A stretch of 64,000 bases of DNA, taken from a bacterium (lineage in GTDB: Bacteria > B130-G9). A program made the position numbers and the translations under genes. This document shows, piece by piece, positions 1 to 64,000 of the stretch. Positions within the stretch are counted from its first letter, which is position 1; each line of letters starts with the position of its first letter. The notes under the pieces were generated by a model. That model saw only the letters and a list, made by a program, of their open reading frames with translations, was not told the origin of the DNA and searched no databases. The stretch is from the NCBI GenBank assembly GCA_035527515.1, contig DATLAJ010000146.1, positions 1 through 64,000 on the forward strand, given 5' to 3'.

Positions 1-20
1 GGGCAGAAGCTCTTGCCCGA

Positions 21-130
21 AGGGCAGACCATGGGTAGCCGCAGGCGTAGCCTGACGGTGCGAATACCGCCACAATCCCCCTCCCCGTTGCGTTGCACGC
101 ACGGCTACCCACGGTATCCCCTGTCGGGGA
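21..130 (-). repeat. REP-like inverted-repeat element, family 1 (solo copy)
   Basis: Two arms, about 26-58 and 82-130, carry the core GGGTAGCCG in opposite orientations. The same arms surround and follow the transposase at 61673-62122, there in the other orientation. The right arm carries the complement of the GATACCGTGGGTAGCCG half and the left arm the complement of the CAGGC..GCCTGCGGCTACCC half. The copy has no coding content, so it looks like a non-autonomous derivative of the transposase element about 61 kb away in this window. Confidence 0.7.
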
Positions 131-988
131 TTACAGCCTGCACCCCTCGTTCGCACCCATTAGGTGAAAGAAGCAACAACTCGGCTTTCGATATGAACTC
201 CCGTGCCTATGTGGCGGCCAGCTTCAGAGCTCAACTTCAGAAACGATCAATCTGATTATTGGGAGCTTGGCTCAGCAGTTCCGCAGGAGTGGGTTGTTTA
301 GTGGTTTCGTGCTTCAACCGGTGGTGGTTTTTCTGAGAGTGACAGGATGTTGGGGTATAGCAGAGTCGCGATGGCGACTTCTGGTGGTTTGGGCAGGCCC
401 TGAGGCGTGATTTGCGGGCTGAGCGCACCGGTTGCATAACCGTCTTGCGTAGGGTTCCGAGGGCAGCTGACGTCGTAGTAATCGTAGCCATCCACCGCAA
501 CTGCCCGGTCTGGCGCGGTGGGGCCCGCGAGCATGCGCAGAAGGCACAGAACAATTCCCAGCCTTCAAGCCAGGAGAGCCGACGAGCCTCTACTCTGGCG
601 GTGAGAAGTTCGGAAAGAAGGAACCGCAGGGCGAGGATGTAGATGAAGAGAAGGACACTTGAGCAGTATGAGGATGGAAACGTTGATGTCCATGATACGA
701 CAATCCGGCCTCCCGCGAGATCTGTTTGAGTAAACGAAGATCACCGGCCCCCTGCGTCCGCGGATTGCTCCGGTGGGTCCGATCGTTGGGATTCGGCCCT
801 TTCGAGTTTGAGCTTCTTCGCACGGCCGAGATTGAGGCAGAGGCTTCGAAGGTCGGAGACTATCCTGAGCCTCCGGGAAATCGCATCTTTCGACATATCC
901 CGGCTAATCCCGCGACTCGTGGTCAGAGCCGTATTTACCCCGTTCTGGACAGCCTCGTTCAGTCGCCAGGCGGCCTGCTAAACAGAAG
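131..988. other. stretch without a convincing intact gene
   Basis: No reading frame here has a recognisable domain. The minus strand of 298-693 has protein-like segments in shifting frames (separate entry). A plus-strand frame at 726-1097 runs straight through the tRNA gene and is spurious. I see no promoter, repeat or RNA gene besides those listed. Confidence 0.5.
298..693 (-). pseudogene. possible frameshifted remnant of a small membrane-anchored protein
   Basis: Reading leftward from an ATG at 693, the first residues are MDINVSILILL. The hydrophobic character continues only after a frame change (VLLFIYILALRFLLSELL), followed by a charged stretch. A further frame change near 540-570 gives LAGPTAPDRAVAVDGYDYYD and a tail ending at a stop at 298-300. 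Hydrophobic N-terminus followed by soluble C-terminus suits a small inner-membrane-anchored protein that has decayed. No family is recognised, and chance reading frames remain a real alternative. Confidence 0.22.
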
Positions 989-1061
989 CGCGCCTGAGAG
1001 GATTCGAACCTCCAACCCCTGGCTCCGGAAGCCAGTGCTCTATCCATTGGGCTACAGGCGC
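989..1061 (-). tRNA. tRNA-Arg (anticodon CCG)
   Basis: The reverse complement folds as a 73-nt tRNA. The acceptor stem GCGCCTG pairs with CAGGCGC, the D arm contains AATGGATA, the anticodon stem CTGGC/GCCAG encloses loop TTCCGGA (anticodon CCG, reading CGG), and the T loop is TTCGAAT. The discriminator base is G and CCA is not encoded. One C-A mismatch occurs in the D stem. No other tRNA is adjacent, and it reads in the same direction as the next gene, mtaB. Confidence 0.93.
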
Positions 1062-1204
1062 AGAGAGTTTGAAATAACTCAACAGTTCAAATGCTAGACC
1101 CGCCCGTGCATGATGTCAAGTTGGCCGAAATTCTTGCATTGGTCTTAATCGGCCCGATCCGCCGGGGAACTGTGCAGACCTGGCTCGACGCATGAGTGAG
1201 GCGC

Positions 1205-2527
1205 TCAGCGATTGAGCAGTCTTCCCACAATTGCGGATTCCGTCACAGAGAGAATCCTTGCGGGGAGAATCTGCCCCGTCGAGGCATCGTCCGCATCGAC
1301 TGACACGTTGAGGTAGTTGTCCGAGAGCGCCACGCGCTTGCCAGACCTGTCGTCGGTTTTTTTGAGCACAAGCACGTTCAGTGTGTTTCCAACCAACGTT
1401 TGGGCGAAGTTGAGCCTTTTTGTGCGACTTAGACGCCGAAGCAACCTGCTGCGCCTCTTGACCTCTTCCGAGAGGATCAGCTGGCTTTGGGAGTAGCGTT
1501 TGGCGGCAGGTGTGCCCGGCCGAACCGAGTAGGAGAAGACGTGCAAATACGATAGGTCGATGTCTTGTATGAACTGCATTGTCTCACGGAAGCTGGCCTC
1601 GTCCTCGGCCGGGAAGCCGACAACTAAGTCCGCACCGATACACATTTGGGGGCACCTGGTCTTGAACCAGTTGACCAGTTCTCTGTAATCGGCCGTCAAA
1701 TAGCGCCGGTTCATGGCTCTTAGAACGACGTCCGAGCCGCTCTGAAGCGGAATGTGGAGATGCCGACAGATTCTGTTGGACGAGACTATCGCCTCCTTCA
1801 GCTGCTCATCGAACTCCATCGGCTCGATCGAGCTCAGGCGGATGCGGCGGACGTTTGTGCTCTCAAGTATGCGGCTGAGCAAGGTTACCAGGGTAGGCCC
1901 AGCCACAAGATCGACGCCATAAGTGCCCAGGTGCGTTCCACAGAGAACGACTTCCTGATAACCTCTGTCCACCAATGTTTGTATCTGATCTATTACCCAG
2001 TCAGGCGACATGCTGCGGTTCGGGCCTCTCGCCGTTGGGATAATGCAGTACGCGCATTGCGAATCGCAGCCCTCCTGAATCTTCACAAAGGCGCGAGAAT
2101 AATTGAAGAACCGCTCGATCATCGGGTATTGGTCAGTCGGTGCCGACTCGACCGGCTGCCAGACAGGCGCCTCCACAGCGCGGTCGCGTAGGAGGCGCCG
2201 AAGCAGGGAGACGATGCGCGTCTTCTCTTTGTTGCCTATCGCAACGTCAACCCCTGGAATCGAGGCGATCTCCTGGGGCGCCACTTGGCTGTAGCAGCCT
2301 GCGACCACAATCAGGGCGTCCGGGTTGAGTCGTTGGGCGCGCCTGATGGCTGCTCGGCTCCTGCGGTCGGTCTTGGCTGTAACCGTGCAAGTATTGATGA
2401 TATAGACGTCCGATGGCCGGCTAAAATCGATTATCTCAAGGCCCGCCTTCTCCAGCTGCGCCGCCATTGCAGCGCTCTCAAATTGGTTCAACTTGCAGCC
2501 AAGTGTGAAGAACGCAACAGTTGTCAT
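1205..2527 (-). CDS. mtaB: tRNA t6A37 methylthiotransferase MtaB
   Basis: Radical-SAM methylthiotransferase of the MiaB/RimO/MtaB family, which adds a methylthio group to t6A37 in ANN-decoding tRNAs. The N-terminal UPF0004 domain carries the three cluster cysteines C11 (GCKLN), C47 (NTCTVT) and C78 (GCYSQ). The radical-SAM CxxxCxxC is C154-C158-C161 (CDSQCAYC) and a TRAM-like tail follows. The GCKLNQFES start and the length of 440 residues are typical of MtaB rather than MiaB. It appears monocistronic. TrmO at 58314, the other t6A37 modifier in this window, is far away. Confidence 0.93.
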   Translation of the reverse strand: MTTVAFFTLGCKLNQFESAAMAAQLEKAGLEIIDFSRPSDVYIINTCTVTAKTDRRSRAAIRRAQRLNPDALIVVAGCYSQVAPQEIASIPGVDVAIGNKEKTRIVSLLRRLLRDRAVEAPVWQPVESAPTDQYPMIERFFNYSRAFVKIQEGCDSQCAYCIIPTARGPNRSMSPDWVIDQIQTLVDRGYQEVVLCGTHLGTYGVDLVAGPTLVTLLSRILESTNVRRIRLSSIEPMEFDEQLKEAIVSSNRICRHLHIPLQSGSDVVLRAMNRRYLTADYRELVNWFKTRCPQMCIGADLVVGFPAEDEASFRETMQFIQDIDLSYLHVFSYSVRPGTPAAKRYSQSQLILSEEVKRRSRLLRRLSRTKRLNFAQTLVGNTLNVLVLKKTDDRSGKRVALSDNYLNVSVDADDASTGQILPARILSVTESAIVGRLLNR

Positions 2528-2884
2528 GATTTAAGTCCTGAGTGCGAAATCACGGCGCTCCAGCAGCGTATGGAGCAGTCCTACAGATACCTACCCATTC
2601 ACGGTTTTTCCTATGCATAGATCAACACTAATACAGAAGTGCGAGTTTTTCGCTCGGTGTTCTTTTTGTTTTTTTGCGGTTGTGCTGATTGTTTCTTACA
2701 CTGTTAGGAAACTGAAATCGAGCTCTATGAAAATAACGCTCGAAAGATTAGAGATATGGGCGTTCACCACTATAGCCGGGCCGTTATTGTTTATTTGAAT
2801 GCTAAAAAAGTACTTGACTTTTTACGATAGAGACCAAAGGATTAAGATGAGTAGGTAGCTTGATCAATCGGATCGGGGATCGAG
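2528..2884. other. AT-richer intergenic region upstream of the beta-lactamase-fold gene
   Basis: This 357-base gap is visibly richer in A+T than its neighbours and separates divergent genes, so it should hold promoters for both. TTGACT at 2814-2819 resembles a -35 box, but no good -10 box lies 16-18 bases downstream. A 61-codon frame at 2613-2798 has no recognisable features. No hairpin or repeat was seen. Confidence 0.4.
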
Positions 2885-4105
2885 ATGATGCAGAGCAGAG
2901 CGCTTCACTATTTTGCTCAGCTGCATGAGTTTGTTGATTCGGCAATCGATCAGCGCGTCTTTGGGGGGGTCGTTTTCTTCGTCAAACGCGAGGGTGATTG
3001 GATACTTCATAGCGCCAAAGGTTTTCTGGATACTGGTTCAGAAGACACTCCGATGGACGAGGACATCATCTTCGACGTTGCTTCTCTCACTAAGGTACTA
3101 GTTACCACACCTTCAATAATGCTCCTTCAAGAGGCTGGCGAGCTCTCGATCGATGACCCAGTGGCCGATTACATCGAAAGCTTCCGCGGCACAGAGAAGC
3201 TCTCCGTTACAATCAAAGACCTCCTTACGCATTCGTCCGGCCTGCCGGCGTGGGCGCCTCTTTATGTTTTTGCTGACGACAAGAAGACCGCGATCGAGTT
3301 CATCAGCCACCTTCCTCTCCAGTATAGCCCCGGGGAGGAGATCAAGTACAGCTGCCTCGGTTTTATACTTCTGGGCGGAATAGTTGAACTAGTCTCTAGC
3401 CAGAACCTCGCGGAGTTTGCACGCGAGCACATATTTGAGCCGCTTGGCCTGCGCCAGACTTTCTTTCATCCTCCGCGTGACTTTTTCAGCCGGATCGCTC
3501 CGACTGAGCACGGAAACGTGTTCGAACAGGCTAAGGCCGCTCGGTTTGTTGAGGAGTTCTCGACCGTGGCGTCTCAGGACAGCTGGCTGATGCCTCGGCT
3601 GAGTCAAGCCGAGAAGCGGCTCAACTCGATGAGGCGCGATGGACTCATAAGAGGTGAGGTGCACGATTCTAACGCGCACTTCCTCGGTGGCGTAAGCGGC
3701 AATGCTGGCCTTTTCAGCTGCGCCTCGGACATCGTGAAGATGGCCGAGCAGTTTCTCCCGGGTGTTAGCAGTCGCGAGAAAAAAGCGATTCTCTCGCCCG
3801 AGAGCATCAGGCTGACCATAACCCCGCAAAAAGAGGTGGGTGGTGAGCGCCGAGGGCTGGGCTGGCAGCTGATCAAGGGCAACGGTACAAGCGGCGGCCG
3901 CGTGATGTCCAAGAGCGCATTTGGCCACACCGCGTTTACCGGTTGCAGCCTTTGGATTGACCCTCTGCGCGAGCTTGCCGTGGTCCTACTGTCAAATGCC
4001 GTGTGCCCCAGATATCAGCCGGGGCCGATGACTGCTTTCAGGCCAGCTTTCCACGATCTCGTCGTGAAGTTCTCCGACTGCATCTTCACGCCAGCCCACG
4101 CCTAG
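2885..4105 (+). CDS. serine hydrolase of the beta-lactamase / class C PBP family
   Basis: A 406-residue member of the beta-lactamase (PF00144) family, which includes esterases, D-aminopeptidases and class C penicillin-binding proteins. The catalytic SxxK is S67-L-T-K70 (ASLTKV). The second motif is Y155-S-C (YSCLG), and an HTAFTG motif near residue 348 replaces the usual KTG/HTG box. HSSGLPAW following the DLLTH stretch is typical of the family. No signal peptide is visible, so a cytoplasmic or unconventional location is likely. The start is the first of two tandem ATGs after a G-rich sequence. The substrate is unknown, and nothing indicates antibiotic resistance. Confidence 0.85.
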   Translation: MMQSRALHYFAQLHEFVDSAIDQRVFGGVVFFVKREGDWILHSAKGFLDTGSEDTPMDEDIIFDVASLTKVLVTTPSIMLLQEAGELSIDDPVADYIESFRGTEKLSVTIKDLLTHSSGLPAWAPLYVFADDKKTAIEFISHLPLQYSPGEEIKYSCLGFILLGGIVELVSSQNLAEFAREHIFEPLGLRQTFFHPPRDFFSRIAPTEHGNVFEQAKAARFVEEFSTVASQDSWLMPRLSQAEKRLNSMRRDGLIRGEVHDSNAHFLGGVSGNAGLFSCASDIVKMAEQFLPGVSSREKKAILSPESIRLTITPQKEVGGERRGLGWQLIKGNGTSGGRVMSKSAFGHTAFTGCSLWIDPLRELAVVLLSNAVCPRYQPGPMTAFRPAFHDLVVKFSDCIFTPAHA

Positions 4106-4239
4106 ATCTCGCATTTTACCTTGTTGTTTCTACTGCAACGAAGTATATTTTCAATCTTGGTGTTTTGCATCAGTAACTGCGTCCTGCTCATTGTGGGCGG
4201 GCGCTTGTAACATCAACTTCCCTGAAAGGAGGCAGAAAG

Positions 4240-5457
4240 ATGAGAGCAGCGGTTGTCCTTCTAGGCTCTGCACTGGTTCTGGCGCTGTGGACGATAGCGC
4301 TGGCTGAGCCAACGGTAACTATCTACACCGACGCCGACACATATCAGTCCGGCGACACGATCGAGGTCACGTTAGGTGTAGAGAACCCAGACGGCTCTAC
4401 GACGCTTGACTTATGCATCGGCTTGCTGATGCCTGACGGGAGCATATACACCATGGGGCCGTCCGGCTGGGTCCAGACAATAGTGCCCTGGAACGCGGAG
4501 GTAAGGATGCCTGGCCAGTTCGACATGACAGCACACTTCCGCTTCGAGGTTCCTTCAGTGCTGCCTGCGCCGCCGATTAGCCAAGGTGGGGAATACTACT
4601 TCGCCTCGCTCTGCTTAGACCCTGGGACTTGGGGCTGGGCCAGCAATTTTAGCCTTGCGCCTTTCAGCTACAGTTCAGGCGGCCCTTCGACGGACGTTAC
4701 GATGGTGCCTATTGCCGCCGGGTCGTTTCTGATGGGCTCTCCGGACGACGAGTTGAGACGAGATCCGGACGAGGGGCCGCAGCGGACGGTGAATATCTCG
4801 GCGTTTCAGATGTCGGAGACGGAGGTAACGCAGAAGCAGTTTGAGGACGTGATGGGCTGGAACGACTCTTACTTCAGCGGCGATGACCATCCGGTTGAGC
4901 GAGTTACCTGGTTTGACTGCGTATCGTTCTGCAACGAGTTGTCCGAGGCTGACGGCTATACGAAGTGCTATACGATTTCAAACATAGGTTACGACGGGGA
5001 TCACATCACTTCAGCTGAAGTGACGTGCAACTTCGGCGCAAACGGCTACCGGTTGCCGACGGAGGCCGAATGGGAGTACGCTTGCCGCGCTGGGACGACG
5101 ACGCGGTTCTACACAGGGGATTCTGATCCCGATCTCCGCCGTGCAGGTTGGTATTTTAACAATTCGGGTCAAACGACACATCCTGTAGGCGAGAAGGAGC
5201 GGAACGCTTGGGGTCTGTATGACATGCACGGGAACGTATGGGAGTGGTGTTGGGACTGGTATTCATCACGTTATTATGGGACGCGGCCGGATCCGGATAG
5301 TGATCCGACGGGCGCCAGTAGTGGCGCCGTCCGGGTCCTACGCGGCGGCGGCTGGTACGGCCTCACCTGGAGCTGCCGTTCGGCTGGCCGCGACTGGCCC
5401 GAACCGGGGTACGGGTACTATGGCTACGGTTTCCGCGTGGCCAGGTCGTCTAATTGA
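4240..5457 (+). CDS. secreted formylglycine-generating-enzyme-fold (SUMF1) protein
   Basis: The N-terminal signal peptide probably ends at ALA (residue 22). Residues about 23-145 form a beta-rich domain of unknown type, and about 150-403 are an FGE-sulfatase domain (MVPIAAGSFLMGS, RLPTEAEWEYACRAG, GLYDMHGNVWEWCWDW, RGGGW). True formylglycine-generating enzymes use a cysteine pair near the C-terminus. Only the single C of SCRSAGR lies at that position here, so sulfatase-activating activity is unlikely and a binding or structural role is more plausible. A strong AAAGGAGG ribosome site precedes the ATG. It is probably a single-gene transcript, followed by hairpins. Confidence 0.88.
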   Translation: MRAAVVLLGSALVLALWTIALAEPTVTIYTDADTYQSGDTIEVTLGVENPDGSTTLDLCIGLLMPDGSIYTMGPSGWVQTIVPWNAEVRMPGQFDMTAHFRFEVPSVLPAPPISQGGEYYFASLCLDPGTWGWASNFSLAPFSYSSGGPSTDVTMVPIAAGSFLMGSPDDELRRDPDEGPQRTVNISAFQMSETEVTQKQFEDVMGWNDSYFSGDDHPVERVTWFDCVSFCNELSEADGYTKCYTISNIGYDGDHITSAEVTCNFGANGYRLPTEAEWEYACRAGTTTRFYTGDSDPDLRRAGWYFNNSGQTTHPVGEKERNAWGLYDMHGNVWEWCWDWYSSRYYGTRPDPDSDPTGASSGAVRVLRGGGWYGLTWSCRSAGRDWPEPGYGYYGYGFRVARSSN

Positions 5458-5488
5458 TCACTTGCCCACTTTGCTACTTGCGTCACCT

Positions 5489-5578
5489 GGCGAAGGGTCA
5501 AGAAGGGCGCAAGCCCAAGAAGACCCTTCGCCTGTCCTTATGAGGATTATGAGGAGGGGGAGTGATTCGCGCTCCCCC
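5489..5578 (+). terminator. two consecutive hairpins downstream of the FGE-fold gene
   Basis: Arms GGCGAAGGGTC (5489-5499) and GACCCTTCGCC (5522-5532) pair perfectly and enclose a smaller GGGC-GCAA-GCCC hairpin. A second hairpin, GGGGGAG (5556-5562) with CTCCCCC (5572-5578), follows. There is no long T tract, so these may be structural or weak terminators, and the second hairpin may belong to the adjacent repeat element. Confidence 0.5.
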
Positions 5579-5624
5579 GAATCCCACAGCTGAACGGGAT
5601 ATAGGGGAGGTGTCGGCCACAATT

Positions 5625-5692
5625 CCCCCATCTGAAGATGGGGGCTAGGACAATGATAGCCTTCTATATCGCCTCGGCTGAAGCCGGGCGAT
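5625..5692 (+). repeat. paired-palindrome interspersed repeat, family 2 (copy 1)
   Basis: Hairpin 1 is CCCCCATC/GATGGGGG at 5625-5644. A conserved linker follows (CTAGGACAATGATAGCC), then hairpin 2 at 5668-5692 (ATCGCC..CGGCTGAAGCCG..GGCGAT). The same order and linker recur at 12262-12331 and, inverted, at 20166-20234. It is non-coding and resembles REP/BIME or MITE elements. Confidence 0.75.
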
Positions 5693-5750
5693 AGTGCTGC
5701 CCGGCATGGTCCCGTGCGCCGGGCGGTGAGACTTTGCTGGATCGCCAAGC

Positions 5751-5784
5751 TCCTTCTTCGTGTGTTTTCGTGAACTTCGTGGAT
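5751..5784. repeat. short CTTCGTG-type interspersed repeat
   Basis: The segment TTCGTGAACTTCGTGGA here recurs at 45363-45379 in a similar intergenic context, each time preceded by a related TTCTTCGTGTGT or TTCTTGGTGTGT stretch. No coding potential. It lies between family-2 repeat copy 1 and the GT4 gene. Confidence 0.5.
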
Positions 5785-5897
5785 GCCCCCTCTTTTCGGC
5801 AGGCTGGAAAGCCCACCCTACACCCAGAGATCCCTCCTTCGTGGATTCCTCTACCGCTCCTTGAAAGCAATAGCCAGTGCCTGTTACGCTTGGAGGC

Positions 5898-6947
5898 ATG
5901 GCTAGACAGAAAAAAACAATCGCAATTGGCTTTCCGATCGTTCACTCAGTGCAGGGCGGCGCAGAGGTATTGGTGTCGTCGCTTCAGTCGGCGCTTGCTG
6001 GGAAAGGACACAATGTTTCCAGGATCGAGATTCCATTCAATTTCTCGCCCGCCAAGCAGCTGATAAGGGACTGCCTGGCCTGGCGTCTGCTCGACCTCAC
6101 CAAGAGCTACCTTTCGCCCTACGACATCTTCATCGCCACCAAGTTCCCGTCCTACGTCGCACGGCATCCCCAAAAGGTGGTTTATCTTATGCATCAGCAC
6201 AGGGAGGTTTACGAGCTCTGGGGCTCTCGATATAGCCAGCTTAAAAGCAGCGAGGAAGACCTCGGGATAAGAGACGCCATTATCTCGATTGATAATCGGG
6301 CTCTGGCCGAGGCCAAGTCCATCTTCACCATCTCTAAGCGAGTGAGTGAGCGGCTGAGGCGATACAACGGCCTCGAGAGCAAGGTTCTATATCCGCCTCC
6401 GAGGCTGGGCAACGTATTCCGATGTGAGGCTTTTGAGCCGTTCATCTTTTGTCCGGGGAGGTTGGAGCTTAACAAGCGACTGGACCTCGTGCTGGCTGCG
6501 CTCGCCAAGTGCAAGGTCAAAACCAGGTGCGTGATCGTGGGCAGCGGGCCGCAGGAGCGCGCGCTTAAGAAGCAGGCTAAGAAGCTCGGGCTCGGCGAGC
6601 GGGTCGATTTTGCGGGCTGGGTGGATGACAAGACGCTGCTCGATCTCTATGCGAGATGCGTGGGCGTGGTGTTCGCCCCGAAGGATGAGGATTTGGGGTT
6701 CATCACACTCGAGGCTTTCCTCTCGAAGAAGCCGGTAATCACGACCGAGAGTTCCGGGGCAGTGCTGGAGTTCGTTGAGGACGGGGTTACTGGATACGTG
6801 GCTTCTACAGGGCCCGATGCGCTCGCCGAGAAGATCGATCTTCTGGTGGCTCACCCGAAGCGTGCAAGAAAGATGGGCGAGGCGGGATACGAGACCGCGA
6901 GCAAGATCACCTGGGACTACGTCGTTGAGCACCTTGCGGAAGGATGA
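5898..6947 (+). CDS. glycosyltransferase family 4 (GT-B fold)
   Basis: A retaining GT4 glycosyltransferase. The N-terminal acceptor domain begins KTIAIGFPIVHSVQGGAEVL, with the family's GGAE motif. The C-terminal Rossmann domain has FCPGRLELNKRLDL and the donor-binding E-x7-E region EDLGFITLEAF. Length is about 349 residues. I placed the start at ATG 5898 because it matches the usual family start. A GTG at 5877 would add seven residues without a clear ribosome site. The stop overlaps a short repeated GGCGGAAGGATGAAG sequence that provides the ribosome site of the next gene. Acceptor and donor sugars are unknown. Confidence 0.88.
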   Translation: MARQKKTIAIGFPIVHSVQGGAEVLVSSLQSALAGKGHNVSRIEIPFNFSPAKQLIRDCLAWRLLDLTKSYLSPYDIFIATKFPSYVARHPQKVVYLMHQHREVYELWGSRYSQLKSSEEDLGIRDAIISIDNRALAEAKSIFTISKRVSERLRRYNGLESKVLYPPPRLGNVFRCEAFEPFIFCPGRLELNKRLDLVLAALAKCKVKTRCVIVGSGPQERALKKQAKKLGLGERVDFAGWVDDKTLLDLYARCVGVVFAPKDEDLGFITLEAFLSKKPVITTESSGAVLEFVEDGVTGYVASTGPDALAEKIDLLVAHPKRARKMGEAGYETASKITWDYVVEHLAEG

Positions 6948-6957
6948 AGGCGGAAGG

Positions 6958-7905
6958 ATGAAGGATGAAGGCGGAAGGCTGAAGTACTTCCTTCTCTGCT
7001 TAGCGATCTGCGTTCTCAGCGGTATCTTCGGCGGAGTTGTAGCTCTGAGGAAGGCGCAGTACGCGCCTGTGGACCGCTCAGTTGCCGTGGCACTTGCGTT
7101 TGCCCTTCCGGCCTGGTTTCTGCTGACAACGGCCGTGATGTTGGTGTGGAAGAGACGAGGCAACGGCACGTGGGAGCGAGCGGCGTTTTTCGATCTCTTG
7201 TTCTACGCCTTCTTGCCGGTGGCCGCTGGGAGCCTTTGCGGTCTGGACCTGGTTGACGAGCTGTCGATGATTCGGATATTCACCACCATCGCGGTCTTGA
7301 AAACGTTGGCGACGGTCTATTTCATGGCACGGACGAGCGATTCTGGTTCTGGGCGGTGGCCGGCCGCGCTGTTTGGGACGGTTCTGTCGCTTGGGGTGGT
7401 CCTGACAATCGTCGCCATTTCGGGCCAGAGAGAGCACATCAGGGCCGCGATCAAATTTGGGCCGGACGTCTATCTCACGAGAGAGCACTACACTTTAAGC
7501 GAGCCTGTCAAGGCCGGAACGTTCGCGAGAAGGGTTCGGGTCAAGACCGCTCTGGTGCATTCTGGCGGGATATTGCAGGACACAAAGATTGCTCACCTGA
7601 GGGTGACGGATACAACGGGTCGGCGCTACGATTTCCCCCTGCGAGCCGGCGTGGACGCCTGCGAGAAATGCTACGAGATCCCTAACACTCGCACGCACAT
7701 AAGGCACACAAGATCGCACGAGGGGGAATGCTCCGTGGAGTTTCTGGCTCACGGGCAGGCGTACATGGGGCGCAACTGCTCCGCCACATTCAGTTTTGGC
7801 AAACGCATTAAACCGAATCTGGTTGAGGTCTTCTTCTCGCTCGACGATCCCAAGCAGGGCCTACTCCGCATTTATCTAAGAAAAATACTGTTTCTCGATC
7901 AATGA
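6958..7905 (+). CDS. predicted inner-membrane protein of unknown function
   Basis: About 315 residues. Starting at ATG 6958 (MKDEGGRLKYFLL), there are four or more hydrophobic segments in the first 150 residues, followed by a soluble, probably periplasmic, domain with four cysteines (CEKCYEI, GECSVEF, GRNCSATF). No family recognised. The start follows GGCGGAAGG, eleven bases after the upstream glycosyltransferase stop, and the stop overlaps the next gene by four bases (ATGA). Translational coupling makes it a likely partner of the giant GT-C protein downstream. Confidence 0.7.
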   Translation: MKDEGGRLKYFLLCLAICVLSGIFGGVVALRKAQYAPVDRSVAVALAFALPAWFLLTTAVMLVWKRRGNGTWERAAFFDLLFYAFLPVAAGSLCGLDLVDELSMIRIFTTIAVLKTLATVYFMARTSDSGSGRWPAALFGTVLSLGVVLTIVAISGQREHIRAAIKFGPDVYLTREHYTLSEPVKAGTFARRVRVKTALVHSGGILQDTKIAHLRVTDTTGRRYDFPLRAGVDACEKCYEIPNTRTHIRHTRSHEGECSVEFLAHGQAYMGRNCSATFSFGKRIKPNLVEVFFSLDDPKQGLLRIYLRKILFLDQ

Positions 7906-10900
7906 GCACCCTCATCTACCTCGCCTGCACACTCTGCCTCGCTATCGCATCTCGCCTGTGGTTGACGGGCTATTGGCTCGCGCTGGACATCCCGAGGACG
8001 GAGATAGTGTCCGAATACACGCCGATCGTGCTCGTTCAAGCCGTGGTACTGCTGCTTTTACTGCCAAAGCTCGGCGTTCGCAAGAGAGTTAACTCGGCCG
8101 CAAAGCTCGTCTGCGCGTTCGGGGCTGTTGCCTTTCTCATCTTCGCATCACCGCTTGTAACGGCCGAATCGCGATATTTCGAGGCGATCGAAGGGACCGT
8201 TCTTCTTGGGCTGATAATCGCGGTCTCGGTGACGCTGCTAGTAACGCTCTTCCGCAACGTAGAAGAGCTGTCCAAGCGCAGGCTCGTCATAGCCCTGGTG
8301 GTTGTGTCTGCATCGTGCTACTTCTGGTTCGGGCTTTGGACCTACGATCAGCACCCGCCGGACGGTGACGAACCATATTACCTTCTGACAGCGCACAGCC
8401 TCGCATACGATCTTGACTTCGACCGCACCAACAACTTCAAGAACAAGGAGTACCTTGCTTACTATCCATACACGCTTCAGCCGCAGTTCCGCAGCATCAA
8501 GATCAAGGGTAAGGAGTATGAAGTCCAGAACTACAATGTCGGCTTTCCGCTCCTGATAGCGCTTCCCTATCGCCTGTTCGGGTTCCGAGGCGCGGTGGCC
8601 CTCATCAATCTTCTCGCCGCCTTGTTAATCGCAAACGTCTTTTTGCTTTCGCAGGAGCTCGGCGCAGGCAGAAGACATGCCCTGCTCGGTGCGCTCATCT
8701 TCGGCTTCTCGGTGCCCATGCTCAATTATGCGAACCAGGTATTCCCCGCCACCGCCAGTGCTCTGGTGGCCATCTATGCCTTCAGACGGCTTTCCCGGAT
8801 CGGCCCGGGCAAGCGGCGTGAGATGCTCATCCTGCTTGCGCTCTGTGTGGCTCTGTTCATGCTCAAGTTAAGGCTGTCGCTTCTCATCGCTCCCATTCTT
8901 CTGGTAGCGATGTGGAGAATGACGAGGAGAAAGGCGACTTGGCTCTATGCTTCGGGAGGGCTCGCAGTGCTCATCGCGTTGGGCTACATGCTGCGCGACC
9001 GAATCGTTACGCTACGCCTTCTCACATCGCGCCTTGACGAGTTTCTGCGGATGGGTGTTGGGGACCTTGCGCCAGCAAGCGGGCTTTTGGGCCAGATGCT
9101 GGACCAGCAGTTCGGACTGCTCGTGCTCGCACCTCTCTATGTTCTGTCGATTGCGGGTGCGGTCTCGCTGAACAGGAATAACCGAGGCATGTTGGCGAGA
9201 ATGCTCTTGGTCATCGGGCCGTACTATCTGGTCGTTGGTTCGATGCCCTGGTGGAACGCGTCATGGTGCCCGCCTTGTCGTTTCCTGATAGTGGTCTTGC
9301 CGTTTTTTGGCGCACTGCTTGGCTTGGGGCTTGCTCGTATTGCGACGTTCAGGCAGGCGGCGGCCCTCAGCTTCGCGGGAACGGTCTCGGCCATGGTTGC
9401 ATTCTGGCACCTTCTCTCCCCCGTGTTCCGATACGATCAGGCCAACGGAGCAAACCGAGCCTTCTGTCTTTTGCACATGAACACCTACATCGATCTGTCG
9501 CGGTTTCTGCCGTCATTCTTCCGAAGCGACATCATGACGCCAGTCAAGGTGCTGTTTGAGATGCTCGCATTTGCACTTCTGCTTGTGGCAATTGCGAGGG
9601 TCGGCAAGCGCGGGTCGAAGGGCGAGGGCATCTTCAAGACCGGCAGATACCTTCACGCTGGCGCAGTGGGAATAGCGGCCGTTGCGTTCGTGCTCGTGGC
9701 TGGGACGCTCTGTGATATTAGCATCCCCAAATGTACGTATGAGATGGAGGACGAGCCGCTTTCGATCTATGACCCACCTTCGAGAGCGTTCATTAAGGGC
9801 GGCCGGCGAATGACGCCCGGCTATCCGCTCGAGCGCGACGTGCAGCTTGCGCCCGGCGAGAAGCTTATTATTGTTGAGGCGATGATGCGCAACCCTATCT
9901 GGACGACAGTGCCACACCTTTGGCTTCAACTTGAGGGCGATTCTGAGACGGTCCGTGTCATCGATGAGCCTGTCGATGTTGAGCTGATGCAGAAGTACTA
10001 CAACCGAATCAGCGTCGCCGGCGGGCACTATCGGATGCGGCTTGGGATAACGATACCCGGCGTGGATATGAAGAAGATCAACCCTGACAAGGTGGCCGAC
10101 ATCTACGTTGACCGCGTGCAGATATTCGATGCGGATGGGCTCGAGGCCGTTCTCTACGCCAACTTCGGGCGGCTGTATGGCCTGTTTTCGCTGCAAGAAG
10201 GAGTTGATTTCATGGGGCAGGCATACTTCATCCAGCCGCGCTACAAGAGCTTGGGCGAGACAGTTTTTCGCTCGTTTATGAAGGCGAAGAGTTGGCCGGA
10301 GGCGGCGGACTTCTATTCTTTTCGGGCAGATTCAGACCCATTCGATCTTGGAGCATACCCTCCGGAAGCGCTGCTGATGCTTGCTGAGGCGGAGTTGGAC
10401 AGGCGGAAGTATCGTCATGCGCTTCAGATTCTCAGGCCAGTTTTAGGAGAGTCAGCGGTCTCGCCCAGGGCAGAGCTCGTCGCCGCCAAGGCACACATAG
10501 GCCTCAATCAGATTAAGGACGCGCTGTCTATTCTACCGAACGACGCGGCCGACCCTGCGGTCTTGAGCGAGGCGGACTACCTGCGCGCCGTGTGCCTGAT
10601 GCGGGAGGGCGGAACTCGCGAGGCGTTCAATCTCCTCGTCAAAGTTGCAGAGCAGTCGTTCGAGCAGCGATTCGATGCGCTGTGTCAGCTCCTTTCGTTG
10701 GCCAGAGGTCTCCACGACGATGTCCAGGCAAACCGTGCCACACGGCTGATGCAGGCGACCAGAACAACGGAGCTTGCGCCAGACGAGATGGCCAAGTCCG
10801 GCGGCAGGCAGGCCGACGGCGGCTGGTTGCTCGAGCGTAACGGCTTCTTTGAGGCGCCGGTCCAGGTTCTCTCCGACACGCTGGCGATCAAGATGAGCGT

Positions 10901-11522
10901 CAAGGCGGAGGGAACGTTCGAGACGCACGTTGAAACGGGGCTTGTGATCGATCCAGCGACGGGGCTTGCCAGGTATGTCTTTCCGAATCTCGAGGTTACG
11001 CTTGGGGACCTGCCGCCCAAGTACATTCGCGTCCCGTTTCTCAATTGGACCGACACGTTTGTGTTCTTTGATGGGCTCGAGCCGGGCATCTATAACCTGC
11101 GAATCGCATACATCAACGACCACACATTCCAGAAGGACAGGCAGGACCGCAAGTTCTTTCTGCGGCATATCTGGTTTCAGAGCGCCATCGTGTTTTTTGG
11201 AGATGAGCTAAAATGGCAGATCGATAGCAAAAGGGGCGTCGCAGTTTTTGAAGCTAGGATCGCCCCTCGCTTTCCGATCGAGTCTTTCGCAGTCAACCTG
11301 AGCAAGTTCCCTGCCGGGCAGCAGGCAGAGTTTAGGCTCGAGATTGATGGCCAAAAGCGCGCCTCTGTACGCCTCGACCAGACCGCGGGGAGTTTCGTCG
11401 AGCGCAAGCTTGCTCTTTCGCCGGGGAGTTATCACGTCTTATTGACACTTCTGCCGGTGGGCGCCGCGAGCGAGGTTCAGGAAATTGCAGGAGGGATTGA
11501 GTTGATAGGATTCTCGTATTGA
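7902..11522 (+). CDS. giant GT-C membrane glycosyltransferase with C-terminal TPR and periplasmic domains
   Basis: A 1206-residue protein. Residues about 1-600 contain many hydrophobic helices with the short loop motif PPDGDEPYYLL, which matches the acidic DE motif in the first periplasmic loop of PMT_2/ArnT-type GT-C enzymes that use polyprenyl-phosphate sugars. Residues about 610-790 are beta-rich. About 790-930 carry TPR-like helices (LLMLAEAELDRRKYRHAL). The remainder is a beta-sandwich-like tail. It overlaps the upstream membrane gene by four bases. The GT-C assignment rests on topology and this motif; the specificity is unknown. It is unusually long for a GT-C enzyme because of the C-terminal half. 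Confidence 0.78.
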   Translation: MSTLIYLACTLCLAIASRLWLTGYWLALDIPRTEIVSEYTPIVLVQAVVLLLLLPKLGVRKRVNSAAKLVCAFGAVAFLIFASPLVTAESRYFEAIEGTVLLGLIIAVSVTLLVTLFRNVEELSKRRLVIALVVVSASCYFWFGLWTYDQHPPDGDEPYYLLTAHSLAYDLDFDRTNNFKNKEYLAYYPYTLQPQFRSIKIKGKEYEVQNYNVGFPLLIALPYRLFGFRGAVALINLLAALLIANVFLLSQELGAGRRHALLGALIFGFSVPMLNYANQVFPATASALVAIYAFRRLSRIGPGKRREMLILLALCVALFMLKLRLSLLIAPILLVAMWRMTRRKATWLYASGGLAVLIALGYMLRDRIVTLRLLTSRLDEFLRMGVGDLAPASGLLGQMLDQQFGLLVLAPLYVLSIAGAVSLNRNNRGMLARMLLVIGPYYLVVGSMPWWNASWCPPCRFLIVVLPFFGALLGLGLARIATFRQAAALSFAGTVSAMVAFWHLLSPVFRYDQANGANRAFCLLHMNTYIDLSRFLPSFFRSDIMTPVKVLFEMLAFALLLVAIARVGKRGSKGEGIFKTGRYLHAGAVGIAAVAFVLVAGTLCDISIPKCTYEMEDEPLSIYDPPSRAFIKGGRRMTPGYPLERDVQLAPGEKLIIVEAMMRNPIWTTVPHLWLQLEGDSETVRVIDEPVDVELMQKYYNRISVAGGHYRMRLGITIPGVDMKKINPDKVADIYVDRVQIFDADGLEAVLYANFGRLYGLFSLQEGVDFMGQAYFIQPRYKSLGETVFRSFMKAKSWPEAADFYSFRADSDPFDLGAYPPEALLMLAEAELDRRKYRHALQILRPVLGESAVSPRAELVAAKAHIGLNQIKDALSILPNDAADPAVLSEADYLRAVCLMREGGTREAFNLLVKVAEQSFEQRFDALCQLLSLARGLHDDVQANRATRLMQATRTTELAPDEMAKSGGRQADGGWLLERNGFFEAPVQVLSDTLAIKMSVKAEGTFETHVETGLVIDPATGLARYVFPNLEVTLGDLPPKYIRVPFLNWTDTFVFFDGLEPGIYNLRIAYINDHTFQKDRQDRKFFLRHIWFQSAIVFFGDELKWQIDSKRGVAVFEARIAPRFPIESFAVNLSKFPAGQQAEFRLEIDGQKRASVRLDQTAGSFVERKLALSPGSYHVLLTLLPVGAASEVQEIAGGIELIGFSY

Positions 11523-11524
11523 GT

Positions 11525-11938
11525 ATGGAAGAGTCGCACCCGACTCCGCCTGAGTGGTGGGAGGCGCAGGCCAGGGAGGATCTGATAACGGCCAAATTCA
11601 ACCTAAAGGGGCAGAGATACTATGCAGCGGCCTTCTTCTCCCATCAGGTCGCAGAGAAAGCCCTGAAGTCCGTCATTCTCCGTCGAGGTCAAGATATGCC
11701 CTACACGCACAGCCTCAAGCTGCTGCTTGCCGTCTGCGAGCCATCGCCCGCCGTGCGCGAGGCGGCGCTGGACCTTGCGCCTGAATATGGCAAAGCCAAA
11801 TGTCCTTACCACGCCCGAGGCGTCCCGGCGAACCTTTACGATGAAAAACGCGCGGCCGAGTGCATCGTGCTCGCAGGCATCGTGCTCGCCTGGGCGCTCG
11901 GGGACATGGCCGGCGGCAGAGACGTGATCAGCTCCTGA
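11525..11938 (+). CDS. HEPN domain protein
   Basis: About 137 residues with the HEPN pattern: WWEAQAREDLITAKFNL, then YYAAAFFSHQVAEKALKSV, then the C-terminal AAECIVLAGIVLAWA helix. Stand-alone HEPN proteins usually pair with an MNT nucleotidyltransferase as a toxin-antitoxin pair, but no MNT gene is adjacent. The catalytic Rx4-6H motif of active HEPN RNases is not evident (KAKCPYHARG lies at that place). The start is ATG 11525; a TTG at 11519 overlapping the upstream stop is possible. It is the last gene of the plus-strand set. Role uncertain. Confidence 0.75.
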   Translation: MEESHPTPPEWWEAQAREDLITAKFNLKGQRYYAAAFFSHQVAEKALKSVILRRGQDMPYTHSLKLLLAVCEPSPAVREAALDLAPEYGKAKCPYHARGVPANLYDEKRAAECIVLAGIVLAWALGDMAGGRDVISS

Positions 11939-12447
11939 ACCCGGATTATCCACAAAATCTGTATCAGGGATGGGCAATATGGCGTAGGACTGCTTGTTCA
12001 TGCAGGCTATGGCTTTTTGGGGAGTGCGGGTTCACGCGGCGTGCCCCTTTCTCTGAATCACCGCATTAAAATACGGTGATATGGACGGTTCTTATTATAT
12101 TAGCACCCATCTTCAGATGGGTGGGCTTAGGATGCGAAGGCGCCCCTCCTCCTCCCTCCGAGATTCCTCATCTGGAGAGAAGAGAGAGGAGGGCGTCGAG
12201 CCGCTTCTCCTCTCGAGAATCCTTATGTAAAGGGCATATAGAGGCGGCGGGCTCCCCGGATCCCCCATTTGAAAATGGGGGTTAGGGCAATGGTAGCCCA
12301 GAAGCATCGCCTCGGCTGAAGCCGGGCGATGAGGCGAGATCGATGAGATGGTGCCGTCAGGCCGTCGCAGTCCAAAAACTGCTCGGCCGAACGGCCAATG
12401 CTATTATCCCGGTGAAGGCCATTTTCGGCGAGGTCGCATACAGGGCG
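11939..12447. other. intergenic region between convergent genes, filled with palindromes
   Basis: No gene seen. It contains a hairpin ATCACCG/CGGTGAT (12057-12080), which may end plus-strand transcription, and a pair of family-2 repeat halves in opposite orientation (12103-12122 and 12262-12331) around a CT/GA-rich centre. The rest is featureless. Confidence 0.6.
12103..12331. repeat. paired-palindrome interspersed repeat, family 2 (inverted pair, copy 2)
   Basis: The left half is hairpin CACCCATCT/AGATGGGTG (12103-12122), in reverse orientation. The right half is hairpin CCCCCATTT/AAATGGGGG (12262-12281), linker TTAGGGCAATGGTAGCCC, and hairpin ATCGCC..GGCGAT with inner CGGCTGAAGCCG (12305-12331). 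The inner 140 bases are CT-rich then GA-rich, as in the copy at 20166-20340. No protein is encoded. Confidence 0.75.
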
Positions 12448-14634
12448 TCAGGATGAGCGTTCGGCGCCGGTCCCAGATGCCTCCCCTGCTAACCTGTCGA
12501 GATCGAGGCTGTCTATGAAACCGAGCTCGAGCGCAACGGCGGTCTTGTAAAAACTGACCGCCCGCTTGGTCTCATCCTTGTTGGCCATCGAGAAGAGGTG
12601 TTTTAGGAGGGCCGCCGCAAGCCTCAGCAACTCCAGACCCATGATCAGGACGCGGTGCGTAAAAAGGGCGAGGCGCCCGTAGTGCTTCCTGATGAAAATG
12701 TGTTTGGAGGCGAGGTATTTCAGGACGGTGAAATCGCCCCATCTCTGCTCACAGGACTTGCCCCCGAAGTGGGTAATACATGCGTTGTGGACGAAGAAGA
12801 CCTTGTAGCCGGCTTTCTTGGTTCGGTAGCACAGGTCAGTGTCCTCATGAAACATGAAGTAGCCCTCGTCGAACGGGCCGATCCGCTCCAGGGCGGTTCT
12901 TTTGAGCATTAGGCAAGCGCCTACGAGCCAATCGACCTCGCGAGTTTCGTCGTGGGCCCAGTCTTCATAGACGAGCTTGGCGCGCACACGTTGCGAGAAG
13001 ATCGGCTTGAAGAGAAGGTGGGACATCATGAGATTCAGGTTTGTGAGGAAGTTCCTTGCTGAGGGCTGGAGAGAGCCGTCTTCGTTGAACAGCTTCGGCC
13101 CTACGAGACCTATCCTGTCGTCGGCGTCAAGGACATCGATCATGGCCTGGAACGCGCCCGGCTCCACGATGGAGTCCGGATTGAGAAAGCAAACATGCCG
13201 GCCTATGGCGCGCCTCGCCGCGAGGTTATTTGCGGCGGCGAAGCCCTCGTTGCGGAGGTTTTTGATGATCTTGACGTTGGGATACCTCTTTCCTAGGGCC
13301 TCGACGCTTCCGTCGTGCGAGGCGTTATCGACGACGATTATCTCGTGCGGCAGGCTTCCAATGGTCCTCTTGATCGAGTCGATGCAGTCAAGCAGGAGCT
13401 GTTTGACATTCCAGTTGACGATAATTATCGAGACCTCCGGTCGCGGCTGGGCAATCGCATCTAGGTAGGTGTCGTCAAAAAAGACTTGCAGCGCCGGCCT
13501 CTTGGCCGAGTGAAGCTCCTCGTAAATGCCCAAGGTCTGGGACGCCGTCTTCTCCCAAGAGAAGAGCGACGCGCGGGACAGCCCATCCTTTCTCATCTTG
13601 CTCCGCAGCGACTCGTCTGTCAGAACCTTGTACATCGCCTCAGCGAGCTCCTCGATCGAGTATGGGTTGATCAGGATCGCCGCGTCGCCCACTATCTCCG
13701 GCAGCGACGACGAGCTTGATGTGATGACTGGCGCTCCACAGGCCATCGCCTCAAGCGCAGGTAGGCCGAAGCCTTCGTAAAGCGAGGGGAAGACAAAGAG
13801 CTCTGCCCCGCTGTACAGCCTGGGTAAGTCCTCATCCTTGACGTAGCTTGTGAAAATTATCGAGTCCTCAAGGCCAAGCTCCCTGATGGTGGTGAACACA
13901 TCGCCATAAAGCCAGCCGAACATCCCGCAAACGACGAGCTTGTGCTCGAGGTTCATCTCGGTTTTCAACAGATGATAGGCGCTGAGAAGCCTCGGCAGGT
14001 TTTTTCTGGGCTCGATGGTGTTGACGCACAGGATATACGGGCCCTCGATGCCGAACTTCTCCCTAGTCGCGACGATCTCCGCTGGGTCGGTCACGGGCTT
14101 GAGGTGCTCATTTGTAGCGGAATAGACCACCCTGACCTTGCTCTCGGGGACTTTCAGTATGCGGATCAAGTCCTCCTTCGTGTGAAAGGATAAGGCGATG
14201 ATTAGGTCGGCCTTTTCGACGCCGATCTTGGTCATCTGCCTCATGTACCAGAAGTATTTCTTGCTGTTAGTCTGCGGGAACGTATAGACCACAAGGTCGT
14301 GCACCGTAACGACCGACTTGTACCTGCCGGAGACCACCGGCAGGAAATAGCCAGGATCGTGAAAAACATCGGTCTCGGCCAATTTAAGCCGGTATGGCAG
14401 ATAAAAGTTGCGCCAGAAGTCGCCGACTAAGTGATTCTCAATCGTTATCGGGGTCACATAGGTGTTGAAGTTGGGATTCTTGAAATCAACCCTATTGGTC
14501 TTCAGCGGATTGCAGAAGATAGTGTATTGATTTCTGGTATCGATCCGCTCCATCGCGCGAAGGAGGTTGAAAGTATAGACACCCATCCCGGCGTGGCGGT
14601 CGCTTATCCTCCTGGCGTCTATGGCGATGTTCAT
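12448..14634 (-). CDS. bifunctional glycosyltransferase, GT4-GT2 fusion
   Basis: A 728-residue fusion. Residues 1-385 are a GT4 enzyme ([20 protein letters not shown] start; donor motif [14 protein letters not shown]). Residues about 400-690 are a GT2 enzyme of the rhamnosyltransferase WbbL type ([32 protein letters not shown] as the DxD equivalent, [16 protein letters not shown]). The two halves probably add successive sugars to one surface glycan. No internal start with a ribosome site was seen at the junction near residue 395. The S41 protease gene lies 31 bases upstream and may be co-transcribed. Confidence 0.9.
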
Positions 14635-14665
14635 TCGGGGCTCAGAGGGATGCGGTGGCTGTCGC

Positions 14666-16288
14666 TCAGAGCAGCATGTCTAGCGAGCGCATCCGCGAGG
14701 CGGCGCCGGGCACAGCCGCTGGCGACGGCGTTGGCTCGCCCCCATGCTTAAGCGAAGGGAGATAGGACTGCTCGAGCATCTTTCGTGCATCAGGCATCAG
14801 CTCGATCGCCTTTTGGACTTGATCGTCAATGGCCGTGAACGTCTTGGCGGCCTCCTTGTTGCCCCACAGCGAGCGCACGATGCGCCATCTGATGTAGGTC
14901 TTGACGTACTGCTCCTTCTCGCCCACGAGCTCTTCCTTAGTGATCTCTACGCCGTTTTTAGCCGCAAAAGCGAGGAACTCCGAGATCATCTCATCCGTAA
15001 CGCTGAAATCCATGCCCAAATCTCTGTGCGTGGCCGCGTAGTGCAAACCAAACAGCGTGAATACGTTCTTGCGATGTAGCTTCTCAAAGCCCTTGCCAAG
15101 TTCGGTGTATTTGACAACAACGTCCGGATAAATGCCGCCGCCCCCACCCAACTTCCTACCTGCTCTAGACCTATAGATGGCGTGGTTCTCCTTCTCCTCC
15201 TCTGTCGTCTCCGCCAGATACCCACTGCCGTATTGCGAATAAGGCTTCTGGATGCACCTGCCAGAAGGAGTGTAGTACCTCGCCGTCGTCAACACCAGCG
15301 TCCAGTTGTGCGGCAGCTGGATAACGCTTTGAACCAGCCCCTTACCAAAACTCCTTATCCCAACGATGAGGCCCCTGTCGTTATCTTGAACTGCCCCCGC
15401 GACGATCTCCGCTCCCGAAGCAGTGCCGTCATCGATCAACATGATAACAGGCATGTGAGGCAGCTTAACTTCCTTGCTCGCGAAAACCAGCTGGTCAGAC
15501 TTAGGGGTCCTCCCTTTGGTCGAGACAATGGGCAATCCCGCATCAAGAAACATGTCGCTGACTGCGATCGCCTGATTAAGAAGGCCGCCACCGTTGTAGC
15601 GCAGGTCGAGGACCATTTCCTGCATCCCTTGTTTCTCAAGCTCGTGAATCCCCTTTCTCATCTCGCTCGCTGTCGTCTCGGCGAATCTCGTGAGCCTGAG
15701 ATAGCCTATTGTCTCGTCTAGCATGAAGTAATAGGGAACGCTGGATGTTGGGATTCTGCCTCGCGTGATTGTGAACACCAGCGGTTCCGGGACGCCCTCT
15801 CGCTGCACGGTAATCGTGACCTTCGTCCCCTCCGGGCCTTTAAGTTTTTTTATCACATCTATCGTTGTAATGCCCCGCGCATCCTCGCCATTTATCTTGA
15901 CGATGCGGTCGCCCGCCAGCAGCCCTACCCTGGACGCCGGCGTGCCCTCGATCGGCGCAATCACCGTCAATATCCCACCAATTATGTCGAACTGGATGCC
16001 AACCCCATAAAAGCTCCCCCTCTGGTCCTGCCGCAGCTGTTCGCTCATCAGCTTGTTCAATATGTGAGAGTGCGGATCAAGGCTTCTCAACATTCCCTGG
16101 ATGGAGGCCAAGATCAGCTTCGAGGGCTCCTGCTTCTCCACGTAGCGGTGCTGAACGATGCTCAGCACCTCGTTATATAGGAAAAGATTCCTGAAATGTG
16201 TTGAAAGATTGGAGCCAACGCCGACGCCAACCGCCGCAAAAAGAGCGACCAATATGACCGTCGTTACCCCGCGTAGCACTCTTCTCAC
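14666..16288 (-). CDS. S41 family C-terminal processing protease (Ctp-like)
   Basis: About 540 residues with an N-terminal signal anchor (VTTVILVALFAAVGVGVG), a PDZ domain at about 95-165 (GIQFDIIGGILTVIAPIEG), and an S41 catalytic core. The likely Ser-Lys-Gln catalytic residues are S291 (GTASGAE), K316 (RSFGKG) and Q320. It should cleave C-terminal tails of periplasmic or membrane proteins. The alanine- and proline-rich C-terminal tail is unremarkable. GTG start at 16288 with AGGA nine bases upstream. Confidence 0.92.
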   Translation of the reverse strand: MRRVLRGVTTVILVALFAAVGVGVGSNLSTHFRNLFLYNEVLSIVQHRYVEKQEPSKLILASIQGMLRSLDPHSHILNKLMSEQLRQDQRGSFYGVGIQFDIIGGILTVIAPIEGTPASRVGLLAGDRIVKINGEDARGITTIDVIKKLKGPEGTKVTITVQREGVPEPLVFTITRGRIPTSSVPYYFMLDETIGYLRLTRFAETTASEMRKGIHELEKQGMQEMVLDLRYNGGGLLNQAIAVSDMFLDAGLPIVSTKGRTPKSDQLVFASKEVKLPHMPVIMLIDDGTASGAEIVAGAVQDNDRGLIVGIRSFGKGLVQSVIQLPHNWTLVLTTARYYTPSGRCIQKPYSQYGSGYLAETTEEEKENHAIYRSRAGRKLGGGGGIYPDVVVKYTELGKGFEKLHRKNVFTLFGLHYAATHRDLGMDFSVTDEMISEFLAFAAKNGVEITKEELVGEKEQYVKTYIRWRIVRSLWGNKEAAKTFTAIDDQVQKAIELMPDARKMLEQSYLPSLKHGGEPTPSPAAVPGAASRMRSLDMLL

Positions 16289-16345
16289 TGTTCGATATCC
16301 TCGCTCTTATCCTTTATGGAACCTGGCTCTGAGCGGAAGTGCTCG

Positions 16346-17911
16346 TCAATCCTCGTCGCCAAAAACCTGCGCCGTGAACACGTAAATCGTCGCGCCTTTC
16401 TTGTAGGCATCGCTGGGAAGCCCGGCCTTATGGCAGGTCTGCTCCAGAAACGTCGTCCTGTCCCAGCCATACTCCGTGGCCACCTGCGGCAGCAGAACGC
16501 CCCTGAACGAGCCCCGCTCGATCTCAAGCCCGTGAACGCCAACCTCGACCTCGTCAATGCTACTAATCTTGGATAAGTCCGAAAGAACTGAGATCTCTAT
16601 CTGCATGTCTCCGGTCTCAGAAACGCTCATCGGCGGAAACCTCGGGTCCTGAGTCGATGCCGCAACCGCCATCTCTTGAACTATCCTGTAAACCGGCTCC
16701 GAGACCGGCGAAAACCTACCTATGCAGCCCCTGAGTGAACCCTGGCGCTTGATCGTCACGAACGCTCCGCGCCTCATTTTGAGCCTCTCGGATTGAACCT
16801 CGACCGTCAGCGCCCGATGGTGCTTCACGTATTCCTTTATGGTTTCCCTGGCGATAGCAAGCAGCTGTTTCTTCTCGCTATCGTTCAGCTGTTCATTCAT
16901 GCTAATGCTCCTACCCTCTTGCCTGATCTTGCCCGTTGGGATTGAAACTGCAACGCTACAGTAGCCCACAACAGCGCCTTTATGTCCAGATGTATCTCCC
17001 GAATTGAGATACTTAAGGCCCATCATTGATCCTGCACCAAGCCTCTTCGCAACTTGCGCGAGAGTCAGAACCGCCGATCCGCCACACAAGCAGGTCGCCT
17101 CGCTGTTGAGCCTCTTCTCCAACGCCACCACATCCAATCTCTTCAGCATCTCGAACGTCATAAGGTCCATCTGACATGCCTCGTCGAACGGACGGTAGTG
17201 CGACATATCGCTGCTGGCAACGATGATGACGTCCTTCTGCTGAGAGATGACCTTCGTCAGGACCGAGGCCAACCTCGCAGAATACGCCGTACGGTTGACC
17301 AGTATTGGAACGATCTTGAAGCCTCCCTTCAGCGAACGCTGCAAGAAAGGCAGCTGCGACTCGAGCGAATGCTCCCTAGCGTGCGCCTGAGGGACGTATC
17401 GGAACTCGCCGCCTGACGCCTTGATTATCTCATCTGCGAGCTTCCTATCATTCTTTATGATACCCAGCGGCGTCTCGTAGTCCTGCACATTGTTGACGGA
17501 TACCCCGTCGAGTGGGGACCGGTGCGAAGGCCCGATGACTATCACCGTGTTCACCCTCTGGCCTGACTCGGCAAGGAGCTTGTAGCCATACCCGGCCACA
17601 GGACCCGAAAACACGAAGCCGGCGTGGGGCGAGACGAGCCCAATCAGCCGACCCTTGACCTTTGGGAGACCTTTCGCAGCCTCCATGAACCCGTCAACCA
17701 TTTCGGCGAGGTCATCCTTTCCTGCTGGATACCACTGCCCAGCAAACACCGGCAGCCTGACTTCTATTCTTGGCGGGACCTTGGCGCCGCTCTCCTTAGC
17801 CTCTGTCTTGTCCGCGCCGAATATGGCACACGGAATGACCGCCACAACGAAAATAGCAACCATTACTTGCAGCCCGCTCAACCATCTACGACCGCTTCTC
17901 GCCTTAGGCAT
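16346..17911 (-). CDS. MEMO-AMMECR1 fusion (AmmeMemoRadiSam proteins B and A) with signal peptide
   Basis: After an N-terminal hydrophobic signal (MPKARSGRRW then VMVAIFVVAVIPCAIFG), the protein has a MEMO domain (PVFAGQWYPA, SPHAGFVFSG, REHSLESQLPFL, ASSDMSHY) and then an AMMECR1 domain (LRGCIGRFSP, STQDPRFPPM). These are the B and A components of the so-called AmmeMemoRadiSam group; no radical-SAM member is in this window. The start at 17911 has GGAG eight bases upstream, and a GTG at 17938 is less likely. The AMMECR1 part begins at an internal ATG (16900) with its own AGGAG seven bases upstream. Biochemical role unknown. Confidence 0.87.
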   Translation of the reverse strand: MPKARSGRRWLSGLQVMVAIFVVAVIPCAIFGADKTEAKESGAKVPPRIEVRLPVFAGQWYPAGKDDLAEMVDGFMEAAKGLPKVKGRLIGLVSPHAGFVFSGPVAGYGYKLLAESGQRVNTVIVIGPSHRSPLDGVSVNNVQDYETPLGIIKNDRKLADEIIKASGGEFRYVPQAHAREHSLESQLPFLQRSLKGGFKIVPILVNRTAYSARLASVLTKVISQQKDVIIVASSDMSHYRPFDEACQMDLMTFEMLKRLDVVALEKRLNSEATCLCGGSAVLTLAQVAKRLGAGSMMGLKYLNSGDTSGHKGAVVGYCSVAVSIPTGKIRQEGRSISMNEQLNDSEKKQLLAIARETIKEYVKHHRALTVEVQSERLKMRRGAFVTIKRQGSLRGCIGRFSPVSEPVYRIVQEMAVAASTQDPRFPPMSVSETGDMQIEISVLSDLSKISSIDEVEVGVHGLEIERGSFRGVLLPQVATEYGWDRTTFLEQTCHKAGLPSDAYKKGATIYVFTAQVFGDED

Positions 17912-17970
17912 CGTTGTTACTCCCTCAATCAGGAACACGCATCCATGCGCATCAGATTCTCACACCGCAT

Positions 17971-17993
17971 CGGAGCTCACACAGCGAGCTCCG
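17971..17993. other. perfect 8-bp stem hairpin
   Basis: CGGAGCTC (17971-17978) and CGAGCTCCG-type arm ending at 17993 enclose a 7-base loop. It lies in the 317-base gap between RNase HII and the MEMO-AMMECR1 start, on the likely leader or promoter side. No T tract follows. It could be an operator, leader hairpin or terminator for the upstream rnhB transcript. Confidence 0.35.
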
Positions 17994-18228
17994 CCCCAAA
18001 ACGGCATCAATTATCATAGCTCAAGCAGCCAAGAACGTAAAGCCTCGGGGAAAGCCCGGGGGAAATCGCTCTCCCCAGCCTCTCTGATTCTGCGGGCCCC
18101 AATAATCGAAAGGCAGGGCAAGCACCGCCCCTACGACTCAACACCAACCTCTTGGACAGCCCCTATGTTCCACCGCATTTCGAGCAATAATCCGGCTACG
18201 ATATGACAGAATAGGCGCTTGCCTATCG

Positions 18229-18897
18229 TCACCGCAGCGGAAGCTCCGGCAGGCTCTCCGCCGCACGACGAACCGGCGCGAAGGACCTGCGATGCACGGG
18301 GCAAGGTCCGAACCTGTTCAGGGCGGCCACATGCGCCCTGCTGCCGTAGCCTTTGTTGCTCGCAAAACCGTAGCCAGGATATTCCATTTCGAGCTCGCAC
18401 ATCAGCCGGTCCCGATATACCTTCGCGATGATCGAGGCGCTGGCGATCGAGAGGCTCTTGTTGTCGCCGCCCTTGACGGTTACTTGCTGGACCGCCCCCG
18501 GCATCCTTTGATTTCCATCCACGAGGACGATGTCAGGCGGTTCATTCAGATTTTGGACGGCTTGGGCCATCGCCATCAGCGCCGCCCGCAGGATGTTGAT
18601 CGAGTCTATCGTCTCCGGTCCCACAACGCCGACGCCATAGCTCACGGCGTTTTTGGTAATGACGTCAAATAAAAACTCACGGGCCGAGGCGCTCAGCTGC
18701 TTTGAGTCCCGTATTCGACTGTCGTTGAACTCGTGCGGCAGGACAACCGCTGCGGCAACAACAGACCCGGCAAGACAGCCCCGACCAACCTCATCCACGC
18801 CCGCGATTCGCCGGTAGCCCTCCTGACGGATTCCCTCGTCAAATCCCCACATGTCATCACGCCGACCCGAATAGCTCGGAGATGTCCCCTCAGTCAT
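18229..18897 (-). CDS. rnhB: ribonuclease HII
   Basis: Removes RNA from RNA-DNA hybrids and single misincorporated ribonucleotides. The N-terminal catalytic D35-E36 motif is in IAGVDEVGRG. VLVDGN provides the next acidic residue, SIASASIIAKVYRDRLM is the typical substrate-binding helix, and GYGFASNKGYG follows. About 222 residues, normal for the family. The GT9 gene ends nine bases upstream. Confidence 0.95.
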   Translation of the reverse strand: MTEGTSPSYSGRRDDMWGFDEGIRQEGYRRIAGVDEVGRGCLAGSVVAAAVVLPHEFNDSRIRDSKQLSASAREFLFDVITKNAVSYGVGVVGPETIDSINILRAALMAMAQAVQNLNEPPDIVLVDGNQRMPGAVQQVTVKGGDNKSLSIASASIIAKVYRDRLMCELEMEYPGYGFASNKGYGSRAHVAALNRFGPCPVHRRSFAPVRRAAESLPELPLR

Positions 18898-18906
18898 AGA
18901 CCAATC

Positions 18907-20010
18907 TCATGTCAACAGCCGCTCAACGGCTGCCGCCACCTTCACCGGCGATATGTTCTTGATGCAGGCCATACTCTTGCACCTGCGCTTGTAACAAGGT
19001 CCACAGGCCATCGCGTGTTGAAACACTGCCGAAGGATTCCCGAACGGGCCGTTTCTCGCGGGGTCTGAAGGCCCAAAGAGCGCCACAGTTGGCCGACCGA
19101 GGTTGGCGGCGATATGAAGCACAGCCGTATCTCCTGACACGACGACATCGCACGCCTCAAGAAGTGCGCAAAGTCTGGAAATGCCGACAGGCGGCGCAAA
19201 GAACACATCGTCGTCCGCGTCTTGCCCTAACGCTTGCAGTATCTCCTCGGCATACTGCTTCTCCCCAGGCCCATAAAGCAGAACGAATCGCATTCGGCGG
19301 CCGAGGTCCGTGTCCATAAGAGCTCGTATGACCCTCGCGAAATTCAGCCCGCCCCAACGCTTGGTCTCCCACCCAGCGCACGGATTAAGACCAATGAGCA
19401 GGTCATCTGTTCGCACGCCTTTCTCGCCAAGAAAATCGCGGATCGCACGCCGAGCGCCGTCACTTACCACGATGCCCCCTCGTGCCCCACGGCAAAAGTC
19501 GGCCTTCGGCACCGGCTCGACGTCGCCGAGCTCCTCCGCAACGCACCAGATGATTGAGCAGAGCTTCTCAACAACATGCTGCACATCAACGGCGTGCCAG
19601 CACTTGCGATTGATGAATCGTGCGCTCAATCGCTCCCGGCACTCACGACTCGGAAAGCCGAATCTCAGTCGGGATTTGGACAGCCACGCCAACACACTGC
19701 TCTTGAGAAGGCCTTGAAGATCAATAGCGGCGTCATATCTAGCGCTCCTGAGATGGTCCACCAGCCGCCGAATCTCGAACAACACTTTCAAAGGCCGCAA
19801 GAAGAGATCGCGACGCCAGCGCTTCGTGTCGATAACAATCCTTGAAGAGATGTCCACGTTACCGTCGAGAACTAGGGCTGATTTCCGCTCTATGAGCCAA
19901 TCTATCACTGCATCAGGATAGTGTGTTCGGAGCTGATGAACCGCTGGCAACGCGTGGACAACGTCCCCGATCGAGCCAAGTTTTATGACTAGAAACCTTC
20001 TCTGTTTCAT
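18907..20010 (-). CDS. glycosyltransferase family 9 (ADP-heptose:LPS heptosyltransferase type)
   Basis: A GT-B fold GT9 enzyme of about 367 residues. The characteristic start RFLVIKLGSIGDVVHALPAV includes the acceptor-domain acidic site. The C-terminal part has GDTAVLHIAANLGRPTVALF (the conserved S/T-G-x-x-H-x-A-A-x-x-G-x-P motif) and GPSDPARNGPF. A cysteine-rich tail (ACGPCYKRRCKSMACI) is also common in the family. It probably adds heptose to the LPS inner core. Start placed at ATG 20010; an upstream ATG at 20046 would add twelve residues. It fits with the Kdo genes further right. Confidence 0.9.
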   Translation of the reverse strand: MKQRRFLVIKLGSIGDVVHALPAVHQLRTHYPDAVIDWLIERKSALVLDGNVDISSRIVIDTKRWRRDLFLRPLKVLFEIRRLVDHLRSARYDAAIDLQGLLKSSVLAWLSKSRLRFGFPSRECRERLSARFINRKCWHAVDVQHVVEKLCSIIWCVAEELGDVEPVPKADFCRGARGGIVVSDGARRAIRDFLGEKGVRTDDLLIGLNPCAGWETKRWGGLNFARVIRALMDTDLGRRMRFVLLYGPGEKQYAEEILQALGQDADDDVFFAPPVGISRLCALLEACDVVVSGDTAVLHIAANLGRPTVALFGPSDPARNGPFGNPSAVFQHAMACGPCYKRRCKSMACIKNISPVKVAAAVERLLT

Positions 20011-20520
20011 GCCGAGAATACTATTGCACATATCCCAAAACCTCAAAGCACGACCAGGCAGGTGGCTTGACCCAAGATTGTAGGTAATGTTGCGCTTGTG
20101 TCATGGGGTCGGCATAAATGCCGCCCAGGTCGCGGTCTGCGAACGCGTGAGTTGAACATTGACTCATCGCCCGACTTCAGTCGAGGCGATCCAGAAGGGC
20201 TACTATAATGCTAGCCCCCGAATTCATTCGGGGGGCCTGCGGCACGCCGGCGCTCTCCTCATCTCTTCCCTTCACACAGGCATTCCGGGAGGGAGGAGGA
20301 GGCGCCTCGCCTTCTCAAGCCACCCGAATGAATTCGGGTGCTAGGATAATCAGAGCCTCCTATATCACCAGGTTAAAACGCTGCCTAGTTGAGTGCAAAA
20401 GTTCACCTACAATCTAGAAGCACGACCAGGCAGGCCCGGTCTTGCCTGAAGGAATATCTTTTGACTCCACGCGACCTCTAGTATGCTCCCAGTGAGAATA
20501 TCAACCAAAGGAGAGGCACG
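20011..20520. other. divergent intergenic region with family-2 repeats
   Basis: No gene seen. The middle holds the inverted pair of family-2 palindromes (20166-20340). The right end has the ribosome site AAAGGAGAGG for the FAD oxidoreductase. A short CACGACCAGGCAGG motif occurs twice, near 20050 and near 20421, on both sides of the repeat pair; it could be a duplicated flank left by insertion of the element. Confidence 0.5.
20166..20340. repeat. paired-palindrome interspersed repeat, family 2 (inverted pair, copy 3)
   Basis: The left half reads hairpin ATCGCC..GGCGAT (20166-20190), a linker, then CCCCCGAAT/ATTCGGGGG (20215-20234). The right half is CACCCGAAT/ATTCGGGTG (20321-20340) followed by CTAGGATAATCAGAGCC, the conserved linker in the opposite orientation. 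The centre is CT-rich then GA-rich. The hairpin core differs from the copies at 5625 and 12262 (GAATTC versus ATCTGA), yet both arms co-vary, which supports selection for structure. Confidence 0.75.
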
Positions 20521-21936
20521 TTGTCCAAATCGGTTGTCATTTTAGGTGCAGGACCCGCGGGCCTTGCTACTGCCTACTATCTCTGCAAGGGCGGTTTCAA
20601 CGACATAACGCTCCTGGAGAAGGAGAAATTCGTGGGCGGCATCGCCGCCACGCTGCGCCGTGATGACACGCTGTTCGACTTTGGCAGCCACAGAATACAT
20701 CCTGCGTGCGATGCCGAGACTCTCTCGCTGCTAAGGTCGCTTCTCGGTAGCGATCTCCTAACCAGGCCCAGACGAGGCGCGATATGCCTCTCGGGACACA
20801 TGGTAGAATATCCCCTGCGCCTCGCTCAGATCGCCTCGGCCGTGGGCTGGCTCAAGGGCGCCAGGCTCCTGGCAAGCTTCGGCAAGCAGAAGCTCTTCCC
20901 CGCCTCGGCCCCACAGAACCAGGAAACGTCAGAAACGCTCCTTGTGAGCCGATTCGGAAGGGCGATGTTCGAGCTCTTCTACAAGCCATACACAACGAAG
21001 GTCTTTGGCATCTCGCCCGCTCTGATGTCGCCAGAACAGGCGAGGCGCCGTGTGGGGGCTAAGAGTCTGCTCGAGATCGCCAAAAACGCCCTCAACCTGA
21101 AGACGGCGAACACTGCCAATCCGGACACATTCCTCTACCCCCGACTTGGATTCGGGCAGACATGCGAGGCGCTCGCAGATGAGGTCCGAAAGGCCGGCGC
21201 CTCAATAATCCTCGACGCCTCGCCAAAGAAGATTGCGCTTTCTGGCGCTCGCATAGGGCAGCTGGAGTATATAGCAAAAAAGCAGAAGCACACGCTGAAG
21301 CCCGACTTCGTATTCTCGACCATCCCGCTTCAGTCGCTCACGTCGCTCTGCCTGCCGCGCTCCAATCCTGCCCATCAGGCCGCCGCGTCGCTCAAAACAA
21401 GGTCGCTGGTGCTGCTTTATGTCGTCCTGAATAAAGAGAGAGTCGGCGAGAAGGATGCTTATTACTTCCCCTCCGGCGACATTCTCTTCAATCGCATCTC
21501 AGAGCAGAAGAACTTCAGCCCAGAGATGGCGCCAGCGGGCAAGACTCTCCTCTGCGCCGACATCAGCTGCGATGTGGCCGACAGATTCTGGCGACTCACC
21601 GACGAGGAGGTCTTTCAGACGGTCAAGGAATCGCTGCGGCGTCTGGGGCTAATCGCTCTTAAGGACGTGGATTACTGGTTTACGCGACGGGTGAGGTTCG
21701 CATATCCCGTCTATTCGCTCGGCTACGAAGAGCACCTTCAGACCGTCTTGGACTGGGCTGACCCAATCGAAAACCTGATAACGCTTGGCCGGCAGGGGCT
21801 TTTTGCGCACAACAACTTCCACCACTCCGTGATGATGGGCAAGGCCGCCGCCGAACACTTGCTCTCTGACAAGCCAAAATCCGAGGGCTGGAACAGGGCC
21901 CGCCGTGCGTTCGACGACTTCAAGGTAATCGACTGA
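20521..21936 (+). CDS. FAD-dependent oxidoreductase (protoporphyrinogen oxidase / UDP-galactopyranose mutase-like fold)
   Basis: About 471 residues with an N-terminal dinucleotide-binding motif (VVILGAGPAGLATAYYL) and the second FAD motif of the amine-oxidase superfamily (GGIAATLRRDDTLFDFGSHR). The C-terminal LITLGRQGLFAHNNFHHSVM closes the FAD site. Such NAD(P)-binding flavoproteins sit in polysaccharide clusters in many genomes, but the substrate is unknown. TTG start with AAAGGAGAGG upstream. It is the only plus-strand gene in the polysaccharide region and converges on a truncated methyltransferase. Confidence 0.85.
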   Translation: MSKSVVILGAGPAGLATAYYLCKGGFNDITLLEKEKFVGGIAATLRRDDTLFDFGSHRIHPACDAETLSLLRSLLGSDLLTRPRRGAICLSGHMVEYPLRLAQIASAVGWLKGARLLASFGKQKLFPASAPQNQETSETLLVSRFGRAMFELFYKPYTTKVFGISPALMSPEQARRRVGAKSLLEIAKNALNLKTANTANPDTFLYPRLGFGQTCEALADEVRKAGASIILDASPKKIALSGARIGQLEYIAKKQKHTLKPDFVFSTIPLQSLTSLCLPRSNPAHQAAASLKTRSLVLLYVVLNKERVGEKDAYYFPSGDILFNRISEQKNFSPEMAPAGKTLLCADISCDVADRFWRLTDEEVFQTVKESLRRLGLIALKDVDYWFTRRVRFAYPVYSLGYEEHLQTVLDWADPIENLITLGRQGLFAHNNFHHSVMMGKAAAEHLLSDKPKSEGWNRARRAFDDFKVID

Positions 21937-21968
21937 TACTGAAGGCGTCAGGGGCATCATAGATGGCT

Positions 21969-22175
21969 CTAATGCCAGCCAGAGCCGCACCCCACGTCGA
22001 GGCCCCGGACCTTGGCGAAGTCCGGGAAACACTTGCGAAGCAATCCGATAAGCAGTTCCCGGCGCCGCTGGCTAATCATGGCGTTGCCCGGCCCGCCGCC
22101 CCATCGATGTCTATAGCGACTGTCTTCCCCATAGCGGGAGTAAACCGCCTCAATCCGCTCCTTTTCACTCTTCAT
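21969..22175 (-). pseudogene. truncated SAM-dependent methyltransferase (N-terminal fragment)
   Basis: The reading frame starts at ATG 22175, overlapping the stop of the GT2 gene, and runs MKSEKERIEAVYSRYGEDSR to the SAM-binding motif GLDVGCGSGWH, where it hits a TAG. Methyltransferases of this kind normally extend about 150-200 residues beyond this glycine motif. The missing part is not found downstream, where the convergent oxidoreductase ends 32 bases away. The fragment therefore marks a deletion or rearrangement at the left edge of the polysaccharide cluster. Confidence 0.7.
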
Positions 22176-23178
22176 GCTTCCAGGCTCCTGCGAAGCGCAC
22201 CAGGCCACACAAAAAACCGGACCCGTATGAGAAGTGCAGCGTGGCAAAGATAATCGGCAGAATTAGCAGGAACTTCCAGCCTTTGCTGCTGGCTATCCTT
22301 ATCGAGAAACTGATGCTGAGCGCGGCATAGAGCACCGAGAGCACCCCCAGGACGATTGCCGGCGTTCGCCAGGCGAAACTGAAGGCGCCCAGCACTATCA
22401 GCATGAATACCGCCACCGGTGGGACAAACTGCCTCGGCTGCATCATTCTTGGGTGTTTCTGCAGCACTCTCACCTTCCAGTAGCCATACTGGAAATACTG
22501 TTTGAACAAGGACTTGAAAGTTGACCTACAGAGGTACTCGGTCTTGATAGCTGGATCGAAATATATTTTGTATCCTTTATTTCTCAACCGATAATTGTAT
22601 TCATCATCCTGGCAGCGCACCAATTCCCGGTCGAACTTGCCGACCGCTTGTAACACATCCTTTCTGTAAGCCCCAAACGCCACGGTATCGACGTAACCGG
22701 GCTTGTCAGAGCACCTGAAGGGAGAATTGCCCACACCGAAAACTGAGCTCATGGCGAGCGAGGCTGCATTCGACCAAGTGTCCACCCCGATCGAGATTAT
22801 TCTACCCCCTGCACATTCGCAATCGTGCGCCAAAAGCGCTTCCACAGACCTCATAATGAAATCCGGACTAGCGAATGCGTGGCCATCAAGTCGCACAACT
22901 ATCTCGCCTCGACTCGCCTCAATCCCGATATTCATGGCGTGAGGCACGATTCTCGCGGGATTATCCAGCATCTTCACCCTCCCGTCCGCGTTGCAGAACT
23001 GCTGGACTATCTGCCGCGTCCCGTCATCCGACATCCCATCAACCACAATCACCTCATAGCGCTCCGCCGGATAATCCTGAGCAAGAATTGCCTCGAGGCA
23101 CCGGCGAATAGTCCGCGCCTCATTCCTTATGGGCACGATTACCGACACAAGTGGTTCGTTAGCGTCCTTATTACTCAT
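22165..23178 (-). CDS. glycosyltransferase family 2 with C-terminal membrane segments (ExoA-like)
   Basis: About 337 residues. The GT2 domain has PLVSVIVPIRNEARTI, the VVDGMSDDGTR nucleotide-binding region, a VRLDGHAF metal-binding DxD-like site and CQDDEYNYRLRNKGYKI. Three or four hydrophobic segments close the C-terminus, which anchors the enzyme at the inner membrane. This layout resembles succinoglycan glucosyltransferase ExoA. It is 30 bases downstream of a GT4 gene. The stop overlaps the truncated methyltransferase start by about eleven bases. Confidence 0.9.
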   Translation of the reverse strand: MSNKDANEPLVSVIVPIRNEARTIRRCLEAILAQDYPAERYEVIVVDGMSDDGTRQIVQQFCNADGRVKMLDNPARIVPHAMNIGIEASRGEIVVRLDGHAFASPDFIMRSVEALLAHDCECAGGRIISIGVDTWSNAASLAMSSVFGVGNSPFRCSDKPGYVDTVAFGAYRKDVLQAVGKFDRELVRCQDDEYNYRLRNKGYKIYFDPAIKTEYLCRSTFKSLFKQYFQYGYWKVRVLQKHPRMMQPRQFVPPVAVFMLIVLGAFSFAWRTPAIVLGVLSVLYAALSISFSIRIASSKGWKFLLILPIIFATLHFSYGSGFLCGLVRFAGAWKHEE

Positions 23179-23208
23179 CGGTATAATGTCTGCTTTCCGC
23201 GTGAGAGC

Positions 23209-24345
23209 TCAGGCCTTTTTTACGCTTAATATCTTCTTCAAGTGATTCAAAAAACCTTCGGCATACGCCTCATCCGAGAAGTGCCTCAGGGCATACTCTC
23301 TCCCGAGCTTGCCCAGTCGCTCCCGTAGTTCAGTATCTTCCCAAAGGCTCCAGACAGCGCTTCTCATCGCCCCGACGTCGTCCGGTTTAACAAGGATACC
23401 AGTCTCGCCATTGATGATATAGTCCTCAGTTCCTGCAGTATTGGTCGCGATCACGGCTTTGCCGCAACTCATCGCTGCCTCGATTACCCGCTGACCTGCT
23501 GAGCAGTTTGCTTTGACCAATGGAATGACCAGAAAAGTACATGACTCGACTAGAGACTCATATTCTGTTCTAGAAATATCATATCGAACTTGAACGGTAT
23601 CTGGAATCTCGAGGCCCTCAAGATTCTTCGGGCTACATACTAACGTGACCTTGAGTTCTAGGCCCTTCACAGCCTGAAGTAACGTCCCATAATCCCTGCC
23701 AGTGCGGCCAGCAGACAGAATGAACGGAGCTTCAGAAGTCGATTTGGGGCGAAGGTGCGGACGGAGCGACGGAAGGTGCAGAAACACTGCGCGGGAAGAT
23801 GGCCAACCAAGCAGCTCGCAGTAATGCTCGGCCTCAGTGTGTGAGGAACATACGATGAGGGCAACCTCCTTGAAGATGAACTTTATAAGCGCTAGGCGGA
23901 ACCAGCTCGGCGTTCCCGCTTTGTATGCTCCGAGCATGAACTCCCGCACAATCAGGACTGGACGATGTAGAAACAGCAACCGTTGAAAGAGACCCAGGCA
24001 AATAGATACCATGGTTACCTGCCCACAGATTAGCACATCATACTTGCGGCAGGCCCAGAAGGCGAGTCGGCCGATGCGGGCTATCATGGCCAAGGATTCG
24101 AGCTTTTTCTTCAGCCCGCGTCGTGTTGATAGGTTGAATGGTGTCAGTATCACAAGGTCAAGCTGCCAGCCCTTCGGAAAGTACTTACACTTCCTAATCG
24201 CCTGATGCGTGCTAACACTGCGATCGTATTCTGGTGCCTCGCCAGGTGGGAATCTCAGCAATCGCGGCTTTCCGTCGGGCGTCCCGATCGCCGCGAACAT
24301 CAACAACTTGGTTGGTTCGCCTCCTTCGATGGCTAACTTGACCAT
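23209..24345 (-). CDS. glycosyltransferase family 4-like protein
   Basis: About 378 residues. The C-terminal GT-B domain is recognisable (ILSAGRTGRDYGTLLQAV; GQRVIEAAMSCGKAVIATN; NGETGILVKPDDVGAM). The usual first glutamate of the E-x7-E donor motif is not evident (CSAGQRVIEA), so donor binding may differ. The N-terminal domain includes hydrophobic stretches (LFQRLLFLHRPVLIV) that may sit at the membrane. It overlaps the CapK-like gene upstream by 13 bases. Confidence 0.82.
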   Translation of the reverse strand: MVKLAIEGGEPTKLLMFAAIGTPDGKPRLLRFPPGEAPEYDRSVSTHQAIRKCKYFPKGWQLDLVILTPFNLSTRRGLKKKLESLAMIARIGRLAFWACRKYDVLICGQVTMVSICLGLFQRLLFLHRPVLIVREFMLGAYKAGTPSWFRLALIKFIFKEVALIVCSSHTEAEHYCELLGWPSSRAVFLHLPSLRPHLRPKSTSEAPFILSAGRTGRDYGTLLQAVKGLELKVTLVCSPKNLEGLEIPDTVQVRYDISRTEYESLVESCTFLVIPLVKANCSAGQRVIEAAMSCGKAVIATNTAGTEDYIINGETGILVKPDDVGAMRSAVWSLWEDTELRERLGKLGREYALRHFSDEAYAEGFLNHLKKILSVKKA

Positions 24346-25760
24346 TCCGAGTCGATCAGCTCGATTTGCCTATTCGGGACCTTTGATATCACCGCCCGAA
24401 ACTTGCCCGAGCGTGTCCTCTCAATCTGTCTCGTTTCCTCAAAGTCTATGTGAACGGCCTCCCCTAGCCTCTGCTGGAGCTGATTCCTAAGAAATGCTAT
24501 TATCGCTCTCTGCCGTCCAGTTTCCTGTTGCGCCCAGACAACCCTGACAGTTATGTGATCAGGGCTTTCCTGCACTATTTGGGCCTCCTTGATCCCGTTT
24601 GTTCCTTTGAAAACAGGGTCTAGCCGACCGACCTTTCTACCATCGGGTGTAGTAACAATGTCATCTTCTCGACCGCAAATCTGCTTTATCACCGGCATTT
24701 CTCGCCCGCAATCGCACCGATCACTTGATAGACTTATGGCGTCAGCCATCCTATATCTAATCAGAGGCACAGTGAAGTTCACAAACGAGGTACAGGTCAA
24801 GGTGCCTTCAGTCTGGTCAGGGCTGTAGTCGCTTGAGCCCCGAACTTCCACCCAGCTATATTCAGGACAGATATGGTATGAGCGGTGCTCGCACTGAGTG
24901 GCGAAAACTGCCATCTCGTTGCAGCCGTATTCGTCGTGGATGTTGCACGCGAACTGCTCCTCAATGACCTGTCGCTGATGTTCAAGCAGTGTCTCGGCGC
25001 TTGTGACTATGGCTCTTGGCCGAATATCAGAGATGCTGTGGTCCCGCATGAAGAATGCTACGGTGTAGATGGCGGAAGGATAGGACCGTATGTGGATTGG
25101 ATCTATCTTCGCTAGTTGCCGGCAGTAATGCGGCAAGTTTCTCTCGCTCAGATGATAAGATGAGAAGTGCCAGTTGTCTGAGAAGACATCGTAGCGCCAG
25201 AAGGGAGGCCTTGCCTGCTGCGCAGGAACGACGATACGCCCCCCGAATGTAGCCATCCTGTGCCTTCCAACCGGAAGTCCTGCCCAAGCTCTGGCCCTGG
25301 CGAGGAACGCCGCATTGCGCCGTAGGTCATCCGCCGTTACATACGTGCACGTTGGCGTTCCCGTCGTGCCGCTGGAATACGTTCTGTAAAGCCTGCCCTT
25401 CACTCCTCTAGCGACCAGTTCCTTGTCCAGTCGCCTCAGGTCCTGGCTGGTCATTATCGGCAGCTCTGCCAGGTCCTCTATCGACTCAACCTTGTACGGG
25501 TCAATCCCCGCCTCATCAAATCGTCTCTTCTGATACGGCACCTGCTCGTATGCCCATCTGACGATCTCGCGCAGCTTCCTCGTCTGAAGCGCCTCAATCT
25601 CATCCTTGCTGAACCACTGGCTGTCCATCAACTCGTGGAAATAACGCTGAAACTCGCCGCCGTATCGCCTATGCCTGATCACCAGCCCGTATGCCGAGAC
25701 CGCCACATTCTGCCCCCAAACAGGCAGCCGATTATAGACTCGCTGCTGCATGTCAGTCAT
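24333..25760 (-). CDS. CapK / phenylacetate-CoA ligase-like adenylate-forming enzyme
   Basis: About 475 residues of the PaaK/CapK family. The P-loop-like TYSSGTTGTPTCTYVT binds ATP. MADAISLSSDRCDCGREMP has the paired cysteines common to this family, and a C-terminal domain with RTRSGKFRAVISK holds the likely catalytic lysine of adenylate-forming enzymes. Members in polysaccharide clusters are thought to activate carboxylic acids for decorating the glycan. The exact substrate cannot be read from the sequence. It overlaps both neighbours (8 and 13 bases). Confidence 0.88.
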   Translation of the reverse strand: MTDMQQRVYNRLPVWGQNVAVSAYGLVIRHRRYGGEFQRYFHELMDSQWFSKDEIEALQTRKLREIVRWAYEQVPYQKRRFDEAGIDPYKVESIEDLAELPIMTSQDLRRLDKELVARGVKGRLYRTYSSGTTGTPTCTYVTADDLRRNAAFLARARAWAGLPVGRHRMATFGGRIVVPAQQARPPFWRYDVFSDNWHFSSYHLSERNLPHYCRQLAKIDPIHIRSYPSAIYTVAFFMRDHSISDIRPRAIVTSAETLLEHQRQVIEEQFACNIHDEYGCNEMAVFATQCEHRSYHICPEYSWVEVRGSSDYSPDQTEGTLTCTSFVNFTVPLIRYRMADAISLSSDRCDCGREMPVIKQICGREDDIVTTPDGRKVGRLDPVFKGTNGIKEAQIVQESPDHITVRVVWAQQETGRQRAIIAFLRNQLQQRLGEAVHIDFEETRQIERTRSGKFRAVISKVPNRQIELIDSEWSS

Positions 25761-26892
25761 TTGCCGGTTTACTCTTTCTCTTCACGCCTTTTTGCTGAAG
25801 CAAGCGCTTGTACACCTTGACTGTCTCGGCGAAGTAATCCAGGTGCTCTATCTCCTTCAATTGCGCCTCGATCTCTTCCTTACGAGCTAACGCATATTCG
25901 ACCTTCTCCGCAAGGTCCTCGGCGTCTCCTTTCTTGAACAGTATCACGCCTTCTGGGCGAAAGTCAGTGTCGCTCGCCACCATGGGCTTTTGAAGCGCAA
26001 TCCCCTCCCGAACAAACGACGAATCGCCATCAACCAACGTCGGCCTGATCATTACATCGGCGAATTCCTTACAAATGGTTAGCGCAACTGGATGAGGCAG
26101 GTCCCCAGTCATGAGCACGCGCTCGGATAGCCCTTTTGCAGCTATCATCTCGGCGCACTTATCGGCATCTACGCCCTCGCCCATGATCACCAGCCCAACC
26201 TTAGGGAGTCTCGCCCTAAGCATGTCAACCGCCTCGACCAGCGTCTGCCAGCCATAAACGCTCTCCAGAGTTATCCCCGAAACGAGGACCGGCTTGTGAG
26301 TCTCACAGAACGAAACAACGGCCTTCGGAAGCAGCGCCCTATCCACGGTATCGGACAGATAGTGCAGGCAGAACGCGGGAATCAGGCTCGCCTTCTCTTG
26401 AGGCACGCCAAGCGATCTCACGGCGGCCTCAATCCGCTCATTAACGCAGATCAAAGCGTCTGGGAAGTGAAGGCCGACCCGTGCGTTCGTTCTCTTGATG
26501 AGGCCAAAGCCGCGCACTCGCCCGGGGAAACTGCCGCCATGCACTGTGAGCACGACTTTTCGACCGACTATCTTGCCGAAAGCTCCCAAGAGCAGGCTGG
26601 CCCAGAAATTGCCGTAGCTTGAGCAGTTGATGTGGACTACGTCGGCGCGATGCCGTAACAGCAGCCACATCGCAGAAAAGTATTTCAGCACTCGCCCCCC
26701 CAACGGCCTGAGAACGTGCTCGGCCTTGCCCCTCGTCTTGTCGCGGCCAACGTCGATCACCTTGCACTCGAAGCCCCCTGCAATGAGATACGCCGACAAC
26801 CGCTCTGCATAAATGGCCATCCCCGCATACGGCGGCGGGTAACTACAGATGATTGTTACACTGGAGCAACCCACCCCTGGCGCATCGGCCAT
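25753..26892 (-). CDS. glycosyltransferase family 4
   Basis: About 379 residues. The N-terminal part is SVTIICSYPPPYAGMAIYAE; the C-terminal donor domain has the variant motif VREGIALQKPMVASDTDFRP, and DAEDLAEKVEYAL follows. LISGITLESVYGWQTL corresponds to the usual VGRL.. strand, here written VSGITLESVYGW. It shares one base with the upstream GT4 gene (TAATG) and overlaps the CapK-like gene by eight bases, so translation is coupled. Sugar specificity unknown. Confidence 0.87.
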   Translation of the reverse strand: MADAPGVGCSSVTIICSYPPPYAGMAIYAERLSAYLIAGGFECKVIDVGRDKTRGKAEHVLRPLGGRVLKYFSAMWLLLRHRADVVHINCSSYGNFWASLLLGAFGKIVGRKVVLTVHGGSFPGRVRGFGLIKRTNARVGLHFPDALICVNERIEAAVRSLGVPQEKASLIPAFCLHYLSDTVDRALLPKAVVSFCETHKPVLVSGITLESVYGWQTLVEAVDMLRARLPKVGLVIMGEGVDADKCAEMIAAKGLSERVLMTGDLPHPVALTICKEFADVMIRPTLVDGDSSFVREGIALQKPMVASDTDFRPEGVILFKKGDAEDLAEKVEYALARKEEIEAQLKEIEHLDYFAETVKVYKRLLQQKGVKRKSKPAND

Positions 26893-28034
26893 TACAGCTC
26901 GTAGCCCTTCCTTTTTAACATCTCGATATACACGTTTTGAAGCGTATCAACCATCTTCTCGACCGTGAACTCGCGCATCATCTTCTCACGCCCCGCCATC
27001 CCGATCTTGCGCCTCAGCTCGGCGGAATCAAGCAACAGCTTGACCTTCTCAATCATAGCGTCCACGTCTCCCGAGGGCACAATGAAACCATTCTCACCGT
27101 CATCGATCAGCTCGCGGATGCCCCCAACTTCGGTAGCGACCACGGGGACCCCAGCCGCCATCGACTCCTGAATCGCGTTTGCCAGGCCCTCGCTGTTAGA
27201 GGACGAGCAGAACACGTCAAACGCTGGGAGAATCCGCTCCACATCATCTCGCGTGCCTGTGAACACCACCCTCTCAGACAAGCCCGCAGCACGCACTAAC
27301 GCCTCAGTTTCTTTTCTCAACTCTCCATCCCCAACGAACATCGCATAGAGATTCGGATACTCTCTCGATAGCCTCTCGATGACCTTGACAAGCATCCTGT
27401 GGTTCTTTTTGGGAACGAGGCGCCCAACTGTGCCTATCAATTGCGCGCTCTCTGGTATCGCCGACTGACTATTCACATGTCTTTTCGCCTCGTCCCGATT
27501 CAGCGACTCTGGCGCCTCGACCGCATTGTGGACAACTAGCATCGGGACATTATTGAGTCCCAGCTTGGTCGCGCTCTTCGCCGCAATCTCGGAATTGATG
27601 ACAACGGCATCAACGCAACGAAAGATCAGCTTTGCTTTCCAGCCCATTGCGTCCAGCACGAATTCAGGCTGATCCTGCAAGAAACCCATCCTGATGGGAA
27701 CTCCGGCCAGCCGACCGCAAACGCCCGCGTAGGCCGTGGTGTAGAAGTTCCAAGAGTGACAGATGTCGCACTCGAGCCGGCGCAAGAGCCGCGTGAGGTG
27801 AAGTGTCCTGCGCAGCACTCCCTTCACAGACTCAGGCAGCTCGACGACCTCTATCCCCAGTGAACGGATGGGCTTGACCCAGTAGCCGCCAGGATTCAGC
27901 AGGACTACCCTTATCGAGAACCGCGAGCGGTCGAAGCCCTTCAGGAAATTGTATAGCTCTCGTTCCGCGCCTCCCTTGCTCAACTGCCCGGTAAGGATCG
28001 CTACTCTTATTGGTCTCTTGATTGCTTTGGCCAT
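26892..28034 (-). CDS. glycosyltransferase family 4
   Basis: About 380 residues. RVAILTGQLSKGGAERELYN has the GGAE motif of GT4 acceptor domains. IGTVGRLVPKKNHRMLV and SEGLANAIQESMAAGVPVVA, with the E-x7-E donor motif, mark the C-terminal Rossmann domain. Part of the polysaccharide operon; the methyltransferase gene stops 12 bases upstream. Confidence 0.93.
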   Translation of the reverse strand: MAKAIKRPIRVAILTGQLSKGGAERELYNFLKGFDRSRFSIRVVLLNPGGYWVKPIRSLGIEVVELPESVKGVLRRTLHLTRLLRRLECDICHSWNFYTTAYAGVCGRLAGVPIRMGFLQDQPEFVLDAMGWKAKLIFRCVDAVVINSEIAAKSATKLGLNNVPMLVVHNAVEAPESLNRDEAKRHVNSQSAIPESAQLIGTVGRLVPKKNHRMLVKVIERLSREYPNLYAMFVGDGELRKETEALVRAAGLSERVVFTGTRDDVERILPAFDVFCSSSNSEGLANAIQESMAAGVPVVATEVGGIRELIDDGENGFIVPSGDVDAMIEKVKLLLDSAELRRKIGMAGREKMMREFTVEKMVDTLQNVYIEMLKRKGYEL

Positions 28035-28046
28035 AACCGCCGAACT

Positions 28047-28862
28047 CTATTCCTTCTTAGCCAAGCAAACTGTGTTACGCCCTTTCTTCAGAAGATCGCC
28101 GAGGCGCCTAACCGCGTTGTTGGGAAAGAAGCGAATGCTGTTTATGAGGCCCCGTGGCGCGAGCTCGGTATGGGTCTCCCACTGAAGCAGCCTTAGGTTT
28201 GCCCGCGCGAAAATCTGTTTGAGCGACCGGATATCGAAGAAGCTGACATGAGGCGAGGGGACGGCTCGTGGCTTGCGTGTCCCCATAATTCTGTTGAGGA
28301 TATAAGGCAAGTTGTCGAACTCGTTCGGGACCTCGATGCAAGCAATCCCGTTGGGCTTGAGAACTCTCGCTACATCTTTCATGAAGACCACGGGCTCGGG
28401 AATATGCTCAAGGACGTGGTTTGAGTGAACCACATCATACTCACCGTCAGGAAGATCGCTCACGAAACCGTGATGGACGTTCAATCCTCGGCTCCTTGCG
28501 ACACCAGCGGCGTATTCAGTCGGTTCCACGCCGAATGCATCGAACCCCACCTCGCTTGCTACTTCGAGAAACTGGCCCGTAGCGCAGCCAATATCGAGTA
28601 TCTTTCGCCCCGGCGCAAGCCTTAAAAGCTCCTCCAGGCGCTGTCGGAAGAATAGCCTCTTGTCGCCGTGGTGCTTGTGATACTCCTCACCTTCGTAGTG
28701 CTTCAGATTCACAAACTCCGTGGCGGGGTTCACGACAAACCGGAATCCGCAGCTGCTACAGACCGCAATCTGCCCAGGAGACGGAATACTCCACAGCTCG
28801 GTCTCCTTCTCACGGAGCTGCAGGTCCGCGCCTTGGCAGATTGGACAGACTTCTCTAGACAT
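28047..28862 (-). CDS. class I SAM-dependent methyltransferase with N-terminal zinc ribbon
   Basis: About 271 residues. The N-terminus has two CxxC knuckles (CPICQG and CSSCGFRF), as in sugar C-methyltransferases of the TylCIII/NovU type and related enzymes. The SAM-binding site is ILDIGCATGQFLEVA, followed by HSNHVLEHIPEP. In a polysaccharide cluster it probably methylates a sugar or the glycan end. ATG 28862 is preferred: AGGAGG lies five bases upstream, inside the end of the O-antigen ligase gene, which it overlaps by eight bases. Confidence 0.88.
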   Translation of the reverse strand: MSREVCPICQGADLQLREKETELWSIPSPGQIAVCSSCGFRFVVNPATEFVNLKHYEGEEYHKHHGDKRLFFRQRLEELLRLAPGRKILDIGCATGQFLEVASEVGFDAFGVEPTEYAAGVARSRGLNVHHGFVSDLPDGEYDVVHSNHVLEHIPEPVVFMKDVARVLKPNGIACIEVPNEFDNLPYILNRIMGTRKPRAVPSPHVSFFDIRSLKQIFARANLRLLQWETHTELAPRGLINSIRFFPNNAVRRLGDLLKKGRNTVCLAKKE

Positions 28863-30345
28863 TACGACCTCCTGCAATCCGGCTCCGAAGGGCGGTTTTT
28901 CGGTGTGAGGGCTTTTCGGAGGATTGCTCGTCCTTCAGCCACAGCGGATGCACGACGAGGGCGGTCAGAAACAGGAACTGGCCAAAGTAGCTATAAAGAG
29001 CGCGGCGCACATAGAGAACTTCGTTGAACAGGTTTGCGACAAGGATCGCAACGAACAGGCACAAGAACTCATTCGCAAGGATTCTTCCTTCAGCGGAAGG
29101 AGAGTGCTTTGCAACATCGCTCCCGGTCTTCCAGATCTTTAACAGAAGCCAGAGATAGATAAGCAGCCCGGGAAGACCTTGATCGATGACGAGATGCATG
29201 TAGCAGTTGTGTGCGCCTCCGAAGCCGTGCTCAAAACCTTTGCCTACCACGATCATGGCTGGGTCTTCTCGCAGCCAGCGGGGATAATTCTCAGTGTATA
29301 TGTGCATTCGGCTTCGGCTGAGCCTCGTAACATCGGTTCCTGTCTTCGTCCTAACCTTATCTACTTGTTTCTGAACCTGCTGCTGGCCTATTTCAAACGG
29401 CTCGCTACCAAAAACTAAGAAAAGCAGCAATGCCCCAATCCCAATTCCTGCAAATGCAAAAGCCCTTCTCCGGGAAAACAATAGCGTGGCCGCCGAATAG
29501 ACGCCGAACATCAAGATGGCGGTTCTGGAATGCGCGTTGAAAAGAGGGTAAATCAGAAGTCCGGAACACGCAGCCAGCCCTAGCCTCATCCAGTTCGACC
29601 TCGAGGATTTAATCTTGGCCACCAAGACGACCAGAGCTGAGATCAGATACAACCTGAGGTGCAAGTGGTGAGGCGACATGGTTCCCACGTAGGAGGAGGG
29701 ACTGTAGCCGTAAACATCATAGTCCCAGAAAGGGCCCACCACCCCCAAGGATTGGAGTGTGGAGAGCAGGCCTTGCACAAGCGCTCCCAGCAAGAAAATG
29801 TTAAGCAGGACATTAACTTGCCTTCGCGTCTTAACTGTCGATAATACAAAGACGAATCCGAGTGCATACGTGAGTAACCTATACCAGCGAATCCCAGACA
29901 TCGGAAATGCGAGCCAGCTAGTTCTCAGGGCAGTGATCACGGTGCTGAATAGGCAAAACGCCACAAAAAAGAAAAGGGGACGGCTTATGGGAGTTTCGGG
30001 TATTCTTAGCCGCTTGCCAACGGCGAAATCCGCTAGATAGGCCACGATGAGCGCCGATCCCATTATGTCATAGGCGCGAATGGGATGCTCTCCGAGAAAA
30101 TAATAGTAGGTAATCGGCAAGCAATATGCGTAGGACAAAGCGAGCAACGCTAGGCCCGCAGTTCGCCTAGCTAGCACAAGAATGAAAAGACCCAGGCCCA
30201 ATATGGAAACGACAAACAGCCCAGGAATAGTCCCAGTGGCTACATATTTGATGCCAAGCGCCGCGAGTCCCAGGAAGGCCAGAATTGTCACACCAGCAAC
30301 TGTAATGGCTTGACTTCTTGGACCACCAACCATTGACTTCGTCAT
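28855..30345 (-). CDS. O-antigen ligase / polymerase family membrane protein (WaaL/Wzy-like)
   Basis: About 496 residues with ten or more hydrophobic segments. The Wzy_C-type signature is a long periplasmic loop followed by GFEHGFGGAHNCYMHLVIDQ, whose conserved H in the GAHN..H stretch is typical of O-antigen ligases. Such enzymes join undecaprenyl-linked glycans to lipid A core or polymerise repeat units; which of these applies is not decidable here. It overlaps the upstream GT4 by four bases and the downstream methyltransferase by eight. Confidence 0.88.
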   Translation of the reverse strand: MTKSMVGGPRSQAITVAGVTILAFLGLAALGIKYVATGTIPGLFVVSILGLGLFILVLARRTAGLALLALSYAYCLPITYYYFLGEHPIRAYDIMGSALIVAYLADFAVGKRLRIPETPISRPLFFFVAFCLFSTVITALRTSWLAFPMSGIRWYRLLTYALGFVFVLSTVKTRRQVNVLLNIFLLGALVQGLLSTLQSLGVVGPFWDYDVYGYSPSSYVGTMSPHHLHLRLYLISALVVLVAKIKSSRSNWMRLGLAACSGLLIYPLFNAHSRTAILMFGVYSAATLLFSRRRAFAFAGIGIGALLLFLVFGSEPFEIGQQQVQKQVDKVRTKTGTDVTRLSRSRMHIYTENYPRWLREDPAMIVVGKGFEHGFGGAHNCYMHLVIDQGLPGLLIYLWLLLKIWKTGSDVAKHSPSAEGRILANEFLCLFVAILVANLFNEVLYVRRALYSYFGQFLFLTALVVHPLWLKDEQSSEKPSHRKTALRSRIAGGRNV

Positions 30346-31580
30346 GAAACACTCTCTCTCGGTGGCTGCCTCTTACCAGGTGTGTGCAGCGCTATGTGAG
30401 CCTTCTTAGCGGGATACCTGCCATTCTTGCTCAACAACCTTTGATAAAGCTCTTCGTATCTCGCCACGCAGCTCTCAATGCTGAAGTCCTTTGCCCGCTC
30501 CTTAACCGCCGCGCGGAGTCGCTCGGCCAGCTCATCATCTGAAAGCACTTGAACTAAAGCATCAGCCAACGCCCTAGAGGCTTTCGGTGGCACAAGAATT
30601 CCAGCACTCCCCTCATCAAGCACCTCGGTTATTCCGCTAACCTTCGTTCCAATGCAGGGCAATCCTGCCGCCATCGCCTCGACCAGAGCTATAGGCAGCC
30701 CTTCCCATAATGAAGAAAGGACGAAGACGTCCATCGCTCGAAGCACGCGAGGTATGTCTCGACGAGCCCCAAGAAATACAAAATTGTCAGTCAGCCCTAG
30801 CCCTTTAACCTGCTCTTCGAGAGGCTCCCTCAGTGAACCATTGCCAACAACAACGAAACGGCAATCAATGCCTGCATCAATAACCAGGCGAGCCGCCTCG
30901 ACAAGATACTTATGGCCCTTTTGTCTAGAGAGGCTCCCCACGGTTCCCACGATCCGCGTTTTTCCAAAACCAATCAGTCTCTTCGCCTCGGCACTTTGAA
31001 TCTTGCCGTCATTGAAGACTGAGAGGTCAACCCCGTTGGGAATCACGAGGATATCTTTCCTCCTGCGCCAGAGATTGGATGCCATGTTCGCGGCCACAGA
31101 GTCCGAGACGGCCGTTCTAATATCGATGTATGGTCTGCATACAATCTCATAGGCCCTCTGGCGAGCTCTTTGAAGGGCATTGGGCGCAAAAGTATTCTGC
31201 TGTGTCATCATAATCGACGGGACATGTGCGCGCTTGGCCGCCATTATTTGCCAAAGCACCGACCAGTTCACCTGACTGTGCAGAATATCGGGTCGAACCG
31301 TGTTCAATAGATGCTTGAAATCTCTTGTGAAACCAACAAGGCCTCGTTTTCTGATTGAGCATTCATGCACAGGAACTCCCAGCTTGAGAATGTCTTCCAG
31401 AAAAGGCCCGGCTCTTTCAAGAGCACAACATACCGACAGATCGTATCTGCCCTTATTCGCCAGCACACGGCACATATCTGTCACGAGCCGTTCGATGCCC
31501 CCGAGCGCCAGCGTTCCGACGAGGTGCATCACCTTGATCTTCGCTGTGTTATCGCTCATGGCAGTCTCACGCATCCTCAT
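30342..31580 (-). CDS. glycosyltransferase family 4
   Basis: About 412 residues. KVMHLVGTLALGGIERLVTD has the GGIE form of the acceptor motif. VGTVGSLSRQKGHKYLVEA and LWEGLPIALVEAMAAGLP (donor E-x7-E) mark the C-terminal half. A basic proline-rich tail (GKRQPPRE) ends the protein. An alternative start at ATG 31559 (MSDNTAKIKV) would remove seven residues and fits homologues better, but no ribosome site decides it. One base separates it from the upstream GT4 stop. Confidence 0.92.
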   Translation of the reverse strand: MRMRETAMSDNTAKIKVMHLVGTLALGGIERLVTDMCRVLANKGRYDLSVCCALERAGPFLEDILKLGVPVHECSIRKRGLVGFTRDFKHLLNTVRPDILHSQVNWSVLWQIMAAKRAHVPSIMMTQQNTFAPNALQRARQRAYEIVCRPYIDIRTAVSDSVAANMASNLWRRRKDILVIPNGVDLSVFNDGKIQSAEAKRLIGFGKTRIVGTVGSLSRQKGHKYLVEAARLVIDAGIDCRFVVVGNGSLREPLEEQVKGLGLTDNFVFLGARRDIPRVLRAMDVFVLSSLWEGLPIALVEAMAAGLPCIGTKVSGITEVLDEGSAGILVPPKASRALADALVQVLSDDELAERLRAAVKERAKDFSIESCVARYEELYQRLLSKNGRYPAKKAHIALHTPGKRQPPRESVS

Positions 31581-31581
31581 T

Positions 31582-32748
31582 CTACATCCAGTCCAATTTC
31601 TTGAGTTCCAGCCCCCACGACTCCTCGAGAATCTTCTTGATCCAAATCATCAGGTCCTCGCGAGTCTTATTCTCTACCCATTTTCTGCCCGCGCGGGACA
31701 GCCTGGCGTAAAGCTCCTCGTCCGAGGCGAGGCGCGTCATTGCGTCAGTCAGAGCATCAACGTCCCGCGGCTTGACCAATAATCCTCTTTCATTGTCCCC
31801 AAGGATTTTTGGGATAGAACTTATTGATGTTGAGATACATGGGAGTCCGTAAAGCATTGCCTCGTTAATTACTTTTGGCCAACCCTCACCGTATAGTGAA
31901 GGTAGGACAAGGACGTGGGACTGTTCATAATGCTTGCGCAGTTCAGCCGGCGGCAGCCACCCGTGAAAAACGACCTGTGAATCCAAACGTAACTCTGAAA
32001 CCAGCCGCTCAGTCTCCTGCCTCAAAGGCCCGTCGCCGACGATGAAAAGCGCGGGCCTAGGGCTAAGGTCTATCCTGGCAAGGGCCTGCATGAGGACGTT
32101 GAGCGCCTTCATATCGCTCAGCCGTCCCACGAATAGATAGCGCATGGGGCTTGACAGTCTCTTTGATGCCGCAATCTCGGCCGTTCGATCGAGATCAGAG
32201 CGATTGATGCTGCTGTTGAACACCGAATAGATGTGGCCCCGATTCCCCTCCCAGGCGGCGTTGACAGTCACCGGCCCGCCGAAGCCTCTTCTCGACAATA
32301 GCCATCGCTGAATCCTGTTCGCGACCGGCTCGCCCTCATAGCCCTCCCACTGGCCCGCGTACTTTGCGCATCGCGGCTTCTTGGTGAACCACAATGCAAT
32401 CGCGCCGAAGATACCCATATTCTCTGGCCCGCGGATGTGTATTGCGTCACAACCTCGCATCGCGCGCAGGATTCGCAAAACATTTCCTGGCATTCCCCAA
32501 ACTCGCCGCAGCCTCGACCAGAGGTCTGACCCGCGGACGACTGGGCAATCCGTTAGACTATACCCGACACTGTAAGCGGTGATGTCATCCGGCGGCGGCT
32601 CTTTCGACACCGGCGCGCAGATGTGAACTTCGTCAAAGAAATCGCCAAATATCCTAAGATCGCGCACGAAATAGCCGGAGCTCATAACCCGGTTTCCAGC
32701 CTGCCAATGCGGAACGTGCGTCGTCGCCAATAGCCTCATCGAAAGCAT
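31582..32748 (-). CDS. glycosyltransferase family 4
   Basis: About 388 residues. The donor domain is clear: YLFVGRLSDMKALNVLMQAL, then PSLYGEGWPKVINEAMLYGL with the E-x7-E pair, then GLLVKPRDVDALTDAM. The N-terminal domain has HIRGPENMGIFG. It overlaps the upstream GT4 gene by 13 bases. Confidence 0.92.
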   Translation of the reverse strand: MLSMRLLATTHVPHWQAGNRVMSSGYFVRDLRIFGDFFDEVHICAPVSKEPPPDDITAYSVGYSLTDCPVVRGSDLWSRLRRVWGMPGNVLRILRAMRGCDAIHIRGPENMGIFGAIALWFTKKPRCAKYAGQWEGYEGEPVANRIQRWLLSRRGFGGPVTVNAAWEGNRGHIYSVFNSSINRSDLDRTAEIAASKRLSSPMRYLFVGRLSDMKALNVLMQALARIDLSPRPALFIVGDGPLRQETERLVSELRLDSQVVFHGWLPPAELRKHYEQSHVLVLPSLYGEGWPKVINEAMLYGLPCISTSISSIPKILGDNERGLLVKPRDVDALTDAMTRLASDEELYARLSRAGRKWVENKTREDLMIWIKKILEESWGLELKKLDWM

Positions 32749-33947
32749 CTCCTGAAGAACATCCGCTGCCGGTCGGTCTCGCTTCTCTTGAAGCGCTCAA
32801 TGCACTCTTCGTAGAACGCGATGTTTTTCTGGACGATGATGTCCGCGGAGAAATTCTCTAAAACCCTCTTTCTCGCATTCTGGCCGAGTCGCTCCGCAAG
32901 GTCTGGATTGTCCAGAACCTCGAGAATCTTGTTGGCGATGTCGGCCGGATCATAGGGGTCGCACAATAGGCCGCTTACGCCGTCCTCGATGATCTCTGGA
33001 CCGGGTCCCGTCCTGCTCGCCACGACCGCTTTGCCGCAGGCCATCGCCTCAATCACAACGTTGCCGAAGGTCTCCATAATGGAAGGGAACACGCAAACTG
33101 CTGCCCTTACGAATAAGTCCCTCAGGCGATCGTGTGGGAAGAAGCCAGTAAACTCTACTCTCGGTCGAACCCACTTGTCCATTCTGGCCTCGAGCTCAGA
33201 CTGGCTAAACATCCCTCGCCCCGGCAGCGGCTCTCGGCCCGCAACAATCAGTCTAGCGTTCGGTCTCTTCCTGAGAACAAATGGCATTGCGTCGACGAGT
33301 TTATCGATTCCTTTCAGTTGATACAGAGTTCCTGCGAAGACGATAAGGTCTGGCTCAGCGCAGCAAGCACCCCCAGGGCAGAACAGAATGGTATCGACGG
33401 CGTTGGGGATCACGCGTGTTAGCTTGGGCCGCAATCTCGCCAGACGGATCGTCTCTTCAAGCACAAACCTGCTTATTGCTGCCAGCGCGTCTGGCTTTCT
33501 CAGAGCCCAGTCCTGAAGCGCAGCCCGCGACCAGCGCGGCCTCACACCTCCGTAGAACGTGTGAAAACGGTGGCTCCCACGAAGCTTGATCACCTTGGGT
33601 CTAGGCACGTCAAACGGGAGAAACGCGGCGTTGCTCTCGGTTGCCTCAATTAGATCAATTGAATTGCCTGAAATGACCTTCTTCAGAAATCTTCTTGCTC
33701 TTAGGATATTCGTTACTGCTGATAGCTTTGGCAACCGTGAAGCCCTCAAATACGTTATCTTGACCCCCATGTCAGTCCACTCACCGTCTTGCGCCCCCAT
33801 ACCCATTACGAAGGCTTTGTGGCCGCGCGCACACAGACCCCTTGCCAGAATCTGCACGGATGTTCCAACTCCGCCGTGTCCCGCAGATGACACCGTTGGG
33901 TATTCAGAACATAAGTAGCAAATATTCATCTCTCCTGCCCCAACCAT
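32736..33947 (-). CDS. glycosyltransferase family 4
   Basis: About 403 residues. MNICYLCSEYPTVSSAGHGG opens the acceptor domain, after a short leader that may be a mis-assigned start. The donor domain has IVFAGTLYQLKGIDKLVDA and METFGNVVIEAMACGKAVVA. The closest relative in this window is the GT4 at 36671, which shares the ET..NVxIEAMACG form. It contains an unusual CPGGACCAEPD insertion. The next gene upstream is 96 bases away. Confidence 0.92.
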   Translation of the reverse strand: MVGAGEMNICYLCSEYPTVSSAGHGGVGTSVQILARGLCARGHKAFVMGMGAQDGEWTDMGVKITYLRASRLPKLSAVTNILRARRFLKKVISGNSIDLIEATESNAAFLPFDVPRPKVIKLRGSHRFHTFYGGVRPRWSRAALQDWALRKPDALAAISRFVLEETIRLARLRPKLTRVIPNAVDTILFCPGGACCAEPDLIVFAGTLYQLKGIDKLVDAMPFVLRKRPNARLIVAGREPLPGRGMFSQSELEARMDKWVRPRVEFTGFFPHDRLRDLFVRAAVCVFPSIMETFGNVVIEAMACGKAVVASRTGPGPEIIEDGVSGLLCDPYDPADIANKILEVLDNPDLAERLGQNARKRVLENFSADIIVQKNIAFYEECIERFKRSETDRQRMFFRRCFR

Positions 33948-34043
33948 CCTGGCAAAAACCCATAGGGCTTGACATCGTCAGTCAGTGATCCACGGCAGAT
34001 CTGCCTGTGTCGCTTTCGAATCAGGTCGATGCATGCGTCAAGA

Positions 34044-35447
34044 TTATCTTTCTTGAAGAACATCATGAATCTCCGAGAGTATGCGATCCCCGCTTTTCCC
34101 AAAACAACTCGCGAATTCATCAGCGATGAAGCTGTTTCTATTCTCCCTCCCCCTCGAGGGGTCCCTGAGAAAACATTCAACAAGATCGGTCAGTTCTTTA
34201 GGTGAAGAGGCGATTTCGACGACCTTGCCTTGAACAATCGGTCTGTAAATATCCTGCTTCCAAAGATCGGAGACAGACACAAGTGGCCTGTCGATTCCAG
34301 GCGGGTCGTAGGCGACGTTGACGACAGGTCTGTCCATCCCTGCAAAATCAAGGGTCACTGTGGAAGGGACACTGATATTCAAAGCCGAATGGAAGATAAG
34401 GTTCATCCACACCTTAACATCTTCGAGGCTGCTACATATCCACGAAACATCTCTTCGGACCTCCCATCCCGGCTCACAAAGGTAACATTCAGGGAACTCT
34501 CTCGCCAATTCGAGAAACTCCGGGTCCGAACCGATGGGGTTCAGGCGAACTACGACCTGAGGCTGCTCAAACAGCGGGTTGTGGCTTATCGCCTCCAGGA
34601 ACTGCCGGAGAATCTGAGCCTCGTGCAGAACCGTTTTGGGAGCGGCAGCCGAATAACAGATTATAGGTCGAGCTGCGTTGAAGCCAACGGTATGTGCGAA
34701 CTCTTCTCGAGGCACGATTAGCATGTTGTTGGCGTGAAAGTCAAACTGTGGGGAGCCGACGGGAATCACCCTCTCAGCTTCCAAGTGGGGATTGACCTCG
34801 ATGACGAAATCTCTCATCCGCTCGTTCCATACCAGCTGTCGATCACAATCCAAGAACACCCGGGCACATTTGTAGATGTTGTTCCAGTTCTGAGGTAGGG
34901 CAACTGTCTTTACGCCTAGGTGCTGGGCAACGAGGACGAAGGCGATCGTCGTCACGTTCATATAGTCAGGAGAGAGGACAACCTTCGGCTGCAACTCCTC
35001 AAGTAAGTCTATTATTGGTCGCGCGTTCTTTGCGAGCCTTGTCCCAAGTTGGCGCAGCACGGAATCAATAGTGCGGATACACACGGGGTGACAGAAGAGA
35101 TGAGAGAGATGCCTCCTCGCCCTCCCAGCAAAGGTAGCTGGTTTGGGCTTGAATGCGTAATACTCGCTCGACACGAACTGGCCTCGGGACTCACGCCATT
35201 TGCCGTGAGCGCTGTTGCCCAACGCATGGAGCCGGGCAAACAGAGGAGGAATCCTGACCTCCGGGAGCTGAAGGACCTGAACCCCTTCAGGCAGGTGCTG
35301 CGCGAACTCGCCGTCCGTAACCCTTGACACTACCGTTACCGGCATGTGCCTGGCGAGTTTCTCCACGAACCCACTGTAAATATATGTCCTAACCTCACTG
35401 CCCCAATGGACAAGGAGGATGGCCCCGCCTTTGGTCGAATCAGACAT
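34044..35447 (-). CDS. GT-B-like surface carbohydrate biosynthesis protein, family not recognised
   Basis: About 467 residues without signal peptide. Alternating beta/alpha predicted from the sequence, PKVVLSPDYMNVTTIAFVLV, VIPVGSPQFDF, IICYSAAAPKTVLHEAQIL and ISVPSTVTLDFAGMDRPVV resemble the GT-B-like proteins of surface polysaccharide loci (capsule synthesis or glycerophosphotransferase-like). The last motif is where such enzymes have their nucleotide or phosphate-binding site. I cannot name a precise family. It is flanked by 96- and 114-base gaps, longer than other junctions here, and the upstream gap is AT-rich, so a local promoter is possible. Confidence 0.65.
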   Translation of the reverse strand: MSDSTKGGAILLVHWGSEVRTYIYSGFVEKLARHMPVTVVSRVTDGEFAQHLPEGVQVLQLPEVRIPPLFARLHALGNSAHGKWRESRGQFVSSEYYAFKPKPATFAGRARRHLSHLFCHPVCIRTIDSVLRQLGTRLAKNARPIIDLLEELQPKVVLSPDYMNVTTIAFVLVAQHLGVKTVALPQNWNNIYKCARVFLDCDRQLVWNERMRDFVIEVNPHLEAERVIPVGSPQFDFHANNMLIVPREEFAHTVGFNAARPIICYSAAAPKTVLHEAQILRQFLEAISHNPLFEQPQVVVRLNPIGSDPEFLELAREFPECYLCEPGWEVRRDVSWICSSLEDVKVWMNLIFHSALNISVPSTVTLDFAGMDRPVVNVAYDPPGIDRPLVSVSDLWKQDIYRPIVQGKVVEIASSPKELTDLVECFLRDPSRGRENRNSFIADEFASCFGKSGDRILSEIHDVLQER

Positions 35448-35561
35448 GGTGCGAGCGATTTCCCATCAGGTTTCTCGGCACTGTTAGATTGTAGTTAGAA
35501 CCTAATATAAGAGGTACCCTAACCTATCGACATAATGCTAAGAACCTTTAATAGCAACCAC

Positions 35562-36674
35562 TTAGGGCGCTACCCAGAACCCAACAGATAATCCCAGAAG
35601 TGCTGCTAGAACCCACGCGTCCTTCCAACTCGGCCTATGGTCACGAAGGGCATAGGCCGATGCAGCCACCAAGATGGCTATCGTACCATATCTGAAATAA
35701 GGCAATACCTTCTCCGTGGATAGCGGCAGATGAAGCATTACCTCCAGGGAGACAAAGAGAAAGGCGAGGGCGATGGCAACGTAGAACACGCTGAGGTATA
35801 GACTCGTCTTGAACCTCAAGCCTTTCAGGGTCTTTAGGGTGAGATAAAGATGTTCCGGATAGAGAGCGGAGAAGAATCCCGGACTTAGCCGCCGGCGCGC
35901 TCCGGAAAAGTGCTGTTTATTTGAGAGAAAGCGCTCGGCTCCCAAATGCGGGAAAGCATTCAGCGCTTGTGAGGTGGAGAGGATCGATATATCGCGCTGG
36001 GACTTGAGCCAAGCTAGTATTTGCTCGAGCTGGGCGAAGGTGAGCTTCATTTGTTCCCCGGGTGCTTCGATCTCGTACTCGTGGAACAGCGCAACAATAA
36101 TACATTCAGGATCTGAGAGCTTTCTGGCGGCCCTGACGGCAGAACGCAGCTGATGTGGGCCGCAGGTTTTGGGCAGGAATCTCAGTCTTGAGCTGCACGC
36201 GCCCACGCCATACTTGTTACTCGCGCAGATGCATCGTAATCCAAGTTCCTCGAGCGCTTTGAGGGTATCGAGATCATAGGTGTTCCAAGGCGGGATGAAG
36301 AGAGCCACCTGCATACCAACCATGTTCTGTAACAAGCGCCTACCATCCTTTATTCTCTCCAGTTGCTCCTCGTATTTTAGACCGCGAAACTCTGAGTTCC
36401 CCGGACCGAGGCCTATGGACTGATGTGAGTATCCATGTAGTGCGACCTCGACAGCACCGGACTCAATTGCATTCTTCAGAATCTCTGCCTTGGAGGGAGA
36501 CAGAGGCACGAGTCCCTGGGGTCCGGCATCCGTGCGATCTCGGGCCACCATATAAGGCACTACGCCAAATGTGCATGAAATGGAATACTTTTTGAAGACT
36601 TCTATTATTCTTACTTCGGTATCCGTCTTGCTGACCGTCGAATAGTCATCATACCGAAAAACAACCGTGATCAT
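35562..36674 (-). CDS. polysaccharide deacetylase-like protein with C-terminal membrane segments
   Basis: About 370 residues. The NodB-type metal site is visible: FRYDDYST (acidic pair), then HGYSHQS (HxxxH), then LFIPPWNTYD. Residues about 285-370 contain three hydrophobic segments. NodB-fold enzymes remove N- or O-acetyl groups from glycans. The membrane tail would hold the enzyme at the inner membrane. Start placed at ATG 36674, which overlaps the upstream GT4 stop (ATGA) and has GAGG eight bases upstream; a start at 36701 is less likely. Confidence 0.82.
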   Translation of the reverse strand: MITVVFRYDDYSTVSKTDTEVRIIEVFKKYSISCTFGVVPYMVARDRTDAGPQGLVPLSPSKAEILKNAIESGAVEVALHGYSHQSIGLGPGNSEFRGLKYEEQLERIKDGRRLLQNMVGMQVALFIPPWNTYDLDTLKALEELGLRCICASNKYGVGACSSRLRFLPKTCGPHQLRSAVRAARKLSDPECIIVALFHEYEIEAPGEQMKLTFAQLEQILAWLKSQRDISILSTSQALNAFPHLGAERFLSNKQHFSGARRRLSPGFFSALYPEHLYLTLKTLKGLRFKTSLYLSVFYVAIALAFLFVSLEVMLHLPLSTEKVLPYFRYGTIAILVAASAYALRDHRPSWKDAWVLAALLGLSVGFWVAP

Positions 36675-37924
36675 GCTCGAGTCCTCACACCGCTCCCCCA
36701 CCTAGAGATACATTCCTCATAAAACGCGAGTGTCTGCCTCGCTATCTTATCGACGGTGTATTCCCTTAGCACGTGTTCCCGCCCCCTCATCGCGACCTCG
36801 CGCGCCTCCTGCGCGTTCTTAAGCACATGTATGATGGCCTCGGCGAGCTGCTTGGGGTTTCCTGGCTCCACCAGCCAACCGGTCCTGCCGTGCTCAATGA
36901 TCTCAGGCGTACCTCCTGCTCGAGTAGCAACCACCGGCACCCCGCAAGCCATGGCCTCCAGTATTACGTTGCTGCACGTCTCCCATAGGGAGGGCACAAC
37001 GCAGACGCTTGCGGCCCGATAGACCCCGAGCAGCTCCTCCCTTCTGAGGCTCATTCGTAGGTCAAGCCTATCCGGCACACCGAGGTCATTGAAGAGCGAG
37101 CGAATCCTACAGCAGCACGCCTGAGAACAAGCGTGACTAGGATTTGCGCCGACGAAAGTGAACCACAGGCCATGCCTCACTTCGTGCAGAACAAGCGGGA
37201 TCGCGTCCAAAAGCGTATCTAGGCCTTTCTCGGGCGAAAACCTGCCTACAAACAGAATGCGCGCTGTGTTGTCTCTGGGAGAGCCGGCACTCCCTGGCGT
37301 CCAGAGCTCCACGTCCACAGGGTTTGGGATAACACTTATGCTTTCGGAGGGAAGCCCGAATTCCGCCTCCGCCGCTTGCGCCAAGGCTTTGCTCGGGCAG
37401 TAGATGAACGGCGAGCGCCTCGCCATCTCCCGGTTCCTGGCCTGGGCCCAAGCTCGCTCCCAGCTCGTAGTGCGCTCCGGCGAGAACCGAACCCGCGTGT
37501 AGCTTCCGCCACGGAGGCTTAGCAGAAACGGCGTTGTTGCGTGCTTCGAATAGAGCCAGCCCTCCGGAACTGTTGTGTCACAGAAAACTGCAATATCGTA
37601 AGGCTCGTCCTCGCTCTTGTTCTTCAGCCACCGTTCGAGAGGCGCCTCCGACGCTAGAAGTCCCAACCACAGCGAGAGATTCCTCAGTCCCAGTCTCGAT
37701 AGGCCATAACGCGCGGTCTTCAGGCCCCATATAGGTCTCGTCTCAACCCGTATCTCGCTCACCTGGTCCGGACAGCCCTGTTGTTCGCGCTGCCGGCCCG
37801 CGCGCACGATCGTCACCCGGCACCCAATGCCCGAAAGAGCCCCTGCGATGTTTTGAATGTAGCTAGTGACCCCGGATCGGCTTGGTCCCCAAGTGAAGGC
37901 GCGCCAGACGAGGATGACATGCAT
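36671..37924 (-). CDS. glycosyltransferase family 4
   Basis: About 417 residues. The donor domain has ILFVGRFSPEKGLDTLLDA and LWETCSNVILEAMACGVPVV, followed by HGRTGWLVEPGNPKQLAEA. Between them a cysteine-rich insertion (HACSQACCCRIRSLF) is unusual for GT4 enzymes; three adjacent cysteines could bind metal. The GT2 gene upstream ends at the base before this start, and the deacetylase downstream overlaps by four bases. Confidence 0.92.
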   Translation of the reverse strand: MHVILVWRAFTWGPSRSGVTSYIQNIAGALSGIGCRVTIVRAGRQREQQGCPDQVSEIRVETRPIWGLKTARYGLSRLGLRNLSLWLGLLASEAPLERWLKNKSEDEPYDIAVFCDTTVPEGWLYSKHATTPFLLSLRGGSYTRVRFSPERTTSWERAWAQARNREMARRSPFIYCPSKALAQAAEAEFGLPSESISVIPNPVDVELWTPGSAGSPRDNTARILFVGRFSPEKGLDTLLDAIPLVLHEVRHGLWFTFVGANPSHACSQACCCRIRSLFNDLGVPDRLDLRMSLRREELLGVYRAASVCVVPSLWETCSNVILEAMACGVPVVATRAGGTPEIIEHGRTGWLVEPGNPKQLAEAIIHVLKNAQEAREVAMRGREHVLREYTVDKIARQTLAFYEECISRWGSGVRTRA

Positions 37925-39151
37925 CTAAGCCAGCCTCCCCACCCTGAAAACCGCCAGCAACCTCTGCACCGCGCGGGTCGCGACGGGGCCCACGATCCTC
38001 TTCATAGTTGACCTGGCCAGCGAACGGTCCAAGAGCATGGAGGGCTTGATGAACACCGCCCGTGCAAGCCAACACCGGGCTCGCCAGCTTCTCCCTCTAG
38101 AGAAAGCAAGTCCCGATAGGGCGTAAGCAAAAGCAGATAACTCGCGCGCGACCCCGCTTGCTCCGATCTGCTCTTTGGGGATGATTTCCCGCACTAAGGA
38201 ACTTCCCTCCTCCCACGTCTTCCAGTAGTCTGGCAAGCCATCCGGGTAGTGATGAGGAAAGCTCGGGTCGAGGTGCCTCAGGATTAGCGCCCAGTTTCGC
38301 GCCCTGGTCAAAGCCTCACCGTCAGCGACCACGGCTTCCGAGAACGCCTTGCGCGCCTCGGCTGTCTTGCCGAGGCGCAGGTAGCCGGCGCCGGCCGTTA
38401 CCCAGGCGCGCGATCTTGCCGCAGGTTCGAGCCACTTCGGCGCTCGATCTCCCAGCTGCGCGAAGTACTTGTCAAGCATTCGCATACCACTACGTAACGT
38501 AATGGCCGGATCCCTTGACAGACTGCCCTGTCTGAGTGTAGATGTTGCCACCGCGCCAGGCCCAGAAGACCCAAATCGGCAGCCGGCCGTGTAAAGCCTA
38601 ACCCACAGGTCCCAATCCTCCGAGCACCTCAGTTCTTCGTCGAAGTAGCCCACTTTCTCGAGGTATTCGCGCCTCACCATAGGGCAATTGACAAGGAACG
38701 GGCACCGCAACGCGAGACCCTCAAGCACGTTTGCCGAGAGATTACTCACCATCTCGTGCGTCTGGCCGTTGACGAGGCGTCCGGGTCCATAGCAAAGGCC
38801 AACATCAGGATGCTTGTCCAAATACCGGGCCTGCAGTTCGCATTTATGCGGCAGGAACCAGTCGTCTGAATCGAGAAAGCATATATACTTGCCTTGCGAG
38901 GCTTTGATCCCCGCGTTCCTTGCGGCAGACGGGCCCTTATTCTCCTGCCGGATGATCTTAATCTGGCCCTCGTAGCGCCTCAGGACACCCGGCGTCCCGT
39001 CGCTCGAGCCGTCATCAGCCACGATCACCTCCACCTCTTTCATCGTCTGGTTCAACGCGCTCTCTATCGCGCGGGCAACATACTGCTCGCTGTTATAAAC
39101 GGCGATGATTATGCTGACAAGCGGTGCGCAGCGCCCTGACGTTTCATCCAT
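37925..39151 (-). CDS. glycosyltransferase family 2 with helical C-terminal extension (tandem paralogue B)
   Basis: About 408 residues. The GT2 domain has LVSIIIAVYNSEQYVARAIE, VIVADDGSSDGTP, CFLDSDDWFLPHK (metal-binding DxD) and SEDWDLWVRLYTAGC. A C-terminal helical region contains a TPR-like unit (GYLRLGKTAEARKAFSEA). Start chosen at ATG 39151, two bases after the upstream gene's stop. It is clearly related to the next gene on the right in both halves, so the pair arose by tandem duplication. Confidence 0.9.
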   Translation of the reverse strand: MDETSGRCAPLVSIIIAVYNSEQYVARAIESALNQTMKEVEVIVADDGSSDGTPGVLRRYEGQIKIIRQENKGPSAARNAGIKASQGKYICFLDSDDWFLPHKCELQARYLDKHPDVGLCYGPGRLVNGQTHEMVSNLSANVLEGLALRCPFLVNCPMVRREYLEKVGYFDEELRCSEDWDLWVRLYTAGCRFGSSGPGAVATSTLRQGSLSRDPAITLRSGMRMLDKYFAQLGDRAPKWLEPAARSRAWVTAGAGYLRLGKTAEARKAFSEAVVADGEALTRARNWALILRHLDPSFPHHYPDGLPDYWKTWEEGSSLVREIIPKEQIGASGVARELSAFAYALSGLAFSRGRSWRARCWLARAVFIKPSMLLDRSLARSTMKRIVGPVATRAVQRLLAVFRVGRLA

Positions 39152-39153
39152 CG

Positions 39154-40431
39154 CTACATCCTGTCGGATTCTGCTGCCGTTACCTGACCTGACCCGCGCC
39201 GAAAAAAGTGCAAGAGCCAACTTGTGGATTCTGAAAGGGAGGCCCCGATCAACATTTTTGTTGCCGGCCTCCGGTGCGCACCGGTTGGGAGCTTGCCTCG
39301 GCCGAACAACAGTGACTTCAGAAGCCACCATCGAGCAACCCAGCTTCTGTTCCGGATCTCAGAAAACCGCGAAATTACGTATGCAAGGGCTGACATCTCC
39401 TGGCGCGAAAGCTCTGCTTTCCGATCATAGGGCAACTTCGTCAGCGCTCTACGAATCGTTCTCACGAGTTCGGCGCACTTGTGCGAACAGATCTCGTCCC
39501 TTCTGGCGTTGCTGGCATCGGATCTGGGGAAGCGCTCACAGGTACCGACGAGGAGGACATTGTACCAGAATCTGACGTCCCGAAGCAATTGTCGGTTATA
39601 CCTGAAGGCACAGCGGACAGCCTCCTCGGCGAGAGCGTATTGCTTTTGGTGAAGGTGATAGCCTGCTGTTATCGTCCATAGATAGCTCAACTTCCGAGCT
39701 CGAAGTGCACGTGGCGCCTTTCGTCCCATTGCGGCGAAATGCTTCTTATAGGCATACATCGCGTACAACGAATGCACGGCTATATCCCTGGATTTACTAT
39801 CAGCTCGCATGGTATAACACCCCAGTGCACCCTCAACGCGGACAAAACGGCAGCCGGCCGCCCAGAGCCGCCACCAGAGATCGGAGTCTTCTACGCACCT
39901 CATGTGCTCATCTAGTCCCCGGACTTTCTCAAGCCACTCTGCACGGATTAAAGCCGCGAAGGCACAGAAGTGCGGAGGGAAAAGGTCTGAAGCGGGGTCC
40001 CTTTCGGGCTTAGGATTACTGTGGTCGGCGAGGACCCGTCCGTCTCGGAGATCGATATCTAACCAGCCACTGTAGCACAATCCAGCGTCCGGGTTCCTTT
40101 CGAGGGCAGCCACCTGAAGTTCCGCTTTCTTTGGCATCAATGTGTCGTCTGAACCAAGGAAGCAGATATAGCGTCCTTGTGATGCCTCAATGCCAGTGTT
40201 GAGCGCGGCCGGACACCCCTGGTTATCTTGTCTTATCTGTATAATGCGTCCCTCATACTTCCGGAGGACATCCGGCGTCCCGTCGGTCGAGCCATCATCA
40301 ACGACAATTACCTCAACCTCCTTCAGCGTCTGCGCCAGCGCGCTCTCGATCGCGCGGGCAACATGCTTCTCATCGTTATAGACGGGAATGATTATGCTAA
40401 CGATGAGCATTCTTTCAGAGGGACGATCCAT
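39154..40431 (-). CDS. glycosyltransferase family 2 with helical C-terminal extension (tandem paralogue A)
   Basis: About 425 residues. The GT2 domain has IVSIIIPVYNDEKHVARAIE, VVDDGSTDGTPDVLRKYEG, ICFLGSDDTLMPKKAELQ and CVEDSDLWWRLWAAGC. The C-terminal extension (LWTITAGYHLHQKQYALAEE) matches that of the neighbouring paralogue. The first aspartate of the usual DSDD site is glycine here (GSDD), a possible change in metal binding. Start chosen at ATG 40431, with GCGGAG six bases upstream. Confidence 0.9.
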   Translation of the reverse strand: MDRPSERMLIVSIIIPVYNDEKHVARAIESALAQTLKEVEVIVVDDGSTDGTPDVLRKYEGRIIQIRQDNQGCPAALNTGIEASQGRYICFLGSDDTLMPKKAELQVAALERNPDAGLCYSGWLDIDLRDGRVLADHSNPKPERDPASDLFPPHFCAFAALIRAEWLEKVRGLDEHMRCVEDSDLWWRLWAAGCRFVRVEGALGCYTMRADSKSRDIAVHSLYAMYAYKKHFAAMGRKAPRALRARKLSYLWTITAGYHLHQKQYALAEEAVRCAFRYNRQLLRDVRFWYNVLLVGTCERFPRSDASNARRDEICSHKCAELVRTIRRALTKLPYDRKAELSRQEMSALAYVISRFSEIRNRSWVARWWLLKSLLFGRGKLPTGAHRRPATKMLIGASLSESTSWLLHFFRRGSGQVTAAESDRM

Positions 40432-40447
40432 ATTGAACTCCGCTTCT

Positions 40448-41683
40448 TCAGCGTGTTGAGGGCTTCTCACCTGCATCCTCATAGAACTTGAGCAAATTCG
40501 CAACCTGTTGCTCAAGTGTGAACCCATCTAGCACCCGTTTCCTACCTTGCGCACCCATCTTAGCACGCAATTCCTCGTCTTCAGCCAACACCATGATCTT
40601 CTCCGCGAGTGCTTCAGGATCGCGCGGTGGCACAATAAAGCCTGTTATTTCATGTTCCACAACCTCTGGCAATCCCCCAGCACTTGTGCAGATTACGGGG
40701 ATTTCGAAGCACATCGCCTCCCGTATCGCGTTGCAGAAACCCTCAGATACACTAGGCTGAAGGTATATGTCGGTCTTCTCATAAAGTTTAAGGATTTCGT
40801 CTCTATCGAGCCTTCCGTGTAAGTAGACTACCTCACTCAAACCCATTTGCCGCACGGCATACTCGATGGCTGGTCTATGTTCGCCGTCACCGACGATGTC
40901 ATAGCGCAGTTTCATGCCTCTTTGCACCAAGTCGTGGACAGCTTGCAGGGCATATTCATAGCCCTTTTGCCAAACCAAGTTCCCAACGCTCAGGAGCGCT
41001 AGCTGCCCTTGCTGTCCAGCCTTAGGGCCCGACCGCAACGGGAAGCTGGGCCGATAGACGTGAGCATCTGTCCCCTCAGGAATGACCCGGCCTTTCCCAT
41101 CTGGCAGGCCAAGCTCTCTCGCCCGGCTCAGCAACGCCCGACACTTGAAGCGGAATCCATCACAGTGTCTCAGCAGATTCTTGTATGTCTCTTCATGAAG
41201 CAGTGAATCGATGAAAAGGTCGCTCCCTACGAAGCTCGCTATGATTCTGAAAGGGAAATGCTCCTTAAAGAGTACAAGATCCAAGAACTTGCTTGCCACC
41301 CAGCCATCCTCGAGGTTAACGATGTCGAAGCGTTCGCCGACGAACGGCAGAAGGCTGGGTAAGCTCGTTACCGTCCGGTGAGGCCCATGGCGACGATTAA
41401 CCGCGACAATGAGCCGGAGCGTATGCCTTGGATGGGCTAAGACCTTCTGGAGCAAGAGCGCAATCAGTCTGATGCTCAGCTTCCATCTTGATAGCCTCCC
41501 TGGGAAGTACTCGACGCGACACCCACAGCTCTCCAAGATGTTCTGTTCTGCTAAATACGGGCATTTGCATTCAGCAAACAAAGTGAGATCTACGTCATGC
41601 TTGACAATATATTCTATTCTCCTGACAGCGAATGTTACCGTGGGACCCGCAACAAGGCAGATGCTTAACCGTTTTCTGGTCAT
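40448..41683 (-). CDS. glycosyltransferase family 4
   Basis: About 411 residues. RLSICLVAGPTVTFAVRRIE starts the protein. The donor domain has LLSVGNLVWQKGYEYALQA, YDIVGDGEHRPAIE, and SEGFCNAIREAMCFEIPVIC with the E-x7-E pair. Start placed at ATG 41683, which overlaps the ABC exporter stop by four bases (ATGA); a start at 41722 would lie inside that gene. Coupled translation ties it to the exporter. Confidence 0.92.
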   Translation of the reverse strand: MTRKRLSICLVAGPTVTFAVRRIEYIVKHDVDLTLFAECKCPYLAEQNILESCGCRVEYFPGRLSRWKLSIRLIALLLQKVLAHPRHTLRLIVAVNRRHGPHRTVTSLPSLLPFVGERFDIVNLEDGWVASKFLDLVLFKEHFPFRIIASFVGSDLFIDSLLHEETYKNLLRHCDGFRFKCRALLSRARELGLPDGKGRVIPEGTDAHVYRPSFPLRSGPKAGQQGQLALLSVGNLVWQKGYEYALQAVHDLVQRGMKLRYDIVGDGEHRPAIEYAVRQMGLSEVVYLHGRLDRDEILKLYEKTDIYLQPSVSEGFCNAIREAMCFEIPVICTSAGGLPEVVEHEITGFIVPPRDPEALAEKIMVLAEDEELRAKMGAQGRKRVLDGFTLEQQVANLLKFYEDAGEKPSTR

Positions 41684-43437
41684 GCTAATTGTGGTCCATC
41701 TTGCCGCTGCTGTGCCTTCCACAGCTTCTTATATGTGTCGCTGATCCCTAGTAGTTCGTCGTGCGGGGCGAAGGCCTCGACGGTGCCGTCGGCAAGAACC
41801 GCGATCTTGTCGGCCTTGCGGAGGGTGGAGAGGCGATGCGCGACGACGAGCGTAGTTCTGCTCTCCATGAGCTTGTCCAGCGCCTCCTGCACAAGCGTTT
41901 CTGTGATTGAATCGAGGGCGCTTGTCGCCTCGTCCAAAAGGAGTATCGGGGCGTTCTTCAGGACGGCCCTGGCGATGTTTATTCTCTGCTTCTGGCCGAC
42001 CGACACGCTCGTTCCTCCCGGCCCGATCACCGTCTCATACTTACCCGGCCAGCTTATTATGTCGTCGTGGATGTTCGCCGCCCTTGCCGCCTCGATAACC
42101 TCACGTTCGGTGGCGTTCGGCTTTCCGTATCGGATGTTCTCGAGGATTGACACGTTAAACAGAAAGGGCTCCTGCGTAACAATTGCGATGCTATCCATCA
42201 GGTCCGCAAGCCTTATCTTTCTTATGTCTGTATTGTCGAAAAGAACGCTTCCTTTTCTAGGGTCGTAGAATCGGACGGCGAGGTTTAATAATGTCGTCTT
42301 GCCGACGCCCGAGGCGCCCACAACGCCGATCGTCTCGCCGGCTCGGATTTTGAGGTTGACGTCCTTGAGCACCATCGCAGTATCGTAGGAATAAGAGACG
42401 TCATCGAACTTGATCTCGTGAGGCGACGTCTTGAGCGGCAGGGCGTCCTTGCCGTCCTTGATCTCCGGCTCGGTCGCTAGCATTTCATCGACCCGGTCGA
42501 GGCTTACGGTCTGGGTTTTGACCATGGTGTATGCGTGCAGGATGTTTCGTATGGGGCCAAAGAGCTGGTTTAGGATCAGGATAAATGCGATCAGCGTTGG
42601 CCAGTCGATAGTCCCCTCGAGCATCTTCATGCCGCCAAACACGATGACAAACACGACCCCGAAACCGGCGAGGCTGTCAAAGATGACGCCGGACAGCGAC
42701 CGGGTGCGGACCATCCTCATCATCTGTTTGAACCACTCAATTGCGGAGTTCTGGCAGGCCTGCGCCTCCCTTTCCTCGCCGCGAAACGCCTTGACGATCC
42801 TAATGCCCGCGAGTATCTGCATCAGGAGGTTCATTATCTGCACACCGTGGAAGCGCGCCTTTCTTGACGCCTCGAGCAGCCTTGTGCCGATGTACATCAT
42901 TGGATACAGAGCCAGCGGGAGCGCGACAAGTCCCCACAGCGCCAGATTCGCGTTCATCTTGGCGGCCGCGATCAGGAGGCCGCCCGCGGCGAGCAGAGCG
43001 GTGATTATCGAGCAGGTAGTGTCAACCAGCATCCGAAGTGCGGTTACGTCGCCGCTGCTGGCCCTGATGATGTCGCCTCTGGTGTGCTTGTCGAAGAAGC
43101 TCAGCGAGAGCTTCAGCATGTGCTGCACTATCTTGAGGCGCAGATTGAGCTCGATTCTCCGCCCGAGCTCAGTCTGAAGCACCTTGGAGAAGTAGTCCGC
43201 GATGCTGCGGCCCATCCAACATGCGAAGATGAGCGCCGCTGCGCCCCAGAGCATTCCTGTCCCTTGCGAGCCACTCTCAGTTCCCAGGGACTTAAAGATA
43301 CCCTCTAAGAAAGTCTTGACCATCCACAGGTAGCCGACCTGAAGGGCGGACCTGGCGGTGCCCGCGGCGACGAACTCGGCCGTCACCAGGCGATGCTGCC
43401 ACATCAACCTGAGAGCGACGAGTAATTTCTTTAGCAT
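41680..43437 (-). CDS. MsbA-like ABC exporter (fused permease and ATPase)
   Basis: 585 residues. Residues about 1-320 are a six-helix type IV exporter domain; 340-575 are the nucleotide-binding domain with Walker A (GASGVGKTTLL), a modified signature SVGQKQR in place of LSGGQ, Walker B plus D-loop (ILLLDEATSALD) and the H-loop VVAHRLSTL. Members of this group flip lipid A-core, lipid-linked oligosaccharides or other lipids. In this cluster it is the only visible transporter, so it probably exports the lipid-linked glycan, since no Wzx flippase is present. It overlaps the aminotransferase fusion gene by seven bases. Confidence 0.92.
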   Translation of the reverse strand: MLKKLLVALRLMWQHRLVTAEFVAAGTARSALQVGYLWMVKTFLEGIFKSLGTESGSQGTGMLWGAAALIFACWMGRSIADYFSKVLQTELGRRIELNLRLKIVQHMLKLSLSFFDKHTRGDIIRASSGDVTALRMLVDTTCSIITALLAAGGLLIAAAKMNANLALWGLVALPLALYPMMYIGTRLLEASRKARFHGVQIMNLLMQILAGIRIVKAFRGEEREAQACQNSAIEWFKQMMRMVRTRSLSGVIFDSLAGFGVVFVIVFGGMKMLEGTIDWPTLIAFILILNQLFGPIRNILHAYTMVKTQTVSLDRVDEMLATEPEIKDGKDALPLKTSPHEIKFDDVSYSYDTAMVLKDVNLKIRAGETIGVVGASGVGKTTLLNLAVRFYDPRKGSVLFDNTDIRKIRLADLMDSIAIVTQEPFLFNVSILENIRYGKPNATEREVIEAARAANIHDDIISWPGKYETVIGPGGTSVSVGQKQRINIARAVLKNAPILLLDEATSALDSITETLVQEALDKLMESRTTLVVAHRLSTLRKADKIAVLADGTVEAFAPHDELLGISDTYKKLWKAQQRQDGPQLA

Positions 43438-44981
43438 CTGCCGCTATCCTGAACCTTGTTAGAGCAGAAGCGCCCGATTATCTGCGCGCAGCGTTCAATC
43501 GCATCAGCCTCAAGCTCGGGGAACATCGGCAGGCTCAGTATCTCAGCGGCGAGCTTCTCGGCCACTGGGAAGTCGCCCTGCTTGTAGCCCAAGTGGGCGA
43601 AAGCTCCCTGTAAATGAAGCGGAACAGGGTAATGAAGCCCCGCCGAGATGCCGTGCGATGTCAAATGCTCGCGCAATCTGTCCCTCTTGCTCGCCCTGAT
43701 TACGTATAGGTGATAGACGCTTTCGCTGTATTCTGGCTCAAAAGGAATGATAACGTCAAGTTTCCCCAAAGCTTCGCCATATAAGCCTGCTTTCTCACGC
43801 CTCATCTCGTTGTTCTTATCGAGGCGCTTGAGCTTTGCGCTTAGCACCGCAGCCTGCATCGAGGAGAGCCGGCAGTTGTAGCCAACAACAGCGTGGTGAT
43901 ACTTGTCGGTGGTGCCGTGGTCACGAAGCATTCTCACCCTCTCGCTAACGTGAGGATCGTTCGTAACGACCGCACCGCCGTCCCCATAAGCGCCAAGATT
44001 CTTGCTGGGGTAGAAGCTGAAGCAGCCAACGTCGCCGATCGCGCCAACTCGCTTGCCTTTGTAGCGCGCTCCGTGCGCCTGACAGGCGTCCTCTATAACC
44101 TTTAGGTTGTGCTCTTGCGCGATGTGAAGAATCGGGTCCATGTCCGCCGGCTGGCCGTAGAGATGGACAGGGATGATTGCCCGCGTTCGAGGCGTTATGG
44201 CCGCGTCAATCTTGAAGACGTCTATGTTGAACGTCCGCTCATCGACGTCAACGAAGACCGGCCTTGCCCCCGTATAGATTATCGCCTCGCACGTTGCCGC
44301 GAATGTGTTCGGAACAGTTATGACCTCGTCCCCTTTGCCAATGCCAAGCGCCAGGAGCGCAAGATGAAGCGCCGCCGTCCCGCTGCTCACACCGACGCAG
44401 TGCTTCGCCTCGCAGAAATCAGCGAACTGCTGCTCGAACTTGGTCACAGCCGGGCCCAGAATGAACGCACAGGACTGGATCACCTCGGTCAGTTCATCGT
44501 CTATATCATTGTATATCTCGTGCAGCTGCGCGGATAGGTCCACGAACGGAACGTTCTTTCTGCCGCGGTCCTTCTTGAAGATTTCAATAAACTCGTCCGG
44601 CGTTACGGCCGGCACAGGAGAACGCTCGAAATGCCGGACGTTGCGCGTCACGATGTAGTCGAGGTTGAACTGCCGAGCGGCCGCCATTTGGAGGCCGTCC
44701 TCGAAGTTGTCGGGATACTTAGCCAGCGCCTCGGAGATGAGGGATGTGCGCAGAGGTATTATTGAGACCCTTGCATACAGTTCCCTCAAAACAGCCATTG
44801 CCGTTGCCTTATTCACACTCTTGGCGGTGACGTATTCAATTGTGGGGAATGAGTTGGCGACCATCCAACCCTCACAAATGCCTGCTTCGCAAAAGGCCAG
44901 AACGGAGTCGCTGTTCTCCCATTGTGGTCTTTGTAGCGCCACATCAAGAGGCACATTCGTATCGACCATAAGCCTTATCAT
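43431..44981 (-). CDS. PIN-domain nuclease fused to DegT/DnrJ/EryC1 sugar aminotransferase
   Basis: One continuous 516-residue frame joins two unrelated proteins. Residues 1-139 are a complete PIN-domain toxin (MIRLMVDTNVPLDV, E49, FEDGLQMAAA with D95, DYIVTRNVRHF with D108), ending in the usual TPDEFIEIF tail. Residues about 142-510 are a PLP-dependent sugar aminotransferase (VPFVDLSAQLHEI start, SSGTAALHLAL, EDACQAHGA, PLP lysine K327 in FYPSKNLG). The joint lies near 44561 and has no stop and no nearby start codon with a ribosome site. It overlaps the antitoxin gene by four bases. Both active sites look intact. Such a fusion is unknown to me. Confidence 0.9.
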   Translation of the reverse strand: MIRLMVDTNVPLDVALQRPQWENSDSVLAFCEAGICEGWMVANSFPTIEYVTAKSVNKATAMAVLRELYARVSIIPLRTSLISEALAKYPDNFEDGLQMAAARQFNLDYIVTRNVRHFERSPVPAVTPDEFIEIFKKDRGRKNVPFVDLSAQLHEIYNDIDDELTEVIQSCAFILGPAVTKFEQQFADFCEAKHCVGVSSGTAALHLALLALGIGKGDEVITVPNTFAATCEAIIYTGARPVFVDVDERTFNIDVFKIDAAITPRTRAIIPVHLYGQPADMDPILHIAQEHNLKVIEDACQAHGARYKGKRVGAIGDVGCFSFYPSKNLGAYGDGGAVVTNDPHVSERVRMLRDHGTTDKYHHAVVGYNCRLSSMQAAVLSAKLKRLDKNNEMRREKAGLYGEALGKLDVIIPFEPEYSESVYHLYVIRASKRDRLREHLTSHGISAGLHYPVPLHLQGAFAHLGYKQGDFPVAEKLAAEILSLPMFPELEADAIERCAQIIGRFCSNKVQDSGRC

Positions 44982-45289
44982 TCGTCCGTCTCCAGGAAGT
45001 GCATGTAATACATCTCCTTGATCTCCTCGTCCGTCATTGGAGGCAGGACGCCGACAAGATCTACTAACCAGCCCTCAGCTTTCAGGTTCAGTTCAGGAAA
45101 ATGCCGATCGAAGTGATCCTGAAGTTGCTTCTTGATGCGCCTTTTTTCAGCACCCTCCGGCGGCCTCCATTTAGTCCTATCTTGTTTCGCCTCGTCAACG
45201 GTTAGGACGGCCTGCGCGCCGGGGGCCAGGTCAACCTCTTCCTCCGGCACGAATACTCTCCCATCATACCTCGCTTTGATTGCTCTCAT
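44978..45289 (-). CDS. AF2212/DUF104-like antitoxin
   Basis: About 103 residues. The N-terminus MRAIKARYDGRVFVPEEEVD and LAPGAQAVLTV is the short beta-hairpin domain of AF2212-type (PF01954-like) antitoxins that accompany PIN toxins. The C-terminal helical part (MTDEEIKEMYYMHF) should wrap the toxin. The start at ATG 45289 has GGGAG eight bases upstream. The stop overlaps the PIN-aminotransferase start by four bases (ATGA), the standard coupling of a toxin-antitoxin pair. Confidence 0.75.
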   Translation of the reverse strand: MRAIKARYDGRVFVPEEEVDLAPGAQAVLTVDEAKQDRTKWRPPEGAEKRRIKKQLQDHFDRHFPELNLKAEGWLVDLVGVLPPMTDEEIKEMYYMHFLETDE

Positions 45290-45318
45290 CTCGTCATCTC
45301 CCAGTTTTCCCACAAGAA

Positions 45319-45385
45319 GGAGTTATCCACCAAGAACACGAAGGTGTTCTTCTTGGTGTGTCTTCGTGAACTTCGTGGACCATGA
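45319..45385. repeat. short CTTCGTG-type interspersed repeat (second copy)
   Basis: Contains CCAAGAACAC and an inverted GTGTTCTTCTTGG arm, followed by TTCGTGAACTTCGTGGA, the segment shared with 5767-5783. It fills the 130-base gap between kdsD and the antitoxin gene and may act as a transcript hairpin here. No coding content. Confidence 0.5.
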
Positions 45386-45419
45386 ATCTCCTGCATCAAT
45401 CCGCAATCCCCAACTGCGA

Positions 45420-46424
45420 CTATCTCATGCCCAGCTGTATCAGATCGTGCAGTCGAATCAGCCCCTTGAACTCGTCAGATTCATCCCCAACAACAGGGAG
45501 AACCGATATCTGGCTCGGACGGTCCTCCATGAGCGCCAGAGCATGGGAGGCCATCTCACTTTCATGAACCTTGGTGGGGTTCCTCGTCATCACATTGGAC
45601 ACTGGCTCGTCAATGAACTTCTCAATGTGTTCCTTCAGGAGGATTCGGCGCACATCGCCATCCGTTACGATACCCAGCAGATTATCCGCTTCATCAACCA
45701 CACACACGGCGCCAAGCGGCATCTTTGTCATCTCAGCGACCGTTTGCCTGATGGTTGTGTTCGGAGAGACAAGCCCGACCACATCCTTAGGATGCATTAC
45801 TTCCCGAACTTTCATGAGAAGCCTCCTGCCCAGGGCGCCAGCGGGATGAGACAGTGCGAAATCCTCACGCTTGATACCTTTGGCAACAATGAGTGCCGCC
45901 GCAAGGGCGTCTCCCATCGCAAGCGTCGCGGTCGTGCTCGTCGTAGGTGCGAGCCCCAGCGGACACGCCTCCTTCTTGACCCCGATATCCAGAGTGACGT
46001 CCGCAAGCTCAGCAAGCGGCGAGCTTGGTTTGCTGGTCATCGCGATTATCTTTACGTCGCGCTGCACAAGTATCCTTACCGGCCTCAATAGCTCCTCGTT
46101 GCTGCCGCCGTGAGAGATGGCGATCATCGCGTCGCCAGGACTTATCAATCCAATGTCACCATGTAGGGATTCGACTGGATGAATGAAGTAAGCCGGCGTC
46201 CCGGTGCTGGAAAAGGTGGCCGCTATCTTTCTCCCTATAAGCCCTGATTTGCCCAGGCCCGAGACAAAGACCGTGCCCCTGCTATTCAACAGAATCTGAA
46301 GCGCCGCCACAAAATCCTCATCGATCCTGTCGGCAAGCCTCAGAACTGCCTCTGCCTCCTCCCTCAGAAGCCGCCTCGCCTCGCCCACCGAACTAGTTAA
46401 TACCTTCTCGCCAAGGTCAACCAT
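45420..46424 (-). CDS. kdsD: arabinose-5-phosphate isomerase (KdsD/KpsF)
   Basis: Converts ribulose-5-phosphate to arabinose-5-phosphate, the first step to Kdo. Residues about 35-190 are the SIS sugar-isomerase domain (VFVSGLGKSGLIGRKIAATF, YFIHPVESLHGDIG, AISHGGSNEELL). Residues about 205-330 are a pair of CBS domains. 334 residues, typical of KpsF/GutQ proteins. It overlaps kdsA by eight bases, and GGAGG lies upstream of its ATG inside kdsA. Confidence 0.95.
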   Translation of the reverse strand: MVDLGEKVLTSSVGEARRLLREEAEAVLRLADRIDEDFVAALQILLNSRGTVFVSGLGKSGLIGRKIAATFSSTGTPAYFIHPVESLHGDIGLISPGDAMIAISHGGSNEELLRPVRILVQRDVKIIAMTSKPSSPLAELADVTLDIGVKKEACPLGLAPTTSTTATLAMGDALAAALIVAKGIKREDFALSHPAGALGRRLLMKVREVMHPKDVVGLVSPNTTIRQTVAEMTKMPLGAVCVVDEADNLLGIVTDGDVRRILLKEHIEKFIDEPVSNVMTRNPTKVHESEMASHALALMEDRPSQISVLPVVGDESDEFKGLIRLHDLIQLGMR

Positions 46425-47244
46425 CCCAAACGCCCTCCGTCATGGACCGCCTCATGGCCTCTCTTATCCTCAGGCAAGTCCCGACAATCCGGCGGAACGC
46501 CATCGGCGTTATCATATTTGGCCCATCACAAGGCGCCTTATCAGGATCGTTGTGAACCTCGAAGAACAGCCCGTCGCAGCCCGCACCAACGGCAGCGAAC
46601 GCCAGCGGCTCCACAAACTCCCTCGCACCGCCTGATGATCCGCCTGCCGCCCCGGGAAGCTGAACCGAGTGCGTCGCGTCGAAAACGACGGGCACGCCTA
46701 TGGCCTTCATGATCAGGATGCTACGCATATCCACCACGAGGTTCCCATAGCCCAACGTAGTGCCCCGCTCAGTCAAGAAAACCTTGTCATTCCCTGTGCT
46801 CTTCACTTTCGCCACGCTGAAGCGCATGTCCCCGGGCGACATGAACTGCCCCTTCTTGATGTTGACGGGCAGCCCAGACCGTCCTGCCTCGACCAGCAGG
46901 TCAGTCTGCCTACACAGAAATGCAGGAATCTGAAGAATATCCACCACCTGGGCAACGGTAGAAACCTGCGCCGTCTCGTGCACGTCCGTCAGAACCTTCA
47001 ACCCAAGCCGATCTTTGACGGTCTGCAACGCCTCGAGCCCCTTCTCCATCCCGATCCCCCTGAACGAGCCGATCGACGTCCGATTCGCCTTGTCGAAACT
47101 CGACTTGAAGACAAAATCAACGCCCAGCGGCTCCAACGCCTCCTGAATCATCTCGGCCACCATGACGGCATGATCAGCCGACTCCACCACGCACGGACCA
47201 GCGATCAAGAAAAGTCCCCTATCTTCAGGTCCCACAAGCATCAT
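46417..47244 (-). CDS. kdsA: 3-deoxy-8-phosphooctulonate synthase (KdsA)
   Basis: Condenses arabinose-5-phosphate with phosphoenolpyruvate to Kdo-8-phosphate. LFLIAGPCVVES opens the TIM barrel. FKSSFDKANRTS, GLKVLTDVHE, QIPAFLCRQTDLL and FDATHSVQLPGAAGG are KdsA signatures. 275 residues. ATGATG start with GGAGAG upstream. It overlaps the SDR epimerase gene by four bases and kdsD by eight, forming a translationally coupled set. Confidence 0.97.
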   Translation of the reverse strand: MMLVGPEDRGLFLIAGPCVVESADHAVMVAEMIQEALEPLGVDFVFKSSFDKANRTSIGSFRGIGMEKGLEALQTVKDRLGLKVLTDVHETAQVSTVAQVVDILQIPAFLCRQTDLLVEAGRSGLPVNIKKGQFMSPGDMRFSVAKVKSTGNDKVFLTERGTTLGYGNLVVDMRSILIMKAIGVPVVFDATHSVQLPGAAGGSSGGAREFVEPLAFAAVGAGCDGLFFEVHNDPDKAPCDGPNMITPMAFRRIVGTCLRIREAMRRSMTEGVWDG

Positions 47245-48206
47245 CTATCTCTCCTGGCCGCTATTTGTGTCTCCCCCCCATCAAGAACACGCTTACAATA
47301 TGTCCTCAAACCGTCCTCGACGCCTATTCGGGCCTCGTAGCCGAGCCCATCCCGAGCTGCCCCGATGTCGGCAAGCGAGTGCATCACGTCCCCAGGACGC
47401 CGGTCAATGTGCACCGCCGGAACCCGAACGCCTATGTATTCACCCAGCAGCTCGGCAAGACGGTTTACCGTGATCCTCGTGCCACAGGCGATATTGAAGA
47501 CACTGCCGGCGCAGTTGGGCGCTTCGGTTCCGGCGAGGTTGGCATCCACAACGTTCTCAACAAAAGTGAAGTCCCGGGTCTGTTCCCCGTCGCCGTATAT
47601 CTGCGGCGCCTCCCCTTGCAGGAGTGCCGCTACGAACTTAGGAACAACGGCTGCGTAGTGTGAAGTTGGGTCCTGCCGTGGCCCGAAGACGTTGAAGTAA
47701 CGCAATGAGACAGTCTCAAGTCCGAAAAGCTGGAAGAAGACCCGGCAATAGTATTCACCTGCCAGCTTCGAGACTGCGTAGGGCGAAAGAGGCGCAGGAG
47801 CCATCGTCTCCAGCTTCGGCAGCACCTCAGAATCACCATAGACAGACGAGGATGACGCATACACAAAACGCTTCACGCCCGCCTCTCTCGCAACCTGAAG
47901 CATGTTCAGCGTTCCTACAACGTTCGCATTGTTTGTAGCTATCGGGTCCTTCACTGAGCGAGGCACCGAAGGAAGAGCGGCCTGATGCAGCACATACTTA
48001 ACCCCCAAGACCGCCCTCTTGCACATGGACAGGTCGGCGATATCACCCTCGAGAACTTCTATCCTGTCCCAAAAAGCCGAGAGATTCTCTCGCTTCCCTG
48101 TGCTGAAGTTGTCGAGCACTCTCACTGTCCTGCCCAGCCGCACGAGGCGCTCGGCTATGTTTGACCCTATAAAGCCGGCGCCTCCAGTAACTAGATAGAT
48201 GCTCAT
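47241..48206 (-). CDS. SDR family NAD-dependent epimerase (UDP-sugar 4-epimerase type)
   Basis: About 321 residues of the extended SDR family. The Rossmann NAD motif is TGGAGFIGSN, and the catalytic set is S-S-S and YAVSKLAGEYY. FNVFGPRQDPTSHYAAVVP is typical of UDP-GlcNAc/GlcNAcA or UDP-galactose 4-epimerases. Start chosen at ATG 48206 (MSIYLVTGG). Its first 338 bases are duplicated at 50093-50430. It supplies nucleotide sugars for the glycan. Confidence 0.92.
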   Translation of the reverse strand: MSIYLVTGGAGFIGSNIAERLVRLGRTVRVLDNFSTGKRENLSAFWDRIEVLEGDIADLSMCKRAVLGVKYVLHQAALPSVPRSVKDPIATNNANVVGTLNMLQVAREAGVKRFVYASSSSVYGDSEVLPKLETMAPAPLSPYAVSKLAGEYYCRVFFQLFGLETVSLRYFNVFGPRQDPTSHYAAVVPKFVAALLQGEAPQIYGDGEQTRDFTFVENVVDANLAGTEAPNCAGSVFNIACGTRITVNRLAELLGEYIGVRVPAVHIDRRPGDVMHSLADIGAARDGLGYEARIGVEDGLRTYCKRVLDGGETQIAARRDR

Positions 48207-48377
48207 CTCACTCAATGTCTGTTGGTTTAAGATACCGGCCAAGAACACAACTACACCACCCTCGGACGGGGCTGCTTATGCTCGCTCCCGACAACTCAGT
48301 GTCTACCTATCTTACTGCTGGCTTGCGCAAATGTCAAATCCCGATCGGAGAATTGCGGGTTCATCTGTCCCTGATTT

Positions 48378-49988
48378 CTAGTTTGTGGGTTCTCGCGCAG
48401 AAGCCTCCGGACTGCGCCGCAAAAGGAGATATACTACTCCGTCACTCAGGGTCACAATGGGTCTCAACTCGAACAAATGCCTTATGTAAGCAAAATCGCA
48501 GGGAACAGCCCGATCCCGGGGAGCGAAGCAAAGCAGATAAATGCTCGTGTCCGAGGCGTTGGCACGTTCATCAGAGTCGTTTATCGCGGAATTGGAAGGG
48601 CCTTTTTCTGCTCTGATCCCTGTAAGTATGTACATGGCCTCGGGGGCATTGGTGTAAATCCTCCCGCTCAGAGGATTTCTTCGCAACCAGTCAACCAAGG
48701 CGGACTCCCTCCACTCGGTGGTGCCATAGCCCTCCACGCCGGACTGAACACAGGTCGAAACGAGCTCTATGAGGTTGCGCCCAGGAACAAGCACGAGCCA
48801 AACCATGCACAAGGCAAGCACCAGGCGATGACTTCTCAACACGCACGAGCTGCGTTTCTCCCGGCCGGGTAGCGAGTCAGCCAATTTAAACCCGATTAGC
48901 AATGTTGGCACATACACAGGTAACATGAACCTCTCGAGGTCTCGCAGTGAGGAGTCGACTAACTTGGCAGAAAAGAGGGCCATCATATATGCAGCCCAGA
49001 AGACCGCCAATGGGTGCAGGAGCTGCCGCATACGACCCACCTTTCGTATGTTCGCAAACGCCTTTAACGCCAGAATCGCGCCGAGCGCCGCAATCCCAAA
49101 CCGGATTGACTTGATCGAAATGTCTGTAGCAGGAGAACACCACCCGCCTATCACCCGGAGGATGCTAACCATAGTAACCAAAGCATGTCCGAGAGTCTGC
49201 ATCGGCTCGGTAGCGAAGCCTCTGCGAGGTCCAGTGAGCGTCGAGCTTACCCAGTGGTTCCTCAGCAGCCACAGAGCCAGTGGGACTGTCGATATACCCC
49301 CGAATAGAAATGCTCGCCTAAGTGTAGGCAAGAGGCCAGTGTCTCCTCGGACAAGGATCAGGGCTACACCTGCCAACACCAGGCTCAGCCCAATGTATCT
49401 CTGGAGACACCCTAACGCCGTAATCGCCGACAATAAAAAGAGAAGGGAGGGAGCTCCCGATTTCATATACCTCAGTGCAATTATATAAAACGCAATACAG
49501 AGAACGATGAAAATGGGCTCCGACAGAGCTATGCTGCAAACTCGCACCAGGGGCGCCGAAACTAACACTGACACTGAGCCCGTGACCGCCAGGACTCGCG
49601 ACCTCACGTGCCCTAGGAACAGCCACGCCGAGAGCGAAACGATGAGCCCGAAAGCGGCCGCGTTGACACACCTGGCCGCGCTGACGGGTTCAACGCCGGC
49701 GAGTCCGAGGGAAGCGAGCAGGGCTGAGAACAGTGGCGGCCACAAAGTGATTGGCTCGCCAGTATAGCTCGTTAAGCCATTACCAGAAACGAGGCTGACC
49801 GCTCCGGATATATATTGAACGGAGTCTCTGGTAAGGCCAGGTCCGTACTTTGAAGTAACTACTGTCACCAACCCTACCGCCGCCAACCCGAGGCCTGCGA
49901 TGAACAACCAAGCCAACAGACTCTTGCGGCCTCCAGCACTCGTCCCATCCTGTTGGAGACGACCAGAGCACGCTGATGTTTCAGTCAT
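48378..49988 (-). CDS. GT-C family membrane glycosyltransferase (PMT_2/ArnT-like)
   Basis: About 536 residues with about ten hydrophobic segments. The early periplasmic loop GLTRDSVQYISGA (D in place of the usual DE) and LTSYTGEPITLWPPLFSALL are typical of dolichyl-phosphate-mannose mannosyltransferase-like GT-C enzymes. The donor would be a polyprenyl-phosphate sugar. The gene lies alone between the epimerase and its truncated copy, with no overlap to either, consistent with insertion between or persistence within a duplication. ATG 49988 has AGGTGG upstream. Confidence 0.8.
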   Translation of the reverse strand: MTETSACSGRLQQDGTSAGGRKSLLAWLFIAGLGLAAVGLVTVVTSKYGPGLTRDSVQYISGAVSLVSGNGLTSYTGEPITLWPPLFSALLASLGLAGVEPVSAARCVNAAAFGLIVSLSAWLFLGHVRSRVLAVTGSVSVLVSAPLVRVCSIALSEPIFIVLCIAFYIIALRYMKSGAPSLLFLLSAITALGCLQRYIGLSLVLAGVALILVRGDTGLLPTLRRAFLFGGISTVPLALWLLRNHWVSSTLTGPRRGFATEPMQTLGHALVTMVSILRVIGGWCSPATDISIKSIRFGIAALGAILALKAFANIRKVGRMRQLLHPLAVFWAAYMMALFSAKLVDSSLRDLERFMLPVYVPTLLIGFKLADSLPGREKRSSCVLRSHRLVLALCMVWLVLVPGRNLIELVSTCVQSGVEGYGTTEWRESALVDWLRRNPLSGRIYTNAPEAMYILTGIRAEKGPSNSAINDSDERANASDTSIYLLCFAPRDRAVPCDFAYIRHLFELRPIVTLSDGVVYLLLRRSPEASAREPTN

Positions 49989-50064
49989 AGCCACCTCTCT
50001 CTACTTGGATTGTCAACTCGCGGTCCGTCAAGAAAGGTAATAGCGGAATTTCACTAGAGCGCCC

Positions 50065-50430
50065 CTACCAACGTAAGTCCAGAAAGTCGAATCGCTTCAC
50101 GCCCGCCTCTCTCGCAGCCTGAAGCATGTTCAGCGTTCCTACAACGTTCGCATTGTTTGTAGCTATCGGGTCCTTCACTGAGCGAGGCACCGAGGGAAGA
50201 GCGGCCTGATGCAGCACATACTTAACCCCTAAGACCGCCCTCTTGCACACGGACAGCTCGGCGATATCACCCTCGATCACGTCTATACTGTCCCCAAAAG
50301 CCGAGAGATTCTCTCGCTTCCCAGTGCTGAAGTTGTCGAGCACCCTCACTGCCCTGCCCAGACGCACGAGGCGCTCGGCTATGTTTGACCCTATGAAACC
50401 GGCGCCCCCAGTAACTAGATAGACATCCAT
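50065..50430 (-). pseudogene. truncated duplicate of the SDR epimerase
   Basis: MDVYLVTGGAGFIGSN and the next 100 residues are almost identical to the epimerase at 47241-48206. The match stops at 50093, after which a foreign tail FDFLDLRW leads to a stop. The catalytic YxxxK region is missing, so no activity is expected. Homologous DNA is 338 bases long in each copy. Probably a remnant of a tandem duplication. Confidence 0.85.
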
Positions 50431-50707
50431 CCTACACACTCACTTTCGATCAAAAAGACGTTCCAATAATGCTCACACTCAGACTAGCCTACCAGCTTGC
50501 CTTTTTCAATATCGATTCGCAATTGCATAAACATTATCACGACCACGCAGGGTGCGAGGTCGCAACGCAAGCCTACTCAATACTGCGTTTAGCGGCGGCG
50601 CCCCAAAAAAGCTCCGAGCAGACGGTCGGAACGCCCAGACATCGCGCCATAAGACCTGGCCTGGCGAAGCAACGCGTCAATCAGAGCACTCGTTCGGTTC
50701 AATCGCG

Positions 50708-51940
50708 CTATTCGCAGCGCGATGAGATGCCCCCATTCATCAGCTCGCGCTGCCCAGGCTCTTTCGCGCTGCCCAGACTCTCTCTCGCTGCCAACGTCGC
50801 AGCATCATAGACTTCCTTCAGGCTCACGTGCGCTCGAAGGGCGGCATCTCGACACGACTTATAGTCCGGAGCCACATTCATAATCTCGTCTGAAGTCCTG
50901 CCGATCTTAACTGTTACCTGCCCATATTCGGTGTCAACGAGAGTGCTTTCTCTGAAAAGCTTCCTACGATTCACCTCGCCAACTCGCACTCCGAGCGTGC
51001 TCGTGTGCACAAAGACCGCCCTGAGGCAATCATCCAGCTTCTCGTGCGACGTGAGAACGCTGAGTATGAACCCCGCCCGGCCCTTCTTCATCACAGTCGG
51101 CGTTACGAACACATCGAGGGCACCCTCACCAAAGAGCGCCTCGCAGGCGGCGCTCAGCAGCTCCGCGCTCATGTCATCGATGTTGGTCTCTAGAAGGACG
51201 ACCTGATCGTGATCGTACTCACCGCTGTCCGTATCGCCGATCACGACCCTCAACATATTCGGTATCTCAAGGTCCCTCGTGCCAAGCCCATAACCAATGG
51301 CATTCACCTTCATCGGCGGCATGGCCCCGAAAGCGACGCAGAGATTCCGCAGAAGCGCTGCCCCGGTCGGGGTAACAAGCTCCGCCTCGATCCCACGCGA
51401 ATAGACTGGCAGCCCCTTGAGCAGCGCAAGGGTCGCCGGCGCCGGGACAGGAATCTCGCCATGCTGGCACTTCACGAAACCAGTTCCGACGTGAACTCTG
51501 GAGCAATATGCCCTCTCGATGCCCAATAGCTCGAGCGCAGCAATGGAGCCAATGATGTCAACTATGGAATCAAGGGCTCCTACCTCGTGAAAATGAATCG
51601 TTTCAGCATCTTTTTGATGAATGCCGCCCTCGACCTTCGCGACCTGCTCGAAGACCGCCTTGCTCTTGGCCTTAACAGCGTCGCTCAGCTCGCTCTGGTC
51701 GATAATCTTGAGTATGTCACCCAGGTGTCGATGCACGTGCTCCTCCCCGGCATCAACCCGGAACTTCGTGCCCGACAACGCCCCCTTCATGCCCTTCACT
51801 GCGCTCAGCTCAACCCCGGAGACCTTGAGCTTGCGCAGCTCCTGCTCGAGCCGATCAAGTGATAGGCCAGCATCCAGCAAAGAGCCGATAAACATGTCCC
51901 CGCTGGCCCCGGAGAAACAATCGAAGTATGCGATTCTCAC
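50708..51940 (-). CDS. larC: nickel-pincer cofactor biosynthesis protein LarC
   Basis: Inserts nickel into the pyridinium bis-thiocarboxylate mononucleotide to complete the pincer cofactor first found in lactate racemase. MRIAYFDCFSGASGDMF start, histidine-rich EEHVHRHLGDI and TIHFHEVGALDSIVDIIGS (nickel-handling), and VTPTGAALL are family signatures. 410 residues, full length in one frame, so no programmed frameshift is needed. It is one base downstream of larB. Confidence 0.95.
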   Translation of the reverse strand: MRIAYFDCFSGASGDMFIGSLLDAGLSLDRLEQELRKLKVSGVELSAVKGMKGALSGTKFRVDAGEEHVHRHLGDILKIIDQSELSDAVKAKSKAVFEQVAKVEGGIHQKDAETIHFHEVGALDSIVDIIGSIAALELLGIERAYCSRVHVGTGFVKCQHGEIPVPAPATLALLKGLPVYSRGIEAELVTPTGAALLRNLCVAFGAMPPMKVNAIGYGLGTRDLEIPNMLRVVIGDTDSGEYDHDQVVLLETNIDDMSAELLSAACEALFGEGALDVFVTPTVMKKGRAGFILSVLTSHEKLDDCLRAVFVHTSTLGVRVGEVNRRKLFRESTLVDTEYGQVTVKIGRTSDEIMNVAPDYKSCRDAALRAHVSLKEVYDAATLAARESLGSAKEPGQRELMNGGISSRCE

Positions 51941-51941
51941 G

Positions 51942-52694
51942 TTATTCTCCCATCCGGTTTATCACGCTGGCCGCATATCCAGCTCCAAAACCGTTGTCAA
52001 TGTTCACCACCAAGACGCCCGGCACGCACGAGTTCAGCATCCCCAGCAAAGCCGAGAGACCTCCGAAACTTGCGCCGTATCCCACGCTAGTCGGCACCGC
52101 GATGACCGGCCTATCCACAACCCCGCCAACGATGCTTGGCAGGGCGCCCTCCATGCCGGCCACGACGACGATAACGTTTGCAGACGTCAACTTCTCCCTG
52201 CTCCCAAGAAGCCGATGAAGGCCCGCAACACCAACGTCGTACAGCCGGTCCACCCGGTTGCCCATTGCCTCAGCGGTTACGGCCGCCTCCTCTGCTATCG
52301 GTAGGTCCGACGTGCCCGCGCTCACGATCAAGATCAGATTATCATTCACCGGACTGCGCCGCTCACCGACCAGCACCACCCTCGCCGTCTCGAAATAGAC
52401 TGCACTGCTTTCGACATTCCGGATCGCATCAAACACCGAGTCGCTGGCTTTTGTCGCCAGGATGGGCGCCCCATAAGAGGAAAGAGTCTGCACAATCTTG
52501 GCGATCTGCTCGTTCGTCTTGCCCGTGCAGAGCACCACCTCGGCAAATCCCTTGCGCAGAGCTCTATGAGTATCGACTTTGGCCCAGCCCAGGTCCTCGT
52601 AAGGAAGAGACTTCAGCCGTTCAAACGCCTCGCCGGGCGTGGTCTTGTGCGCCGAAACGTCCGAAAGAAGCTCCCTAATACTCTCTCTGTCCAC
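51942..52694 (-). CDS. larB: pyridinium-3,5-biscarboxylic acid mononucleotide synthase LarB
   Basis: Carboxylates and hydrolyses nicotinic acid adenine dinucleotide in the first step of pincer cofactor synthesis. The C-terminal part is AIR-carboxylase-like: SAGTSDLPIAEEAAVTAE, YDVGVAGLHRLL, VVAGMEGALPSIVGG, VPTSVGYGASFGG. 250 residues, normal length. It overlaps larE by 20 bases. Confidence 0.95.
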   Translation of the reverse strand: MDRESIRELLSDVSAHKTTPGEAFERLKSLPYEDLGWAKVDTHRALRKGFAEVVLCTGKTNEQIAKIVQTLSSYGAPILATKASDSVFDAIRNVESSAVYFETARVVLVGERRSPVNDNLILIVSAGTSDLPIAEEAAVTAEAMGNRVDRLYDVGVAGLHRLLGSREKLTSANVIVVVAGMEGALPSIVGGVVDRPVIAVPTSVGYGASFGGLSALLGMLNSCVPGVLVVNIDNGFGAGYAASVINRMGE

Positions 52695-53550
52695 GGCTAA
52701 CCCCTTCTTTGAGCACCTCGTTCATGCTGCCTGTTCTGTATCCCTCAACGTCCAAGCTTACGAACGTGTAGCCAAGCGCTTTGAAACTCTCAACTATCAC
52801 CGCCGCAATCTCTTTCTCAACTACCCGCGGGAGGTCCGCACTGGGAACCTCGATTCTCGCTGTGTCCGCGTGGTCCCGCACCCTGACTTGGCTAAAACCC
52901 AACTCCCTCATGAACTCCTCGCACGCCTCTATCCTGGAAAGTCGCTCCACCGTTAGCTTCTCCCCAAACGGAACACGCGTCGCCAGACACGAATTCGACG
53001 GCTTGTCCCAAGTCGGAAGGCCGAATCCCTTGGACAGGGCGACGATCTCACGCTTCCCAAGCCTCGCCTCCCTGAGCGGGCTTCGGATGCCAAGCTCCCT
53101 GGCCGCCCTCATCCCCGGACGGTAATCGCTCTCGTCGTCTTGGTTCACACCGTTCACTACGACAGCTGCCCCCACCTTTGCCGCCTCCCGGAGCAGCAGG
53201 TCACCGACGAGCGTCCCACAGCGATAGCACCGGTCCTTCCCGTTTGCCACGAATTCTGCGTCCGTCATCTGATCCGCCGGGAAAACAACGTGCCTGACGC
53301 CGAGCTCCTGGGCCAGCAACTTCGCCTGCTCAAGCTCGTGCCGCGGATATATCTTGCCCGTCGCCGTCTCCGCAGTTACCGCGCTGCCCAGAACGTCAGA
53401 GGCCACCTTCAGCAGAAAGGCGCTGTCCGCTCCCCCAGAATAGGCAACGAGAACGCTCTGCATTCCGGCAAGCAGGCTCCTCAGTTGCTGGAGCTTCTCG
53501 GAAGTTGCTACATATTCAGACTTGGTGCCGCGGATTGGGGCCTCCTCCAC
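52675..53550 (-). CDS. larE: ATP-dependent sacrificial sulfur transferase LarE
   Basis: Converts the two carboxylates of the LarB product to thiocarboxylates. PP-loop VAYSGGADSAFLLKVA, CYRCGTLVGDLLL, and DKPSNSCLATRVPFG, whose cysteine is the likely sacrificial or cluster-binding one. 291 residues. First gene of the larE-larB-larC set. No lactate racemase (larA) gene is present in the window, so the client enzyme lies elsewhere. Confidence 0.95.
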   Translation of the reverse strand: MEEAPIRGTKSEYVATSEKLQQLRSLLAGMQSVLVAYSGGADSAFLLKVASDVLGSAVTAETATGKIYPRHELEQAKLLAQELGVRHVVFPADQMTDAEFVANGKDRCYRCGTLVGDLLLREAAKVGAAVVVNGVNQDDESDYRPGMRAARELGIRSPLREARLGKREIVALSKGFGLPTWDKPSNSCLATRVPFGEKLTVERLSRIEACEEFMRELGFSQVRVRDHADTARIEVPSADLPRVVEKEIAAVIVESFKALGYTFVSLDVEGYRTGSMNEVLKEGVSRGQREY

Positions 53551-53637
53551 AAGAATCCGGCCTTCTGCCCCCCCCAGATCTGACTCACTCCTTCTCCGTT
53601 CACAATGGCCGCCAAACCAAAGAACGCCGGCCCAACG

Positions 53638-54948
53638 TCAGTGATCGCAGATATTCTCCCCGGACGTCAGCACGCCCGCAGCATAGGCCTCGATCAGCGC
53701 CTTTGGCTCATCGCTCGAGACGCCCACAATCACATCTATGTTCTGCTCGTCAAAGAGCCTCTTGGCCCGCGAACCCATCCCACCAGAGATGATGACGTTG
53801 ACCTCGTGCTCGCTCAGCCACTTGGGCAGAAGACCCGGCTCGTGAGCCGGCGAGCTGATCGTTTCGGGGCCGGTTATTTGCTTATTTGCTGCGTCAACAC
53901 CGAAAATTGCGAACTGCTCGCAGTGTCCAAAATGCGGTGACAGCTTGCCACCGACAATGGGAATCGCTACTCGCATCTGGTCCTCCTTGTGATCTGTCGC
54001 TGAGATCGAGTCAGGCGTTTTGGCCGTGAGCTCCGCACCACCGCCGGCCCACCCTGGCAGGCCCGCGGTCTTCTCCCGTCTGTAATCAAGAACTCCCCTG
54101 GCAATCTGGGCGAACGCCGCCGCCGCGCCCGGGCCCTCGCCCTCGCCTGCCAACGGCCTGCCAGCGTCCGACGCGACAACGATCGCCGGATCGATGGGTA
54201 TGCTCCCCAGGTATGGGACACGCAGTTCACGGGCCATCTTTGCCCCACCGCCGGCCTTGAAAATGTCCACCCTCTCGCCACAATTGGGACACACGAAACC
54301 GCTCATGTTCTCAATCACACCAATTACAGGTACACGAAGCTTCTCGCAAAAATTGATGCACTTCCGCACATCGATCAGCGATAACTCCTGAGGCGTAGTT
54401 ACGATGATTGCTCCGTCAACGTCCTGAATCAGCTGGGCAACTGAGAGCGGCTCATCGCCCGTGCCAGGCGGCGAATCCACGATCAAATAGTCCAGATCGC
54501 CCCACCGAACGTCCTTCAAAAACTGCTTTATCACGCCGTATTTCATCGGCCCCCGCCAGATGACAGCCGTATCGCTCCTGTCGAGCAAGAAACCGATGGA
54601 CATGACCTTCAGATGCTCGCCGACTGAGACGGGGAGAATCTTATGTTCCAGGCCCTCGGCCCTCGCGTTCTCAAGGCCGAGCAGCTTCGGGATACTTGGC
54701 CCGTGAATGTCTATATCCAGAAGGCCCACTTTATTGCCTTGCTCCCCCAGAAAAAGCGCGAGGTTCGCAGCAACCGTGCTCTTCCCCACACCGCCCTTGC
54801 CAGACAGAACAAGTATCTTATGCCCGATATGCGAGAGTTGGCCAGCAATCTCCTGACGGTCGTCGAGGTCGCTTTTCATCTTGCCATCTGTTCCCTGGCG
54901 TGCGAAACCGCCCTGCCCCGAACGTCCACATCCTTCGCCGCTTTTCAT
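53638..54948 (-). CDS. mrp: Mrp/NBP35 P-loop ATPase fused to a C-terminal ORP (NifX-like) domain
   Basis: 436 residues. Residues about 40-290 are a Mrp/ApbC iron-sulfur carrier ATPase: deviant Walker A SGKGGVGKST (49-58), IVDSPPGTGDEP, and CPNCG, whose cysteines bridge an iron-sulfur cluster in Mrp dimers. Residues 325-436 are a dinitrogenase cofactor/orange-protein domain (MRVAIPIVGGKLSPHFGHCE). This is the architecture known as MrpORP in Desulfovibrio. An internal ATG at 53976 begins exactly at the ORP domain and has AAGGAGG five bases upstream (53982-53988), so a separate ORP chain may also be made. It overlaps the methyltransferase gene by four bases. Confidence 0.93.
   Translation of the reverse strand: MKSGEGCGRSGQGGFARQGTDGKMKSDLDDRQEIAGQLSHIGHKILVLSGKGGVGKSTVAANLALFLGEQGNKVGLLDIDIHGPSIPKLLGLENARAEGLEHKILPVSVGEHLKVMSIGFLLDRSDTAVIWRGPMKYGVIKQFLKDVRWGDLDYLIVDSPPGTGDEPLSVAQLIQDVDGAIIVTTPQELSLIDVRKCINFCEKLRVPVIGVIENMSGFVCPNCGERVDIFKAGGGAKMARELRVPYLGSIPIDPAIVVASDAGRPLAGEGEGPGAAAAFAQIARGVLDYRREKTAGLPGWAGGGAELTAKTPDSISATDHKEDQMRVAIPIVGGKLSPHFGHCEQFAIFGVDAANKQITGPETISSPAHEPGLLPKWLSEHEVNVIISGGMGSRAKRLFDEQNIDVIVGVSSDEPKALIEAYAAGVLTSGENICDH
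53982..53988 (-). promoter_or_regulatory. internal Shine-Dalgarno site for the ORP domain
   Basis: On the minus strand AAGGAGG is followed by five bases and an in-frame ATG (53976) at the first residue of the ORP domain. The site is as strong as any gene start in the region. Confidence 0.6.
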
Positions 54949-55640
54949 TCTTTCACCTCTCTAGACCGCTCTACCTTAACAGTTCCAACCAGAAAATCCC
55001 CAAACGGCAGCCGCAGAATACGACCCACCGCATCTAGAACCCTCGACAGCCAAAGAAGGCCTCGCCACGGCAGCACAAACGCAGTCGAGAGCACAGATGC
55101 ATCCCCGAGGCCAGCGAGGAGCCGCAGCAGCTCGCCGGCGGTCATCAAACGCGACTCACGAACGACCGGCGAGCCGCGACGACGCCTGAGCCAGGCGAGC
55201 AAGGAGACCCGATTGAGCACGCCGACGACTATTCTTCCGCCGGGCCTTACGCATCGGGTAAGCTCCTCGAGCACCACACTGGCATCGGACACAAACTCAA
55301 GCGTCGTGATGGCGCACCCGACGTCAAAACTGCTGCTTGGAAAAGGCAGACTCGAGGCGTCCGCCAGGGCGAACCTAGCGCGCACAATCCCCTTTGATTG
55401 CGCCACACGCATCATCCCTAGAGACAGATCAACACCAAAAACCTCCAAGCCAAGCTCGGAGAAAAACTCAGCCCAGTGCCCGGTGCCGCAGCCAATCTCA
55501 AGCATCCGCCGGCCCTTTGGACTCGACCCAAGCGCCTCGGCAACGGCCCTCTTCTCGATACGGTCATACACTCGCCCAACCGGACCGCCATACCAATCAT
55601 CGTATCGACCCGCAACATTATCAAAATCGAATGGCGTCAT
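54945..55640 (-). CDS. class I SAM-dependent methyltransferase
   Basis: About 231 residues with MLEIGCGTGHWAEFFSELGL (SAM site), VDLSLGMMRVAQ and DVGCAITTLEFVSDA, the pattern of the Methyltransf_11 group. Substrate unknown. It shares four bases with the MrpORP fusion, so the two are co-translated. Methyltransferases of this kind sit beside Mrp-type genes in other anaerobes, by my recollection. Confidence 0.85.
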   Translation of the reverse strand: MTPFDFDNVAGRYDDWYGGPVGRVYDRIEKRAVAEALGSSPKGRRMLEIGCGTGHWAEFFSELGLEVFGVDLSLGMMRVAQSKGIVRARFALADASSLPFPSSSFDVGCAITTLEFVSDASVVLEELTRCVRPGGRIVVGVLNRVSLLAWLRRRRGSPVVRESRLMTAGELLRLLAGLGDASVLSTAFVLPWRGLLWLSRVLDAVGRILRLPFGDFLVGTVKVERSREVKE

Positions 55641-55661
55641 TACCTCGCGCCCCCTTATCGT

Positions 55662-55731
55662 AGGGGCGGCTCACGAGCCGCCCTAGCCTGATTGAATCGA
55701 CATATCAAGGGCGATTCGTGAATCGCCCCTA
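55662..55731. repeat. pair of perfect GGGGCGG-type palindromes
   Basis: TAGGGGCGGCTC/GAGCCGCCCTA (55662-55686) and AGGGCGATTC/GAATCGCCCT (55708-55729) are two related palindromes about 20 bases apart. They lie in the only sizeable gap between the two halves of the ORP-type locus and may end or attenuate the transcript. A similar GCACCGCCCCTACG piece occurs near 18120. Confidence 0.6.
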
Positions 55732-55798
55732 CCGACCTCTTCGCCCTTTGAAAGCGCCGTCCCTGATGTCCCGCCTTGGGGGTCCAACTGTCAACCAA

Positions 55799-56692
55799 TC
55801 ACCCCATAGCCAACGTAACTCGCCCCCAGAGCGTCCTGATCTCCTGTGCGACAGCCCCGCCAGTGTACTCCACGACCGTGGCGCCCATAACTTGTGCCTT
55901 TGTAACCGCGGCATCGTATCTGACCCTCGGAAGGACCTCCACGCCGTTTGCCCTCGCAAACGCCTCGATCTCCTCCGTCATCTCGGGGTTGAGGTCGAAC
56001 TTGTTGACGCAGACGCCGGACTTGGTCCCGAAATGTTTGGTCAGGCCCAAAACACGCTCAAAATCATGCTTGCCCGAGAGGGTCGGCTCAGTAACGATCA
56101 GCACGAAATCAGCCCCCGTAACCGAGGCGATGACCGGGCAGCCAATGCCGGGCGAGCCATCGACCAGAAGCAAGTCCAAACCCCTCTTTTTTGCCAGCTC
56201 CTTCGCCTCCTTGCGAACCAGTGAGACGAGCTTACCGCTGTTCTCCTGAGCCGCAAAGAGCTTAGCGTGCACCATTGGCCCATGCCTCGTCTCGGAGATG
56301 TACCATTCGCCGCTCTGTGCGTCCTTCGATTCGATGGCGTCTTCAGCACAGAAGTATGCACATACGCCGCAGCCCTCACACGCCAACGGGTCGATCCTGA
56401 ACGTCTTTGGGACAATACCGTTACCAGGCCCATCGAAGTATATCGCATCAAACCTACATATCTCCTCGCACTTCCCGCAAGCCGTGCAGTGGCCCGGCAG
56501 TATCCGAACCTCACGCGCACCGACAAACTTGTGGCGAGATATTACACGAGGCGTAAGGACGAGATGTAGGTCGGCGGCGTCAACATCGCAGTCAGCGGCC
56601 ACAGCCCTGTTTTTGGCCAGTGCTGCGAACGAGGCCAAGATGCTGGTCTTGCCAGTTCCCCCCTTGCCCGAGACCACGACAAGCTCCTTCAT
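55799..56692 (-). CDS. MinD-superfamily ATPase with inserted ferredoxin domain (ORP-associated)
   Basis: About 297 residues. Deviant Walker A SGKGGTGKTS at 8-17. A 2x[4Fe-4S] ferredoxin insertion at about 65-110 has two clusters of cysteines (HCTACGKCEEICRF and CEGCGVCAYFC). Then LLLVDGSPGIGCPV gives Walker B. Paired MinD/ferredoxin ATPases flank the orange-protein gene in Desulfovibrio and are thought to act in assembling the ORP metal cluster. It overlaps its paralogue by four bases. Confidence 0.92.
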   Translation of the reverse strand: MKELVVVSGKGGTGKTSILASFAALAKNRAVAADCDVDAADLHLVLTPRVISRHKFVGAREVRILPGHCTACGKCEEICRFDAIYFDGPGNGIVPKTFRIDPLACEGCGVCAYFCAEDAIESKDAQSGEWYISETRHGPMVHAKLFAAQENSGKLVSLVRKEAKELAKKRGLDLLLVDGSPGIGCPVIASVTGADFVLIVTEPTLSGKHDFERVLGLTKHFGTKSGVCVNKFDLNPEMTEEIEAFARANGVEVLPRVRYDAAVTKAQVMGATVVEYTGGAVAQEIRTLWGRVTLAMG

Positions 56693-57534
56693 CGTTCACC
56701 TCCCAATACCTTCTCAACGAGGGGGCGCAGGTAATCCGAATAGCCACTAACGGCATCAATGGGCAGCTCGCCGTGCGAATAGGCTACCGCAACGTCTCTG
56801 TCGTCCGGTATCTCGCCCAACAGCTCTATTCTATGCTGCTGGCAGAACTTTTTTGTCTTGTCGTCCCCAATGTCGCTGCGATTGATGATGACCCCGAACT
56901 CGGCACCAACCTGCCGTGTCATATCGACCGCGAGCTTGAGGTCGTTGAGGCCGAAGGGCGTGGGCTCAGTCACTAGAACGACCAGGTCCGCGTGCATTAT
57001 CGTCTCGACAACTGGACAAGACGTGCCGGGCGGCGCGTCCAGCACCGTGATGCCATTGCTAAGAGCTCGCCGTTTGACACCCTTGACAAGGGGAGGGGAG
57101 AGCGCCTCGCCGATCTTGAGCTTCCCGTGGGCGAACCGAACTTCGCCCGCGAAGCCCTCCTCGACCACGCCAATCTCTCTGTCCACCTCGGTGATAGCGT
57201 TTGCTGGGCAGACAAGGTAACAGCCTCCGCACGCATGGCAGAGTTCCTGAAACACCAGCGTCTTATTACCAATGCATAAGATTGCGTTGTATTGACATAT
57301 CTTCTCGCACTTCCGACACAACGTGCACTTGTCCTGGTCCACCACTGGCACTGGCAAGTAGATCGTCTCACGGCTACGAATGGTGGGTTTAAGAAATATG
57401 TGTCCGTTGGGCTCCTCAACGTCGCAGTCCAGATACGCGACATCTTGGCCCGCGCGAGAGAGCAAAACAGAGAGGCAAGTGGCCACCGTTGTCTTCCCGG
57501 TGCCTCCCTTACCGCTCGCTATTGCTACTCGCAT
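56689..57534 (-). CDS. MinD-superfamily ATPase with inserted ferredoxin domain (paralogue)
   Basis: About 281 residues. Deviant Walker A SGKGGTGKTT at 7-16. The ferredoxin insertion has KCTLCRKCEKICQY and CHACGGCYLVCP. TVLDAPPGTSCPVVETI marks Walker B. With the overlapping paralogue it probably forms a heterodimeric ATPase. Sixteen bases separate it from the TauE-type gene. Confidence 0.92.
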   Translation of the reverse strand: MRVAIASGKGGTGKTTVATCLSVLLSRAGQDVAYLDCDVEEPNGHIFLKPTIRSRETIYLPVPVVDQDKCTLCRKCEKICQYNAILCIGNKTLVFQELCHACGGCYLVCPANAITEVDREIGVVEEGFAGEVRFAHGKLKIGEALSPPLVKGVKRRALSNGITVLDAPPGTSCPVVETIMHADLVVLVTEPTPFGLNDLKLAVDMTRQVGAEFGVIINRSDIGDDKTKKFCQQHRIELLGEIPDDRDVAVAYSHGELPIDAVSGYSDYLRPLVEKVLGGER

Positions 57535-57550
57535 ACTTTCACCACTCTCA

Positions 57551-58309
57551 TCAGTGCAATATCACATCTTTTATAGCCAGGGTAGCAGCAAATGCGAGCA
57601 GGACTATCCCAAACATCAACCTAATACCGCGGGATTTAAGTTTTGCAGCCATGAGCCTCGAACCACACTGACTGGCGATCAGCACCCCAACAATACAAGG
57701 CACCCATATTGCCCAATCGGGCGCTGCGGCCAGCGCAACGTGCGAAAAGAAGCTCGACCCCGCCGACCACGTGATAATGAATGCTGAGGTCGCAGCGGCC
57801 ATCTTGGGATCAAGCCCCGCAATGCACAGCATCGGCACGACGAAGGAGCCGCCACCGCGACCGAGCAGGCCCGCCAGAAAGCCCAGCGCTGCCCCGCCGC
57901 ATATCCCCAGGACCACACGACCACGCGCGGTCAATCCCCCTCGCTTCGGCCTCCAGCCGGAAAGCATTAGGATTGCTGCCGTCGCTGTGAACGCCGCAAA
58001 AATCCCGATCAACGGCCTAGTTGGGAGCTTCACGTTGAGCCAAGCACCGACCGGGGCAAGGCCCACTGAGGCAATCGCAAAGGGCACACCGGTCCGCCAG
58101 TCGATCATCTTCTTACGCCCATAAGTTATCGCGGCAGAAGAGCTGCTGACGACATTCAATAGTAGCGCCAATGGTATCGCCTCGGTCTTGAAATCCATTC
58201 CCATCCAGAACAACACAGGGATGTAGAGCTGCGACCCGCCCATCCCAAGCATCGAGAAAACGAACGCGATGCAGAAGATGACCAGCGGGGCGAGAACCGT
58301 CATTCCCAT
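57551..58309 (-). CDS. TauE/SafE-family membrane transporter
   Basis: About 252 residues with seven or eight hydrophobic segments. GMGGSQLYIPVLFWMGMDFK and LAGLLGRGGGSFVVPMLCI are the two internal repeats of the TauE/SafE (sulfite/organosulfonate exporter-like) family. In an ORP-type locus a sulfur or thiomolybdate-related anion is a reasonable guess for its cargo. It is four bases downstream of the TrmO gene. Confidence 0.9.
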   Translation of the reverse strand: MGMTVLAPLVIFCIAFVFSMLGMGGSQLYIPVLFWMGMDFKTEAIPLALLLNVVSSSSAAITYGRKKMIDWRTGVPFAIASVGLAPVGAWLNVKLPTRPLIGIFAAFTATAAILMLSGWRPKRGGLTARGRVVLGICGGAALGFLAGLLGRGGGSFVVPMLCIAGLDPKMAAATSAFIITWSAGSSFFSHVALAAAPDWAIWVPCIVGVLIASQCGSRLMAAKLKSRGIRLMFGIVLLAFAATLAIKDVILH

Positions 58310-58313
58310 TTAC

Positions 58314-58844
58314 CTACTCGCACGGCTCCTTGCTCCTTCGCGAACCAATCTCTTCTGCATCTATGTCCGAAATCTTCTCTTGCCATCCTGAGAGCGCGTC
58401 CGATCGGGTGTCAAATCGAGGAATAAACGGCTTAATGTCCACGACGGGACTCCCGTCGAGAATATCCACGTCCTCGACAAATAGCACATTTTTCTCGCGC
58501 TTGACCAGTCGAACCAGACTTAGGCCGATCAGGTTGGGCCTTCTAGGCGATCTTGCGGCAAATACGCCCCTTTTGACACTCTCAAGATAGGGCTTAACCT
58601 TCAGGGCCGCAGGTCCTGCTTTATGAAAGATGAATAGAATGAAGATATGCGAGAATCCGTCCAGGTCATCCAGCCCCTCCTCATATTCTGGCAGGATAAC
58701 CACTCTTGCCTGTGAGCCCTGGGCATATAGCGGCTGGATCGGCGTCTTGGCTGGATCGACATAGCTAGAATGGACGTAGCCAATCGGCCGGAACACGAAC
58801 TCTTCCTGTCCACCACTTGTGGCAGCATCCGTTCCGGACGTCAT
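58314..58844 (-). CDS. trmO: TrmO (YaeB/TsaA) family protein
   Basis: About 176 residues. FRPIGYVHSSYVDPAKTP, LDDLDGFSHIFILFIFHKA, RSPRRPNLIGLSLV and VDILDGSPVVDIKPFIPRFD are hallmarks of TrmO, the SAM-dependent N6-methylase of t6A37 in tRNA. Divergent members occur near metal and ORP-type genes in anaerobes and may have other substrates. The N-terminal 15 residues are low-complexity. Confidence 0.9.
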   Translation of the reverse strand: MTSGTDAATSGGQEEFVFRPIGYVHSSYVDPAKTPIQPLYAQGSQARVVILPEYEEGLDDLDGFSHIFILFIFHKAGPAALKVKPYLESVKRGVFAARSPRRPNLIGLSLVRLVKREKNVLFVEDVDILDGSPVVDIKPFIPRFDTRSDALSGWQEKISDIDAEEIGSRRSKEPCE

Positions 58845-58860
58845 GCTGAACTCCCTCGCC

Positions 58861-59118
58861 TCACACTTGCCGCGTCATCATTGTCCCACATTTAGGGCAC
58901 TTCATCTGCGTACACGACATTCCTAACTGATGGGGCACGACCTCGCCGCAGCTGGGGCAGACACAGTTCCCGCCAGGGCCTGCCGCGAAACCGCCGCCAC
59001 CACCTCTGCCGCCGCCCCCACGTCCAGCGCCGCCGCCCGCGCCCATTCCACGACCGCCCATGCCGCGACCCGTTCCCGGGCCCTGTCCAGTTGGTCCCGT
59101 TCCGTCACCTCTTGGCAT
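58861..59118 (-). CDS. glycine-rich small protein with C-terminal zinc ribbon
   Basis: 85 residues. MPRGDGTGPTGQGPGTGRGM opens with the signature shared by the next two small proteins, followed by a long Gly/Arg stretch. The C-terminus has two CxxC knuckles (CPSCG and CPKCG) that should bind one zinc or iron. AAGGAG lies eight bases upstream of the ATG. Related DUF5320-type proteins accompany ORP/NifX genes in anaerobes. Function unknown. Confidence 0.82.
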   Translation of the reverse strand: MPRGDGTGPTGQGPGTGRGMGGRGMGAGGGAGRGGGGRGGGGGFAAGPGGNCVCPSCGEVVPHQLGMSCTQMKCPKCGTMMTRQV

Positions 59119-59278
59119 ATTATCTACTCCTTTCCAATCTCATCTCTCGAGGCCACCTATCCGGCGTGATTCGCTCAATGGCCCCGCAATCTTCATAGCA
59201 CAAACCATCATCCAAACAAAAGACGGGCGTCCGGTTCAGAATAGCGTTACCTGCCCGGGCGCCCTCAATGCATTCAGA

Positions 59279-59656
59279 TTACTCGGCCTTGCTCTTCTGA
59301 AGCTCTTCCATGCGCTTTCGAATCTCGTTCAGGCTTTTCTCAAGGTATTCAGCCTGGGCCTTGAGCGCACCCGTCTCCTGCTCAGGGGTTGGTGCATAGC
59401 CCGGCGGTGGCGCATATCCGTAACCCGGCGCACCCCCCGCGGGCACGCCCGCTGCGGCGCGCTGCCAACCCGTCAAGCCGGTCGCGTAGAACTGGTTTCG
59501 CCAACCCCGACCTCTCCCGAAGCCGCCTCCAAAGCCCATGCCTCGTCCGCCAACGGGATTCATGTATCCCGGCGTGCCATAGCCAGCGCAGTAGCCGGCC
59601 GCTCTACCGGTCATTGGGCCCATACCCGCAGGGCCCGTTCCGTCTCCTCTAGGCAT
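59279..59656 (-). CDS. DUF5320-like glycine-rich protein with C-terminal coiled coil
   Basis: 125 residues. MPRGDGTGPAGMGPMTGRAA plus GYC is the N-terminal signature. The middle is Gly/Tyr/Pro-rich. The C-terminal 45 residues (QAEYLEKSLNEIRKRMEELQ) form a coiled coil, which suggests oligomerisation. AAAGGAG lies upstream. The conserved GYC cysteine could carry a metal or thiol. Confidence 0.85.
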   Translation of the reverse strand: MPRGDGTGPAGMGPMTGRAAGYCAGYGTPGYMNPVGGRGMGFGGGFGRGRGWRNQFYATGLTGWQRAAAGVPAGGAPGYGYAPPPGYAPTPEQETGALKAQAEYLEKSLNEIRKRMEELQKSKAE

Positions 59657-59717
59657 ATCTTGCTCCTTTCTCTTCTCGTCAATTCGTTCAATTTATCTCC
59701 TACTACGAAAACTTAGC

Positions 59718-60002
59718 TTACCAAAATCGTCGGCCGCGCCCGCCTCCTCGGCCTCGCCCGCCAAAGCCTCTGAAAGCCCGCCGGCCGCGTCCAAGGAAAG
59801 CCCCTCGCCAAGCAGGATACAGGCCAGGGCGAAAGCCAAAGGCCGGCACCGGCGGCCGCACGACTACAGGATAGCCCCAGCCGGCCGTCCCAGTGGGGAA
59901 ACCCGCAGGCGCCTGACCAGACGGCACAGCGCAGTAGCCCATTCCGCGACCTGTCAAAGGCCCAAGCCCCATCGGGCCTGTTCCATCAAAACCAGGCATC
60001 AT
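59718..60002 (-). CDS. DUF5320-like glycine/arginine-rich small protein
   Basis: 94 residues. MMPGFDGTGPMGLGPLTGRG with GYC is the shared N-terminal signature. The C-terminus is an RG-rich tail (GGRGRGGGRGRRFW) without coiled coil or zinc ribbon. AAAGGAG precedes the ATGATG start. The RG tail could bind nucleic acid, but nothing else supports that. Confidence 0.8.
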   Translation of the reverse strand: MMPGFDGTGPMGLGPLTGRGMGYCAVPSGQAPAGFPTGTAGWGYPVVVRPPVPAFGFRPGLYPAWRGAFLGRGRRAFRGFGGRGRGGGRGRRFW

Positions 60003-60065
60003 TCATCTCCTTTCCTTTCGCCCCCTTGTCCGTAACGCTCCTCAATACCAAATCACCAATTCAGC

Positions 60066-60094
60066 CTTCGTAGCCATAGGCTACTATGGCGAAG
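60066..60094 (-). terminator. intercistronic hairpin between the zinc-ribbon and glycine-rich genes
   Basis: Arms CTTC..GCCATAG (60066-60079) and CTATGGC..GAAG (60084-60094) pair around a GCTA loop, with only GTA bulged. No T tract follows, so it may be a processing or attenuation site that sets unequal expression of the flanking genes. Confidence 0.4.
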
Positions 60095-60125
60095 TCAACA
60101 GGCGAACCGCCCTTTAAGTTGTTCC

Positions 60126-60317
60126 TCATGTGAAAGCACCGGGCGCGCAGCTGGCGCCCGATGAGCTGCTCACGTTCGAGCCAAACATCGACATCAGCCG
60201 TTTAGGTCCCTTGGCGCCGCATTCAGGGCAGGAGACCTGATCGCCACTCTCATTGATGCCCTGAAGAAACTCAAAACGCGTCTTGCACTCTTGACACTCG
60301 TATTCGTAAATCGGCAC
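60126..60317 (-). CDS. FmdB-family zinc ribbon protein
   Basis: 63 residues. MPIYEYECQECKTRFEFLQ and SCPECGAKGPKRLMS are the two CxxC knuckles of the FmdB (putative regulatory) family. Ser-rich tail. The start is GTG with AGGAGG ten bases upstream. Role unknown; it is often found with C1 or metal genes. Confidence 0.9.
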   Translation of the reverse strand: MPIYEYECQECKTRFEFLQGINESGDQVSCPECGAKGPKRLMSMFGSNVSSSSGASCAPGAFT

Positions 60318-60408
60318 TCAGACCACACCTCCTCTCACTTTTGCCCTTTCTTCTTTTCTCCTGTTTCCCAGGCTAAAGACCTCGCCCGCCGGCACGGGGG
60401 AACTCCCC

Positions 60409-60768
60409 CTACCAATGCCCACCCACGTCCGACCTCGCAGCTGGCGTGAGCTCCCCGCTCTTGAACTTCTCGAGCGCCTCCGCCACGGTCCCGCTCGCAC
60501 CGGTTACAACCTTGATCCCAGCCGCACTCAACGCCCTGAACGCGTTCGGACCGCAGTGCCCGGTGATTAGCACCTCAACTCCTTTGTCCGCCATCAGACT
60601 GGCCGCCTGCGGACCCGCGCCGTGCGCAGCGCTCATCGGCCCGCTGTTATCATGCGCCTCAAACTCGCCGGACTCAGTGTCCGCAAATAGAAAGAACGAG
60701 GCGCGGGCGAACCGCTCGTCAACATCGCTCTCGAGTGTCTTGCCCAGTGAACTGACCGCAACCTTCAT
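60409..60768 (-). CDS. NifX/NafY-type dinitrogenase cofactor-like (orange-protein fold) protein
   Basis: 119 residues. MKVAVSSLGKTLESDVDERF is the start of the family, with ASFFLFADTES and GVEVLITGHCGPNAFRALSA following. The orange protein of Desulfovibrio, which carries a Mo-Cu-S cluster, has this fold. The conserved cysteine lies in GHCG. It overlaps the second NifX-like gene by four bases. Confidence 0.9.
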   Translation of the reverse strand: MKVAVSSLGKTLESDVDERFARASFFLFADTESGEFEAHDNSGPMSAAHGAGPQAASLMADKGVEVLITGHCGPNAFRALSAAGIKVVTGASGTVAEALEKFKSGELTPAARSDVGGHW

Positions 60769-61175
60769 CTCATCTTTCCTCCGTTATTGAAGAACCTCCC
60801 ACGACGCCCATGACGAAAACGCCGGCAGCCCTGGCGTGCGCCAACTCCTACAAGCGTTCCAAAATCTGTCACGTTAAGCTCCTTGTTAAGAAAAGCCCTC
60901 AGAACGTCATCAACTCGTCCGTTGGCCCATCCGACCAGGGAAATCCCTGAGTTCGACAGCATCGCCGCAAGCGGCCTTGAGACCGCTCCGCAGATCAAAA
61001 CGTCAATTCCAAGGTCTAAAATCGCTCTAGCCCGAAAGGGCAGATATGTCTCCGCGATCTCAACCTCTTCTCGCCCGATCTCCTTCCCGTCCTCAACATC
61101 AAGGACCAAAAATCGCTTGCACCCATCGAGCACGGGCGAGATTCTGTCCTCCCAAACTGAAATACCAACTTTCAT
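60765..61175 (-). CDS. NifX-type (orange-protein fold) protein with basic C-terminal tail
   Basis: About 136 residues. MMKVGISVWEDRISPVLDGC begins the fold. DVLICGAVSRPLAAMLS holds the usual C-G position. The last 30 residues are arginine-rich (GCRRFRHGRRGRFFNNGG). Start at ATG 61175, with GGAGG five bases upstream. This is the first gene after the sigma-54 promoter. Confidence 0.88.
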   Translation of the reverse strand: MKVGISVWEDRISPVLDGCKRFLVLDVEDGKEIGREEVEIAETYLPFRARAILDLGIDVLICGAVSRPLAAMLSNSGISLVGWANGRVDDVLRAFLNKELNVTDFGTLVGVGARQGCRRFRHGRRGRFFNNGGKMR

Positions 61176-61195
61176 CATCGCCTCCATCGGTAGTT

Positions 61196-61213
61196 AAGCA
61201 TATCTCGTGCCAA
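61196..61213 (-). promoter_or_regulatory. sigma-54 promoter (-24/-12)
   Basis: The minus strand reads TTGGCACGAGATATGCTT. The invariant GG and GC are exactly ten bases apart, and the -24 box TTGGCACG matches the consensus completely; the -12 box ATGCT deviates by one base from TTGCW. It lies 21 bases upstream of the NifX-like gene and transcribes into the ORP-type locus. A sigma-54 activator is encoded 1.4 kb away. Confidence 0.8.
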
Positions 61214-61672
61214 AGTCTGTCCACAGAGCGGGTAATGGGCCTAAATATCCTTTGGATGGGAGATAACATGATGAGCGTGGTCTTTGATCGCCCATCGGAT
61301 GTCAGGTAATCAGGTTGCAGAATTGAAACGCTGGCGGGCCCAGTAGTTGCAGACGGCAACCATTCAAAACGGATGCCAATCTCCGGAGAGCATGCCATCG
61401 GTAGCCGTGTGCGAAGCACAACGGGCAATAGACACAGGCCGGCCCAGCACCAAATTTCAATCCGTCAGGCTGACGCCTGCGGCTACCCATGGTCTTCTCT
61501 GACGGGAAATAGGGGCAATCCAGTGGCAAACTGACTCTGACCGATATACACGCGCCGGAATGCATTCGGACAATTGTCCATCCCCGCTAGCGGATACCGT
61601 GGGTAGCCGTGTGTGAAGCACAACGGGGATCGAAGCCTTCACAAATTTCTTCGTGTAAGCTATCCTACATCT
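61214..61672. other. intergenic region between the sigma-54 promoter and the transposase
   Basis: No gene seen. 61214-61390 should contain activator binding sites for the sigma-54 promoter, but I could not identify a clear inverted repeat. 61391-61508 is a degenerate copy of the family-1 element, and 61582-61628 is the left end of the transposase element. Confidence 0.5.
61391..61508 (+). repeat. family-1 inverted-repeat element without transposase (degenerate copy)
   Basis: The left arm CGGTAGCCGTGTGCGAAGCA lacks the outer CCCCGCTAGGGGATACC part; the right arm CGTCAGGC..CTGCGGCTACCC with the outer CTGACGGG is present. The interior (AATAGACACAGGCCGGCCCA) is nearly the same as in the copy at 62225. 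Confidence 0.75.
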
Positions 61673-62156
61673 ATGCCGACGTTTTATCAGATCTATTATC
61701 ATGTTATCTTCACAACAAGCAGAAGGTGTCCTGTTCTTCTTTCCGCAGGTCGTGAACGGCTCTTTAAATTCATCTGGGGGATTATCAAAAACAGGGATTG
61801 TCATTTGTACCGGATCAACGGCATGGAAGATCACATTCATATATTCACCGCTCTTCATCCAAAAATCTGCCTCGCGAATCTGATGAGGGACATCAAGGCC
61901 GGGTCATCCAAATGGATAAGGGAGGAGAATCTATTCCCGGATTTCGAGGCATGGCAGGATGGTTATGGCGCGTTCACGCATTCTCAGGCGGATAAGGACC
62001 GCCTGATCGAATATGTGAAAAACCAGCAGGAGCATCATGCGAGGCTCTCGTTTGAGGAGGAATGGCGCGGGTTATTGGCTGAGGCGGGTATAGAGATCAA
62101 CGACAGGATCCCGTCAGGCTGACGCCTGCGGCTACCCATGGTCTTCCCTAGCGGGA
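61582..62156 (+). mobile_element. IS200/REP-type transposon with inverted-repeat ends
   Basis: Left end at 61582-61628 (CCCCGCTAGCGGATACCG and GTGGGTAGCCG); right end at 62111-62156 (CTGCGGCTACCCATGG and CCCTAGCGGGAA). The ends are inverted relative to each other and enclose one Y1 transposase gene. The same ends without the gene occur at 21-130, 61391-61508, 62225-62352 and 62426-62547. This is therefore the autonomous member of the family. Confidence 0.8.
61673..62122 (+). CDS. IS200-like Y1 (REP-associated, RAYT) transposase
   Basis: 149 residues. MPTFYQIYYHVIFTTSRR begins the TnpA-like fold. DHIHIF is the HUH (HxH) motif, and the tyrosine in DGYGAFTHS is the likely nucleophile. RHS-type contacts and the ALHPKICLANLMRDIKAGSS region fit REP-associated tyrosine transposases. 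It lacks a TnpB partner. ATG 61673 is the start; an upstream start at 61613 would overlap the left end. The TGA stop lies inside the right-end repeat (CAGGCTGACG), so element end and gene end are fused. Confidence 0.92.
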   Translation: MPTFYQIYYHVIFTTSRRCPVLLSAGRERLFKFIWGIIKNRDCHLYRINGMEDHIHIFTALHPKICLANLMRDIKAGSSKWIREENLFPDFEAWQDGYGAFTHSQADKDRLIEYVKNQQEHHARLSFEEEWRGLLAEAGIEINDRIPSG

Positions 62157-62224
62157 AATCAGAGCATTCCAGCAACATAAGGATCAATGTGCTCGCGCCG
62201 TATGTATCCCAGAGAATTGTCAAT

Positions 62225-62634
62225 CCCCGCTAGGGGATACCGTGGGTAGCCGTGTGCGAAGCACAACGGGCAATAGATACAGGCCGGCCCAGCACCAAAT
62301 TTCAATCCGTCAGGCTGACGCCTGCGGCTACCCATGGTTTTCCCTGACGGGAAATAGGGGCAATCCAGCAACATAACGAATGATCAATGTGCTCGCGCCG
62401 TATGTATCCCAGACAATTACCTTCTCCCCGCTAGGGGATACCGTGGGTAGCCGTGTGTGAAACACAACGGGCAAGGAGAGCGCGCTTCCAAATAATCTCC
62501 CCGTCAGGCTGACGCCTGCGGCTACCCATGGTCTTCCCTAGCGAGAAATTAGGGTATTCCAGCAACATAACGAATGATCAATGTGCTCGCGCCGTATGTA
62601 TCCCAGAGAATTGTCTTGTCCCCGCTAGGGGCTA
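62225..62634 (+). repeat. tandem array of transposase-less family-1 elements
   Basis: Two full copies (62225-62352 and 62426-62547) and the beginning of a third (62620-62634) repeat with a period of about 200 bases. The copies are separated by a conserved spacer containing AGCAACATAACGAATGATCA and TGCTCGCGCCGTATGTATCC, which also follows the transposon at 62157-62224. The last unit ends at the stop codon of the sigma-54 activator gene. Confidence 0.8.
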
Positions 62635-63957
62635 CACCAACAATCCCAGGCGACGCATCTTCCGCCAAAGCGTCGTCTTGTGAATCCCGAGCTCCCGCGA
62701 CGTCGCAACGCGGTTGCCGCCGTTGCGGTCAAGCGCCTCAACTATCAGCCTCGCCTCGACATCGCGCAGCGAGCCGGAATAGGAAGGTGGCCCGGCGACA
62801 GCTTTGGGTTGGAGATAGATTGGCAAGTGCTGCGGCTCAATGATTCTGCCCCTGCACAGGACGAACGCGTGCTCGATAATGTTCTCCAGCTCGCGGATGT
62901 TGCCAGGGAAGTCGAACTTCATGAGGACAGACATGGCGTCCGGCGAGATGCCCGCTATGCTCTTGCCCTTCAGCCGGTTGAAACGCGTAATGAAGCGGTC
63001 GATGAGAAGCGGGATGTCCTTGCGCCGCTCCCGAAGTGGAGGCAGGCGCAGGTTCACGACGTTTACTCGGTAGTAGAGGTCCTGCCTGAACTCACCTCTT
63101 TCGACAAGTTGCCTCAGATCACTATTGGTGGCCGCGATTATTCGGACGTCTGCCTGAACGGTTTGTGACGAGCCAAGCGGCTCGTAGGTTCTCTCCTGCA
63201 CAACACGCAGCAGCCGGACTTGCATGGAGGGAGAGACTTCGCCGATCTCGTCGAGGAATAGAGTGCCGCCCTCGGCCATGTCAAACCTCCCTTTCCGGTC
63301 TGAGGTGGCATCCGTGAACGCTCCTCTCTTGTGGCCGAAAAGCTCCGATTCTAAAAGCGTGTCCGGCAGCGCGCCGCTATTGACGATCACCAGCGGCTTG
63401 TTCCGGCGCGGGCTGAGGCCATGAATCGCCCTACACAGAAGCTCCTTACCGGTGCCGCTCTCGCCCTCTATGAGAACGGTGCTCTCGCTCTCAGCTACGG
63501 CCGGCAAGATGTTGAAAAGCTCCAACATCTCCTTGTTCTGGCTTATCATATCGGAGAAACTGTAGCGCTGCTCGACCTTTTTTTTCAGCTCCTCGACGAG
63601 GCTGAGGTCGCGGAACGTCTCAACGCCGCCGATTACATTGCCCTCGTCGTCCCTCAGAACAGCCGTCGAGGCGCTTAGGGGAACGTTCTCGCCGCTTTCG
63701 TTGATCATGAACAACGCCTTGCAGAGAACCGGCTCACCCGTCTTCATGGTCTGCCGAAGCGCGCAGTCCGACTCGCAAACCGTGGCCCGCAGAACCTCCC
63801 AGCACGGCCTTCCAACCGCATCCTCGCGCAAGACGCCTGTTATTCGCTCCGCTGCGTGGTTGAACAACGTGATGCGGAACTCAAGATCGACTGTGAACAC
63901 CCTGTCGGTGATCGAGTCGAGGATAACTTCAATGTGTCTCTGATGTTCTTGCCTCAT
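62632..63957 (-). CDS. orpR: PAS-domain sigma-54-dependent activator (OrpR-like)
   Basis: 441 residues. Residues about 8-120 are a PAS domain with three cysteines, C52, C61 and C65 (PCWEVLRATVCESDCAL). Residues about 140-370 are an AAA+ central domain: Walker A GESGTGKE, the sigma-54-contacting GAFTDA (212-217), and GTLFLDEIGE. The C-terminal Fis-type helix-turn-helix has NRVATSRELGIHKTTLWRKM. In Desulfovibrio vulgaris the orp activator OrpR uses a PAS iron-sulfur cluster as redox sensor, and the cysteine pattern fits that role. It should act on the promoter at 61196. Its stop codon overlaps the end of the repeat array. Confidence 0.9.
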   Translation of the reverse strand: MRQEHQRHIEVILDSITDRVFTVDLEFRITLFNHAAERITGVLREDAVGRPCWEVLRATVCESDCALRQTMKTGEPVLCKALFMINESGENVPLSASTAVLRDDEGNVIGGVETFRDLSLVEELKKKVEQRYSFSDMISQNKEMLELFNILPAVAESESTVLIEGESGTGKELLCRAIHGLSPRRNKPLVIVNSGALPDTLLESELFGHKRGAFTDATSDRKGRFDMAEGGTLFLDEIGEVSPSMQVRLLRVVQERTYEPLGSSQTVQADVRIIAATNSDLRQLVERGEFRQDLYYRVNVVNLRLPPLRERRKDIPLLIDRFITRFNRLKGKSIAGISPDAMSVLMKFDFPGNIRELENIIEHAFVLCRGRIIEPQHLPIYLQPKAVAGPPSYSGSLRDVEARLIVEALDRNGGNRVATSRELGIHKTTLWRKMRRLGLLV

Positions 63958-64000
63958 CAGCTTCTCTCTCGGGCTGCAATCTGCAACACCCCAAACGGCC

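Follow-up and report, generated by a model that had tools for sequence, protein, structure and literature searches.

What does a toxin do when it is made as one polypeptide with a sugar-metabolic enzyme? In the window (the whole 64,000-nt stretch of contig DATLAJ010000146.1 that was analysed), a single minus-strand open reading frame running from 44981 to 43431 encodes 516 aa from an ATG start, unbroken by any stop codon or frameshift. Its N-terminal part is a PIN domain (residues 1-137; 44571..44981, minus strand), identified by its conserved residues, by the PIN order of its secondary-structure elements, and by a Pfam PIN_3 match over residues 3-116 (E=5.8e-10; 40.4 bits against a cut-off of 27). 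The joint, residues 137-144 (KDRGRKNV; 44550..44573, minus strand), leads from the end of the PIN domain to the first DegT motif, VPFVDL, without a break in G+C content. Residues 145-516 and the stop codon (43431..44549, minus strand) make up a DegT/DnrJ/EryC1/StrS sugar aminotransferase domain, which Pfam matches as DegT_DnrJ_EryC1 over residues 157-501 (E=7.5e-131; 437 bits). An AlphaFold2 model of the fusion reached a pLDDT of 87.9 and a pTM of 0.87. The same full-length fusion, with its antitoxin and operon, is present in two Candidatus Coatesbacteria metagenome-assembled genomes that are separate and were assembled independently: G001 (QMNL01000299.1; 78% identity) and G003 (JAFGIT010000093.1; 71%). 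The initial annotation had described a whole PIN toxin-antitoxin operon fused, within one reading frame, with a surface-sugar aminotransferase, and both the frame and the presence of the fusion in other genomes bear this out. It also knew of no described example. We found no account of a PIN-DegT fusion in the literature searched, which did not extend to the main PIN classification paper, so a prior mention is possible.

The genes around the fusion place it in sugar biosynthesis. All lie on the minus strand, in the order epimerase, kdsA, kdsD, antitoxin, PIN::DegT fusion, MsbA-like transporter and then glycosyltransferases. The first gene of the conserved operon encodes an NAD-dependent sugar epimerase/dehydratase (47241..48248; PF01370) and occupies the same place in G002, a genome of the same family. 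It is followed by KdsA, 3-deoxy-8-phosphooctulonate synthase (46417..47244; TIGR01362, above cut-off), and by KdsD/KpsF, arabinose-5-phosphate isomerase (45420..46424; TIGR00393, 305.7 bits against a cut-off of 203.7), a neighbour kept in G001, G002, and G003. The MsbA-like ABC transporter (41680..43437; PF00664 and PF00005) overlaps the end of the fusion by 7 nt. Elsewhere in the window, LarC, LarB, and LarE nickel-pincer cofactor genes stand in tandem at 50708-53550. One copy of a 21-nt dispersed repeat, CCACGAAGTTCACGAAGACAC, lies in the gap ahead of the antitoxin (45358-45378) and another, with one mismatch, at 5762-5782; no such repeat is expected by chance.

The antitoxin gene (44978..45289, minus strand, from the conserved ATG; a GTG at 45313 gives a longer alternative) lies directly upstream of the PIN gene and has a PF01954 match over residues 10-46 (21.9 bits against a cut-off of 21.6), the two features that identify an AF2212-like (COG2880) antitoxin; the ATG was placed by alignment. 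The AF2212/COG2880 (DUF104) family was reported earlier as the antitoxin of PIN toxins (PMC2701414). As had been noticed from the sequence, the stop of the antitoxin overlaps the start of the fusion by 4 nt (44978..44981, minus strand), an arrangement that points to translational coupling. Its C-terminal tail, PPMTDEEIKEMYYMHFLETDE, is kept in three genomes. Across 193 genomes, the family of this antitoxin was found only in the three Coatesbacteria, apart from one weak match beside a different PIN gene. PADLOC gave no match. In a same-genus pair, the antitoxin and PIN residues 1-70 (44772-45289 in the window) diverge as much as between genera (nucleotide identity 0.41-0.71), and identity then jumps sharply to 0.83 at PIN residue 71. 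This pattern suggests replacement or fast evolution of a toxin-antitoxin specificity block.

The aminotransferase is the better-preserved half across the fusions. It is a full-length DegT domain with the PLP lysine and PLP-site residues in place: K327 (codon at 44001..44003, minus strand, within FSFYPSKNLG), D298, Q301, and S322 are invariant in the 30 aligned fusions, in agreement with the complete enzyme proposed at the outset. The closest solved relatives are 7b0d, QdtB (3frk), DesV (2oga), and WbpE (3nyu), which share the domain, PLP lysine, and fold, with TM-scores of 0.94-0.95 normalised to these targets. From these relatives, we infer a 3-keto-sugar-type aminotransferase, with a 3-keto sugar nucleotide as its predicted substrate. 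The unfused DegT relatives in the alignment lack the 140-residue N-terminal PIN domain that the fusion carries. The Kdo genes of the operon had suggested a role like that of KdnA, the 8-amino-Kdo aminotransferase (5k8b), which also belongs to the DegT family. We ruled this role out because 5k8b is a distant match (1.1e-51, as against 5.8e-126 for 7b0d) that ranks far below the QdtB and WbpE types.

Is the PIN half still a toxin? The VapBC-type system of PIN_3 (PF13470) and AF2212/COG2880 resembles the window locus in PIN fold, most active-site residues, and a coupled upstream antitoxin. It differs in that its toxin is free-standing (about 140 aa), whereas the window toxin, although its antitoxin is present, runs into a 375-aa aminotransferase and carries D92N. 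Compared with free PIN_3 toxins, the window PIN aligns with an hhalign probability of 99.95%, and the strand and helix order of its AlphaFold2 model is that of a PIN domain, with block pLDDT of 89-96 over most of the domain. A phmmer search with it returned nothing meaningful, as did a PDB profile search with the decayed PIN domain described below. No relative of the window PIN was found in phages, and plasmids yielded DegT only, with no PIN fusion. D6, Y49, D92, E94, D95, A102, and T112 are invariant in 24 free toxins. The window domain keeps 14 of the 15 positions conserved among free PIN_3 toxins, the exception being D92, and could therefore still be an active RNase. Listed by residue, it retains D7, T8, N9, D13, R18, Y50, E94, D95, Q98, A102, T112, R113, and N114; of the set D6, D12, R17, Y49, D92, E94, D95, and T112, it has all but D92. 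At position 92, 24/24 of the free-standing toxins have D, whereas the window, G001, and G003 have N. Thus the initial annotation, which had credited the toxin with all expected acidic residues, was right about every one but this.

The relatives depart further from an active site. G003 matches the window, with D6, D12, R17, Y49, E94, D95, T112, R113, and N114 kept. The sister species G001 has D95H, T8I, and R113H besides the change at position 92, and G165, a genome of another phylum, has D95Y, Y49L, R17A, T112S, and N114H. Judged by these residues, the PIN part is catalytically damaged in G001, in G165, and in all members examined of a further group, the Nitrospinota.

That group came to light through G008, the one genome of another phylum in a small sample in which a domain of the same length precedes DegT; other long DegT frames were rejected as fusions there, being open upstream frames. 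A profile search of the phylum of G008 matched 48 of 77 genomes; in 47 of these, a matching frame is 471-910 aa long. We assign the phylum to Nitrospinota on the strength of an exact target for the Nitrospina probe NTSPN693 in three genomes (G053, G058, and G059), which, wherever the locus was checked, falls within 16S rRNA. Nitrospinota is a phylum comprising marine nitrite oxidisers. When 386 genomes were surveyed, the profile matched either free PIN_3 genes (frames of about 85-167 aa, with matches ending near residue 134) or fusions (501-547 aa), with none between, and G165 was added as the one genome from a third phylum. The PIN-DegT architecture is thus conserved in three bacterial phyla, and the search for it in other genomes that the initial annotation had proposed was rewarded. 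Two side observations came from this sampling. G385 carries a different DegT fusion, a hexapeptide-repeat N-terminus joined to DegT in a 540-aa frame (L128, G385:C5). G165 has, about 1.3 kb upstream of its fusion, a truncated PIN fragment whose sequence is almost that of the fused PIN N-terminus (L146:1053-1343); a DUF433-like gene and another small gene separate the two.

Pfam detects the Nitrospinota N-terminal domain in only 3 of 15 members, with E no better than 0.011. Against 23 free PIN_3 sequences, hhalign gave a probability of 99.2% over 127 collinear columns, compared with 0.1% for an unrelated control, and in AlphaFold2 models this domain and the window PIN share their predicted strand and helix order. 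Foldseek on whole fusion models listed only DegT structures and therefore gives no independent support for a PIN fold. By profile alignment and predicted structure, the domain is a PIN, and a catalytically decayed one: D12 is kept in 1/34, Y49 in 0/34, R113 in 0/34, and D95 in 4/34, compared with 21-24 of 24 free toxins. Between close Nitrospinota pairs, dN/dS is 0.08-0.30 for this pseudo-PIN and 0.02-0.22 for DegT; the decayed domain is therefore constrained, as under purifying selection. Free PIN_3 genes have an upstream reading frame abutting or nearly so in 24/24 cases examined, with a 4-nt overlap in 19/24. No antitoxin was found upstream of the Nitrospinota fusions, where there is instead an HNH gene or, further off, a UDP-sugar dehydrogenase. 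In many of these genomes (L045-L070), a conserved gene for a 93-aa HNH nuclease-like protein stands 30-140 nt upstream of pseudo-PIN::DegT. The sugar biosynthesis context is shared by every fusion locus examined, as kdsA-kdsD-msbA or as UDP-sugar dehydrogenase with Gfo/Idh/MocA. Genes or domains for Gfo/Idh/MocA and hexapeptide acyltransferase occur near the fusions in Nitrospinota and G165, which we take to be a WbpA/WbpB/WbpE/WbpD type of pathway.

On the DegT side, the fusions do not trace back to a single event. A tree with all fused DegT domains as one clade was rejected (AU p=2.3e-8), with Coatesbacteria/G165 and Nitrospinota placed apart, and a clade of Coatesbacteria and G165 was not (p=0.48). 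The DegT data thus reject a single common origin of all fusions, and DegT partners must have been taken up on two or more occasions. In the PIN tree, the fused domains form one cluster apart from free PIN_3 (support 98/92), which may reflect a common PIN origin, or long branches and biased sampling of free PIN genes. Loss has also occurred. In G002, translation of the gap between kdsD and msbA (L152:5287-5393) gives IFPKLEESAIERCDELIDNLTESQGIG followed by a stop. This sequence is what remains, in frame, of the DegT C-terminus and matches the end of the window DegT with an alignment score of 56 (the best of 500 shuffled gaps scored 41). We rejected this gap as a pre-insertion empty site because it carries that remnant. 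It is a deletion scar, left when the antitoxin and PIN (if once present) and most of DegT were deleted, and loss of the cassette is therefore tolerated there.

How should these observations be read? We think it probable, with some reserve, that a module of AF2212 antitoxin and PIN_3 toxin, once joined to an aminotransferase of the 3-keto-sugar type, is now undergoing domestication into an accessory domain without nuclease function. The toxin of the module would have become joined in frame to the sugar aminotransferase, and the PIN part would then shift from an RNase to a structural, docking, or regulatory domain kept on the enzyme. That the cutting residues are lost in nearly all fusions, yet the domain stays under selection, suggests such a helper. 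The window species, with its PIN fold and most of the active site remaining, would represent an early stage. Here, the coupled antitoxin is probably bound to the PIN domain constantly, silencing any RNase activity, and perhaps it stabilises or places the aminotransferase. We infer both the binding of the antitoxin to the PIN domain and a docking or regulatory role for this domain. Gating of the aminotransferase by the antitoxin is possible in Coatesbacteria only, as the Nitrospinota fusions lack an antitoxin.

The best-surviving alternative is that the fusion tethers an active toxin, an RNase held in check by its antitoxin, so that losing the toxin becomes costly or the enzyme is gated. The nearly intact active sites of the window and G003 and the retained, coupled antitoxin fit this reading. 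We still consider it unlikely, because none of the three Coatesbacteria fusions has D92 (all carry N), G001 lacks D95 with antitoxin and fusion still in place, other lineages have decayed, and G002 has deleted antitoxin, PIN, and most of DegT. Toxin addiction, which the initial annotation had offered as a general explanation, is weakened by the same damage in G001, G165, and Nitrospinota and by the lost cassette of G002. That annotation had also named PIN decay combined with absence of the fusion from other genomes as evidence against itself; decay is seen in the relatives, but the fusion is widespread. A somewhat poorer prospect is that a lost stop codon joined toxin to enzyme and the PIN part is an idle passenger, kept foldable only to spare the enzyme any disturbance. 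Its faster evolution relative to DegT and its catalytic decay would suit a passenger; its persistence across many Nitrospinota genera and two further phyla, on at least two DegT partners and with the low dN/dS given above, would not. It is very improbable that the decayed PIN retains RNA binding, with its own mRNA as one possible target, and works as a switch coupling enzyme level to RNA: there is no sequence evidence for kept RNA contacts, and the active-site residues have been replaced by varied ones. That the joint arose from faulty assembly or sequencing, for which one could cite the 183 contigs of the window genome, is ruled out for practical purposes because the identical architecture is conserved in the two independently assembled Coatesbacteria genomes, and about 50 more fusions occur in other phyla.

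Domestication of this kind has a partial parallel. The PIN domain of SMG5 is catalytically inactive alone, keeps the PIN fold, and works as a partner domain (PMC12923823). It differs in that SMG5 acts in eukaryotic mRNA decay with another PIN as partner, whereas the partner in the fusion is a metabolic enzyme. Relative to VapBC-type systems, the relatives of the window fusion lose catalytic residues, and those in Nitrospinota are also without the antitoxin. The result is a graded natural series: a free toxin with antitoxin; a fused toxin with its active site nearly intact; a fused toxin with its site broken and antitoxin kept; and a pseudo-toxin without antitoxin under purifying selection. Such a series opens toxin domestication to direct testing, and it supplies a fold for the conserved Nitrospinota domain, which Pfam mostly misses. 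As a bolder and rather doubtful extension, aminotransferases of cell-surface sugars may have acquired PIN toxins as regulatory subunits on repeated occasions, with the Coatesbacteria antitoxin now switching the enzyme on and off or placing it and the Nitrospinota domain filling the same role with neither antitoxin nor nuclease. If the antitoxin does gate the enzyme, this would be a new control route for surface-polysaccharide synthesis.

Follow-up and report, generated by a model that had tools for sequence, protein, structure and literature searches.

What switches on the ORP-type gene set in this 64,000-nucleotide stretch of DNA (hereafter, the window), and does a single promoter read all of it? 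The initial annotation had placed a near-consensus sigma-54 site ahead of the first NifX-like gene and let it drive the locus. Read from 61213 to 61196, TTGGCACGAGATATGCTT indeed contains the GG-N10-GC pair and shows a single mismatch (A for T) to the sigma-54 consensus TTGGCACG-N4-TTGCW; the consensus described for Desulfovibrio vulgaris is tGGcacg/tTGCt (PMC4641369). If GG and GC are held constant, no other site on either strand of the window comes within one mismatch of the consensus, and a shuffled window is expected to contain 0.125 such sites. Exact matches to TTGGCACG-N5-TGCT (TTGGCACGN5TGCT) number six in the 3.47 Mb genome, this site among them, against a chance expectation of ~0.4 (simple arithmetic on 12 specified bases). 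All six are outside large open reading frames, and a flgB-like gene follows one of them. Sites with one mismatch in the same genome precede flagellin-like and gvpA-like genes, these names being read from the translations (near-perfect sites on L014, L031 and L037, before flgB-like, gvpA-like and flagellin-like genes). Only near-perfect matches carry meaning, because sites with up to two mismatches are no more frequent than in the reversed-pattern control (321 vs 359).

The -12 GC occupies 61199-61198, so transcription is predicted to start near 61186. We chose ATG 61175 as the start of NifX1 from the Shine-Dalgarno and promoter geometry: GGAGG lies ahead of it at 61181-61185, and the promoter site is 21 bases away, the spacing originally reported. 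The start given in the list of open reading frames, ATG 61187, is unlikely, since the predicted +1 lands on it. The predicted leader is merely ~11 nt long, which we count against the promoter reading.

Table 1. Predicted features of the locus, in window coordinates.
Feature	Position	Strand	Remarks
Sigma-54 activator	62632..63957	minus	PAS (C52/C61/C65), AAA+ with GAFTDA loop, Fis-type HTH
RAYT transposase with REP-like repeats	61387..62635		transposase ~61673-62122, plus
Distal putative enhancer dyad	61347..61359	minus	TTGC-N5-GCAA; centre -142 from -24 G
Proximal putative enhancer dyad	61315..61328	minus	TTTC-N6-GCAA; centre -110.5 from -24 G
Sigma-54 -24/-12 promoter (predicted)	61196..61213	minus	reads TTGGCACGAGATATGCTT
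NifX1	60765..61175	minus	first gene, PF02579-like; start ATG 61175
NifX2	60409..60768	minus	PF02579
Zinc-ribbon protein	60126..60317	minus	PF09723
DUF5320 protein	59718..60002	minus	
DUF5320 protein	59279..59656	minus	
Small Gly-rich protein with Cys pairs	58861..59118	minus	no family
TrmO-like protein	58314..58844	minus	PF01980
TauE/SafE permease	57551..58309	minus	PF01925
MinD-type ATPase with 4Fe-4S insert	56689..57534	minus	Orp3/Orp4-like
MinD-type ATPase with 4Fe-4S insert	55799..56692	minus	Orp3/Orp4-like
SAM methyltransferase	54945..55640	minus	
MrpORP	53638..54948	minus	NF041136 518 bits, cut-off 450
LarE	52675..53550	minus	possibly read through from operon
LarB	51942..52694	minus	possibly read through from operon
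LarC	50708..51940	minus	possibly read through from operon

The genes behind the site are those of an ORP locus. Its MrpORP combines a P-loop NTPase with a C-terminal Di-Nase domain and scores above the NCBIfam cut-off. Directly behind it on the same strand follow larE, larB and larC, the nickel-pincer cofactor genes (50708-53550). From co-orientation and small gaps, we infer that the whole set would form one transcript. Alternatively, the promoter might serve only NifX1-NifX2 and perhaps a few more genes, with the MinD, MrpORP and lar genes having promoters of their own. In favour of this, several genes of the operon are separated by gaps of ~60-160 bp, and some relatives without NifX1 still keep MinD-MrpORP blocks. 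In L126, where NifX1 was not detected, a sigma-54-like TTGGCCCGCAGTTTGCA at position 9017 stands 36 bases ahead of the MinD-ferredoxin gene MinDFe1, with TTGC dyads upstream. Against separate promoters, all genes are co-oriented, and relatives carrying the site also have co-oriented genes behind it. Moreover, sigma-70-like matches (6 vs 4.3) and terminator-like matches (14 vs 11.4) are near the expectation from shuffles. We hold this division of the locus to be unlikely, though it is the most probable of the alternatives considered.

Upstream of the promoter lies an activator gene with the same orientation, the end of its reading frame 1,419 bp from the site. The contig has no other PF00158 match, in agreement with the earlier description of a sole activator in the window, 1.4 kb upstream. 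Its orthologues adjoin NifX1, and the gene is the likely partner of the promoter. The protein scores high against NifA/PrdR-type NCBIfam models, yet falls below every listed EBP cut-off. It is 88% identical to the activator of a relative (G001), with its motifs retained. The locus has what a sigma-54 promoter calls for: an EBP with a GAFTGA-type loop (here GAFTDA) and an upstream enhancer. The sigma factor itself is encoded in the same genome by an rpoN of which only N-terminal parts are seen in the assembly. The domain that reads the -24 element is unseen because the contig end cuts the gene; this break explains why a search for the DNA-binding domain came back empty, and we reject absence of sigma-54 from the genome. 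G001, G002 and G003 belong to the same genus or family, and their full-length frames contain that domain.

The putative enhancer consists of twin dyads, TTGC-N5/6-GCAA, spaced by ~32 bp at about -140 and -108 from the -24 G. Exact six-base palindrome searches did not pick it up: the dyads surfaced from the comparison of relatives. When the upstream regions of this genome, G001 and G002 are aligned, the conserved blocks are the dyads and the promoter. Dyads with similar position and spacing occur in at least ten loci, distant relatives included (among them this one, G001, G002, G027, G037, G081, L140, L154, L169 and L179), the TTGC motif having first been derived from the same loci in which it was later counted. 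Two dyads occupy nearly the same place, with nearly the same spacing, in G009, and two lie at -117/-84, with 33 bp between them, in a second G037 locus; each of these two loci has a dyad sequence of its own. Across the whole genome of the window, the pair of TTGC dyads was encountered a single time, against 0 for the reversed-pattern control. A dyad test free of the motif gave 1/60 shuffles for the window and was not significant in several relatives. Between enhancer and promoter, the best match in a search for IHF sites has 7/9 specified bases and is not distinguished from chance.

The space separating activator from enhancer is taken up by a RAYT/REP element, with the enhancer itself undisturbed. 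The REP-like repeat unit that we tested has four copies, all within the element, and none elsewhere in the assembly. In most relatives and loci where both genes are present, the activator is ~200-490 bp from NifX1: a mobile element has parted it from its target in this genome, which we count against the explanation that follows. Both the enhancer and the mobile element between activator and promoter had been overlooked in the initial annotation.

Our best explanation, which we regard as very probable, is a sigma-54 promoter that is switched by the adjacent activator through the twin dyads and reads the ORP operon. As features of the sequence, the promoter, the enhancer, the operon order, the activator domains, their conservation and rpoN are established. 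The PAS-AAA+-Fis activator would most likely bind the two dyads, and looping of the DNA would let the bound activator meet RNA polymerase-sigma-54. Its AAA+ ATPase would then open the promoter for transcription from ~61186 into the NifX1-NifX2-...-MrpORP operon. It is improbable that the promoter is real but driven by another EBP, the adjacent activator having lost its job after the RAYT insertion. The genome does have nine further strong PF00158 (EBP) matches, and 1.4 kb now separate the activator from the promoter; however, the dyads are intact at the distance seen in relatives with a directly adjacent activator, their pair is unique in the genome, and the activator has kept its motifs and its close likeness to that of G001.

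Conservation among relatives also speaks for the promoter. The search for orthologues of the activator and NifX1 covered 98 genomes, as well as 80 named loci that the second MinD ATPase had retrieved; these 80 include no named orp locus of Desulfovibrio. A GG-N10-GC site (up to three mismatches) lies within 150 bp upstream of NifX1 in 21/29 cases, against 8/508 among the remaining genes of these loci (Fisher p ~6e-25, ignoring non-independence; such p-values are merely indicative, because the loci are not all independent). The initial annotation had proposed a scan of related genomes that could have refuted the promoter; its outcome instead supports a sigma-54 promoter driving the ORP-type locus. 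By their labels, the loci include Planctomycetota, Glassbacteria, Desulfobacterota-type groups, an Acidobacteria-type (Granulicella-labelled) MAG and Spirochaetes. NifX1 is found in 13/14 loci with the activator vs 5/41 without it. In L113 and L142 the layout is the same and GT replaces GC; a recognizable site is missing upstream of NifX1 in L117, L119, L150, L160 and L162. The activator is divergent from NifX1 in some relatives only (e.g. G027, L113, L134 and L191). That the site is a chance match, with an ordinary promoter reading the gene, is hardly credible: loose matches in the window (up to three mismatches, GG/GC free) are indeed at chance level (258 vs 270), and being uninformative they were left out of the evidence, but the site itself is near-perfect, enriched ahead of NifX1 across distant lineages and accompanied by a positioned enhancer, and its conservation already contradicts chance. 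Taken together, the sequence data strongly support a genuine, evolutionarily conserved sigma-54 promoter at this position.

Some relatives show local irregularities. In G037 (L098, 2699-3109), a NifX1 homologue has three in-frame stops, from a pseudogene, a frameshift or wrong frame edges. In G001, the gene after the activator is response-regulator-like (L094, 3' end), and a histidine-kinase-like frame lies ahead of the enhancer (L093, 5' end); these extra genes are perhaps one inserted module divided between two contigs. L093 opens with ~430 bases that look AT-rich and foreign, maybe a misassembly.

To which signal might the activator respond? Its PAS domain has three cysteines that all of 25 ORP-linked activators share without exception, as do four further relatives. 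Such a triad is in none of this genome's other EBPs that could be checked (L007 left out). AlphaFold predicts a confident PAS fold (pLDDT 91.8), and the model matches generic PAS/LOV structures, including the NifL PAS domain (2gj3); these matches point to no ligand. The initial annotation had predicted redox- or metal-dependent switching of the whole set. Sigma-54 control is strongly supported, while sensing of redox, metal or Fe-S state by the PAS domain goes as far as plausible, because the domain bears a conserved Cys triad. We propose tentatively, and with considerable doubt, that these activators are a widespread sensor family: their C-x8-C-x3-C PAS triad would hold a metal or an Fe-S cluster, or else serve as a thiol switch, and the activators would report the state served by the ORP/MrpORP proteins, NifX1, mostly adjoining, being a feedback partner.

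Most likely, then, promoter, activator and sites together switch on an iron-sulfur or metal-handling gene set. ORP has been studied in Desulfovibrio, and the activating signal is not established in the ORP literature considered; the activator's PAS domain is a candidate sensor of Fe-S or metal state in anaerobes. A promoter, an enhancer and a Cys-bearing sensor common to several phyla make up a well-defined regulatory module that is open to testing.

The closest known system is that of the D. vulgaris Hildenborough orp operons (DVU2103-2109), controlled by sigma-54, DVU2106 and IHF (PMC3897727, PMC4641369), and the locus is best called one of that kind. Both have MrpORP, two ferredoxin-MinD ATPases, a NifX-like protein and a sigma-54 promoter. 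The MrpORP of the window resembles by sequence the described Fe-S carrier (PMC6345978). Like our activator, DVU2106 is a one-component EBP with a GAFTDA loop, a likeness confined to the loop. The palindromic EBP sites of D. vulgaris, one at -131 from the start, compare with ~-134 and -166 here. In contrast to the two divergent operons of D. vulgaris, there is here a single co-directional operon. The activator is encoded upstream in the same direction; in D. vulgaris the EBP promoter is overlapped by the EBP's own site. Twin TTGC dyads, the additional TauE, TrmO, zinc-ribbon and lar genes, and the RAYT insertion also set this locus apart. With NifA/PrdR-type one-component EBPs, the activator shares a sensor domain, AAA+ and a Fis HTH; it differs from them in its own Cys triad and in scoring below the listed cut-offs. 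New here are the twin enhancer, the PAS Cys triad and the RAYT/REP element that spares the enhancer. The arrangement is known from Desulfovibrio; our comparison shows its recurrence in many unrelated, mostly uncultured bacteria.
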